Source: Lepisosteus oculatus (Eukaryota; Chordata; Actinopteri; Semionotiformes; Lepisosteidae). From it: a stretch of 64,000 nt of DNA. A program made the translations under genes and the position numbers. Where the stretch lies: contig NC_090711.1 of the NCBI RefSeq assembly GCF_040954835.1, positions 627,501 to 691,500 of the forward strand, written 5' to 3'. Below are positions 1-64,000 of the stretch, one piece after another. The notes beneath the pieces are model-generated. The model was not told where the DNA came from and ran no database searches. It was given only the letters and a program-made list of their open reading frames with translations. Every line of letters begins with the position of its first letter. The first letter of the stretch is position 1.

Positions 1-3000
1 TTTAAAGGTTAAAAACATAAATAATTTAAGAAAAACAGTTTTAAAAAATAAAGTTTTTATTTGTTTTGGAGGCATGTAACACATTCCTCTGATGGAAAAA
101 AAATACTCTGTTCGGATTCGGGTCGGTTAGTCTCTTGACCGACATTGAGAACCGATCTGAACTACATTTTGACAGAACCGTGATTTTCTTTTCCTTTTTT
201 TTAGAAGTTACTCAACTGCTTGTCGATTCTGAAATTTAATTTGTGTTTGAATAAAAGTTTAAAAATATCTGCGCTTCGCCCTAAAATGGTTAGGATTTTC
301 TTCACCACATAGTGAAACGAAATGTAAGAGTTTCTTTTAAGTAATGTTAAATTAATAAGAAATTAAACAGTTTCATTACAGAATATATTATAGTTACATT
401 AAAGTTTTATTACAGAAAATAATTCGAATTAAACTCTTTTTGATATTAAGTTATCTCTTTATTTATATTGAAATAACCTGGATGTTGTGTTTCAGATGAG
501 CTCGAATTTTGTTCCCTTTTTCTGTGCGCTCCAGTAGCTTCTAAGTTTATGTTTTGTCTGGAGTTTGCTGTTCTTAATTTAGGATAAAAATCATTGAATG
601 CGAAAACAAATTATGCTGAGATACTGTTTGTGTGTTTTTTCGTTAAAGACAAATTCTTTAAAACGGGCACAAGTGGCTCAAGAACAGCTCCTAGTTAATC
701 GTACAGCATTTTATTCGAAACCTCACGGAATTCCCTTATCGCAAGTTCAATGTTCAATATTTTAAGACAAGGCGACATTTCCCTAATTCCCGATGAAAGA
801 AACATTAGGCAATCAAATCGTCAAGTTGCAATAAACGTATATTTACATATTATATGAATAATATATTATGTATTATGCACTTCATAATTTTATTCAAACC
901 TAAAACTCGCCTACCGTATTCGTGCACGTCAGTGTTTAATTTTTATGAGTGGTCTCAGTTTAACCTAACGGTTATAATCATACTGCTAATAATTTTAGTT
1001 ATCTCAATTCAGCAATTATTCATCCTGTTTATTTTCGATTCCTTAAAAATTTAATTAGGTCTTTTTTTTCATTGAAATAATATTAAACATAATAGTGATT
1101 GTTTATCGAGAGATTGAAAATTGAACCTCGAAAGTTTCTGCCAGGCGCTACTACATACACCAAATCTTTCCTGAGGGCTTTCAAGTTTTTATATACTACT
1201 CTTAAACTAAAGGGATTTCTGACTATTGCAAATGTAAAAAAGTAAAATGTATCTGACAGTTTCTGCTTTATTCTATTATCCTTGGGAAATTGAACATTTG
1301 TCTTTGCTATACTTTAACAGACCTTAATAACCGTGAGAGCCGAGAGGGAACATTCCAGAAAGGCAATATTATCCGTGCGATTGCAACTGCAGAGTCCGAC
1401 AGGCTCGCCATTTTTAAAGTTTTGAGGTCAGGATTGTTTTCTTCATCGTATAAAGCAGGGTTACCTCACAGTCAAGAAGAACAGCACCAAGAGAGGTTAT
1501 GTGGGTCCGCGCAAGGACTTCTCTCTGCTGCTCCTGCTATTTGGTTTTCATTATAGATAACGGAATCCCAAACTGACGACGGCGAAAACACATTATGCCG
1601 AACGACTAAAGATTTTTTTTAAAAACCGAAAGTTTAGAAACCAAATAAACAGTCTTTTGAGGCAGGGTTCAGTGTGTGATTGTAATGACATGGTTGCAAC
1701 CATTTTCCAAATATCAATTAAGGAGATTATTTACAAAAGCGCTGCCAGAACTCCAGCGATTTGCTGTTTATTTTGCACCGTTTCGAACATCCGGGTTTCA
1801 ATTGTGCACGTATTACACTAGTACTACACACCCAATGAAACATAAAAACCGGCTTTAATTTGAAAACATTTTGCTTGCTGTATTACTTTTTATTTAGTAT
1901 TTGTCGATGCAGAACATCTATGTTAGCATGTGATAATTCTGAGGCATCTACAGACTTCGTCATTGTTACTGACGGCAGGATATGAAGCGTGGCGATACTG
2001 TAGAGAAGTCATGCAAGTGTCCCAGCTGAAACTCGCGGGTGAAATGAGATGTTAAAAAAGAACAACACCAATCAGGAGGTGCAATTCTGAAATAATAATT
2101 GTTATTGGAGCTGAGGAATGGTTCTTCTCTCGAGATAAGTAGGAACAATGCCACTTAATCTCACAATCCCCTCAATTTTGACCAAGCATTTCGCAGGTCA
2201 AAAATATTTTTTCCTTGCTTTCTAGGTTCAGTAGATATATCACGTTGTCATTGAAATTGGAGGAAAATCTGTCCTGTTGGAAATTTCTACAGCTGTGCAA
2301 GGAGAGTGAAGACCCGAAGCAAGAGAAACAGTCAGTCTCGAGTCCTTGTTTCTGGCATTTTTGCATTTCCTATACCTGGCTGTACTAAGAGCTCTGTGCA
2401 GAACCTGTGTCTGCGTCTGCTCGTACCCCTGAAGCACCTGCACAGCAGCCGCACACCTGCAAGGGCTCATGGCCACATGTGGAGCAGGAGAGCAATGGGT
2501 GACTCTTCCCCAGTGGAAGATCTCCGCTTCTATGAGATACAGCTTCTGTGCAGAAAGCAGCTTCTTTTGCAAAGTCCGATCTCATTTGAAATATCGAAGG
2601 AAGATGGGTGTGGATCCGTTTCATCCCAATTCTTCCATTTCTCTTTTGCCTTCGCTCACCTGGATTCATTTATAGACAGAAGTACTTCACGTTTCGTGTA
2701 AATAAGATATATAAGAAGAGGCTGTCCGTATTGTGGCATCTCCCTTCACTTCTGCTCCAGAGCTTCGGCTGTCATGCTGGCATGTTTGTACTGTTCTAGT
2801 GGAGATGAACATCTGAAACACAATTCTGGGCTTGGAGCAGGTGAAATTCTGGCCACTCAGCTTTTCATAGGTTGAATTGTCTTCTCCGATTGTCCCTCAA
2901 AGCCTGCAGCTGTTCCCTCTAGGAGTGGTTTAGTCTGGCTGTTGTTTTCATCGATTTACTGGGCCGGGGACAATCTGTGCTGTGGAGAATCACAGATCTT

Positions 3001-6000
3001 TCACATTAGCGTGAACTCTCCTGTGTTTCAGATCTCAACAGCTCTCTTCGTTGAGGAGATCTCGTCATCATGGCGGCGGGACACCCATTGCTTTATCTCA
3101 GCCTGTTGAGGGAGGAATGTGTCCTGGTCGCTGTGTGGTTTCTTGCCAAGACGGCAAGTCACCCCCGCGAACATCCGGAAATGTCTGTTGTCTTGAAACA
3201 TTTTTCCGCCTTCAGCGGTTCCTTGTTGGCGAGCGCGCCAGGGTGAAATAATTATACAGTACATTTGAAACTAAGACTCTTAAAATACAATTTCATTTTC
3301 TGATGCAATTTTTTAAATTACAAGGTCTGTATCTGATGAGGAGGAAGAATGAATTCAAGTGAGACCCCATGTGTGCACACAACACATTAAATTCGCAACA
3401 GATGCCCCCTTCTGAAACGTGAATTATGCCCATGCGTGAGGTAAGCCTTCCTCCAGGTATCTGCTCAGTGTTCGCCGGACACATCATGTCAGAACTGCAG
3501 CTGGAGTCCCATCGCTTCTCTTGATCGACGTTGCCTGTTCTCAGCCTGGACTGATTTGAGGGATCAGGATCAGGATCAGTCTGTACAGAAAGCTGTTTCC
3601 AGTTTATTTTACTTTTTCCTTTGCTTCCCAAGGGGATTGGATAACACTTTAACAACAGCCCCCTGGGTGCCACTAGAGTAGAGATGTGTGGCCTGCATTA
3701 ATAGTGTAGATGTTTGTTTTCCCTTCCTTCTGGTCTCCTCTGTGTTCATCCAATAGCAGACTGTTTCAGGCACCTTCATTACCTAGCATGTCATTTCATG
3801 TATTCTTCAAACATTTAAACTCATGTAATGTCTCATTTTTGAAAAATCTCATTTTGCCCTCCTGCCAATTGCATTAGCTCCATAATGTCTCTGTTAGCAT
3901 ATGTTTCCTGCTTTGTCTCAGGATTGTTAGCAGCCCTGAGAGCTCTGGTTGCAATGAACCTGCTCTTCAGTCACTGGTGAACTCAGGGATGTTTTCAGAT
4001 GCTTCCTAAGATGTGTGGAGTGATTGAGTTCTGACAGCGTTGAAAGTAATTATTAAAACAGGAAATTTAAAGGTAGGTATTTATTGAAAATTATGCATTA
4101 TAAATTAATAGCTTTTATGTGAAATTGAAATGTTACCTAACAGTTTTACACAGATGTGCTACAGTGCCATGGGATGTCATCAGTGAATCCTCAGTTCAGA
4201 CAACTACAGGCGGCGACACCTCTGTGGAGCTTTAAATCCCTGGTGAGCAGTGAGGCCCTGCAGCTGTTCCAAGTGTTAAAGTTCCTTCTGGGGCTGTAAG
4301 TTGCCTGCAGCTGCCCAGGACCCTCTGCAGAGGAGAGGAAACGAAACAGAAAGAGCAGTCTGAAGGCTGGTACTGCAGCAGGATTAGAGATTATCCTCAA
4401 GATCACCACCGATCATGTTCCCAGTTGACACTGTGGATTTTTACAGCCAGTTCTACAGAGTCTGGGTTTTCTGCCTCAGCCTTTTCTATTGTCAGCAGCG
4501 CAAGGCGACACACGAAGGTGGTCTGCAAGTCAACAGGATTCTCTTTCGTCAGCTCTTGTCGCGTGAGATGTCCTACCCAGGAGTCACAGCGTCGGACCGG
4601 CATTTAAGACTCTACGGAGGAGAGTCTGCCTGGACATCCTCGCCTCGAGAGCCCACGGCACTTACACACAGGCTGCCTAACAGCCAATAACATCGTAACA
4701 TGTCAGTACAATAGTGTGTTGAGTACCATTGCATTTTTACACACCACTGTTCATTCATAAAGCATAATTTGTATCACATGCCCACATTTTCCTTTGATTT
4801 CCAATACCACATTCACAGATCTGTGCATGAGAAGGAGATCTGACAGTGGAAGGGCATTCTTTGAAAATTGCTGTATTCTTAAAAAAGCAAATTGATGTGG
4901 CATGTTTCTATGGCCAAGATATATTAGAAGTTTATAAAATATATGCTTATTGACTTAGCTGTAACAATGGAATTGCAGTACAGTTGACATATCGGATCTT
5001 CTCCCCTGGAATAAAATGAAACATTCCACTCTCCTTGAGTACTTTTTAAAGAAGGCTTTTCAGAAAGGTGCAGCTTGCATTTTGAATCTGCCTATTCTAA
5101 GTTACACTCTCAAATCAGCTCTTTAGCTTTGTAGTTAATGTTCATTTCTGCTCATTAAGCACCTGATATTTGAAGTGAGAGTGTTATGCAGTGGAGTTAA
5201 ACTGTGAGAAGCAACATCACCCCTACTGGACTCAGAGAAACGTATCTGGATAACTAACCAAATACCTTACAGGAAGGATATACACTGCATACCAGGTGCT
5301 GCCATATAACTGTTCTGACATCACTTTAAACCCCTGGTGAGTAGCAACAGAGCTCATGAAAATCCAAAGTGGACAAGCAGAGCTGAGATTGTTATCAAGA
5401 GGCTATTTCACATGTAAGTCCTCCGTCAATTGAAAACAGAGTCCAAGGTCTATTTTGAAGCGGATCAGCTTTCCTTGTGTTCCATATCGGAAACCTGCTT
5501 TTGATCATGTTGTGTTTCATGTTCCTGAAATTTCTGATCAGGGGAGATTACAGCTGCCTACATCTATAAGCGATCCCCGGCTCTGCGGATATCTGGCAGG
5601 CCAGGGCTGTGTGGCACCACGGTGAGACTCCTTCATGAACCCAGGCAGCTTCCAGTACCACTGCCCCAGGAGGTTAGCCGGAATGCTCTGTTTTATTTGG
5701 TTTTGAGAATGAGGACATACGGTATTTCAAAATGAGGCTGTCAAACGATGAAACAGGAAAAAAAAACAAACAAAGCCAGAGATCGCAGTCCTCAACACTG
5801 ACTGACAAGAGTCCCAGACTCATAGATCTGGAACTTCATCCTCTTCAGTCTCTCTGCTGTTCAGCACCTTATCCTTCCCCACCTTCCAGGTTGACGACTG
5901 GACTCTTTAAACTGGTTTATTCATCACAAGATTTTAGAAAGGATGTTTATATGAGCCTTTATAATGCTGTTTCTCACATTTGTTTCTCACATTTATTATT

Positions 6001-7224
6001 TCATGAGTACTCTTGGCGTTAGGTTAATGCTAAATCCAACATTCGTGTAAAAGAAACAAAATGTTGAAAGAATTAGCCGAAGTGAGATCTTTCTGCCAGC
6101 CATTCACCGGTATTACGCCACATTTAAGAAATTCCTTCCTGTAACATTCGTCTGGCAAATTCCAATCGCTTTGTAAAGGTCAGCCTTACTAACCATTGGA
6201 TTGTGAAAATTTTTATAGGTACAGTGTTCCTGATTCACTGAACCACACTGGTGGTGACTCTGTCTGCACGCTCTCTGATTCACTTTCTGTAATAAAGATG
6301 TGAGATGCATTGCCGATCAACTTCTTATTCTGAACTCATGCACATGCTTTCTTAATTATTTCATCCTGTGCATTCATCAAAGACTCTGAGATATTTCTTT
6401 CATTGGTTATTTTTCAGTTTTGCGTGTGTTGGGGCTCTATGTTGTACACAACAGAAACGTAATTTGACAGTGTGGCAATGTAATATATGTAAGGGCATAT
6501 TAAATCTTGCAGTTTGAGAACAAGTCCAAATCTTCATGGTCTCACCCTCTGCATTTATGCTTTACCTGGCTTTACTGTAAAACAGGAAGTACAGTGGAGG
6601 ATCATTCCAGCGCACTGCCAAAGGTAAAGACATGCAATCAGATGGTACACAGCTGCAGAGCCCCACCATGATAACAACATGAGTCCGAGTGGAAATGTCC
6701 ATTTCAGCCACAGCAGTTCTGCACCTGTGGAATGAACATGAGCCATCCGGACGAGCCTGTGCATCAGGTCAGGCCACCACATGTGGCCACTTTTTCTCAG
6801 CTCCCTGTTTTTTTAGTCAATGCTGCTCATTTTCCTGGATGCCAGGCCATTGAAGACGGACTGAGAGTGGTCGTCCTGTGTGTTTGTGTGTCTGTGTGTG
6901 TGCAGTGCAGCACAGCCCGGCGATGGCTCGTGCGGAGGAACAGGGGGCTGGCCCAGCTGTGGAGCAGATGTTATTGAGATGGGCTGGACTGGGGGGTGCA
7001 GCGAGGTGAGGGAATAGGAACCAGCTGAGAGAGCACTCGTGCTCGTCTCAGGTGTTCTCTGCGCAGCCAACGATATCTCCTCCAAACATGCGTGTTTACT
7101 ACACCAGGTTTATATTGTTCCGATCTCCCGTGGAACAGATGACACTATCATTTAAAGCTCTTTAGAAACAACACACAACAATGGGACTTGTAAAAATTAA
7201 GTAGATTAATTAATTGATCAATCA
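1..7224. other. Gene-free left flank, no recognised gene
   Basis: The first 2 kb is very AT-rich and the rest is of ordinary composition. Open frames here are short, overlap on both strands, lack convincing splice sites and resemble no family I know. A small GGATCA triplication lies near 3561-3581 and GT-rich tracts near 6880-6905. I see no RNA gene and no clear repeat family in this stretch. Confidence 0.6.
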
Positions 7225-7430
7225 GTCAAAGTCTCATAAGACCATGAGAGAGGAGGGTATATGTCCAAAACCCCCTCTGGTAGTTAGTAGTTCATTCATC
7301 CAATGATCTCTTCCATCCTTCCTTCTTGAATGAAGCAAAGTATCACTTTAAACCACACGGCTAGGTGGCCTGCTCCACGCGCCCACCACCCACCTTTGAG
7401 GTAAAGAAATGCTTCACATACTCACTTTTA
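7225..7430 (-). mobile_element. CR1-type LINE 3'-end fragment
   Basis: Read on the minus strand, the segment gives a degraded version of the C-terminal tail of a CR1/L2-type reverse transcriptase ORF. The recognisable order is an aromatic/basic patch, a V-W-N-like motif, and then a stretch corresponding to the ADTL-SFK tail. It is broken and short. The same tail appears better preserved at 7676-7990, so this is probably an older copy of the same family. The assignment rests on the family pattern, not on a search. Confidence 0.45.
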
Positions 7431-7448
7431 ATAGGCCTCTGTAAAAAA

Positions 7449-7588
7449 GTGGCCCTGGTGTGAGTGTGTGTGTGTCTGGGCGTCTGTGCCCATCCAGGGT
7501 GTATCCTGCCTTGTACACATTGCTTGCTGGAATAAACTCCAGCTCCCCAACAGCCCTGTACTGAATCTCGAAGATGGATGGATGGATA
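7449..7588 (+). mobile_element. SINE/LINE fragment with L2-like 3' tail
   Basis: A GT-rich lead is followed by the phrase CATCCAGGGTGTATCCTGCC and a tail ending in repeated GATGGATGGATGG. This is the very common fish 3' module related to L2 LINEs and to SINEs that borrow the L2 tail. A longer copy is at 22703-22994. Only the 3' half is present here. Confidence 0.75.
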
Positions 7589-7675
7589 TCAGTAATGAAA
7601 TTCCACCTTGCTCTTCGTAGAACATCGCTTCCTGCACTGTAGAAAATACTGCCCTTCTGAATAGAAGTCACTGAA

Positions 7676-7990
7676 CTTTATTGATGAGGTGCTTTAAGAG
7701 CAAGGAAGGTTTCAAATGAGAAGTGGCCAATAAGCCCACCTGGTTAGTAGCTAATTGATCCAAGCGTCTCATACAGCTGTTTCTTGAAAGAAGCCTGGGC
7801 ATCGTCTTCAACAGCATGTTTAGGCAGCTTGTTCCAGACTCTCTCAACCATTTGTATAAAGTGCCTCCTGTTCTTGGTTTCAAATCCACTTCCTGATAGT
7901 TTACAGTCTCTTCCTTTAAGAGGTGCTAATAAACCACTTCTTGATTGAGACTGCATTGCATTTAATTGACACAAATGCATTCCAGTCCTT
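7676..7990 (-). mobile_element. CR1-type LINE ORF2 C-terminal fragment
   Basis: A minus-strand frame of 78 codons (7744-7980) reads KNRRHFIQMVERVWNKLP, then a short spacer and ASFKKQL. This is the typical C-terminal tail of CR1/Jockey-group LINE reverse-transcriptase proteins, which usually read FFTxRVVxxWNxLP followed by SFKxxLD. The element is 5'-truncated, as is normal for LINEs. It lies among other repeats and is not a host gene. Confidence 0.75.
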
Positions 7991-8194
7991 CAAGGAACAG
8001 GCCTACACCAACAGGATAAAAGAACAGAACCTTTTTACTCTTGAACAATGAAGACTACGAGAGAAAATCATTAAAGTACTCAAATTCACAAAGGCATTGA
8101 CAGTCGCCCCCAAAAATCACTTGAGACTCAGCAGTGACACACAAACCAGAGAGCACAAGTGGAACCTGCACAGAAGGGTGGTCAACCTGATAGT

Positions 8195-8345
8195 ATGTCT
8201 TTGGACTGTGCAAGGAGCACCAGGAGGACACCCACACCAGCATGCAGAGAGCAAACAAACTCTGCACTGATCGCATCTCAGCAATCGAACCCAAGGCCTC
8301 AGCGCTGTGAGGCAGCAGTGCACACAACTGTGCCTCCCGTCGCTG
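8195..8345 (-). mobile_element. SINE-type repeat, minus orientation (5' half)
   Basis: On the minus strand this reads as the head of the same family found at 22703-22994. It has a GCTGCCTCACAGCGCTGAGG-like start, a GGGTTCGATT-like B box, and the phrases for 'gtttgcatgttct...' and 'ccaaagacata'. In plus orientation the signature ends in GTGAGGCAGCAGTGC. It lacks the L2-like tail. Confidence 0.6.
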
Positions 8346-11009
8346 ATATTAATTCATCATCAGGTTGAGCCCATTTTAATCATCAGTTTTGCCAGGAGAG
8401 AGAAATAAAGAAACAAAATTGAGAGGGGAAGTACAGCTGAATCAAACCTGTCCGTGATCTTCTCAGAACTCATAAGGTGATGGCTGAGGAACACAGGGGT
8501 CCCAGCACAAGTCTCAGAGGCCATATTCCTGCCGGTTTTATAGGTCTACTTCAACCAGCAGCACCTGAAGACCTGGGGAACTCTGTTGCACTGTTAATTA
8601 GTTCAATTATATCATTGTGGGTTGAGCTGGCATGAAATCTGCGGGACCTTGGCTCTCCAGAGCAGAATCCTGAAACCCCTGTGTTAAACAATGCCGTTTT
8701 ATTTTTGAAGGCTGACAAAAAATAGGTATGAAGTGACAAACACCTATTAAAATAGGAATATGTCCGAAAAGTTATTGATTCAAGAAGTAAAAGACACCAT
8801 TGTACTGAGCAGTTTTGGAGGTGTAAAGCAGTGTTTCTGGACAGCTGTGGTTTTCTAATGGTTCAATCTGTTGCAGGAATGCTGGCATTCTGATGTCTGA
8901 ACAAGATAAGAAACAGAGAGTTGCTGGATTCTGGACTGGAGAGCCAATTATATGACTAGGTAAGTCATTTTCTCCAAAAGGCTCAGCATGTTCCAGGGGT
9001 TTAGAAAGCAGACTGGGAATCTGATTTCTGAAAAAAGATTGAACCTAATGAAGTTAAACCACATAAATGTATTTCCCTTGCCCTATGAGTGCACTCAGTT
9101 GTGCACATTTTGCAGACATTGTTCTTTCTTAAAGACGTGCAGTTTGGTTATAAGTTGCTGGTGCAGAAACGGCGACAGCGCCGACAGATTCTTTCTCTTG
9201 TCTGAAGAATATGTTTAATGAGATTACATTCCATGTATTTGCTCTGTTTTGCATTTAATGTTTCATTTTGTTTTCTGGAAAATTAAAACAAATTCTAAAT
9301 TTGATTCCCTGAAATATGGCATTCTGCTGATCATGCCAGCAGCAGAGGCTGCTGCTCCAAAATGCTGAGTTTGAAATTTGGACTTCAGTCCAGTGCTGTT
9401 AAAGCAGCAGGAATAAATATCACGGGGGCACAAAAATTACAAACACCCTCAGCAACTTCAGCTCCTATCTGCAAGAGACTGTGCTGAGGGCCATGGAATG
9501 CAAAGATCTTTCTTGTAATGTTAAATGAAATATGTCAGCATAAAAGTGTCCGGGTCAAAGGCAAAAAATATCCATGTGTTAGTCATAATACAAATGCTGA
9601 CAGGAGTACAGCACACATACTGTAGCTGTAGGAGTTGTAGTGCTCAGGACTGGTGCTCAGGTTCAGGTGCAGTAGGGTGTACACAGGACCTGGGGCTGTG
9701 GGCATGGAACAACACACGTGCAGCTGAGGGCTGTGGGGCTGTGAGTGGCTGAGACATTACATTTCTGTCTAATAATATCTATGGGATATTATAGAAGACA
9801 TTCGAGACAGGATGATTTAAGGAGGGCAGAAGAAATCTTAAACATATTTAAAAGTCTGTTAAAGCAGATGTATGGATCTTTTAAATGGCTCGTTAAATAT
9901 ATAGAGATTCTACAGCAGGATTTTATGTGATCAGATAAATGTAAACGGTCCCCATTTTCTACTGTGCAGTCTGTGGACATGCCTCCCGCTCCACAGTGAG
10001 CACATGGGGGTCCCTTCGGAAAAACAGGGGGTCCGTGTTGCCAAGCACCCCCTGCGGTTGCCAGGCAACATGGGGTTCCTGTCGCCCCTCCAAGAGTGTA
10101 TCGAAGAGGCAACTCCTGTAGCACACTGTTGTTTTAAAAATTGTCTTGCAACATGTTTATTATTCTAATAAATGAAACCTCTCTGCAGATGTTCAGAACA
10201 AAAATGAACCAGAGATGTGTGCAATTATATTCATATTTCAGAATGCCAGCTTACCACACCAAACGGGGGCATTGCATGTGAGAGAGCCATGCAGAGCCTG
10301 GAACCCACAGAGAAGTGGCCACAGGCTTGCATTCATGACTTCAGATTGATTGCTCACGTCAGGGATGGCTTTGCCGTTCTCTGTGTTGCTAAACTGACAG
10401 CTTGGCTCAATGGCTGGTCATTATTCACATGGTGGTTCTGCAGATGTACCCTGCACATGGAAAAGGCCTGCCAAGGTTTCTCTGGTCTGAGCTGTTCAGT
10501 TGTGGTCCAGAAAGGACAGATTGCTGGTGTCTTCAGCGTGTCTGGAAGATGGCTGCTTCCTCTCCTTTTTTCTCCTAATGAAATTGGGACGGGTGGTTTG
10601 TAACGGTTTGAGCATAGTGTGCTAGTGAAGCACATCAGCAAATAGCAGTGTGTCTCCACAAGGACCCATGTGATGGTTTTCAGTGCAATCCTCCCAGCAT
10701 GTGTGCCTCGGCATGAAAGACACCCTCTCTCCAAATTCCAGGTTAATTCCCAGCTCTAGAAATTCGATGCTGGCAACATTTCTCCATGGAACACTGCAAC
10801 ACTGCTCCAGCCTAAATGGGAATTCTGTTCCCCTGCCAGGCCGAGTTCATCTGCTGGCAGCTCTTGAGCCTTTATTCTTTCCAATGAGAATTTGTCTCCA
10901 AGCACTGGTTTAGTTATTTGTTTTTGGCAGTTAAGTCAAAGCTTTGTTTTGATCTAAGTCTTCATAAGAGAACTTAGAACTTCATGCATTGACAACAGCT
11001 ATATCATTC
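8346..11009. other. Intergenic, no gene recognised
   Basis: There is no supported gene. The longest frames (for example near 10217-10603) have no family resemblance and occur on both strands. The one notable site is a perfect palindromic RFX X-box-like sequence at 10057-10069, listed separately. Confidence 0.5.
10057..10069. promoter_or_regulatory. RFX X-box-like motif
   Basis: GTTGCCAGGCAAC matches the RFX-factor X-box consensus GTNRCC-N(0-3)-RGYAAC with one spacer base and near-perfect inverted arms. A related half-site, GTTGCCAAGC, lies about 20 bases upstream. RFX proteins commonly control cilium genes, but no gene start is recognised next to this site, so function is unproven. Confidence 0.4.
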
Positions 11010-11270
11010 TGCAACTCACAACTGGCAACCCACTGAAGCTCAGCAGGTGAGAGCCTGGACAGTCCTAGGATGGGAGACCTCCTGGAAAACTAAGTTTGTT
11101 GCTGGAAGAGGTGTTAGTGGGGCCAGGTGTACTCACCCTGCAATCTGTGTGGGTTCTAATGCCCCGGTAAAGTGATGGGGACACTGTACTGTAAAAAGGC
11201 ACCGTCCTTTTGATGAGACATAAAACTGATATTCTGATTCACTGTGGTCATTAAAAATAAAAAGAGGCCT
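11010..11270 (+). mobile_element. 5S-rRNA-derived SINE (SINE3-like)
   Basis: The head shows the internal promoter region of 5S rRNA: a GAAGCTcAGCAGG-like box, then a CCTAGGATGGGAGACC box, both in 5S order. It is followed by a body with the phrases TAATGCCCC, GTAAAAAGGCACCGTCCTT and GATGAGACATAAAAC, and it stops after GTGGTCATTAAAAAT. This order is that of fish SINE3/DeuSINE-type elements. The 3' end is truncated and the copy is diverged, so it is old. Confidence 0.85.
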
Positions 11271-12129
11271 ATCATTAATACATGTAAGGTCATATCCTTG
11301 CACCTGACAACGGTAAAATTAGCAGTTATGCATTTCTTTCAGACCTGTTGATAAGTTGAAAAACCTGAATCATTAACTTTGAAATAGCTAGTTTTGCACG
11401 AACACTCATATATGAAATACAGACACAATTATCTAACTGATGCAAGTTTTGATTTCTGAGAAGATTCTGAGAAGTAACAGTGTGCAATTACAACACCTGT
11501 TGTCCAGGCAGTCACAGACTATAATTGTATGATAAATCAGCATTAGACAGCAGACAAAAATCATAGCCTCTGTTTGTTTACAGCATAATTAACATCCCTA
11601 TATGTACAAGCACTTTCATCCTGTTATAATCTAATTTGCTCCTAACTTCCAAAACAAACAGCCAGGGGGAAAAAATTAAGCAATACCCTCAAAAATGAAA
11701 GAAAAAATCTCCCAAGGACCAGACTAGGTTTCCAAGCTGCAGGAGACAGAGGGTTTGGGAAGATTTACACAGCAGCGCTGCTCTCTCAATCAGGAACATA
11801 TGCTCCACCTGGGCTCCAGCGACCATGTGCTGCTCAGTTCCTGGGCCCTGTTTAGGCCCATCCATCACCACACACCGAGAGAGCTCAGAGACAATTACAT
11901 GGCAGGAACACCAACACACGGGCCTGGCGAGGAGGAATAAACATGATAGAAAAACACAGCAGTTCTACAGCTCACAGTGACTGGGCTGTTTCAATGAGCT
12001 CACCATCACTGCATTCCCTCTAATGTCTTAAACCTTTTCAGACCTCTCCTACGTAGGTAACAGTTTCTTGCACATGTACACTATAGTATTGAAGAGTCTC
12101 ACAGCAGTTCACACATAAATGACAACACC

Positions 12130-12400
12130 CACTTCATCCCCCATCCTAGGTGATGCACAGAAGCCCCACAGCACAGCAGGTCAGGGGAGTGAACCAGTGC
12201 TTAATTAGATGAGTGAAGGTGGAACAAGGCAAGCCAGTCATTAAAGGCCACAGGGGACAGTGTTAACAATGTTTCCACTCTTGCTGACAGCGTTGTACTA
12301 TCTTTCATGACCAAAGAGAGAGAATGCCAGTTTAATGTCCCATCTGAGTGATGGTCCCTTCTATAGCACAACGTACCCCATCACCACGCTTCTACGTTGC
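12130..12400 (-). mobile_element. SINE3-like copy, minus orientation
   Basis: Plus-strand text reads TTCATGACCAAAGAGAGAGA, then TTTAATGTCCCATCTGAGTG, then TACCCCATCACCACG. This is the reverse complement of the SINE3 body, which normally reads attaggac / atgagacgttaaa / aaggacggtgcc. A flanking piece (AATTAGATGAGTGAAGG...CAAGGCAAGCCAGTC) corresponds to its 3' portion. The copy is much diverged and the ends are approximate. Confidence 0.6.
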
Positions 12401-12503
12401 TTTAAATCTCCCGGTCCAGAGGGAAGGACACCACCTGCTAGTCCACCAGCTAACTGTCCAGACAGCAGGACAGGAGACGTGTTTCTAAATTGTCTGTATG
12501 TGC

Positions 12504-12506
<3 letters not shown>

Positions 12507-12539
<33 letters not shown>
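12507..12539. repeat. (GT)n microsatellite
   Basis: About 16 GT dinucleotides without interruption. Confidence 0.95.
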
Positions 12540-12541
<2 letters not shown>

Positions 12542-15500
12542 TGTAATGGGCTAGCCTCCCGGCCAGGGTCTGCTCCTGCAGTGCATGCTTGTGGAACCTC
12601 GTCTTGGTGACTGCAGGTCTTGTCAAGAATTATGACTATTATTTTTTATTGTTGTTTTTGTATTTCATAATGTTCAGATCTGATGCCATCAGCTGTTCGG
12701 CAGCTCAGGTTTATGGCTACAACTCCTGTACTTCAAGGGCAAAATAAAGACCCCTGGAAGGAAATTATTTCTTTGCAGTTCCAAGATGATCGGTAGATAT
12801 TATAATCAGATCTTGATATTACATGATAACAGACAGTAAAATAAATGCTACTCTTTAACTGAATTTTGAATATGTTAAACAATTTGAAAAGCTACCTAAT
12901 CATACATCTAATGATGTTTTTCCACACATCATAACATTCAGTAGCAGAACTAGGGAAAATCATAACCATTATGTTTATGATAATTTCAGATTGTCAGCAG
13001 GGTGCTGAATTCATAAAACTAAATATCTGAAAATGTGTTTTTCTCCAGATCTCACTTCCTAGTGCTATGCTCAATAAACTCAAACATCTGGTTTTCGAAA
13101 CAGATCATGTTGAAAAAACACAGCTCTTTAATTTGGTTTTGGTCTGAAAGTGAAATGTCTTCCCCATGAATTTGGCTGGATGATGACGTCTGTCCCATGC
13201 TCTGCTGTAAGAGAAGGGATTCCTGAGGGACTCAGTCCGTTTGACAAGCCTGTTTGGAGGACAATGGAAAGTACTTTCTGTTCCAGAGACTCTAAGCTCT
13301 TATTGCCTGACCCAGCTGACCCAGGCTGGTGTGGAGAGGGACTCCTGGGGTTCTCCTCGCTCAGACTCCGCTGCTCTTGTGCACGCGTGGTCACAATGTG
13401 GTGCAATTTCACTAAACAGATGCTTGGATTCCGGGAGCGTGCACACTGCGATCTGAGCAGGAGGCCCAGGCGAGATGATCTGAGAAATGCCAGTGATTAA
13501 CTCTTGGCTGATGGATGTGGTGGGAAAATAATAGTAACTGGGTTTGTAACAAGGGGAGAGATTTGTGACCATCAATTAGACTACAGGAAGCTATAGACTA
13601 CAGAGAATAATTACTTCCTGTAATTTTCCAAGGACAGCTTTCCCCTTGTCATTTCCTCTGCCTTTCTACCTGAGTGCCTGTCGGTGTACCTGTCTGTCTG
13701 CCTGTCTACCTATTCATCCTTTGAGATAAGCATCATCAGTAACAGTAGCAGGAGTTATATTAGCTCTGTTATTGCTGTAGCAATGGGTGGCGTGTCTTGC
13801 AGCATCCTGTAAGATTTTACTCCAGTGTTTACAGTGGATATGTAGTGCTGATGGGGGAGGAGGAGCAGGAGTCCAATCCAGTTGTGCTGTTTGCACTGCC
13901 CTGTTTCCATATAAACTGTGAGCAGCTGTGACTGTGCAGCTGCATCCCAGTGTCAGGAGAAATCACGGAGCTACTGCGCAGGTGCAACACGGTGTCAGGA
14001 GAAATCACAGAGTTACTGCGCAGCTGAAGCCCAGAGTCAGCAGAAATCTCAGAGTGACTGCGCAGCTGCAGCCCAGTGTCAGGAGAAATCACAGAGTGAC
14101 TGCTCAGCTGCAGTTCAGCTCCTGTTGTACAAAACACATGTTCGTGTGAGGCTTCTTTTTAGAAGACAGGAGCAACTAGACCAGGGTGACTCGTTTTCAA
14201 TTTATTTTAGCTTAATAATATGTTATTTGGTTACTTTCTGTTCCACATATGTAATTACTTTGGTCTTTCCCATAAATCTGAAGAATTAATTGCAGCGCAT
14301 TTCTGCCATAAATGTTGGCCACAGGACCCTCTGGCAATTCACGTAAAGGTTTACAAGCCTCCTTTCGGTATTAAAGCATGAAGTTCACATAAAAACTTAA
14401 ACTAACCTGAGGTCCCGGATAAATGATAAGACATAACCACAAGGTCCAGCTGTGCTCCTTAAGAAAGGTTACCCAAAGTGAAGAAGTGTTAGTAAACAAA
14501 TCTGCTTCTGTCAGAGGGCTTCACTGTAATTGGACAAGGCGGCTTGCGAACAGTCTTGGACAAGTGATTTGCCTGCAACGCAGAAGGAGGAAATTAAATT
14601 AAACATCACATTCAGAGGTGTTGTCAGTCTGGAGCAAGGTCTTCGTTGATCTTTGGAGTCTGAAGTTAATTTAGGCTGGCTTGCACTGATTGCAAGTACA
14701 ATTTACAGCTTGTTTACTGTCGCTCTCCACAGGTGTTAAATTGAAGACATGCCGCAGTTCAGAACAGGTCCCATTAAGAAGATCGCAGTTGAACCTGGCT
14801 GATGATCAGAGTTTAAAGGTCAGACTGAAACAGCTGAAGGAAACTTAAGAGAAATGTAAATCAGTGTGGAAGAAAGAGAGAGCTGCTCTGCCATCACAGA
14901 GGCTTAGCAATCACAGGCCCATGAAAGTGCAAAATTGCTCAAGCTGTACTGATACAAACTGCACACAGAGATCTTAGCGAAGCACAAAGCATCCACAGCA
15001 GTATTTTCACAGATTTTGGCTCCTCATTTATTTTCCAAACATGTCTGTAAATGTTTAATAATCAAGCAAGAGATGACATAGTAATGGAAAATTGTAAAAA
15101 TACAATCACATAGATGTTCTTACTCCTCATCAGCTGAAATCAGCTTTTGTAAATTTCAGTTACAAAATAGGGCATAGACCTTCCACTACAGCTTTTCTGT
15201 GGTTCTAGATTTTATCATCCACACACCATCACCTTTTCCTTTTTTGCTAGGTGGCCAGAAACTTATTTTGGTTGGGATAAACCTTATTTATTGTTAATAT
15301 TTAATAATAATGTGAAGCCAGTTGCTGTGCTCTGACCCACAAACTGTGAGAAGTGCTCCTGACCCTTGAACCCAGCGGAAATAAACCAAAGCTCAGAAAT
15401 GGAGCCCCCATTCCTTGTTTCCGTGGAAACAGGGTCAGATCATTAGATAGCTAGGTCCTTACACAGAACCATGGACACCGGTGCAACACAAGAGACAGTA

Positions 15501-18500
15501 GCACCCAATAACACTCAGCTGAAGACTCTCTGAAGGTTGTGAGGTCCCTCGGAGGAGAGATACGCTGGGAGAAGAGAACTGAAAAAAAACAAAGGCAGAC
15601 CCAGGGCCGGGAAAGCAATGCCAAGAGCATCCCTGTCCTGGCTCCAGAGAGGCAGGCTGCTCTGGCACAGGCCCGAGAGCCTGAGAGGAGTGGATCCACT
15701 CTAATGATATCAATATGGCCAGGGCTTCGGCTGCCTCTGACTCAACTCTTTCAAGTCAGTGAAGAGAAGGCCTTGTGAAGATTAGCGCTACTGTACTGTT
15801 TACAAAAAACAAATAGTTTCAAGATCCGACATAATGTTTGTTATTGAACCACTAGATAACAGCTGGATTCACATCAGTAAAATCCCCAAAAAAAGTGCCG
15901 TCCTAAATATAGAATTACTTTATTTACATATTACATTACATTCTAAACCCTTAACGATTCGCACATGTGTTTTCATTACCGGGTTCGCAGGGACAAAAAT
16001 GTTCGGGGGGGAAACCTTTTATTTCACTTTCTTTTTCTCTTCCGCGTGAGGGCTCTGGAACAGCAGTTCAGGCATGGTCATAGTCCGACTCCTGGCATTT
16101 CTTTTCCCTCGGCTCTCCGGCTGGCGAGCGAAGCGCTGGCTGTGCTGTGTAGGGGTGGAGGTGTCAGTGGGGTTGGCTTTGTGCCGCCTGCGCCTCACTT
16201 CTGTTTCAGGACTGCTCATTTTACTGTGGCAGGCCGCCGTCTGCTGTCACCCGTCGTGCTCCAGTGTCCAGAGGCACAGAGGAAGTAGGTGAAAATGGAC
16301 ACTGCCTGAGAAGAGCAGAAGGCCCAGCAGGTCAGGTTTCGGGGAGCCGGGGATCCTCCGCCAGCTGCTCACTGCCTGAAAAAAATTTGCAGCTTTAACT
16401 GCACAAGGGCATGAGAAAGGCTGACTTCATACCTATTAACTCAACCTGTTTCTGTCCTGCCTTAAGTGCCTGGTTTATTTTAAGCCCGACTCTAACTAAA
16501 AAGCAAGCTAAAACCATGTCCTGGACTGTCTCTCCCTCCTGCAGTGTGATTTAAGGCTCTCTTTAATTGGTAAGTCATCATGTACAGTAGAAGACTGGGC
16601 TCGACTGTGGTCACCACTTTACAACAACGATGATGCTACTCTGAAATCAGGCCAGAGAAGATCGAGCAGGTATGTTCCCAGGCTCAAAGGAGCAAAAAGG
16701 TAAAAGAAGTAAATATTTTAATTTCAAAAAGAAAAAAAGTGACCAGATTTAAGTATTCAAAATCCTCACAGTGAAAGATTTCAGTATTCAAAATCCTCCT
16801 GGACAACAGTGAAGCACCAAGCAGAGCACACAGGGGCAACTTAGGCAAGTGCTTCTAGAACCTAAACCAGGAGGCACTTTACACAAAGAGTCTCAGGGGT
16901 CTGGAACAAGCTGACACCCTCGCTTTCATCATGGGATGACCTGAGCAATGAGGTAATAGCAACCAAATGAGCTAGATGGGTCTCCCATTCTCACGATGAA
17001 GCCGCTATCAGGTGACTCAGCAGGCACTCATTGGTGCCATTATATACAACACAGAATCACTGTGTTTAGCCAGAACACATGTTTAACATCAGGAGAGTTT
17101 TAATGGTACTGCACTGTGTGTGTCCTGGGCTGCAGCTCCAATGATGCGCGCAGCACCTGTGAACCTGGTGCCAGGCTGCCTGGCCTCGTGCTCCTGTGGT
17201 CAGAGGTGTGCAGGAGGTAAAGGACTCCTACAGACTAAAGCAAAATGTGGAGGTCCTCCGCACGCCAGTGGAGGATCCACATGGTTTCTGGACATGGCCA
17301 ATGTTTCACAGCTGCGGTTGCAGAGGAAGTTGGGCGGCAGCCAGGCTCTGACACGGCTGGAAGGCGTGATGGGCTGGTGCCAGGTCACCTCGCCCTCCCC
17401 AGGGCTGCTCCGCTGGGGCAGGATCCCGGAGGCCAGGCCTCCTTCAGCTCCGGACCCGTCTCCCAGACAGAGCTCCTTCCACACGTCAAGGAGGACCTGC
17501 CTGTCCTCATGTCCAGAAGCACACGGGGGCTGGCAGAGTCATGCAAGTGATCTAGTAAGACCATATATTGTTAATTAATTGTGCAAACAAAGAAGACAAA
17601 GTTGATGGGAATATGCTGTGTAAATGAACTTCTGTGAAATGTGTTTTAGATATCCCAGAAAGAGGAAACAGATGTTGCTATTATCATTCCATGAGATTTC
17701 AGAAAGTTTGCAAAGCCTGTGATGAAATTAGAAACCACATTCTTTAATGATTTTTTTTCAGCTTTCGTAGGATTATACTGCAGAGAAATGTAACTTTGCA
17801 GTTACTTACGTAACATGCTTATTGTCTGCTTGGGGGTTGTACGTGAATTGTGCATGTTGTCATGGCCTGGTCTCTGGAGCTCAGGCCTCTTGCACACATG
17901 CACACTCCCACCCTCCGCAGGAGACACTGCTCCTGGAGCCCTGCGCACTGACCTTGTTTCAGTGGTGGATACCTTTGCACCACTGTTACTGCTAGAGCCC
18001 ACAGACATTCATGTCATTGCTAAAGCTCCTGCATTAATAGTGTTGATTATCCCTGTTTATGTAATTAAACCCTTTTTTGGCACTCCACTGGGCCCCTGTG
18101 TCACTGTTGTTCTCTGATGTCCTAAAAATAGTGATAATAAACAGCACCTTCAATGCTTCATTAATGATACTGAATGCCCAGGGTCTTCTTTATTAGTATG
18201 TGGTTAGAAATACAAAACCTGTGTGTCTTACAAGCTCCCCAGTGTATCCACTGGTTATACAAGACTCTGGTCTTACTAAATCACCGTCACAGCATGCCTG
18301 TGTAATAAAGGGCCTCAAGCAAGGGTCAATGCTAATTTATTTCAAAGAATACACATATCACTTCTGAACAAGTGAAGGTTTATTCCATACTGTAAAGAGA
18401 AGAAAAGAAACACAACCTTTCGGCTGTAGAGCCTTCTTTGGGTGTGTCCCAAAGAAGACCTAATAATAAACCTTTACTTGTTCCTTTGCAGCCTACACAT

Positions 18501-18829
18501 GCTGATGCAGCTGCCTACTTGAGCTATCACATGTCCAGTCACTAAAAAGCATCCTTATTATTTATAGAGTCCATGTTACCAGATATTAAAAAATCAGGGA
18601 TTTTAAATACTCCAGGTTTTTTTAAAATTGGGGAAAGAATATTATTTTTGAAAAATGTATAGACCCCAATCAGCCCAGCCTGCATGCCCGTAGATGGTGG
18701 TAGGAGACACACGCGGACATGCAGACTCCATTGTTGACCGTTTCTAAAACCACCCACCAGAGGGAGACAATGAGCCATGTGGCGCCACAAATCCTATAGC
18801 AGGAGAAGAACATTAGAACCGTTTCTAAT
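12540..18829. other. Intergenic, minisatellite only
   Basis: No gene can be supported. Several frames of 80-150 codons exist (for example 17120-17578 plus and 15965-16288 plus), but they are open in more than one frame, lack splice and family evidence, and lie in GC-rich stretches where long frames arise by chance. The only clear structure is the 42-base minisatellite near 13926-14127. Confidence 0.5.
13926..14127. repeat. 42-base minisatellite, about 4.7 copies
   Basis: A 42-base unit carrying CAGTGTCAGGAGAAATCAC and GTGACTGCGCAGCTGC is repeated head to tail. Because 42 is divisible by three, several frames stay open through it. In one frame each unit reads as a 14-residue Gln/Ser-rich peptide (C-A-A-A-x-Q-C-Q-E-K-S-Q-S-D). 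Copies differ by several bases, so it is not a recent array. I see no gene attached to it. Confidence 0.85.
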
Positions 18830-19070
18830 GCAAGAAGACCATTCAGCTTGTTTATCTAATTTGTTATTTCTCAGCAGCTAACTGGTGTAGTTATCCTATT
18901 CCATGTTTTTTCATGAAGGAATATCAGCTACAACAACAGCATGCCTGGATAGCTCGTTCCAGACCACCACAAGCGTTCGTGTAAGGAAGTGACTCCGGTT
19001 CTCGGGTTTAAATGCGCTTTCACATAATGCCCACTTGCGTCCTCTGGTTCGTGTTTCACTGTTCATCCCG
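18830..19070 (-). mobile_element. CR1-type LINE ORF2 C-terminal fragment
   Basis: On the minus strand the segment encodes KPENRSHFLTRTLVVVWNEL, then SRHAVVVADIPS. This is the same tail as at 7676-7990 and matches the ending of CR1-group LINE ORF2 proteins. The element is 5'-truncated. It lies about 0.9 kb upstream of the psmf1 start codon. Confidence 0.7.
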
Positions 19071-19799
19071 GAGGACCCCACAGCGATTCACGGGTGGGGC
19101 GGGACCCGGGGAAGTGCGGTTCTCACCCGGGCAAAAACTCCGCAGGTCAGGAGATGGGGGAGGAGCTGTTTCTCCGGGTGATTTAAGCGTGAAAAGTGGG
19201 GCTGGTTCGCACTGATACAGGGTGGAATTCAGGCAGGACATCGGCTTTAATGGTGGTCATGAATATTGGTTTAAAAGCATTCATATTAAAAATCCTACAA
19301 TTTAATAATTTCAAAACTGATAGAGACTTCATTATATCCAAGTTCAATACGTTATAATTATACAAATTCAGTATTTCTTAATATTTAAATATAAATAAAA
19401 CCACTTTAGCGTGCATTACATATGGTCTCATTTTCCAGAACCACGACTTCAACGCTCAACGCTGCAGGTCAACGTTGCATGAGCGAACACTGCCCTCTGT
19501 GGTTTCTGCTCTGTATTGCATGCAAAAATGACGAGTCATTAAGAGAGAAAATTATTTTTTATATAATTTAAATTTAATCTGAAATCACTTAAAAAGAGAA
19601 TAAATGTTTTGAACAAGGAACAAGAGAAAACAAAATATAGCGCGTTCACAGGTAGAATGAATGTATTAACAATTAAATTTTAAATAGCACGTACAAGCAG
19701 GATAACGTCTGTTTTAGCTATATTTCATTTATTACGGGTAAGTTTGGCAATTTCCTCGGAAAAATATTGCGAGTCACACGGGAAGCGTTTTTGAAAGAA

Positions 19800-19969
19800 A
19801 CTGAATATGCCACATTTGCCGGGCGGAACTAAAATGAACACAGGAAGTGTTTCCATCTCGGAGTTTCAACGCAGTGGGACACAGTCGCGATGGACTGCAA
19901 AACAGATGCCTGGCAGTTTCGCTTTTGTGTTTCGGTTCAGCGTTGTGTCGGTGCATACGTTCGTTGAAG
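19800..19969 (+). promoter_or_regulatory. psmf1: psmf1 promoter / 5' UTR region
   Basis: The region just upstream of the psmf1 start codon has no TATA box at a sensible distance. It has two GGAA ETS-like cores (GGGCGGAACT at 19821-19830 and CAGGAAGTGT at 19841-19850) and a mild CpG rise. This is the usual layout of a housekeeping promoter. The transcription start is not determined. Confidence 0.45.
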
Positions 19970-22900
19970 ATGGCAGGTTTGGAGCTCTTGTATAATTCTG
20001 TCGTCAGCAGCATCGCCTGTCCCCAGGATGCCCTGGTTTGTTTTGTGCACTGGGAGATAGTGAAAAACGGGTACAAATGCCTGGGCGTCGGAGACCAGGT
20101 ATGTATGGAGGTACCTGTTCACTTTTACCTGGCTGAATTAGCAATGCGCATTCAGGGATGGAGCACAGTGCAGGCTGTACGCGTCTAGGGGTGTAACTGT
20201 TGTCAGCTGCTATTGTGGGGAGGGTATCAAAATGTGGTTAGAAAATGTTTAAAAGCGGTGGTATTTGATGTGCTCTCCAGATCACATCTTCTGCGGTAGA
20301 CGCCATTCAAGAAAAACACAAGAGTGGAAAATATAATACTGGTAATAGCGCGGTGTTGTCTGGCAGACAGAACTGGCACTCTTCCGAAGTGCGTCATGCC
20401 CGTCTGATACCTGTCGTACTTGTGGGGTAGTGATGGGTGTGTGACCGTTGCAGCCGAGTAGCAGCGACCGGCAGTCGGAGCTCCTGCCGGCGGGGTGGAA
20501 CAGCAGCAGCGAGCTGTACACACTGAGGTACCAGTCGGGCGACAGCGGCGAGCAGCTGCTGGTCAAGGCCGTGACCGTGGACACCACGCTCATCTTCAAC
20601 GTCCTGGTACGTGCGGCTCGCTGCGTTACTGCAGCGTATCTTCACTCGCTGACTGACCACGGCTACTTCAACTTTGCTGATCCTTCTGTGTGTTTTTCTT
20701 CTTGAGGAGTAGTGAAGGCTTTTGTCTGTAACTCGTTACCGTACTCTTGCACTGAGTAATGTGTGCAGCTACAGGATTTCACGCAAGCAGGTATGAGCTG
20801 ACCTGAGACTTGATTCCATAACGAATCTCAAGCTGACAGAAATGAGTGCTCTAGTTGTTTTTGCTGAAATGGGTTCTTATTTGTAGACCACTGGAAAACA
20901 GTTTTCTATCTTATTTAATTTGGGAAGTTCTAATTAATAAAATAATTAATCCCAGGGTTCCATTATATTGTGGAGACAAATGGAATAAAATCCAAGTGAA
21001 AGGAAATTGATTGAAAGGAAAGGATTGAGAAGCTTTGTTTCGGAGAGTATTATGGTTTTTTTTTTCTGTTCTGTCTTTGTTGTGTCAGGAGTCAGCTTCA
21101 GGACGTGTGTCTGATCTGACAGTGAGCCTTGGTGATTATGTGCATGCAGACAGTCTCCAGGTATTCGAGAGGTGGGTCAAACGTCTCTAGGCTGTCGTGT
21201 TGTGCTAAAAGGGCAGAGTCATGCAGGACTGAACTCTGTGTGTTAAGTGAGATTCTTTATTGCCTGTCAGACACTCTTATCTCTGCCATCTAATGACTCA
21301 GAGTTGGGCTATGAAAGGATTGGCAACTCGTTTTAAGAAATCAAAATCACTTCATTTCGCAGCAAGAATCAAGCAGAAGTTGTTTTTATCCCTGCACTCA
21401 AGACACATTAAATGACAAAATTGTAGCAAATCCAATATCAATAACAATTTTATTCAGGACTTTAAACATTAACTTTTTGGTATTTTTCCAGCATGGTATT
21501 TTTCATGGTTTTATTAATTTGTGCTACAAATAGAAATATGTTTTTCTATGATTGTGAATTGCCTGTTGCAAGAATGTTGATATTAACATGCAGCTGGTCT
21601 TTGGTGCATTTATCTATTTTGGAGAATTGCACAAAGTGTCCTGATAAATCTGGTCTCAGCAGCAAAGTGTGGTGAGTACAAAACAAGTTGCCAATCCAGG
21701 AAAGTGTTCATTGTTAAGATGGTGTGAGTGTTTCTAGTCCCTTTGTAGTACATTTGTAGAAATGTTTAGTCTTCTTCAGCAAGGAGCGTAGGAGCTGTGT
21801 CAGCAGGTGATGGGCTGATGTGGTGTTGGTTGTGATGTACTGCCTGTCTTGACAGCGTGTTCAAGAACACTGAAGAGCTGAGGAAGAAGGTGCAATCAGG
21901 GCTGTTTCCTTCAGCCTCCAAACAGAAGACTAAGCCCAGTGAGAAGGCAGAGAAGAAGGGCCTGAGGGAGAGTCCTCCATGCTTGTGGCCCGACAGAGAC
22001 CCCCTCCGGATCCCCCAGAGAATTCCTCGTTCTGACCGGCAGCCCAGCTGGTAGGGCCACAGGATGGGAGCTACAACAATCGTTGCTCCGAAAGGCTGAG
22101 CTATTAAACTGTACAAAACTGCAAAAAAACATGCACTGTAAATGACGGTTCGATCTCCATTCCATAGTGCTGATGAGAAAACAGCAAACGGTATAGTATC
22201 CAATTTCCCTGCCTTAGTCACAAGCCTGTTTGCACTCGTGCTTTTACACATGGGAGTGACTGAGTCTTCCTGGGCTCGTCGAGCTCTGTGTAACACTGCT
22301 TGTGCAGGGCTGCAGGCCTGTTGAGCTGACGCATACTGCAGTGAGGCAGAGTGACTAGGAGCCTGTAATCACTCTGTGGTTTACAAGCTTCTCTGGCCAG
22401 AGCTGAGACAAACAAAATGGGCTTCTCTGACTATGGTTTGATTGATGAAGCCTTTACTGATAGCGGCTCTTAGACACTTTTTCCTGGAGTGAAGAAGCTA
22501 TTTGGCTGAGACATACCCTCATCTCCGTTAAGGCTCTTTTGGAGCCTGAAATTCCACTGTTTGTAATCTTCCTGTATGGCACATGGAAGTCCAAAAAAAA
22601 CAATTATCAGTTTTTATAGCCTGCTCTGATGATGTAGTGAATGTGAACTGAGTGTGTTGGGGCAATTCCCGGCTAGTAGTAATTTTCAGTACATTTTCAA
22701 CTGGTGCAGTGTTTAGCATTGCTGCCTCAGTACTAGGGCTCTGGATTCAATTGTCTTGTTTGCATGCATTTCCTTTGGATGCTCCAGTTTACTCCTACAG
22801 TCCACAAACATGCTTGTAGGGTAATTGGCTTCTGGGGAAATTGGCCTTAGGGGTGAGTGTGTCTCTGTGTGTGCCCTGTAATAGACTGGAGTCATGTCCA

Positions 22901-25900
22901 GGGTGTACCCTGCCTTGCACTCGTTGCCTGCTGGGATAGAGTCCGGCTCCCCCGCAACCCTCAATTGGATTAAGCCGTTATGAGATGGATGGATGTAGCT
23001 TAAAGTGGATTGAGTTAAAATGATTTTAACAATTCAGGTTAGGAGATTTAAATTCTTTTCTATTTAATAAGCACTTAAACATAAGTGTTTCTTTAAGCCT
23101 GATTTGTTTTACGGTTAAGAACACTTGTGAGCCTTACACTGTTGCTGCATGAATCTTATTAAAATTGCACAGAGCAAATCACTCTATGATTGCTGATTGG
23201 ATGAACTAAAAATCAATATTCTCATGCAAATAATTTGTAAATTACATAGTATATGTAATGTTCTGAAAACCCCATGGTTGAACTAATTATAAACAGTTTT
23301 CCTGTTATCAGCAACTGGTAGCAAAAACAGCATGTGCATTGGAAATGATGTAATCTTAATGAAAAGCAGGCAATCTTGTTTGGCGGTTGAGGCTTTAATG
23401 GTACACAGCACACAACTGAAGAACATGGGTTGTTAAATATATTTTCCACACCACAGACATATAATTAATGGTATTATCAGTAAAGGTATATGAGCTTTTG
23501 CGGTTCAAGAGTTCTTCTAAAGAGTGGGCAGAGGTTCATGTGATGTGTGCTCTTTCCCGGCAATGTCTGCTACATTGATACTTCTTGCTCCTTTTTTCTC
23601 CTTATTGATCCAAAAATTGCAATTGGTCCATCTTGGTTCTTAATGTCTCAAGACTACAAGAGGTTGGACATACCCAGACTTTCACACAACATCGTTAAAA
23701 GGTTATGAATTTCTCACATAATTTGAGACCATTTTGGTGCTCACAGATTATTGCCCTGCGGATATTATCCAGCCTCTGCCTAAGTGTTACTAGGAAATCT
23801 GCTTCAACAGCATGGAGGGGTGAACATTTCTGTGGACATCTGCTGCCCTTTTACTTGTTTCCTCAGCTCTTTCTTTCGCTGTTTGCCCTGACGTAGCCAT
23901 CGTGGTTGGCCTGATGTCAGGTATTATCTGGTCCAGTGCAATATAGCCCAAAGGATCTATCACCCCTGAGCACAGAGGGTACAAGTGTGACATTCAGATT
24001 TGTGTGCTCTGCAGGAAATGAATCCTTCAGTGTAAAAACAGAGAATGTCTTTCCCCCTCTACACACATACAGTGCGTCTCTGCTCCAATGTCCTGATGTA
24101 TTTGCCTTGCTGACTGATGGGATTGAGACAAGGATTTCAATTTTAATTTCTACAGTGTAATCCAATAGGAAATCCTTCTGTTCCACTGGAGACTCATTTC
24201 TTAAGCTGCTCTGGTTCAGCAGAATTTGCCTGATTTTACTATCGCCCCCACCGGTGTGTCCCTGGACACCGAGACGCCAGGGCCAGACCAGGCCACTGAT
24301 GGCCGTTCTTATTTCTGATGGGTTTTTTATAAAATGTAGCTGATCTGCTTGTGATTCATTGAGTTTCTGCAAGGAGGGAGAAGCTGAATTCGTTTGAGGA
24401 CTGTGTCTGAGCGTCTCCTTGCAAAGCTTTGTCTGGTCTGCAATCTGCTCTGTTTTGTTGCGTCACACACAGAGTGCAGGAATACAGGGGGCTGATTTAT
24501 TTATTTACTGACTCTTTCCTGGAAACAGGGCGGAAGGGAAGCATTAATTAATAAAATACTCTGTATTCTGAAAGGAGCAGCATCATTTATAATAAATACA
24601 TTAGCTTTTGATCAACGTAGGTCTTCTAATTGCTTGACTTTAAGAAGAGAGCCTTATTAATTACCTGTTGGACATCGAGTGTGCAGAGGAACTTATAAAG
24701 AATTTATAAAGCTGTAAGTGCAGCACAAATGCTTGATAGTGGTGCGACTGGCTCACTTACAGCACCATATGAATGGTGTGAGCTGGCTTGTGTTAATTCT
24801 CCTTTTTGAAGTTTTGTTCTTATTTTTGTTTAGCCTTTAATTTGGTTTCATCTTTAATGTCAGACATTACATTCTAGTTTGTATAACCCTAATTTTTTTT
24901 TTACTTCTAAGAATTTAGACATGAAAATTAAATCCTATAGAGAAGATTTATTCAAGGAAAGTTCTTTTTGCCTCAGCTTTCCACAAAGTCTTTGTTTAAA
25001 CCATATGTGTAGTAAAATCCGAAGATGTTATGCTTCAGTGATTCTCGGGTACACAGGGCTGTCCCTTGGCAAGCAGATTTTTTAGTATTTTAATAATTTT
25101 AAGAGATTATTTTACCTTTGTACTTGAGGATTGTGTGAGTCTGCTGTGTGCTGATGTCGATGTGTTTTGTCTGCAGTGGCTGGGCAGGGCCAACATCTTA
25201 TTCAATATGTACTGCAGCTTGTACGAGCTGTGGGGAGACCCTGGCATCTAATTTTAAGGCAGGAGCTCAGGACTGAACCTGTGAATTCAGGGCAAAATCT
25301 CAAGACTCTTCAAGATTCAGACCAGCCCTGGGTCACACTAGAGGCATGTTATTTAAAGGGGCCTGCTGCGTGCAGTGTAATGGCAGATGTTGTCTGTAGA
25401 TACTGCTGCACATCTGAGCTTTACTGTGAGATCAGCGAATCATTTGGGTTGCACTGTTGCGCAGAAGGCATCGGTGATCCCAGGATACTTCACCCTGAAG
25501 AATAATGAGCTTTTTTCAATTTAAGCTCATACCAAGATAACTTTGTGACCTTTGTACTTACAAAGCGTGTATATAAACTAGCTTTCAGTTTTTCTGTTTC
25601 CATGCTTTGTTATACCTTCAACAGGAGGAACTACCTAAAATTGAAACATAAGTAGGATTTGTCTTCTCAGGAGAAAGCGTAAATGAAGAAATAGGAATAT
25701 TAAGCAGTTGTGGCACTTTGGTGATGAAGGTTCATGAAACAAATGTCAAATCTGATATGTGCAAGTCTATAATTGGATTAGGGTGTGAATTTGATACATT
25801 TTATAATCTTGCTTTGTGGAAGAATGTTCTTTAGTACCTTTTAAACACACAACAGAATTTGCACAGCACAGTGGCAGCTGTGGTGGGTAGCATTTCATGG

Positions 25901-28900
25901 CAATTTAGACTGCTGACTTGCATGGAGCTCTCCTCTTGCTAGGTAGATTGAGCCAAGAGGTGTTAGATTTTAATTGGTGTGATTTTCAGAGAAAGAATAG
26001 AGCCTGGAGTTAACCCCATTAAGACCCTGGTGCATTTTATAACCAGTTTTTTAATCTTAAAATCTGCATGTGTAACCCATGCATCTGTGCTTCTATTGAA
26101 TTTGTAATGTAAGCAGGGCATGTTCTGTTTCTTCAAAACCAGGAACAGAAATGGTTTGGTTGTGAAGCAGTTTGATCCATTCCATGTTTCAAGAGCTGTA
26201 AGCTGTCTTGAAGGTTACCAGGTGTATGAAGTGTTTTGCAGACTCTGAAAGGTAGTATACCACTTTCGTGCTCCATTGCTTTGGAATAACGAAGATTGAA
26301 AGGAGCCTTCAAACGCAGCGCCTGAGGCAGTGTCCACCCTGGTCTGCGTGGCTGCTGTCCCCTGGACAGAGGGGCTGGGAGACTGCCCATCCCACAGTGT
26401 GGCTGTGACTTCCTGCAGAGAACTTGTGACTGAACAGGGCTCTCAGTGTGGAGGTTAATGCACGTGCCTGTTCTCCCAAGGGAGGGCTGGGCCTGTGCTG
26501 GGTTAAATCACCATTCTCACTCTGGCTTCCCGTCTCTCCAGGCAGGACCCCCTGGCCCCGTTCTCCGCAGGAAGAGCCGACCTGGACCCCCTGGGGTAAG
26601 TACTGCAATCCGGGTCTGGGGGAGGTGGCTGAGGGACGAGGCAGTCGGTTCTGCATGTGCAGAGAACCCAGTTAAAACAGCATTAGACCTCAGTAGGTCT
26701 ATTACAGGGTCCTCACCTCCAATCGCTGTCCTCTGTATTTGAAGCTGGGTTCCTTCACTTAACTGAGCCCTTTGAGCCATTCACTGAGGTGGAGAGAAGG
26801 AAGTGATTTAAAGAGCTCCATAAATACTGGTAGATCACCCTCAATGACAGCACCTGCTGACCCATTGGATTAGTTCAAATGCCAGCAGGGATTCAGAAAT
26901 ATCCCCCCTTTTGTGTTTTTGCATAGGAACAAAGCTAATTTAAGTGTCAAGAAGAAAAAATAATCCTGACCCCCCCCATTTACTAATTGCTGTAAACTGC
27001 TGCCATCACTGTAGAGACTGACGCACGAGCTGTGGCAGACAGACAGCTGTGCTTATAAATGTGTTTACTGTGAGGCCAGATCTGCTCCCTCAAATGAGCA
27101 GTTTCACCGGAGGTAGACATTGAACACGGATGCCTTGTCCTGGTGGGGTAATACCAGTTTTTGTGTAAAAATAAATGCTTAACTCATTTGCATGATGCTC
27201 TTTAGTCCTTTAATCTTAAAATATTGAGTCTATTATATGTCAATATACTGTATATGGGAATTTTGATGTGGTCCTGCACTCTCCCAAGGAGCAGAGAATT
27301 TCTTCCAAAAACTAAAAAAAATCCTCTTGGACAGAGTGTGATACAAGATAATCATTCATTACCAGAAGATACACCGGGCTGTTCTGAAGGACAGAGAGAT
27401 GCAAGCACAAATCCCTGCAGTTGATCTGACAATGCAGATTTCTCAGTCCTGCACTGAAATCTGCAGGCTGTGCCCTTCTTTTTTCCTCTTCTCCTGGCGT
27501 ATTGCATAAGCTGTACAGCTGGTCCTCACACACTAAAATAAAGAGGGATTATATATGCAGCTGTGACCATGCATCTCTAATGTACATTAGAAGATAAAAA
27601 GTTTGTGCAGGCTTTGATGAAAACTCTATTGCCTGACAATCACCCAAACAAAAAATCCAATACTAATGTTTCCAGTTAATTTATTGATCTTTAATTCTCT
27701 TTTATAGCTCTCTGTTCCTGGACCTTGGGGCCGGTGTGCTGCAGGTGCTCAAGATCACTTTAAAGCAACAGAACCTGCAGGGCTGCAAGAAACTGTTAAT
27801 CTGGTCCAGTTAAGACAGTAATGAGCTGGTTTAAGTCATTAGGAATTGCCTTGGCAGGAAGGACTGCAGACACACCAGCCTTTCAAGACCAGGACTGGAC
27901 AGCCCTGATTTACCATTTATGCTTTTCAAAAATGCATTTGCTGCAGTCTTTGATGGAGCAGTTAGTAATCTGAGCCCCAGCTACTTGGCCTCCAATTGGA
28001 AGGAACAGCAGCCTGTTATCACAGTGACGTAACCAGCACATGTGTGACATTAAATTATTCAAGTAAAAAAAGCATCAAATATTGATTGGCAACTGGACAG
28101 GAACAGAATGGAATACTGTCTGAAGTTCTTTTAAAAATGGTTACCATGATTAGAGCAGTGTAAACCGGAAGATTTCAGATACGGTATCTGGAGATCACTC
28201 TGCCAAGGGATTGCTCTGATTCCTGGTTTCTGATTCCTGATTTCTCTGGCTCTGCAGGGTTATAGGAGACTTTTTGCTGATCCTGGCCCTATTGAACTGG
28301 GTTTATTTTGCAGCGGTGTAGTGTGTTGGCCACTTCATTTTTACAGTAATAATGGCCTTCAGTATCTGTTCTTCTATGTTTTTTGTTACACTTTCTAATA
28401 TTAATAAGTTATAATTATTCTTAGTGGATGTTTAGCAGTGTTTTGTACCTTTTTCCACTGTTCAACTTTATAACAGATTGTAGTGGCTATATACTGCATT
28501 GCTGTGAAGCCTCAACTCAGATCACTGATTGCTGATGGGAACAGCTGATCCATGACAATTGACTGATTAGTTGTAGGTGTGATTGAGTTCCTCTTACAAA
28601 CTTGAAAATACAGAGGACATCTGTCTGTCATCTGTGCTTTACTGTGCTTTGGGGTGTGCTTTACTGCAGACCAAGTTTAATAGTTCTGAAAGTTTTAAAA
28701 GTGGAGCTGCAGATGGTACGAATCTCACTCTGTGGTGTTGTGCGAAACTGCTGTCTCTCTGTGACACAGAAAGCACAGAACTCCTTTTCCAGTTGTCAGC
28801 CAGGGCTGGAGTGAGCAAGAGCATTGTAGGAACAGCTCCTAGATCCACCCCTCTGCTGATAATCACACTGAGGCAGTCCTCTGAAATACCAGCGCAGGCT

Positions 28901-31114
28901 CTGGCTGTGTCATTAATGCAGACATGTCATATGGCTGTTTAAACAGGCTATTGCCCTTATCTGCTGAGGGTATCTCTTGCACTTCATTTAGGTTAGAAAA
29001 AATAAGAAGTAACAAATAGAAAAGCTCAGATATGTTTGCATTGCCAGACTGTCTTTGGTCTCCTCCTAGCACCTGCCTTTACGGCACAACAGACACAATT
29101 GTGTGAGCATTAGTTATGCAGTGATCCAGATTGCTCTGATTGTCCTTGCAGCACATTACACCTGGAGAGGAGCAGTTACACACAGCCCATTAACACCATC
29201 TGTATCTGACTCTGCCATTCACCCTACATTGTCTCAGGCATCACAGCCTACACCTGGAGCCCTGGAGCTGTAGATCTTTCATTGTGCAGTTTAATAGTGC
29301 ATATGCAGAGAAAATTTAAAAAAGGAAGAACTGGTCTTGCCAAGATCTGAAACCCCATTAATGAGGTAGAGTTGTGTTTGTGAAGTGTCATGTTTGAGCT
29401 ATCTAATGAGTCTTTTTTTATTGTGATTTTTTTTTTCTGAAGTCTTTTTTAATCCAAACTGGCTCTTGTTGCCAATTGTAGAGATTTTAGGATTTTAATG
29501 TATTACAACACTGAGAAACTGGACTATTAATTCAGAGAAGACTTTATGGATGCTAGGCATCATTCACAACAAACAGCATCACACACGCAGGTTTAAAGAA
29601 TACAATAACAAAATTACTTCTGTGCAGAGGCTTTTAAAAACCATCATTACAGGTCATTGGTGGGTTGTGATGTCATCAGGTGCAGTGGCATCTCCATCAG
29701 GATCCTCATGGATCCTCTTGTGGATCACTCTGGCCCTGTCAGGGGATTTATGACAGGTGACCTCTAGCTGGGGTCCAGGTCCAGATGTGCCTTCCTCTTG
29801 GTGCTGCAGATGAAGAGGCATCACTGTTGGTATTTAGTGCAGGTGTCAGGATGGACCTAAATTGTGTTGGCCTGTTTAGGGGCTTTGCAAAGCCTGCATC
29901 TTGTTTATCAGATTTTCATCTCCGCAGTATTCTTGAGAATCTGGCTGAGCGGAGTTAAGCTGTGCCAGGATTTTATTTTTAGTTCAAGTCAATAGAAAGA
30001 TTATTACAATAATTTTCCTGAACACGTAATTCCAAGAATGCTCATGGCTTTGCAGCTACACAGTTAGTCTCTGTGATTCAGCTTTGCTGTACTTTCGAAC
30101 ACGCAAGCAGCTGATTTTTAAGCACAGTGGAGACAATTTCATCCGCTTAAGAGCTCTTTGCATTGTCTCCTATCAAAACGCAATGAAAGACAAACTATAA
30201 GCACATCTTACCAGAATACTTTTATCTGTAAGTAATATGGTTTCTTAAAGACATTTGGAGTGCTAAACCACATAACGTATTGTTTTAAAATACAGTAACA
30301 AAATTTGCTTTTAAAATAAAATCCAAAAGCATAGTTCAGAAACAAATGAACAGCAGTGTGTCTTTAATGTTGAAATAAATTAAAGGGGCTGAGCTCTGCA
30401 AAATGGGAACACCCTGGCACAAATATCAGCCCTGCCAGTGCGAGCTCTGTAGCTGTGGGGTCAGGTGCTGATCCGCGGTGCTGGCGTGGCCTTGACTCTG
30501 TCTCACTTCTGCAGTGGTCGGCCTGGCGGGATGATCGTCGATCCTCTGCGTTCCGGATTTCCAAGATCCGGGTTTGACCCATCTGCTGGGATTCCGGGCC
30601 GGCTGCCCCCAGGGGCTGTCCCGCCAGGGGCCCGCTTCGACCCCTTCGGACCAGTAGGAGCGAACCGGCCAGGGTAGGTACCAGCTCACCCCGTCACCAA
30701 GCAGGGAGAGCAGGGTCCTGCTCCCCAGGAATCAGAGTCTCCTGTGCAGCTCATCCCTAGGCAGTACTCGCATGGTAGCTGTGCACCTTTAACATGCACT
30801 TCAGAGTGGACAGTTATATTTCCTGATCTGCATGCAAGAGCAAGACATGCCGAGTGCTTTGGCAGTCTAAAACACAGGAAGTATATTTTTAAAGTCGACA
30901 TTATTTCATCATTTTTTTAATCTCTATGCACATGTAGAGTGTTTATTGGTACATAAGGCCTAGTAGGCGAAGTTCCACATTTAAGGAACTTTAGATTCTA
31001 GTTAATTTGTCGTTTTTTTTGTCGCTTCCTTGCTCTTCTCTGTTTTTTCTGCGCATCTCCAGTCCGGATCCTGACCACATGCCGCCGCCCGGGTACGATG
31101 ACATGTTCATGTAG
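19970..31114 (+). CDS. psmf1: PSMF1, proteasome inhibitor PI31 (7 exons)
   Basis: The coding exons are 19970-20098, 20454-20606, 21089-21171, 21856-22050, 26542-26595, 30515-30673 and 31063-31114. All have GT/AG borders and compatible phases. They sum to 825 bases, or 274 residues plus stop (human PI31 has 271). The protein starts MAGLELLYNS and contains QDALVCFVHWE and SELLPAGWNSSSELYTLRY. These belong to the N-terminal FP domain (about residues 1-150), which in the family dimerises and binds FBXO7. A short, poorly conserved linker (about 140-170) is followed by a Pro/Gly-rich tail with repeated DPLR, DPFGP and RLPPGAVPPGARFDPFGP motifs. That tail contacts the 20S proteasome and inhibits it in vitro. 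Human PI31 ends in an HbYX-type M-Y-L; this one ends M-F-M. The start is chosen by alignment to the human N-terminus. The gene has two long introns, exon 4-5 (4.5 kb) and exon 5-6 (3.9 kb). Confidence 0.97.
22051..26541 (+). other. psmf1: psmf1 intron 4, repeat-bearing
   Basis: This is a 4.5-kb intron bounded by GTAGGG and a TCTCTCCAG acceptor. It contains one nearly full SINE with an L2-like tail (22703-22994). A weak, diverged LINE-tail resemblance around 23640-23900 is too poor to call. No nested gene is seen. Confidence 0.7.
22703..22994 (+). mobile_element. tRNA-type SINE with L2-like tail
   Basis: The head GCAGTGTTTAGCATTGCTGCC resembles an A box region and GGATTCAATTG a B box. The central phrase ACAGTCCACAAACATGC is typical of the family. 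The tail carries CCAGGGTGTACCCTGCCTTG, then GATAGAGTCCGGCTCCCCCG, and ends GAGATGGATGGATG. It is nearly full length, lies in psmf1 intron 4 in sense orientation, and is moderately diverged. Confidence 0.8.
26596..30514 (+). other. psmf1: psmf1 intron 5
   Basis: This is a 3.9-kb intron from GTAAGT to a TTCTGCAG acceptor. Around 27773-27908 there is a possible short interspersed relic whose end reads CCAGGACTGGACAGCCCTG, a phrase common in fish non-autonomous DNA elements; I cannot delimit it. No exon or nested gene is recognised. Confidence 0.6.
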
Positions 31115-31779
31115 CGCTGGCCCTGCCCCCCGCTCACCTTGTCTCGTGATGTGCCTCGCTCTCCACCCGCAGGAGGGCTTATAGGTGTGTCGTAATGCAT
31201 CTATACACAGTTTATAAGGGGTGTTACAAAAGAGTCATGATATTCTTAGTTGTGGTAGAAGCAAGAAAGTTTTAAGATGCTGACGTTACTATAACTAACA
31301 GTGTGCACCTTACTTTTTTGTCATGGCTTTAACATCAAAGCATTCGGATTAGAGCTGTTAACATCTGCATTGTAACTGTTTTTTAATCCCTGTCGTAACT
31401 TGTTTGTAGATGTTTGTCATGGAATTCTTCAGCCAAAATGTAACCTTGCCTCTGTGAAAAACAGACTATAGGAATGCACTATAATCAGCAAGATTGGTGT
31501 TTGTTCTTATAAGAGTATTTTTTTTACTTCATTCAAAAATATTTTACAGTGACATTGTAATTTATGTCATGGAGTTAAGATTCCAACTGAACAATTTCCA
31601 TACACTAGAGCAATTCACGTGCATATAAAGACTTATTTGGTTAACAAGATGAGTTATTATTTATCTCATTGTTGATTGTTTAAGCAGAAGTGTTACAGTT
31701 CCAGCACACAAAAAACGTTTTTCTGTTTTCAGCTAAAGATTTTGCTAGTTTTGATTGTATAGCTTCATTGAAATGATTC

Positions 31780-31785
31780 AATAAA
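31780..31785 (+). promoter_or_regulatory. psmf1: psmf1 polyadenylation signal
   Basis: This is a canonical AATAAA 666 bases after the psmf1 stop codon, followed within about 30 bases by a T-rich stretch. It is the first good signal downstream, giving a 3' UTR of roughly 0.7 kb (31115 to about 31805). Confidence 0.7.
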
Positions 31786-33389
31786 TCTTATTTGGGCTAA
31801 ATGTCTACCTCTTTTGTCATCCTTTTAAAGGAATATAGAAATAATGGGAAATAATTGTGAAATCAGAGCTTGGACCCACGGACCAGTCATGAACCAGCAC
31901 CTGGTGTTGGGTTTCTGCAGGACAGAAGGAAGGGGACGCTGTTTGATTGAATTCAGGCCAGGCTGTTTGGAGTGTGGAGTCAGATTACCCAGATTACCCA
32001 CAAGTATTGATAGGATTGGTGTTCTCAGGCCTCTGCACAATCCCAGGCTGGGGTTCCCTTTGTTGTTTCTAAGTACATCATCTCTGCAGGGGCAAGAACT
32101 GGACCAGGTTTTATTCCAAGTTCCATGCACATTTGTTTCCATCCTCATAATTTATTTCCATTTCCTGGTAGTTCTTCTCTGCCTGCCAGCCTTGTTGAAA
32201 TGACCTTCTCTTCTAACAATCGCACTTGGCTCCGGCTCTGCAGGAGGAATTGTGACATTTGTTTCTTTTGTTTTTTTCTCTGTTGCTGTTTTTTCCATGT
32301 TTGGTTTCTGTTCAGAACCTGGCTTTAGTTAGAAGTAAATACCAAAAATGAAAGGGATTGAGAGCTTGCTTGTGTGCGGAATGATCAGGGGTTTGTTTTG
32401 TCTTGACATGATATAATATTGTCTTTGAAGTGTGGGTCACATGAACTGCTCTAACCGCAGGCAGTGGGGAATGCGATGCTCCGTTCTTTGGTGTCGTGAC
32501 GTCCTGAAGCATATTCTGCATATTGCACCCTTTTCTTTGGGAACCCATAGGATTAGGCAAGAAATGGCCCAAAACCCCGCAATTACAAATTAAAATTATG
32601 CAAATAAACCTCTGAGCAAATTTTAATTGGAAGTGTGCAGAGACATTTCTCCTAATAAACTATTCCAACCACATCTTTCATTTGTACGAGGCGGACTAAA
32701 GGGCTTTTGGCTAAATCCCGTACGTGCACTGCGTGTTCTTTTCGGTGAAGAAAATGGATTTTGAATCGCTACTGTAACCAGTCCTTCAGACTGAAATGTT
32801 TTCACGTCCTTCACAGGTCTAGCAAAACCTCCCTGCTGCTCATCTGTCGAGCCCTGCCCAATCTGTGCGATACCGCAGGTTGTCTGCGCTGTGTGACTGC
32901 CTGTCTATCATGTGCTCATTGACATGCGGCTGTAATGCATGCGCTGCACAGAAGCACACTGCGTGCTGTCAAGGCAAGATGGGGCACTCGCAGCCGAACG
33001 CCCGCAGCCTGGCAACAGCCACAGTGCACTCGGGGCTTCACAGGCCAGACGAGAGAGAGAGGAGCCCAGGGAAGAGAGGAGAGGGCTCTGCTAGAGAGAT
33101 CGGTGGCTGCTGTTGACAGGCGAAGGAAGAAGGAGGTTGCTGTTGGATTTAATTGCGAAGTCTGTCCCACAGTTGAAGTGCTGGAAGGTTGAGCTAGGTT
33201 TAAATTCTGTGCAAAGTGTGTTTAAAATCTATGACTATTAATCCATCACTTGCTACTCACAAGGCTTGGGTGAAGGGTGCAGCTGTCCCATTATTTTCCC
33301 AGCAGCGTCCAACCCCTGTACTGTCAGATCTGGGAAGTTCAGCAAGAGTGGGTCTGGTCAGCACTGGGGCGAGACGCCTCTAAAGATAG

Positions 33390-33540
33390 GACAGGTTGCT
33401 GCTTTGTTATCCGTAAGCCAGAAGATGGTGCTCTGAACCAGAATTTCTAATCCCCAGCCTCCAGTATGGTGACCTTGGCCACACTGCTGTAGGGGGGTGC
33501 CGTCCTTCTGATATGATGTCACCCTGGTTGCAGTGTGGTT
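33390..33540 (+). mobile_element. SINE3-like body fragment
   Basis: The stretch carries TTCTAATCCCCAGCCTCCAG, then TATGGTGACC, then GGTGCCGTCCTTCTGATATG. These correspond in order to the body of the 5S-derived SINE also seen at 11010-11270 (TAATGCCCC, GTGATGGGG, CACCGTCCTTTTGATGAG). The 5S head is not recognisable. It is directly abutted by a tRNA-type SINE. Confidence 0.5.
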
Positions 33541-33665
33541 AGGGCTCTCCACCCATAACTGCATGGTTGTAGGTGAGAATCCCAGGTGGCACTGCTGACC
33601 CAGGTTGCTTCACTTAAATGCCCAGGTGTATAAATGAGTACAAGTATTAAATATGTTCAAATATT
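33525..33665 (+). mobile_element. tRNA-type SINE (V-SINE-like)
   Basis: It starts at GCAGTGTGGTTAGGGCTC (A-box region), has GGTGAGAATCCC in place of the usual GGTTCGAATCCC B box, and continues with CAGGTGGCACTGCTGACCC. It ends in CCAGGTGTATAAATGAGTAC and a short A/T tail. The order matches tRNA-derived V-SINE-type elements widespread in fishes. It lies against the 3' side of a SINE3-like fragment. Confidence 0.7.
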
Positions 33666-33790
33666 CTAATTAGATGGCTATCGAAAATCTCTTGGCTCTT
33701 CCTAAGAGAATGGATGTTAGTCCTAGTGTCCTTGATTTGTCCAATTGAGTGTGGGATTTCTTACTCCTCCTGCCCGCTGTTCTGCGTGCC

Positions 33791-33810
33791 TGCCAGGAGG
33801 GGGCAGCACT
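33791..33810 (+). promoter_or_regulatory. CTCF-like motif
   Basis: TGCCAGGAGGGGGCAGCACT fits the CTCF core CCASYAGRKGGCRSY with one mismatch. It lies in the psmf1-tmem74b gap. Motif match only. Confidence 0.4.
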
Positions 33811-36800
33811 TGAGTAGTGGGTGAAGTGGGTCTGGTATATATACAGTATCTATAGCACTTTGGCATCCTAAGGGTTGAAATTGTATGCAAATACAAGCAA
33901 TTTTATTATTTCTAGTACTATTAATTTTTGCTTTTTTGTTACATGTGACATTTTCTCATTGTAATCTCATTGTAATGTAACCAGATGATTTCGGAAAATA
34001 TTTTTTCTTTGTTAAGGCTCATAGGATATATAAATTATTCTTGTTGTTTAAACAGAAGAATCTAATATGCTGTTCTATGCAGTGCAGATGACAGAATATT
34101 GAAACCTTGTGGTATGGCTTCTTATTATAGATATGTCGTTAATTTTTTTTTTAAGTGTTGGGAATACAGGTATTTAATGAAAATGTTGAAATTTTGCAGA
34201 ATAAAAAATCAACTCTGTCTGGCAGTACGTAAGGATAATTTGTAAAAGTGAACAGTAGTATTTTGCTTGGGTTCGTTTATTTCCGAATTGCCCTGCGGCA
34301 CAGCTGGAAGAACGGAAAAATTTCACACCAAGGAGATCGGGTTCATTCAGCCACCATCACTGGAGATAATCCACTTCTACTGTGTTTCAATGGTCTGCTC
34401 CACTTCCAGGAGGTCCGAGAGAGTAAGCTCATTTAACAGCTGGTGGCCTCAAGCTTGTCTTTTTTGTATGCAAATGTGTCTTAATTCGTCGAGGATGTTT
34501 GTTTTTCTCAAAGTGCGGAAGAGCAGCTCAGGTGAGGCTGGTGTGAAGCCCTCCCTGAGTTATGTTCCTGATATAATTCAGCCGTCTTTCATCACAGCGC
34601 ACATCCTGCACAGAAAGTGCCTGTAATTGTACTGTGTTATAAATGGCCTCTGTGAGGCTGGAAGAGAGAGACGTGCAGATTCAGCCTGCAGATGTGAAGT
34701 TTTAGACTCCGCCTTATTAAAATCACATCACATGGAGATCAAGAGAAGCACAAAGAAACGGCAGAGTCCGGCAACAGTGCTGGTTTCAGTCTCTCTTACC
34801 AGGAGAGCCTAATCACGTCAGACTGAGAGCAGTCCTGCTCATACAGTAGTGGCCGTGGTTGTAGTGTGCAGTTCAGACACGGAGTCACCGTGTCACTGGC
34901 TGCCAGTCGTGTTGTTGACAAAGCTCTGTGCCCCTGCTGCCCCTGGTGACGGTCTGTTGCTGTTCACCCTGAAATTATTCCGCTCTTGTTTCCAGACTGT
35001 TTCACCCCCCTTGTTTTCAGCAGTATTTACATCGCTTTGCTGTCTGTAGCTGTGGGTCTTGTCATCTGCTTCTGTCTGTGATTGTATGAAACCCTGTCTG
35101 CTTGGCAGGTTTGGGACTGATGAAAACAGGAATTCCTTTGCAGTATTTAAAGACGTGCTGTACCTAAAAAAGCCTGCAATCATAACAGAAAGCACTGGTA
35201 TCGGCTTAATTCCTTCTTATGTGAAGAAGCAGTCTTGGTCTCTGGGCCCCATTCTTTAAGGACTGGTATTTCATCAGCGATTCCAAGACAGAGAGAGTGG
35301 CCTGAGCCAGGGAAGCAGTGCTCCCCTCCGGGAATCGGGAGATTAGTTCTATTGGCAAGGGAGCGTTCATTCAGTTTCCACAAGGTCCCCACTGCTCAGT
35401 GAACCTCCTAACAGTGGAGGTCCAGGTATTCATGCAGCCCTGAGCTAGAAAAAATCCCTTCATGCTTCTCAGTTAATGCTCCATTATCCACAGCTCCCAG
35501 ATCTGCAGTAATAGGATCAGTTAGTTTAACTTGTCATACGTGTTAAAGCTAGCGTCTCTGGCCTTATTATGCAACGGGATTTGCTGTGCATTTTCTCACA
35601 GAGCCGGGAGGCTGCGCAGAATTTCCGCAGGTTGATGGCTGTTGACTCCTGTTGCTGGTTTGCAGAGGGCAACTGTCACTGTCTGCGAGGTCACAGTGTG
35701 GAACATTGATTTTTAACTGACAACAAGCACTGCTTAATATGGTGGTTAATTTGCACCTGCGAAGTTAACAATGATGCCTTCTTATTGTTTCATGCTGTTG
35801 GTTTTAAACTAAAGTTACCTTTCTAGATGTCCTGTGTGGGGAAAACTAATGGTTTTTGTTTTTGTGTGTCCAAGGTGCTGAGGTGTCATAGCCATCAAAT
35901 TGCTTTCCCAAAAAAATCAGTTCACCAAACCCTTTTATGAGCGAGCAGCAGTGAGAAATGAGATTATAATAATAGCGTCCCAAGAAGCATTCTGAATGTC
36001 AGTGACTGCTGAAGGAACAAGGCTGGGGACAGCAGCCTCTGAAGAAGGGAGAGATCATTGAGCTGAATATAATTAATGTGCATTTAAAGAAAGAAGAGGA
36101 AGATAATTCAATGAGCTAAATTAAGCCTCTTATGGTGAGAAAATGCAATTCAACCAAGAAAAATTAAGAGGCTGGTAATCAGTTTAGTCTTGGTTAACAG
36201 AAAACGAACTGCCTACTGATATACTTTCAGAAAGACAAAAGGGGCTTTTCTTTCTGAAGAAAAAATACACGATTTCAGCAATTACTGAGCTCTGCTGTCC
36301 TCACGGTTCCGCTCACAGTAAGACGGCCTCTGTTCCTGCTGACCGTGCCAGACACAAAGATTCAGAGCTGTAGTGTCTCATTTACAGTGGCCTTGGCTGA
36401 AGATTCAGTCATTAATTCCACTTTGGCCACTATACTCCAGTGAGCTTCCAGCTGACTGCTGCAGCACGCAAAGAGGCAGTCAGGTTTAACCCATCAAAAG
36501 CAAAAAAAAATGTTTTATTTGTCACATTTAAATAATCAAAAAGTTTTTCAAAATTTTGTATGCGTACAAATAAGCATATATCACATTACTGCTATACTGC
36601 AAATTCAACAGATTCACAACATTTTACAGAAATTCACATGCATCAACATTTTTGTCTCCAAAACGTTAACTCTTGTGCATGGTCACTTAAGACACCGTGG
36701 AAATAGCTGCTTACTGTTCTGCTTCAGATGAGATCATGGAAAGCGTGAGTCTCTGCTGAACAAGGTCAGCGACTTAGGCACTGCAGTGAAGAGCTGTGCT

Positions 36801-39800
36801 ATTCCCAGTCATTACCTTCAGAGACTGCAATACAGACACTTGCACGCTGTAGCACACAGAGCTCCCTGTTCAAAACGTTAAATCCTCTACTACAGGGCTC
36901 ATCAGCTTGGGACCCCTTTCACTCCCTTGCACTGTTTTCCTACAACCATCTCCTGAATGATTTACTAGACAATTAGAGGGGCTGAATGCAAGTTCTGGAG
37001 TGGATTGGGAGTGGCCTGGTCTGAACAGCTCTTCTGTGCCAGCGACGACTTCCCACTGCAATGAATATCAGTCTGAAAGCTGCATCGTATTTTGTTAAAT
37101 AAAAATGAACACAATGTATTATTTTAAAATAGTTTCCCGAAGCTGTGATTTTTATGGTAAATGATTCTGCAACCTACTACAGGAAATTTTGCTTAAAATG
37201 TAAAGAGCAGATGATTCTTTCTCAGGTGCTTGTCTTTGCTGTACAAGAGCTGTGGTGATATTATATGACGGGTAATTACTAGATTTCCCTCTCATGCATT
37301 TTAAATGGTAACTGCAGAAGAATGTTGAATTTCTGTATTATTTCAAGTCTCGTTCCTAATCTGGTCACAAAGGATATAGGGTAAGACTGTAAACTGTCTA
37401 GTTTAAGGGTGACCAGTCCAGGTCTGGGAAGGCTCGTGTAACTGCAAGGATATATCCCAGCTGAGCTCACAATTGTCTTAACTGGAACATTTTAACAATG
37501 TTCCCCCAGCCTTCAGGTGCTGGTGATTTAACCTACAGCCCCACAGGCCATACAGAGCCAGGCTGGGCACCCTAGTGTGTCTCTCAGCACAGACAAGACT
37601 GTGTAGTTATCAAAGATTTAGATGTCACTTTCCAATCCTGCCAGTCCTGCTCCTGCTAAATTATTCCTTTGGCGGTGAGGAGAGTCCATTTTACCTGTAT
37701 TAACTGAGACCTGTTCACACATGTGCATCTGTGTCGATCAGACACTTCAGCAAAAACTTGAAAGGACCTTTCCTGACACTTCAGCTGTAACTAACAATTT
37801 ACCATCTATACCTTGCAGAGTAGTTTTCCATTCTGGAACTGAGCTGTTGGCAGAGTGGGGCTGAATCACGCTCAGCTTACTCTTTCAGAGAACTGACGGA
37901 GGAGTCCCCTTTTGTCTCGCAAGGTGGTAGCTTTCACAATCACACATTTCACAGAGACACACAGCAGGCTGAGGACTGGATCACATCCTGATCAATAAGC
38001 TATCTCCCGACATTAATCAATCACAATCAAGTTACTCCAAATGCATGCGTTAAGCAGGGAAAATAGGAATTATGTTTTTAGACTTCTTGGAACCCTTTTC
38101 CTGCATGGAAATAAGAAAATGCAACCCAATGGATGCAACCAAAAAATGGCTGAGCTAATTTAATATAGTTCCACAACATGACATCTTGTAAGCATTACAT
38201 TAAAGCCTTTGTCATTCACTACACTTCACTGGACCACTATTATTTCAATAACCACACTGAGAGAAATTATATTAATGGCCACTGCCAAGACCCTAAATCC
38301 ACCCAAATTAATTTGTACCTCATGAAAATCTTGCTTTAGACCCACATTCACCCTTGTCATCAAGTATCTGAAGCCAGTTAAAGATCCATGTAAACACTGA
38401 TACTCACTCGGCGGACATTTGCTTCTCACCTTATAGTTTTGATCGTGTTATTCTTCGACATTGTCCAACGTGGTGCCATTGCAGATGTCAGAACCAGAAC
38501 CCTGTGCTTTGGACGGAGAAAGTGTTTTGTCACTTTCTACTGGCGTCTAATTTTTAGATGCCGTTTGGAACAGGACTGTTACTGTTCTACAATCTGTAAA
38601 TGTGTTTTGTGTAAAGCTGTAATATTTCTGGATGCCTGGAAAACTTTCTTTAGAAAAAGCATTTCCCAATACATATAAACTATAAAACTGTTCTTTTCTG
38701 CAGCTCTTCATTGTTTTTATTATGTAGGTTGTTCTCTCAAGGCATTTCATGGGGCTGAAATAGGAATGTTTCTCAGGCCTTTTTAACCACTTCACTTGAT
38801 CTGTAAGCTTCAAATTACACAGAACTCAGGGCAACACTGTGTATTCTAACAAACCAGCACCTCTGTTTGCGGGTACCAGTCTGTTAATGAGATATTCCTT
38901 CACAATCCCATCCTGCCTATATCTTCCACTCACCTGCAGCTGCGTCAGTTGAAAGGGCTACATTCTGACCTCTGTCTGGTTATCTCTTTGAAAATGTTTC
39001 TCATCTTGGTTGAGATCATGAGGTGACAGTGTACTGTTTTAATTTAATATTATTTAGTGTGCCTTCATGAAACAATTGTTTTTTAAAAATCGTGGTTGAG
39101 CTTTACATGAATGTCTCTGAGGTTCTCTGGAGTAGTGTCAGAGTGTGGATAAAAGTCATTTAAAACTATCTCTCAGGGATAAAAGCCTGGAGTTGGAATT
39201 CTAATAAATGGATTGAAGATATGTGCTCATACAGGCACTGTATTAAACTCAGGTGTGCTGTAGTATGGATGCCAAGTTTTCTATTTTTGTCTTTGGGCTA
39301 GAACAGCAGCCTAATCCTGTTAAAAAAACAGTCCCTGCCGCACAGCAGAGTAAAACTCTGAACCTCATCTTTCTGTTCTTTAGTGAGTCTGCAGAAGGTC
39401 TGTGCAAAGGTCACTCATTTTTCCACTCCATTGGAAGAACTCTTGCAGTACAAAACGAGAATCGATGATTTCGATCAACTACAGTATTTCTAAGGAGCTT
39501 CTCATGACGTTCCACTTGTAACCCCGAGCTGAGCTGACAGGCTGCCATGTGTGGAGTCAGCGTCCCCACTACACACAAATACAGGGTCTGGGCATGTTGT
39601 CTTAAGGCATATTAGTATCTCAATTTAATTTATAAAACACATCTAATGTATATAATCCCACTATTCAGATCTATCAAACACCATGCTCACTATTTCTCTT
39701 AAAGCAACTTAGATTAATCTATCAGTAGCAAACTCAACTGCACTATGACATTGTCTTTTATGGTGCTCGCTGTGCTTCGTTAAAGTCTTCATTAACTGAA

Positions 39801-40111
39801 AATTGATATCATTTCATAATTCCACATTTAAAATGAAATAATTTATGTATACTTCAAAATATTGCAGAATGGTCTAAAGTTGTGCTGCTGTTTATCCTCT
39901 GTGCTACGACGAACCGTTTTAAGAATGTAGGCTGAGCTCCAGCTTCCTCGCTTCGCGGTGCCACTTCTGCGCGGTTCAAACCTGGAAACTACCCTCGCCT
40001 GGCCGCCGGCCCTGCCGCCAGAGCCCTTCGCTCACTGTCCGGCCAGGCACCGCGGGTTCCCCCTGCCGGCTCGCCCGGGCCTCCTGAGAGACTGCACACC
40101 CGGGCAGCAGC

Positions 40112-40855
<744 letters not shown>

Positions 40856-41026
40856 CTGAAAAGACGGATACGAGTGTTGTTACAAACTGCCACCTTTCTC
40901 TCGTACTGTCCGCTGTCGGGAATGTAGTGGAAACTACAAGCGGAGACACCGCGTATAATGTCACAGTGAATAATTACTTAATACTGAAACGACAGGCAAC
41001 GCGCTTTTTACACTCCTGTTACTATA

Positions 41027-41027
<1 letters not shown>

Positions 41028-41065
<38 letters not shown>

Positions 41066-41066
41066 G
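41028..41066. repeat. (TTG)n microsatellite
   Basis: About 13 TTG units followed by a short GATGAT run, in the probable 5'-UTR intron of tmem74b. Confidence 0.95.
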
Positions 41067-41440
41067 ACGATGATGATGTTGTGATCGATGTTAAATCAGT
41101 GAATTAACTCGATGAGGAAAAAAAAAACCGTTATGAAATGAGATTAAATTCCCCCGATTCGCAGACTCGAATAATATTGTCTGTGTAGGCATCGACTGTC
41201 TCTCACACTGGCGGATCGATTCTGCTAAATATTTCATTTTAAACAGAATGCCGGGTGCACACGGATTTACGGACGTGTGCGGTTGTACTGCTGTGATGAA
41301 TGAGAGGTGTGGAGGTATAAATACTTCACGCACGGTAACTGGTGGCACTTTTCTGGCTGGGTCCCCTGCCCTGCCCGGTGTGAAATCCAGGGCTGTAAAG
41401 TGAGCTGTGATCCGCTGCCTTCCGATGTTGTGTATTATAA

Positions 41441-41499
<59 letters not shown>
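41441..41499. repeat. (AAT)n microsatellite flanking the LTR array
   Basis: About 20 AAT units end exactly where the LTR array begins. A few more AAT units (42630-42638) follow the array, so the element was inserted into this repeat or the repeat grew from its target site. Confidence 0.95.
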
Positions 41500-41501
<2 letters not shown>

Positions 41502-42629
41502 TAACGCTTACGGCCGACAAGCACTGTGTAAGAGCCGGCGTACCAGAGCGGGTGACGTCACCGCCCTTCCCTGTGATAGCAGGACCACAGCTACTGGGCT
41601 GTGGAGAGATCTCTCTTTGGCTCACGGGGCTAGGTCGCTGCAGAGAGACGCGGAAGTCCCGGGTTCGAGCCTCCAGTAGGGATGGGGCCGACCAGATGCG
41701 GCAAGGGCGCCCGCCTGAGCCCCCGTTGCGTTACATTGGTGTCAGAAGCGGGGCGGGATAGCCCTTCGCCGGGGACGGCGATTTAAGCGGGGGAGAGTGT
41801 AACGCTTACGGCCGACAGGCGCTGTGTAAGAGCCGGCGTACCAGAGCGGGTGACGTCACCGCCCTTCCCTGTGATAGCAGGACCACAGCTACTGGGCTGT
41901 AGAGAGATCTCTCTTTGGCTCACGGGGCTAGGTCGCTGCAGAGAGACGCGGAAGTCCCGGGTTCGAGCCCCGGACGGTGCAGGGGCAGACCTAATGCGGC
42001 AAGGGCGCCCGCCCGAGCCCCCGTTGCGTTACATTGGTGTCAGAAGCGGGGCGGGATAGCCCTTCGCCGGGGACGGCGATTTAAGCGGGGGAGAGTGTAA
42101 CGCTTACGGCCGACAAGCACTGTGTAAGAGCCGGCGTACCAGAGCGGGTGACGTCACCGCCCTTCCCTGTGATAGCAGGACCACAGCTACTGGGCTGTGG
42201 AGAGATCTCTCTTTGGCTCACGGGGCTAGGTCGCTGCAGAGAGACGCGGAAGTCCCGGGTTCGAGCCTCCAGTAGGGATGGGGCCGACCAGATGCGGCAA
42301 GGGCGCCCGCCTGAGCCCCCGTTGCGTTACATTGGTGTCAGAAGCGGGGCGGGATAGCCCTTCGCCGGGGACGGCGATTTAAGCGGGGGAGAGTGTAACG
42401 CTTACGGCCGACAGGCGCTGTGTAAGAGCCGGCGTACCAGAGCGGGTGACGTCACCGCCCTTCCCTGTGATAGCAGGACCACAGCTACTGGGCTGTAGAG
42501 AGATCTCTCTTTGGCTCACGGGGCTAGGTCGCTGCAGAGAGACGCGGAAGTCCCGGGTTCGAGCCCCGGACGGTGCAGGGGCCGACCTAATGCGGCAAGG
42601 GCGCCCGCCCGAGCCCCCGTTGCGTTACA
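41500..42629 (+). mobile_element. Tandem miniature LTR element (TRIM-like), 4 LTRs
   Basis: Four 236-base LTR-like units lie at 41500-41735, 41798-42033, 42096-42331 and 42394-42629. They are separated by three 62-base spacers, giving a period of 298. Each LTR starts TGTAACGC and ends GCGTTACA, the standard TG..CA inverted ends. Each spacer begins one base later with TGGTGTCAGAAGCGGG. That is complementary to the 3' end, including CCA, of vertebrate tRNA-Leu, so it is a primer-binding site. The spacer ends in a purine run (GCGGGGGAGAG) just before the next LTR, like a polypurine tract. There is no coding sequence, so the element depended on another element's proteins; a gypsy-type partner is a guess. 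ATAA flanks both sides but lies in the AAT repeat, so target-site duplication is not provable. The copies look young, because two LTR pairs are identical or nearly so. Confidence 0.85.
41613..41672 (+). promoter_or_regulatory. tRNA-like A/B boxes inside LTR (each of 4 units)
   Basis: Within each LTR, TGGCTCACGGGG resembles the Pol III A box (TRGCNNAGYNGG; two mismatches). About 34 bases later GGTTCGAGCC matches the B box (GGTTCGANNCC). In the second and fourth LTRs the B box sits in a perfect five-pair T-arm (CCGGG / TTCGAGC / CCCGG). The first and third LTRs have changed the 3' arm. The spacing is that of a tRNA. Equivalent sites recur every 298 bases. Confidence 0.5.
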
Positions 42630-42946
42630 ATAATAATAACACAGCATCACAGCGTATCAATTATCAATTGCTGTTTTAGCTACACTGCACGTCAGCAAGA
42701 TACAAGTTCCCAAGTCAGGCTCATATTTAGGCGCTGAACATGCTTATTGATAAAGCGGCACAGGACAGTGTTTCTCTTGGGGTCAATATTTATTACCGTT
42801 AATGCGCGTATTGCTTCATTCTGAACCCTTAGAGTGGCGTCTGTCCGGCTGGTGTGGAAATCTGTGTGCGGATTTCGCCAAACACCGTGACAGCTTTTCT
42901 CTCCTCCTCAAGTATCACTTCGTTGAGTTTTAATACAGGGCAGCTG

Positions 42947-43246
42947 ATGGTCATCTCTGTTGACATGGCCGTTTTAGCGGAAAGTGTTGCGCTCCTGCGG
43001 CTCACAGACAGGCGCCCCCCCAGCCCCGAGCAGGGAAGAGCGATCCGGCCGGGTGATCCGTCCGGAATCAACATCCGTCCCTGGGAGCGCAGAACGGCAG
43101 ATGACCTTGATACACATTTGGAGAAGCCTTCAGGCGAGATCGGATTCGATATTTTTAAAGCAGGATTGTCTGCATCCGAACACAAGGCTAGAGAATACAG
43201 AAGGCAGTTAATTCGCTTAAAAGAAGAGTTAAAAATAATGATGTAG
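42947..43246 (+). CDS. Hypothetical small protein, 99 aa
   Basis: An ATG frame of 99 codons sits eleven bases downstream of an acceptor-like sequence (TTGAGTTTTAATACAG, ending 42938). The N-terminal half is variable-looking and Arg/Pro-rich. The C-terminal third is charged and helical, SEHKAREYRRQLIRLKEEL, like a short coiled coil, and ends KIMM. An AATAAA lies at 43810-43815 downstream. I do not recognise the family. In human the interval right of TMEM74B carries a small uncharacterised gene (C20orf202) in the same direction, so this could be its counterpart, but I cannot show homology. The opposite strand is also open, which weakens the case. Confidence 0.3.
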   Translation: MVISVDMAVLAESVALLRLTDRRPPSPEQGRAIRPGDPSGINIRPWERRTADDLDTHLEKPSGEIGFDIFKAGLSASEHKAREYRRQLIRLKEELKIMM

Positions 43247-43262
43247 AAAAAGCAATACGTAC

Positions 43263-43450
43263 CTGAAAATGTGTGCTGTGGTGTGTAAGGCGGTGATTAT
43301 GTCGCGGAAGGATGCAGGGTGCTGAGGGAGGCAGCGTGCAGACAGATGCAGGAGCAGAGCTGAAGGACTGGCCATGCGCGGAGGACGAGAGCAGGGACCT
43401 GGCGTTTCGACTGAGACTCGGGTCCAGGAGCGGCCAGGCGGCCGGAGCAG
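43263..43450 (-). promoter_or_regulatory. tmem74b: Probable tmem74b first exon and promoter
   Basis: On the minus strand CACATTTTCAG is followed by GTACGTATTG, a strong splice donor at 43261-43262. The sequence to its right (43300-43480) is GC- and CpG-rich. Paired with the acceptor at 40856-40857 this would give a non-coding first exon and a 2.4-kb 5'-UTR intron that holds the LTR array. The right boundary is a guess. Confidence 0.4.
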
Positions 43451-43809
43451 ACTCCGGCGAGCCGCCCTGCTCGATAAATGCGCGGTTCGGGAAAACCGCT
43501 GTCGTTAGCAGAACTGTTGTATTTCCACGTGTCCTATTTTACTAACCTAAACATCTTGAGAATTGGCATGTCTCCTTGTAAGGTCGTGCGCGGATGATCG
43601 GGCTAGCTTACAGCTCCGAGTGCAGCATCACGGCAGTGTCACGGACCCCACTGAAGCCCCTCGGTCACGGGGCGAGGAATCGCTTTATAAATCATCCCAG
43701 CGCCGCCTGTCCTTCCACACTCTCGAAGGAGTGAAACTAAGGGAGAGAGCAGCTAACAGCAGCCTGTGGTCTGTGCAAGAAAGGCAGCCGGTATCTCCAA
43801 AAGGAGCCA

Positions 43810-43815
43810 AATAAA
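43810..43815 (+). promoter_or_regulatory. Possible polyadenylation signal
   Basis: AATAAA about 565 bases after the stop of the hypothetical 99-codon frame at 42947-43246. It could serve that gene if it is real. Confidence 0.3.
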
Positions 43816-44464
43816 TCTTTATGAATGTGAGAGTCTTGCTGTTGTGTCCGGACTGATGTATCCTTCAGCTTTTTTTTTCGCTGTATCAGACCCGATAGAG
43901 TAAGTCTGTATTTTCCATAGTGCTGTTTTTACTAATGTGCTGGGCTCTTGAAAAGCAGCCTCTAGTAAAGGTTGCAAGTGGGCAAAGCCGATGAGCAGCC
44001 CATCGGCACAAGCCCTTACTGACAGGCGAGGGCAGGACTGGTCACTCGCCTCGACGTGCTGTGATCTCATGTTTCTGCGAAGCAGCGAGGCGGGCGGGGG
44101 GGTTGCTGGCTACAGGGGCTCGACTGCAGAAAGAAGAGGGTCGGGTCCCTCGGTCTCAGTTCTAGCTCTGCGGGAGAAGGCCAAGGCGAAAGCGTGCTCT
44201 GTCGTCTGGAACAAGAGAGGAGGCTGTGCTGCTGTCTCATACACAGAATCAAAAGCTGAGGGTCGTTAGTAGCAGTAACCTATCACAAATCTGTGAACTG
44301 TCGCAGTATCCAGAGATTGTTTTATGCACTTGCCGTGTGCATCACAGTTGTGCACAACTGCTGCTACCGAGACAGACATTGTGTACTGTCTTATTGGTAC
44401 CCGGCGGGGTCTGTGTTCATCACAATTCCCTCTAGAAACGACGGACGCGTCCCTGGAGCCTGGC

Positions 44465-44477
44465 GTTGCCAAGCAAC
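44465..44477. promoter_or_regulatory. RFX X-box-like motif
   Basis: GTTGCCAAGCAAC fits GTNRCC-N(0-3)-RGYAAC exactly with one spacer base. It lies at the edge of a CpG-rich tract (about 43000-44500), which makes a regulatory role more plausible than for the site at 10057. No gene start is recognised immediately beside it. Confidence 0.45.
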
Positions 44478-45779
44478 AGTGCGAGGGAGCGGGATTATCC
44501 TGAGGCAAAACAGACTGAAAGCAGATGAAGCGGCTAAAAATCATAATTATGACTGTTTCCTTACATTGATATAACGATTCCCGACTTCAATAATCTTCCG
44601 GTATTAACACAATTACTGTGGTTTACAACCAGAAAGTTAACACTTATATCGATGTTTCTATGTGGACATAATTTAGAGCAGGCGGATATTTGAAGCGGGG
44701 GCGGCCTCAGAACAACAGGCAATGCTGACCTGCTGACAGTACGGGCTCTGTTGTCCAATGACAACTATTAAAATTGTCTCTTCAGACGCAAAGATCGATC
44801 TAATTTGCACCACAGCCGTTTGACACTTATTCATGTGGTTGAACAATATGCCATTAAAACGAAAACAAGTTTTTAACTCTAACCTGTAGTCTCTGCCACC
44901 TGGGCTAATTAAGCAATGAAGGCTCAGTCCAGTAAGTTACTGGAAGTCCTGTACTGACCTGGAAAGGAAGAGCCACTGGCATGAGCTTGTGCACGGAAAG
45001 AGGCTGTCTTGCAGTGAATATTTCATGTGCCCCAGTTGCTTGAGATGAATTTAGATTGAGCCGTTAGCTTACTCATTTTCCACCTCATTGTCCCGAAGGC
45101 AGACAATCAGCTTTCTGCTCCATCAGACACTGTGAGACTGCAAGGCAGACAGTACCTGGATGAATAATCCCCATAAAGAAATAGCAATACTGTAATAATC
45201 TCTCAAAAAAACTCTCAGACTCCCTTGCTAGCTGTGCATTTGAGGCATAATCACAGATTAGGATATTGTAGCCTGTGATTTAATTCAGGGCTAATAGTTT
45301 CAGTCATTTTAGTCCTGAAAGGCAGTGTTTCCTCCAAGAACTAATGCTTTTATATACAGTATTCAACAAATAAGTTACATTATTATTCAATTGGACAATA
45401 AAAAGTATTATTTTAATGTAGAGGAAAACTGACTTAAATATGTACTTAAAAAGGGGGAGGTTTCCAGTGACATTTAAAACTATTTCATGCATTTTATCAG
45501 AGCTAATAAACAGCATAATCACAATATGCCATTGCCAAAGGCTACAGCTGGCTGTATTCATGGAATGACACATTTCTCTGTTTTGTTAGGAAGTCATCCA
45601 AGTAATAAAAAAATCTTGCAGTTTAAAATAGCTAAGGGAACAGAGATGTGGAATTATCTTTAATTACAGGACTTTATTCTAATTTTTCAATTCTAGGAAT
45701 TAAGTCTGAAGTGTTCCTTAGTTTCCTGGAACCCTTTGATTCCTGAGTTAGGGAACTAGACGAGACAGTAGGGCCTCTC

Positions 45780-45850
45780 TGCAGCCATTCTGCACCAGCA
45801 GCCCCACCAGGAGACACACAGCGACCATTCTGCACCAGCAGCCCCACTGC
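45780..45850. repeat. Short tandem duplication
   Basis: CATTCTGCACCAGCAGCCCC occurs twice, about 41 bases apart (near 45787 and 45828). It is a local duplication with no evident function. Confidence 0.7.
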
Positions 45851-46090
45851 ACAGCGGCTCAGGGGGAGGAGTAATAAGATAGCACATCAGTTGAATTAAG
45901 GGAGGCCAGATTGTGCAAAGCCAGAGTGGAATTTAGCCAGGACACCTGGGTTAACACTCCCATCTAATGAGCAGTGCTACAGGATCATTAATGATGGCGT
46001 AGTCAGGGCCTTGGTCCAACATTTCAGCCGAACATCACATCACGTCTCCATCGTCTTCTCCCTCGCTGTGGGATCTGCAGATCAGCACTC
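45850..46090 (-). mobile_element. SINE3-like copy, minus orientation
   Basis: Plus-strand phrases GAATTAAGGGAGGCCAGATT, then ATCATTAATGATGGCGTAGT, then CAGGGCCTTGGTCCAACATT, match the reverse complement of the SINE3 3' body. The copy is strongly diverged and the ends are approximate. The 5S head is not visible. Confidence 0.5.
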
Positions 46091-47290
46091 AGCTTCCACA
46101 CAGAGCACAACCACAGCGTGCCCGGGGGAGTGACAGCCTGGGCCTTTTGTCCTCAAAATTCCCCATCATTCCCATCACCTACGAAGATGGAGCACAGCGC
46201 AGTCAGGAACCCCTCCCCTCTCCCCCAGCCAACGTGTTCGTCAGGACATACATTGATCAGGGCTGCCGAGCCAGGAAAAATGTGAGGTTACCATGGAAAC
46301 AGCAAATCTACCGAGTTTCACCCCCGGCCCGTGTGAGGGTTCCTGCAGATTCAATGCATAATTCATGCTGGCATTAAGATTGACAGAGTGCCTCTCTGCC
46401 AGCTCTCCACCACCCTTCTCTCTCTCCAGACACCTCCTAACCCTCCTTAAAACTGCTCTCGCTCCCAGGCGCCTCTCTCCCTTCCTCTCTGTCACAACAC
46501 ACAAATAGTATTTATTGAAATAATCACTCATGCAGTGGATGCTGTAATATCAGATCTCAAGAGATACTGTTTCGATGACCGAGAGATCACCGGCAGTGAT
46601 GTGAATGAATTTCTAGGGCTGCACCTTTCTGGAGCGCACCTTTACACACTCCGGTCAACCGCGCCACCTAGCGGTAGCTTGTCTCAACGCTCTCTTCCAC
46701 CTGTTCAGTCAAAAGTGTTTATAGGCACAGTCCTTTAATTCGTGCGTCCTTTGTGATGCTCCCAATTTTACCACAAAATAAAGAGAAGATGGTCTTTACG
46801 ACGGGAGCTCATTCCCCCCAACTTTATTAAAAACATCTGATCGATATTAAGTGTAATCACTCAACTGTATTCTACAACAGTATATCATACGTTGTAAAAC
46901 TGCATCGATTAACTTTCCCGTTAACAGCCAGCTAGATGCATTGATCGGTTGGAATTAATACGGACGTGTAGAATTTTATGGGATGATAATAATTATACTA
47001 GAGATAAATATAATTATTCCGGGAACATATTTTACTAACCACGTCACTACTATATCTCACATTTTCAATGCACCTCTCTCTTCTCTTTGAGGACCTGAGA
47101 AGAGAAGCTGCCCCATCAATGCCTGTAAGAAAAGAAAAAATATTAGGATTAAATTGCAATATTCCACTTGCGGTATTTCCTGTCAGAGGAATAAGTGACG
47201 TACACGTTTTATTTATTTAAATTGTATAAATCTGAGTCCTCTGCGAAAATGAGATTGTGTCCAATGACCTCCGCCACGGACGCCTTTTAA
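46091..47290. other. Intergenic upstream of blcap
   Basis: No gene recognised. Open frames near 46147-46738 lack family or splice support. A donor-like TGCCTGTAAGAA is at about 47123-47134 but has no partner I can identify. Confidence 0.5.
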
Positions 47291-47299
47291 ACAGGCTAT

Positions 47300-47397
47300 G
47301 GGGGAGACAGCTGGTTTTCCCGGCTGGGTCCTGAGGAGCAGGAGCTGCGCAGGAGAGTTGCAGTGATGGCGGCGGAAGAGTGAGCGTGCAATGAGAG
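47300..47397 (+). promoter_or_regulatory. blcap: Probable blcap non-coding first exon
   Basis: A GC-rich stretch ends at GAGAG followed by GTTAGT, a plausible donor at 47398. An acceptor-like GATGCTCTTCAG ends at 47975, which would leave a 124-base leader before the blcap start. The exon contains ATGGCGGCGGAAGAGTGA (47366-47383), a five-codon upstream frame that would precede the main start. The 5' boundary is not known. Confidence 0.4.
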
Positions 47398-48099
47398 GTT
47401 AGTACCGGAATCTCGAGGTGTTCAGCTTAAATATCTTTCATTTTCTTTACGGCATATACAATGGTCACTGCAGACGTGTGTTTAACTTGCTCGTGTGTCG
47501 TGTTTGGTTATGCTCAAATATTTGCCCGAAATAATCCCAAACTACCCCTTTATGTTCAGTCAGAAACAAAAAGAAATGGGTTAGAAAGAGTGGTGTTTTT
47601 ATTGAAAGCGGTAGCTTCGGTGTCGTTAAGGTACAGGTTGTATTTTTTCATCACCCACTGCTTGGAAGCAGCTCAAGTTGTCCGGTTTGAGAACAGGAGA
47701 CCCGGAGGATCTGAACGTTTGTGTGCGCTGTCCGCGTTTAAAAACGGGTCTAATTTTATCTCGACGTCTAGCAGAGCACTGGCGGTCTGCAGATGTGGAC
47801 GGGTCCCGGACTGACCTGCGAATAGTGTTCAAATTTGGGGTCAAACTTCGCACTTTAATCCTCGGCCTGAGCTGGGTGTTTAATGCCCCCCCGGGGGTAA
47901 GGCGGCGCAGCCGGGCGGTTCAGAGCCGTAACGTTGTCCTGTTTCTCTCCCGAGGCCTGACCTGATGCTCTTCAGAGCCCCACTGTCCCCTTGCACTCCG
48001 CGGTCGCAGCCGGTGGCGGGCGGTTCCTTCGGCGCTGGCCCGGTTCTGTGGACACTCGTTTCGGCCTCGGTGAGCGTGTCCGGCCCGAAGGGAGACGAG

Positions 48100-48363
48100 A
48101 TGTACTGCCTTCAGTGGCTCCTGCCTGTCCTCCTCATCCCCAAACCCCTCAACCCGGCCCTGTGGTTCAGCCACTCCATGTTCATGGGCTTCTACCTGCT
48201 GAGCTTCCTTCTGGAGAGGAAGCCCTGCACCATCTGCGCCTTGGTCTTCCTCGCCGCCTTGTTCCTCATCTGCTACAGCTGCTGGGGCAACTGCTTCCTG
48301 TACCACTGCAGTGACTCCCCACTGCCCGAGTCTGCACACGACCCCGGCATTGTGGGCTCCTAG
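48100..48363 (+). CDS. blcap: BLCAP, bladder cancer-associated protein
   Basis: 87 codons plus stop, uninterrupted, as in all vertebrates. The protein starts [20 protein letters not shown] and ends [10 protein letters not shown]. From memory of the human sequence only about two C-terminal residues differ (human ends GVVGT), so this is one of the most conserved small membrane proteins. Two membrane segments lie at about 19-39 and 43-63, with Cys-rich surroundings ([12 protein letters not shown]) and an SPLPES motif near the C-terminus. The ATG is chosen by the conserved N-terminus; the longer frame upstream is leader sequence. BLCAP slows growth and promotes apoptosis in mammalian cells, by a mechanism not well settled. 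Its mRNA in mammals is recoded by ADAR at codons 2, 5 and 15; here those codons are TAC, CAG and AAA, so all three target adenosines are present. Confidence 0.99.
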
Positions 48364-49045
48364 GGGGGGAGGTGACTCCCCAACACTGGGCTGCGCCCCC
48401 AGGCTGGAGGACCTCTTCTGACTTATTTCTGCCCGCTGGACACTGGATGGACTGTTCTCTCTCGCGCTGTGAATATCAAGATGTGTTGCTCAGAGCGGTC
48501 TGGTGCGTAAAGGCACCTTCCTGAACCTGCGGGCGGAAGACAAGGGGCCTGTCTTCTGCCCCATCTTCTTTTTAAATGAAAAAAGACTGGTCTGCCCAGG
48601 CTAGTGGAGCTACAATTTGCATGGGTTGTGTCCGAGTTGCTATTATTAATGTTTTTTTTGTGTTCTCCTGTAATGAGATGTTGATTTTTTTTTTCCCCCC
48701 TTTTTCGTTCAGGAGGTCTTGGTTAAAGCACCTATGCGGACTGTGTGGTTTTGATAAATAACAGAAAATGGAATATCAGCCACTAGTATTAAAGAGAATA
48801 GGGATGGGAGAAAAGCAGTTTACACAGTCATGGGCTGTGTCAGGTTGATTTCAGTGGATTTTAACCATCCATTAAAAAGTTAACAGAACATTTTTAATAG
48901 TTTACAATCCTTTTTTTGGACAAGGTTGGGCCTTTGACAAATTTTCTGGGTGAACCTGCTTTTTCGGTCAGTGCGATTGCTGAAAAGTGTAAATTCTATT
49001 AATCTTTTTGTCGGTGAATTGAATAAAGTTTATTTTTTGAAACCA
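48364..49045 (+). other. blcap: blcap 3' UTR with poly(A) signal
   Basis: Non-coding sequence downstream of blcap, ending at AATAAA (49022-49027) followed by a T-rich stretch. This gives a 3' UTR of about 0.68 kb. Longer forms cannot be excluded. Confidence 0.6.
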
Positions 49046-52000
49046 GGAAGGGGCTATCTTGGGCGTGCGATGAAATGAGTGAGACAGTGAGCAGTCCCCT
49101 ATTGAAAGTTGCTGTTCCCCATGGGGGTGCGGGGTGGAGTTTTTGGCAGGCCTCTGGTTTGGAAGCCAGGACTGGGGCAGCTGCTGTGCTTGAGTAAAGC
49201 AGCGAGGAAGAGCAGACGGCCAACTTGGTGAGCCAAGTAAAGGGCTTCCTGCTTTTCGGGACGTAGGGCTGAGAAATCAAGCCCTGGGGGTTTGAAAACG
49301 GCATCCGGGGACGGTATATGTACAGAGAAGCATTGATTTCCTGGTACTGCTTCCTGTTCTCTCACATTAGATTTAATTTTTTGAAAGTGCATATGTGTAA
49401 TAAATGATATGTGGTGTTTAAGTTGTTGGGTTTGGGGGCAAGACGCCTAAGGCTGTAGTCTCACAGGTTTTATTTTTGTAAGCGTGAAGGGAGAGGTCGT
49501 TAAGTGGAGCTCATTTGTGGTGGGTTTTCCCCTCACTCTGCTTTTAAGAGTCACTTTTGAAGAAACCGTTTTCATATGGGTGGAGTATGTAATAAGATGT
49601 TTGCCATTACAACAGAGGTCACTGCACTGGTTTGCTAATGTGAAAGCTGAATGACTTTGTGTATCCCCCAGCCTTGTCTTGTCTCAGCTCGGAAGCTGTA
49701 CCTTATTTAAATCGCTGTCTGCACTTTAATATCACACGGTTCAAAAAGCCAGCATTACAGAAGGGGAAATGCACTCATGGCATCTTGCACAGAACATGAT
49801 CGTATTTTCAAGGGAAGCAGTTTGCTGTGGAGCTTCTGCTTCACTTGTGATTCCTGGGAGGGGCAGGATCCTGTCTCTTACTGAGGCATGCAGTGTGGAT
49901 GTTAAACTCCCAATGGGTCTCTGATGGAAACGGTAGAATGAGCAGTACACGTGGTCTACAATCTTGTCTCTCACACTTGACGTCCCTTTGAACATTGTGG
50001 TATCGGTTCTAACCCCATGCTCAGCTCGGGTCTCTGGTTTGAGAGTGTAAAGTTAGATCATTGCCTTTTTTAACGTTGCCAATCCTTTGGTATCTTGAAA
50101 GCCTGTAGGAAGGCCAGGTCAGTCCACAACCGTCTGAAAGAGGAAAGAACATCTTCAAAAGTCAGGTGGCAAACTTAAAAAAAAAAAAAAGATTTCTGCC
50201 ACAGTAAACTTTATTTTGTCTGATTCTTGCTTGGTTTGGCAACAGCTGGTAAGACCAATAAAATCGGTGGGGCTTGCTTTGTACAGGCAAGCTGCTGCCC
50301 TGTGTCATGTGACCTAGATCTTTCTATTTTCGCCTGGCTGGGCTGTTAAAATGTAACTAGAGCTTGTGGTATTTAATATGGGGAGTGACTGCAGGCATAA
50401 TGTCAGCAGCCTTGACATCACACTCCCCCTGGAGCTCTATGTACAGAAATTTAGACTCACTTAAATACTAGAAATATTTGGCCTTGTACAGTATTTTACA
50501 TTTACATAAGGCTGAAGACATAGTAATCTTTGTACTCCAATATTGGTTTAAAAAAAATAATGCATGATTTGCACAATTTGTGTAAAAGGTGCAAGAGTTA
50601 CAAGTCATTTTTCAGCTAATTTAAGACCAGTGAGCCAATGATTTTTTTTCTACCTATCCACATTGGATGTAAGATTTTGGAACGCTTGGGTATTTCGGTT
50701 TCCTGGGCTGCTCATCAGGATTTTCTTCTTTGGTTGTGCTGTCTTGTACACAGAATTACATAGTAGGATCTACCCTGAAGAGTGGAGAAATTAGGTACTA
50801 GTCACTTGTCAGGATTTTAGTTTGCCTTACTGTATTAATTAAAGTAATCACCAGTGTTTAGAACAATAGTGCAATAATTAACATACCGATTTATAGTAGA
50901 AAACTATTAAAAAAGCAAAGTGTGATATTAATTTTTGTTTAACCTTTTGTGTTGATGCATTAGACATCCTCAGCCCTCCGATCAGTATCAACTGCCAGTG
51001 TCCTTTTCTATTACTTGGTGTTTCTTTCACTGTTTTTAAAAAAGGCCCTTTTATTTTCTAGTGTCTGCTGGTGCTTTTGATTGTGTTTTCTCATCGCTTC
51101 CAGCAGGAGCTCCTAAGGCTCTGCAAACTTTCCATGAACTTCTATTTTCCTGTGTTCCTGTGGTGTTGCGCCTCGGTGATGTACTAACCTGCTGCATGGT
51201 ACAGTCTACACCCATACTCCGAAATAAATGGGTTTACAACGTTGATTTTTTTTTCTTGCTTCTGTTCAAACACATTTATTAACCTTTTTTATGTATTTTT
51301 AATTAAGTGAAAGGAGTGAGTATAACTGGAATACAGAGACAAAACTCTAATTTAGTGAGTCTTTATTATATTGCTGTTCTGACTGGTTTGGTTTCAACCA
51401 GGTGAGCAGACAATCCCATCTAGTGGCTGTGCAAGAGGTTTCTTTTGTAACCTCATAAGTAACTCGTATTTATACACTCATCAGTGAACAGGTGATGGAG
51501 TAGGCTAACAGTGCAAAGTTTACTGAGCTGCTCTGCTTCACTTGAACTTGAAGCAGAAACAGTGCCATGACTCCAGTGCTTAGATGCAGCTTGCAAAGAC
51601 TTGTGGTGTTGTATAAGACGGTAGGAAAGGTTGAATGGTGTCTCTTTTGTAACCTGTTTTGCCCCTCTGGACGCTGGCTGCTAAGTGAACAGATCTCTCA
51701 CCCAGGTGCTTCGTTGAAGACGTGTGGCTGGGTAGCATTTCCAGTCCACGGTGTGTGAAGGTGCTCTCCTGCAAGGGAGAAATTCTTCTGCTTTGTTGAT
51801 TTTCCATGGGTCTGGGCTTCCTGGTAGGTGCCGCCTTGGTACAGCTGACCTGCAGCAGCTGCGTGTTCCTGTTGGCTGGAGCCGGGCAAGAGCAGGACGG
51901 CCTCTCTTGCCCCTGCCTGCACCAGCGTGAGCGTGTGATCTTTCAAACCCTTTCCCTAGACTAGCAGTCCTTCCCTTTCAGAATAGTCCGCTGTGAATGA

Positions 52001-52800
52001 TACGGGCACATGTGTAAGTGCAGTTAACGCTGCAAAGAAAGGACGAAACGGAAAACAACTGCAAACACTTTCACTTTATGGAAAACTTCCCCAGATACAC
52101 GGTTTGTATGGTGATATTAGAAACAAGCCTGTCAGTGCTCCAAATAGTATGAATTAGTGATAAACTGTGTGCTTGACCCTGAAACTAATTTTCATCTCAT
52201 CCTATACAGGTACAGCAAGCCGTTAAAATATTTAACATGTATTTATGCAGGATAGATGTACAGCATGCATGGTTATGAAGCAAAGGAAAGCAGAGTGATA
52301 GAGCCTGTGTCACTTCCTTCCACTGATTGCGTTAATAACATATTGCGTCTCGGCTGCCTGTAATCTCGGCTTCGGGCAGCGGTTTTGCGTCAGGGTTTGT
52401 ACAGGTAGGGGTGGCTAATGGGCGCTGCGAGGTGAACCACAGACACACTGGGCTGTTGGCATTTAGAGAAAATCGGCTTTCAGAATGGAGCATACAGGTC
52501 CTGCACAGTGTGTGGCCCTGTATGCCCCTTTACCAGCCCTCTCAAACACATCAGCTTGATTTTAAGACTACTATGAAATTAGATTTTTCTTAAGCCTATA
52601 CGGCAGATAAACTCAAAAGTAACTTTTAATCTGTAAAGGAAAATCGATAATATAAATTGTTGTGTTTGCAGTGAATTCAGAATTTTCACAATAGCACCAC
52701 TCTAGGATACCCTAGCTTGTGTACAGGTGGCTCCCACATGAATAGGAGAAGACTTTCCTTTCTACTTGCTTTCAAATAGCAATAAAGAAGATTTTTCCTG
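49046..52800. other. Intergenic between blcap and RIPOR gene
   Basis: No gene supported. Poly(A) and T-rich tracts are scattered (for example a 14-A run near 50178). Frames up to 97 codons show no family resemblance. Confidence 0.5.
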
Positions 52801-52811
52801 AGATTCTAAGG

Positions 52812-53078
52812 CAGGGATCTCTGGTCCTGGAGAGCCCAGCAGGGTCATCTAAAATCACCAGTTTGCAAAGGTCTTGAATGATTCCATCACCAGCAAAACC
52901 AGTTTGTGTCAGTGTTTATTGTGGGAAAAGTCTAAGTAATTTGCTGTCCTTGAGGACTAGAGGTCTCTTGGAACAGATGACCTGCTTGATTCATCACTAG
53001 CTCACAGGTGTTGTCAGTCTTTGAAAACAGGTGACCTATTAGCCTAACCCTGGAGGTTCAGGGTTGGAGACCCCCGCA
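52812..53078. mobile_element. Non-autonomous DNA transposon relic (MITE-like)
   Basis: The left end GCAGGGATCTCTGGTCCTGG and the right end (reverse complement GCGGGGGTCTCCAACCCTGA) are imperfect inverted repeats of about 25 bases. The phrase 'ggtctccaaccctggtcctggagagc' is a frequent hAT-type terminal motif in fishes. There is no coding content and the flanking 8 bases no longer match clearly, so the copy is old. It may form part of the 3' UTR of the gene to the right. Confidence 0.5.
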
Positions 53079-53615
53079 CTAACTTACTGTGAGAACTTTA
53101 CGTGTGTTCCTGATGAAGCAAAGCCTTAAAGCCTGCATCCCCAATCCTTTAGCTGCTCTTCTGCTGAAAAGATGAGTCTGGCCATCGCTATTGGCTTTGC
53201 CATTATCTCTCCAGAGATCCCAACAGCCGAACAGGTGGAGCAGTGAAAAAAGGGCAGTTCATTTCTTGTCTTCCAGTAAAATCAGCACAGTATTGAATTA
53301 AAACTTCCTCTGTATGAAACATTTGCGTATAATATTCATAAAATATAAAATTAGCATTTATCAAATATATTCTTCAACGTACAACATTTTACAAAAAGCT
53401 TTATACATGGAGATTTTTTCCAGCTGCAGCTCCAACCTTTCCCACAATGCCTTGCTGTTCTTTCTGCTGTCTCTCTGTCTCCTGGGGCCTGGACTGGATA
53501 ACCTTTGACCTCGGCCCAGGGGGTGAGAGGTTCGAATGCTCTGCCTGCACCCGAGCCAACCTGGTGCCTGCCAGTGGCCAGCCCTCATGTTTCTGCCCAA
53601 GCTGTGAGGACAGCC

Positions 53616-56600
53616 TCACAGTATTGTTATTTCTGTGTCCGCGTTCTGGAAGGCATCTTCCTGCAGCTCAAGGCAGATTTTGTCCATCCTCTGAAATGCA
53701 AGGTGGCCCTTTTTGCCTGTAAGGAAGACAGATGGGGATAGAAAGCAGTGAAAATCAGCCTGGGTGAAGGGTACCAGAACTGTCAAGCCCCTCTATATTG
53801 ATAAGAATGCTGTCTAACTGTCAAAATTCTTCTGTTTTTGAAAGTCGCTCTGTTTCATGGTGGGAGTTGTGCAGCACAGATGCCTGTGTGTTGACGGTGC
53901 TCAGGCTTGATGACAGAGGCGTTGGTGCAGTTAGTGCCCTGTCTGCCTCTACTAGTCTGAGCTCTGGTGTTCCTTGGGACACCGATACCAGCCCTACCAG
54001 CAGCCCCAGGCACAGCAGGGATCAGTCCCGGAGAAGGGGCGGTGTGTCTGCAGGGTTGCTAGCTCTCTTCAAAGCAGCAGCACCTGAAGAGCTGGGAGAA
54101 GCTGTAAAATTGGCTCCTTTAAGTTGCGACTGAGCTGATTGAGGAGGCTCAGAGCTGAGCTGGAATGAAAACCTCCCGGAGCACCCCGCTCTTGTGGCCC
54201 GGCCGCTGGGTAATGATCAGGCCAGGCGGAGGGCTCGTCCCTTACCGAACGACAGCACTGCTTCGCGGGCCGCGTGTCGGACGTCCTCGTCGGCGCTGCG
54301 CCACAGGTCCGCGATCAGGTCCACGCTCTCCGCTGCCTGCGGGGCACCAGACAGGAAAAGATGCTGGAACGGTGTTTTCACCCAGGGAGGTAACTCTGCT
54401 ACGCTAAAAGCATAGTGACGTATGGCAAAGCCCCAGGAACATTCTTGATAACAGAGAGACTAAAGCTGGAACCATCATTCTGTACCGCTAGGGTGGTACT
54501 GCCGTACTTCAAAACTCGTTCATCTGTGTCCAGAGGACAGGAAGGTAAAACCCCGCGGCGCTGTGCTCGGCGGCGGAGCTCACCTTCAGACACTTGAGAG
54601 CCAGGCACGCCACCTGCTGGCACCGCGGGCTGGGGTCCTTCAGGGCCTCTGTGTAGAACACGACAGCCTGCAGCGGAGCAGAGCACTCGGGGTTCAGTAC
54701 TACTGTGGACAAACAACACTCACGGGACCCGTGGGGGATTATTTCTTAATGAAATGCTTAAAACGGAGGGGAATAGAGAGACCACGACACAACCAGGAAT
54801 GTTTTGGTGTGTTACGAGCGTAAAGGGGCGCACAGGCCGAACGCAGCCCAACCCCGGAGAGTTGCCGTCTCCTGAAATCCGTCTGCCTCTCCTCCTGCTG
54901 GTCTCTGTCCCTCACGCCAACCCCTGCACAGAGCCAGAAGATCTCTCTGGCTTGAGCTTTCGTTCTTTCCCTCCCTGTGTTCCTGCTTCATGACAGAAGT
55001 ATTCATGGGCGTGCCCACCCTTCGTCAGTACGGTGACATGTCCCCCTCTGTCTCGCTGGAGACCGGGGTTTGATTCTGCACAGGGCAGCTCTGCATTCTG
55101 AAAGGCTGTTCAGATCCAAGGGGAGACTGTTGTTCCCTTGAACGAGGCCCTTCACTTGAATCGTTCCGGGAGCCAGAACCCGCGAAGGGAGGCGTGAGTG
55201 AGGCTGCCTGGTGTCGGACGAGTACCTTTGCTCTGAAGCTCTTGCTTGCAGAGGCCTTGGACAGGCAGGACGTGGCGGCTTTGGCCACCCTGCTGTTGGC
55301 GTCGACCTGCAGGGCGGCCAGGAGCTGCAGCGTGCGCCCCAGGGGCTGGAGCTCCGCGATCCGCTTCCCGCGCAGCTTGTCCAGAGCCCGCCTCCTCCCG
55401 GGGCTCTCCAGGGCTCCGATCAGGGTCACTGAAACACAGCGCCCAGGGGCATCAGTGTGGCTCTGGGGTCACCCGCTGCACCACCCCACCCAGAACACGC
55501 ACAGCTGCGACAGCACCCACACCACCAGGGCGTTCTTACTGCTGACCTGTCGCTATGAGTATGTTTTTGATCATTATTGCCGATACTGCTACTGTTCTAC
55601 TTTTTGGCACCAGCAGTGACTCGTGATAATGCATTTTGTTTTATTATTTTCTGCTTGTTCATGTTGGTTTGGCCAGAACCAAGGAAAGCGGGATTAATCG
55701 TGTATCTGCTGCCGGTGCGTACCTTCGCTGGCGAGGTGGGAGAGGTGCTCCCCGAAGTCCGTGAGCCCACACCTGCTCAGGTAGCCGAAGAACTGGAACA
55801 CGGTCACCTGGTCTGGGCAGCGCGGGGGGGCCGGGACCAGCCTGCAGCTGGACAGGACGAGCTGCAGCAGCTGGGCGAACACTGCAGGACAGGCAGCCCG
55901 TGAGCGTCTGCTCGGACCCCGACGGGCCTGCCGCGCCGCGGGGAGCAGAGACGCCCCGCCCGCGGTGCTGCGACCGAGACCCAGCAGCTTCCCGTGAGCC
56001 AATCGGAAACGGGTTCAGCTCGAGCCATTCTTGTGCACCTCTGATTGAGGGGACAGACTTTGGCAACATTCTCAATATGATGAAGTCTAAAATAGAGGCA
56101 GGTGTTGGCATTTTATGTTAACAATCAACCCAACCATACACAAAAATCTTTTAAAAGAAAAAGATACCACAATGGTAGGACCTCCCACGGAGAAAAACAC
56201 AGAAAACTTTACACTCATCTCGTGCGCATCTGTGTGAATCTCTGCAGGTCCCCTGAAACAAGGGCACTGGGAGTGTGTAACCCAACCCTGAATATTTCAG
56301 TTTTGATGTGCCCCTCTTTGAGCCTCTCAGGGGGAGACCCACCCCTTCGCCCATGAGCCCGGATTTGCTGAGGATGGTACCTGTGTCCACCTGCCCAGGC
56401 TGCTTGGCTTTCAGTCTGTGGATGAATCTTTTCCTCAGCGTCTTCAGAAACGTCTCCGCAGGGCAGCAGAAGACTGAAGTGGTCTCGCTGCATTCGTCCC
56501 AGAAAGCCAGAAGTCCTTTGAGCCTCTGTGACTTGGGAACAACTGCAAGACGCGTGAAACAGGCTGTCAGAGCCGAGGCACAGGCCGAGATGAGGGAGTC

Positions 56601-59600
56601 ATAGTATCCAGCTCCAAGAAGAGCTGAACCAACTTTCAAGATCACCAGTCCCAGTTAAAGGCGAGTGAATCAATTACAGACATTCTCAGTCCTAAAGCTG
56701 GAGAAGCTCCATGCCTGCTGGGTTTCTGCTCCAGCTGTGTTCTTAATCACAGATTGTTTATTTCAATTTGCTTTTTGAGGTTTTTTGAGGAGAGGCAGCA
56801 TGAAGGCCTGTATGGTGAACCTGTGGAAAATAATGCACTCTAGAGAAATCTGAAACCAAGGACTGAGTGCAATAAAATGTTTAAACCAGCAAGCATATCA
56901 GTTAGCACTGGTGATAATGAGGCTGTAAGTACATTAAAAAAACAGCCAGCATCGTTGATTACCCAGATCCTGGACGGATAGCCACTGAGCTGCAATATGC
57001 TTCTGCGCCCCTAGAGGGCACTGTCTCAGCATTAAGCAGTTTTTATTGACACCAACAGTGACAGAAGGCACTATTTATATGAAGCACTATTATATGTATA
57101 TACAATTTTATTTGAATAGTACTCTTCTATTAATTTCCTCTGTATTTCTAAATGGTCATAGTTATTGGAAACTATTTACATACTCACGTGCTATGGAGGT
57201 TTAGATATGACAAGGGATTTTTGGAAAAGCACAACACTGAATGGATACTTAAAATAATTTTATCTTAGATGCAGAGTCATGTGTACTTACTGTCTTTTGC
57301 TGAGTATAGCTCTGCATTCTTTCCTAGTGACAGCTTACTGACTTTCTCCAGCACATTGACTTGCAGAGAAAGCTCTTCCAGAATTTCTGCCTGGACCAGG
57401 GCTGAGTCCGATTGCTTCATTTGCTGAAATGACATTGAGAGAAATGAAGAGATGATGTGCACCACGACTGGAGGTCAGGGGTTTGCAGATTCATTCCAGT
57501 TAAATAGGATGTGAAATAACCAGTGTCACATAGTGTGTTCGCTTGATTGCTTATGTGGATCCTTTGACCTGTTTTATGATTAATAGTAGCATTACATATA
57601 ATAATGACAGACTAAAGTTTGATTTCTGTGTGTAAAATTGAAGTCCTTTATTTTCTTGCGAAGCGGTTCTATCAGCAGAGGTTGAAAATTGTTCCATTAG
57701 GCGCCTCTACCAGCAGAGGCCGCTGTTCCCCCACACTGGGTCACTTTACTTAGACAAAGAAGCGTTTAATTTTCTGAAGTAAAGGCGAAAACTAAATGTT
57801 AGGACAAAGCAATCCTAGATTTCAACATGCCACTTTGAGAGTGGGACTGAAAGCACCTACCTTCAGAAGCTCGCTGCAGATCGAGAGATGAATTTCCAGA
57901 GCCTGATCTAAGCCAAAGTTCCCCGTGGTGAAGGGCGTGACCTCTGGTTTGCTGGTGGAAGCGGTATCCTGGTGGAGCAGCCCCAGGCTCCTTAGAGTGC
58001 TCTCCCGGAACGTGCTGATCCTGAAAGGCAGGCGTGATCCCTGTAAAAACACGGCCCTGTGCAGGGCTCGGCAGTCTCCTGCCCACAGCTCTGTCCTCCT
58101 CTCCAGCAGCAACCAGGGCAGACAAGCTGATTTAACCTTTGCGTTTCTTTTGCTCAACTGATACTAATAAAAAGTAGAAGGCTGCTGGCCTGTCTGTACA
58201 CACCCTGTGTCCCCCTGCCTCAGGCTGCCCAGACACGACAGCTCGTCCGCGCTGAAGTCTGTGCACAGGAAGTCGAAGCTCCCCAGCACCTCCTCCACGG
58301 CCAGGGTCTCAGTGGAGGACGTCTTGTGCAGGTAGAGATCGTTCTGTAAGACGAGAAGTCGGGACACGGCAACACGGTTATCACAGGACCCGTTAGTCAC
58401 GGCACGTGGTCGCATGAACAGCCTGGGCTGAATGCTGCTCTGCACATGTTATCTGCCTCTCCGGACACGCATCTCGAAGGGCGGCTGAGCCAAGTTCGAT
58501 GCCATTTCAGAAGTGAAAGGAATGTCTCTCGAATGCTGCCTTGACAAGCCAAAGCGTGTCCTGCTCCTCTGGGCAGTGATTACTGCCTGAGTGTGCACGT
58601 GGAGCGGTGTGAGAAGGAGCAGGCCGACAGCGCGATCGTCACCTTCAGTATGTCCCCGAGGTGCAGGATCAGGCTCTCCAGCCGCTGCAGCTCCCTCTCT
58701 CCGCGGCCCTGGCTTTTCACCGCCGCGTCCAGCTCCAGCAGCAGCTGCCCGATGCGCAGGGCCAGGCGCCTCCGCTGGCGCCGGTCCTCAGCTGGGGTCC
58801 GCCGGGGCGCGTCCAGCCCGGCTGGGGGGTCCGAATCCAGACTGCCCCCTTTGGCCAGGTCCCTGACAGGAGGCAGGTCTCCATTCTGCTTCAGGATGTC
58901 CGGGGTGCCGTACCTGTGCTGGGGCAGGGGGGAGCCCGCGGGGAGGGGCGTGTCTTCCGCCTGCTCTTGGGGGACACCTGGGGCCACAGGAGCTCCGTCC
59001 TCAGCGGCCTGGGGCTCGTCTCCCCCGAGCACAGGGGACTGGGAGCCCTGCGAGGTGTCCGTCAGGTAGCTCAACAGCGACACCCCTCGAGACTCCTGGG
59101 AGCTGAGGGCGAAGGAGTTCTCTGGGTCCTGAAGCCTCCTGGCCACGGACTGGAAGAGAGAGACTCATGAGAGCTTGTGAACATGCAAGACCTTTTTTTT
59201 TTTTGCTAAATGTCACCAGTGTTGCACTAGAAGATTTTTGGCTCTTTTCTGTCTGGTTTTCTTCCCAGCCGAGATCTTGGTAATTTAATTGACCCCTTAA
59301 TTTGTTCATCCACTCAAGTACAGAATTCATTTTCTGCTTAAATCATTGAAAAGGTCTTGACAAGGCATTATTCTTCGATACATCTGTGAATGAGTTAATT
59401 ATTAGTTAGTGATTAGTTAGTGCCCTGTTGAACTTAAAGTGTAACCAATTTAGAGACACTGAGATATCTTCAGCAATGAAGATGTGTCTATTTTCTTGCT
59501 TATTTTATTCAGGTTAATTATGACTGACGTGGCATTACTGTGACCTTGTGGGTGAGCCAGGATTTCACAAGGTCACACAGCGAAATGCTGCTGCAGCACT

Positions 59601-62600
59601 CGAGAAACGTCCCTTTTCCGTTCTGCTCCACGCTCTTCCCCTGATCAAACCCTGCGCTGAAGAATGGCTTCCTGAAGCAGACACTCACAATGAAGTACTT
59701 CTCCGTGAAGCTGGGGGTGCTGGGTGGAGTCCAGCTGTACAGCGACCCCTTCCGACTGGGAACAGACAGCTTGCTGGTGGAGGTGCTCATGGGCCTGGTC
59801 TCTCCGCTGTCAAAGGGGCTGGAGGGGCAGAGGCAGGTGTTAGAGTGAACACTCCCAGTGAACAGCAGTCTGATCCTTTCTGTGCTTAACAGGCTGCAGG
59901 CACTCGCTTCTAAGGCAACAGCAGGCTGCGCAGGCAGACACCTGGAGTTAGAACACAAGAGCAGCCGCAAGCGGGGGGGGCCATGTGGTCCAGCCGGGCT
60001 GCTGGGTGGTCAGGAGGATCTCGTCCTGCTGGTTCCTGGAACCAGGCTGGGTATCGGCTTCAAGAGCACGGCTGGGCAGGCTGCCATCTGGGTTAAAGAG
60101 GTGCCTCCTGTTCTTTGTCTTAAGTTAAGTGTCATTCAGATAGATGCCCACGTATCACCCTTCTGCTTCATCAACTATAAACAGTGTTGCTTGTTTTTAT
60201 TACAGACTACACCACAGTACATTCTAAGGCGTCATTTTGAAGCTGGTTTAATTATAATCATCCTGCTTTTAGGTGTTTGATTTGATTCTGAAGTTGTTTA
60301 GCTGTCAGCTTGGCTTTGGGGATGTTTTGTTTCTCAGGCAGCTGCAGGGAAAGTCATGCGTGCAGAGAACAAAACTAGCCCACCGCCCTGGACCCATGTC
60401 ACCTGGTTCCTCATGGAGGTTTTCCTTGTGCTTTGTTTGCCTGGTGCTGATTAGGACACTGTAATCGATTTTCCATTTAATTAAAGCAGAGGGTCGGGAG
60501 TGTTTGCTGCATGATGACAGCCAGGGAGATTTAATCTGGATGAGTCTTGACTGCAAGTGAGTCAGAGGGCACTGGAATGGCAGCTGCTGTATACTGGAGT
60601 ACCAGCGCTGCTTGTAGAGTAGCAGAGTGGACCCTGCACCCTTGTAACTGAGGTCATGCTCTTTTTAGCTAACTTTGCTCATAAAACTGAAACTCAGAAA
60701 GCACCCTCCACCTGGGGTCTGTAAACTCCTCACCAGCAACTTTTATTGAGCGCAGGCCAGATGCCCTCCTTGGGTTTTCAGAGCAGAGCTGTAACACCAC
60801 ACTGGCCGAGACACACCCACCAGAAAACACACAGGTCCCTCCAACACGAGAATGAATGGACAAAGGGCTTCCTTCCCTCCTGCTCTCTCTTTCTGCATTG
60901 TCAGTGGTTGAAATGATGTCAACTGTTCAGTTTCTGTGTCTGATCTTTATTGTTTTTAACCAAAGTCTACCAGTGTTTTCCTGTAGTTCCCTGAGCATGA
61001 TATGGTTTGTTGGTTAGTTGTAACCTAACCTGGACCTTAAACCTCACGCTAAGCATTGCTATAATGTCAAACCAAACTAAACCCCAGTCTAACTTTAAAC
61101 CCGAACCCAATTGCTAACCTGAAACTTGCAGGAGCAGAACAAGTTGCATCTGGGCAGGTTTTAGGTTAGCAGAATGGCACTCTGTGATTCAGTCAGGGTG
61201 AAGATGTGATACTCACTCCCACATCACCTCCATCTGCAGTTTGATCGTGCCCAGCTCCGTGATGTCCACCACCATGATGTGTGGCCTGGCCTGGAAGAAG
61301 TCCAAGCTCTCACAAGTCACGACCCCCACCAGCACTGAGCCCAGCCCTTTCACCTCGGTTACCTGGGAAACAGAGGTCAGAGGTCATCCGACAGCACAGG
61401 TGGGCCTGCAGCAAGCCATGCCTGATACACAGAGGGTGCAGTCACTGGCTTCACTCTCAGGCAGCAATGGCAGTATCTCCAAGTTTGAAAAAGTCGGGTT
61501 GTTGCAATCTGTCTGAGTCTGTCTGATGTTGACCATCAGTGTTGGTCAACGGAGGTTTACAAGGCTGTGAAGTGTAGGAGTTTAGACAAAGGTCTAAGCT
61601 CTAGTACATGATGGATTGACTCTGCATTCAATCACTCACCTTTATCTCAAAGTTCTCCTGTATGTGAGGGAGGAACACCATCTCTTCCTCATCCCAGGAC
61701 TGTCTGTCATCTGCCTCAATCTTCCCCTTCAGCTTCCACCTCTGCCTGCCCAGCCTGATCAGCACCTGGAGTTCAGGGCAGACAGGTTGTCTGATCAAGC
61801 CCTTTGCTTTAGACTACGGGTGTCGCACTCCCCAAGGGCCTAGAGGCATCTGGTCAGTGGTTCAAGTATCTATAAAACACCGTAATTTATCTACAATACA
61901 TGTTCAAGCCTGCCTGTATTAACAATTGAACTGTCAATTAAATAATTAGACTGACTACATAACTGAAAACATAAAGTCCTTCCTTAGGCTAATCTGCGTG
62001 TGTCCTCTTCAGTCTTGTGTGAGGGAGTTGAGCCATTCAGTCCCAGAAACAGCACAACGAGGGAAAGACCCACCTCGTACTGATCCCCTGGGCAAAGACG
62101 CGCAAACCCAATCAGCCCTGCAAATGGGACAGAGACGCAGAACAACAATGTGAAATTAATACATCTCATCTTCTTTAAATCAATCAAAGTGCAATAGAAT
62201 ATCAAAATGCCAAAAATGCCATAAGAGTTATTTCAGTAGTGGACTCTGATGGCAGTAAAGAGCCCTGACTTAGCCAACAGACCCTTAAATCAAATGTCTG
62301 CTCGGAAACCAGACATTCTGCAGACAGAAAGAGCCATGTTCCTCGCTGGCTCGACTCCGAGTACCTTTCATCTTTATGTGAAGCTCTCCTAAGAGAAGCT
62401 CAAGTTCTCCTTCCATCATGAACATGTCCTGAAAGAAAGGAAAGACCATCAACGAGATCATGCAAGGGCTGATTCAATAAACAACCCGCCCCCTCTGCTG
62501 CTCATAAACCAAACTCCGAGCAGACAGGCCAACAGTGCCCACCCGCCAGTCTGGAGGAGCCCCCGTGTCCCGCTTTTCCATTGCACTTCCTGCCCAGACT

Positions 62601-63974
62601 GGAACCCCCGGAGCCCCGGAAGGACGAGCTCTTCCCGGGACCTGAGCTGTGTTAAGGCTCGTGCTTCAGCCGGCGGATGGCGCCCCCTACCTCCAGACAC
62701 TGGCGCTGGCTCCTGCCCAGCTGCAGCAGGCTCTCGCGGGACGCCCTGGTGGAGGGCGACAGGGCGAAGGCTCTCTTCATGTTGGCGGCGCCGGTGCACA
62801 GCCGCCACTGGATGGCGTAGGCCTCGTGCAGCTCCTCCACCTGCGGCACAGAGCGCGGGGACACACTTTACTCCGCCGGTACCGGGGCGTACTGCGGCAA
62901 ACTACAGGGTACATCCTTCACAGAACTGTCTGCAACCAGCACTGCAGGCTCAGTCGGACTCTCAAACTGCTCACTTGAAAAGTCAAGTTAAAGGTGAGGT
63001 AACCCCCAAGACAAACCGACGGCCGCTCGGATGCTGCAAGACTCGCTTGCTCACGTGAGAGCGTTTGTATAGGAGTGTCAATGTGAGGAAACGTCCCCTC
63101 GTAGTGACTCCAGATAGACCCTGGGATCATCACCCACAATGTCAACAACAGACATTTCTTACAAACCCACTGGTGTATTGAAGACCTGAGCCAGGATCCA
63201 TGGGACGTGCACACAAATACAGGAATACAAACGGGACTGTCATGAATACTCTAGAAAACTTGTCACATTCTGAAATACATTCAGTATCTTAGAGGAAGCT
63301 CTGTGCTGAGCAGCAGCTTGTCGAGATTTACGTACTACGTGCAAAGCCTTTGGGGAAACGTGCTTTCAGCTACCTTGCTGATGTGGAACTCCAGCCGTCG
63401 AATGTACCTCTCCAGCGCTCTGATTTCCTTCATCAAGAAACAAAAGAGGGCGTCTTACAAAGTGAGCAACCACTGCTGACATTTCCGAAGGACTGCCGTG
63501 GCCATGTGGCACAGCATTCCAAAGATCTCCAGAGCAGGTCACAAGTCCAAGGGATGACAATTTAGATCCACAGGTCCACATTCATAACAATGCCACATTT
63601 GTGGTAATGACATTTATTACTTGAAGTGCTTGAATTGATTTATAATTGCATCACACGGAGAAAAGCCATCTAATTTATTTTTAATTAACTTCTCTCCACA
63701 ATCTGATTTCCATCTTTCAATGAAGCAAGAGTGCCTGTATCAAGGATTAGCTTATTGTAACTGTGTTAAATATAATTCAGGTTAATAAGATTCATTATAA
63801 AATCAATAAATGAATTCAATTGGTATTTAACTCCATCTAAATGAAATGGCATTATATATTTTGCTTACTAAATTCAGTTGTGAACACAATTAGAATACTA
63901 AATTATTTTATTAAAGAAAAGAGACAAAGGCGGTGAATGTCATACCTTACCTTTTCTAGGTCATACAGGAACGC
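53616..63974 (-). CDS. ripor3: RIPOR family (FAM65), probably RIPOR3; 3' 18 exons
   Basis: The coding exons in transcript order are 63951-63974, 63374-63427, 62691-62840, 62365-62428, 62074-62117, 61640-61765, 61217-61362, 59689-59818, 58643-59149, 58204-58343, 57861-58056, 57291-57423, 56381-56542, 55723-55881, 55226-55428, 54584-54667, 54246-54336 and 53616-53716. All have GT/AG borders and matching phases, giving 837 residues plus stop; about 110 N-terminal residues lie outside. The N-terminal conserved block includes [47 protein letters not shown] and RQRWKLKG (about 1-205). A Ser/Pro-rich, variable linker follows (about 205-380). Then come helical blocks [20 protein letters not shown] and [20 protein letters not shown], and C-terminal HEAT-like repeats ending [16 protein letters not shown] proteins bind active Rho GTPases and steer cell polarity. 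Choice of RIPOR3 over RIPOR1/2 rests on human chromosome 20 neighbours. Confidence 0.93.
57007..57023 (+). promoter_or_regulatory. CTCF-like motif in RIPOR intron
   Basis: GCCCCTAGAGGGCACTG fits the CTCF core with one mismatch at the A of CCA. Another looser match, CCAGCAGAGGCCGCT, is near 57712. Both lie in introns of the RIPOR gene. Motif match only. Confidence 0.35.
60005..60135 (-). mobile_element. CR1-type LINE 3'-end fragment
   Basis: The plus text AGAGGTGCCTCCTGTTCT and the preceding GGCTGGGTATCGGCTTCAAG match the antisense of the LINE tail also seen at 7676-7990 (GTGCCTCCTGTTCTTGGTTT, GGGCATCGTCTTCAAC). The fragment lies in the intron between the 146- and 130-base RIPOR exons. Confidence 0.55.
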
Positions 63975-64000
63975 CTGTAATTACAAAAACAAGATGATTA

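Follow-up and report, generated by a model that had tools for sequence, protein, structure and literature searches.

Four long terminal repeats that stand in a row, with little more than a priming site between them, raise the questions of what kind of element built the row, how such an element would be transcribed, and whether it was inserted as a row or became one afterwards. The window is the whole stretch of gar DNA analysed here, 64,000 nucleotides long. At positions 41500-42629 of it, 236-bp LTRs and 62-bp spacers follow each other head to tail on the plus strand as LTR-spacer-LTR-spacer-LTR-spacer-LTR: LTR1 (41500..41735), spacer 1 with its primer-binding site (PBS) and polypurine tract (PPT) (41736..41797), LTR2 (41798..42033), spacer 2 (42034..42095), LTR3 (42096..42331), spacer 3 (42332..42393) and LTR4 (42394..42629). 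The four LTRs and three spacers that the sequence-only reading had drawn here are exact to the base, and Tandem Repeats Finder recovers the identical array (period 298, 3.8 copies, score 2067). Each LTR is bounded by TGTAAC...GTTACA, the three spacers are all identical (3/3), and both termini of the array are complete LTR ends, TG...CA. The earlier count of four LTRs stands, incomplete in that the LTRs are of two types, A (LTR1 and LTR3) and B (LTR2 and LTR4), in A-B-A-B order. In its two-LTR form, the element would measure 534 bp, short and non-coding. Blastn with the four LTRs and three spacers found no further copy in the 64-kb window: outside the array, matches were of 20 bp or less with E-values of 1.8 or worse, and the extra matches inside it were only the array's own short palindromes. 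Exact DNA pattern searches gave 0 matches in viral and genome contig collections, which is expected since the element is vertebrate, and which has no bearing on its copy number.

Each spacer starts with T followed by TGGTGTCAGAAG and ends with AAGCGGGGGAGAG. The PBS, which begins TGGTGTCAGAAGCGGGGC (first of three copies at 41737..41754, plus strand), agrees at 15 of 18 positions, the first 12 of them contiguous, with the 3' end plus CCA of tRNA-Leu-CAA, as against 12/18 at best for the other eight tRNAs compared. The same nine tRNAs serve for the promoter matches below, and we take the PBS to be of the tRNA-Leu type. The PPT AAGCGGGGGAGAG (first of three copies at 41785..41797, plus strand) lies directly 5' of the next TG, abutting LTR2 in the first copy, and carries one C in its purine run. 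A tRNA-Leu PBS and a terminal purine run in each spacer had been read from the sequence beforehand, and both are borne out; that there is nothing else is right for the spacer and wrong for the LTR, which holds Pol III-type boxes and a CRE. ATAA flanks the array on both sides as a putative 4-bp target-site duplication (TSD; left copy 41496..41499, plus strand, right copy 42630-42633). Since the array lies within an (ATA)n tract, close to the 3' end of that tract, the length of the TSD is ambiguous, direct repeats of 4, 7 and 10 bp fitting equally. The proposal that the element is a TRIM is thus upheld by the LTRs, the PBS, the PPT, the lack of a coding region, the exact LTR-end boundaries and the flanking ATAA, with the ambiguous length of the latter as the one reservation.

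Within every LTR, an A box TGGCTCACGGGG (LTR 119-130; 41618..41629 in LTR1) and a B box GGTTCGAGCC(T/C) (LTR 163-173; 41662..41672 in LTR1) occur at tRNA spacing on the plus strand. Among 2000 dinucleotide shuffles, 8 match the combined score that the two boxes have in type B and 73 match that of type A, whose score of 15 is equalled on its own minus strand. Among 530 other stretches of the window, nine score 15, none scores 16 and none reaches the score of type B. Type B also aligns with tRNA-Gly-GCC over 36 nt, reaching the 3' terminus of the tRNA (42542..42577 in LTR4, LTR 149-184, plus strand; 0/1000 shuffles). tRNA-Gly is the best of the nine tRNAs, and shuffles that match as well with any of the nine number 0/1000 for type B and 5/1000 for type A, in which the alignment is shorter. 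In type A, the T arm loses its 3' side, and the sequence after it, to the patch of differences between the two types. Since the box score of type A is weak, the tRNA claim is carried chiefly by type B, together with the joint CRE test described below. Rfam gave no match, tRNA included, at gathering level in the whole window and none at E up to 10 in the array, and ARAGORN found no tRNA. The LTR sequence is, as far as sequence can tell, a putative tRNA-derived promoter and not a tRNA gene; most Helenus elements, the TRIMs discussed below, likewise yield no tRNA gene call according to Kojima 2024 (PMC10886601).

A perfect CRE, TGACGTCA, lies 65 bp upstream of the A box in every LTR (41553..41560 in LTR1, plus strand, with repeats at 41851, 42149 and 42447) and occurs 0 times elsewhere in the window. 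In shuffles of the type B LTR, A and B boxes arose in 81 of 5000 and were accompanied by a correctly spaced CRE (perfect or 7/8 match) in 0 of 5000. These figures are somewhat flattering, as both the thresholds and the interval allowed for the CRE were set after the LTR had been seen. The rest of the window holds two A/B box pairs, neither with a CRE. Such an element is known at about -50 in the Pol III type 2 genes for 7SL, vault RNA, EBER and 4.5SH, and it boosts Pol III transcription of 7SL, EBER2, 4.5SH and 4.5SI, whereas tRNA genes, SINEs and BC200 are described without it and the CRE of adenovirus VAI lies nearer to the start (PMC7279448). If the gar CRE is set at -51/-44, LTR 105 becomes +1, the implied Pol III start, and the two boxes fall at +15 (A) and +59 (B). 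Both LTR types contain two perfect 12-bp palindromes: GGTGACGTCACC encloses the CRE (LTR 52-63), and GAGAGATCTCTC lies at the implied start (LTR 105-116). From the published CRE spacing (PMC7279448), we propose that the second of these, together with the TTT that follows it, forms the R region (LTR 105-119; 41604..41618 in LTR1, plus strand).

This R would be about 15 nt long if transcripts stop at the TTT of the next LTR. TTT is a weak terminator, and read-through transcripts are likely, as no TTTT occurs within the array and the first one beyond it begins at 42674. The arrangement resembles that of the 7SL, vault RNA and EBER genes, with the CRE about 50 bp before the start and the A and B boxes inside, and differs in that those are genes and not retroelement ends (PMC7279448). 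It differs also in its poor TATA-like box: the octamer at -31/-24, GTGATAGC, has 4/8 A/T, and its neighbours reach 5/8, the maximum among the 25 octamers listed. The GC box (CCGCCC at LTR 62, i.e. -43/-38) lies downstream of the CRE, whereas that of 7SL lies upstream (PMC7279448).

Alternatively, the TRIM could be driven by Pol II and the tRNA-like boxes be the relic of a SINE insertion. The CRE and the GC box may also serve as Pol II elements, and a relic would fit with type A, in which the tRNA homology has lost its 3' part; against this, the LTR contains neither TATAAA nor AATAAA, and the geometry of A box, B box and CRE is that of Pol III type 2 genes. We regard Pol II control as unlikely, and put forward tentatively, as somewhat less likely than not, that the LTR carries a full promoter of the vault/7SL style, in which a CRE near -50 precedes tRNA-like A and B boxes and R consists of a palindrome with a weak T-run.

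TRIMs with tRNA-like sequence in the LTR have been described as Helenus (TRIMp3) and are recorded among chordates from coelacanth, sterlet, paddlefish, Cypriniformes, one catfish and milkfish (Kojima 2024, PMC10886601). The remark in the sequence-only reading that TRIM-type elements are much less described in vertebrates is outdated, Helenus having been published from coelacanth, sterlet, paddlefish and ostariophysans. Helenus elements are 311-1263 bp long, leave 4-bp TSDs in animals and, in vertebrates, have a PBS for tRNA-His, Leu or Lys; mobilisation by Gypsy is proposed for those of animals, and their use of Pol III was deduced from sequence and is stated by the author to be unvalidated (PMC10886601). 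The gar array is like them in its A and B boxes within the LTR (clear in type B, weak in type A, where the tRNA-Gly match is the one reached by 5/1000 shuffles), in the PBS and PPT that lie between its LTRs in a short non-coding interior, its 534 bp falling within the published range, and in its tRNA-Leu PBS, which is among the vertebrate Helenus primers. Its ATAA agrees with a 4-bp TSD, although 7 or 10 bp would fit too. Tandem arrays are on record as well, for the zebrafish Helenus family LTR-11_DR (PMC10886601). We assign the array to the Helenus type because it agrees with those sequence traits that could be tested and has a TSD that is consistent, if ambiguous, the likeness being one to published traits. 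A word search of the main text of Kojima 2024 returned no mention of CREB or TATA and no alternating order, and to that extent the CRE and the A-B-A-B order set the gar array apart from the Helenus described there (PMC10886601). The kind of element is thus already known, and the CRE-headed promoter and the order of A and B are the new details.

Other TRIMs share single traits with the array. Plant Cassandra also has a Pol III promoter in its LTR and a short R, of 18 bp (PMC10886601) against the ~15 nt proposed here; its promoter, however, derives from 5S rRNA, whereas the gar LTR gave no Rfam match and has tRNA-like boxes instead. The units of Cassandra arrays are almost identical (PMC7215508), whereas in the gar array two LTR types alternate. 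Wukong of maize and biv-TRIM of bivalves are TRIMs with multi-LTR forms, which are ascribed to recombination, yet they belong to other hosts, and the accounts consulted make no mention of a tRNA-like promoter (PMC4528315, PMC6934838). Tandem LTR elements of kangaroo centromeres are a vertebrate parallel for which recombination between LTRs has been proposed (cited in PMC11899658).

The two LTR types provide markers for the history of the row. LTR1 and LTR3 are identical (0 differences), and a single base separates LTR2 from LTR4. Against type A, LTR4 shows 15 differences and LTR2 shows 16. Nine of the 15 differences are packed into 12 nt (LTR 173-184), a clustering that 0 of 20000 random placements matched and that suggests distinct subfamilies, or a sequence and its copy with a converted patch, for A and B in preference to LTRs aged by single mutations. 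Owing to the alternation, the true repeat is a higher-order unit of 596 bp: at this offset 1 of 534 compared positions differs, as against 47 of 832 at an offset of 298 bp, and the last duplication is recent on that single difference.

Near-identity of this degree could also result from assembly, a shorter array having been falsely duplicated. The units do differ at one base, which speaks against an artefact, and since a simple A-B copy has no outer spacers, a false duplication of 596 bp presupposes an array of no fewer than three LTRs and two spacers. An artefact of this kind is improbable in our judgement.

Reverse transcription places the U3 of the last LTR and the R-U5 of the first at both ends of its product. 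If a tandem transcript or template switching had yielded a four-LTR cDNA that integrated whole, one and the same copy, U3(last)-R-U5(first), should accordingly stand at both outer positions. The outer LTRs of the gar array are of unlike types, LTR1 being A and LTR4 being B at all 15 diagnostic sites, 3 before and 12 after the implied start, and a one-step origin by reverse transcription was rejected because they are unlike on both sides of it. In its favour, concatenated transcripts are reported for Cassandra, with template switching proposed for its arrays (PMC7215508), and the lack of TTTT as far as 42674 would permit multi-LTR transcripts here also. We consider this origin very unlikely, and the element probably did not integrate with all four LTRs in place, given that its outer LTRs, expected to be alike, differ. 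Of the two origins that had been offered from the sequence, unequal exchange between LTRs is hence favoured, and a multi-LTR product made in one step is contradicted. A satellite array with LTR-like features by chance, for which the perfect head-to-tail periodicity and the 596-bp higher-order unit could be cited, is scarcely credible, in view of edges that coincide with exact LTR boundaries (four LTRs to three spacers) and TG...CA ends, a PBS and a PPT in their correct places, a 4-bp flanking repeat, and the presence of one short array only in the window.

The reading that we prefer, at a probability of roughly 0.8, is that a Helenus-type TRIM inserted into the (ATA)n tract that lies upstream of a TMEM74B-like gene, about 0.7 kb away, and was later recombined into a row of four LTRs. 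TFIIIC and TFIIIB on the A and B boxes, aided by CREB/ATF at about -50, would start Pol III near LTR 105, and the transcript would stop weakly at the TTT (117-119) of the downstream LTR, leaving an R of ~15 nt. An autonomous element, probably Gypsy, would lend its enzymes for reverse transcription, which tRNA-Leu would prime, and its integrase would leave 4-bp TSDs. An A-B element would have come first, either from copies of types A and B that recombined or underwent conversion, or from two LTRs that diverged, and at least two unequal exchanges after integration would have turned A-B into A-B-A-B.

A symbol search with exchanges inside LTRs and up to six LTRs found that A-B gives A-B-A-B in two rounds of unequal exchange, as does A-A plus B-B (two rounds, three exchanges); that A-A or B-B alone cannot give it is trivial. 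Within the LTR, types A and B are identical over 79 bp (25-103) and 68 bp (105-172) and over 19-20 bp at the LTR ends. Exchange in the longer inner tracts would leave chimeric LTRs, and none of the four is chimeric; the first exchanges would thus be confined to the 19-20 identical bp at the ends, which is the weak point of this path. A 101-bp stretch common to both types, running from LTR end through spacer to LTR start, would aid exchange only with more than one spacer per array or with spacers in register. Pure LTRs could also be obtained if a cDNA or another copy converted the LTRs or recombined with them. For multi-LTR TRIMs with unlike LTRs, unequal recombination between elements has been proposed (PMC6934838), and recombination likewise for the multi-LTR forms of Wukong (PMC4528315); integration into existing elements is reported in yeast (cited in PMC11899658), and for plant LTR tandems in general the origin was left open by a 2025 paper (PMC11899658).

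The TMEM74B-like frame lies at 40112-40816 on the minus strand (Pfam Neurensin/TMEM74, E 8.5e-8), with its first ATG 696 bp from the array, which stands upstream of it. Between them are two simple repeats, (TTG)13 at 41028-41066 and (ATA)n of 21.7 units at 41437-41500. A BLCAP-like frame lies on the plus strand at 47932-48363 (Pfam BC10, E 1.2e-26); both gene names are presumptive, and the two frames are indicative of a vertebrate. Of the ten frames scanned, eight matched no Pfam family at E 0.1 or better. Elsewhere in the window, a 42-bp minisatellite occupies 13928-14113 (4.4 copies, 84% matches), and two diverged pairs of dispersed repeats, 8516-8586/54035-54105 (70%, direct) and 7825-7891/16847-16913 (75%, inverted), are perhaps old interspersed repeats.

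The two marked LTR types allow the origin of a TRIM array to be read from its sequence. For Helenus, the locus yields a precise prediction of a Pol III promoter, namely a CRE-dependent start near LTR 105 and an R of ~15 nt. If the promoter is as proposed, transcription of the element would respond to CREB/ATF, and the element could evade the p53 repression that silences plain SINEs, as reported for the 7SL gene (PMC7279448). Four CREs would then stand upstream of the TMEM74B-like gene, and together with four predicted Pol III-type promoters near its 5' side they could affect that gene.
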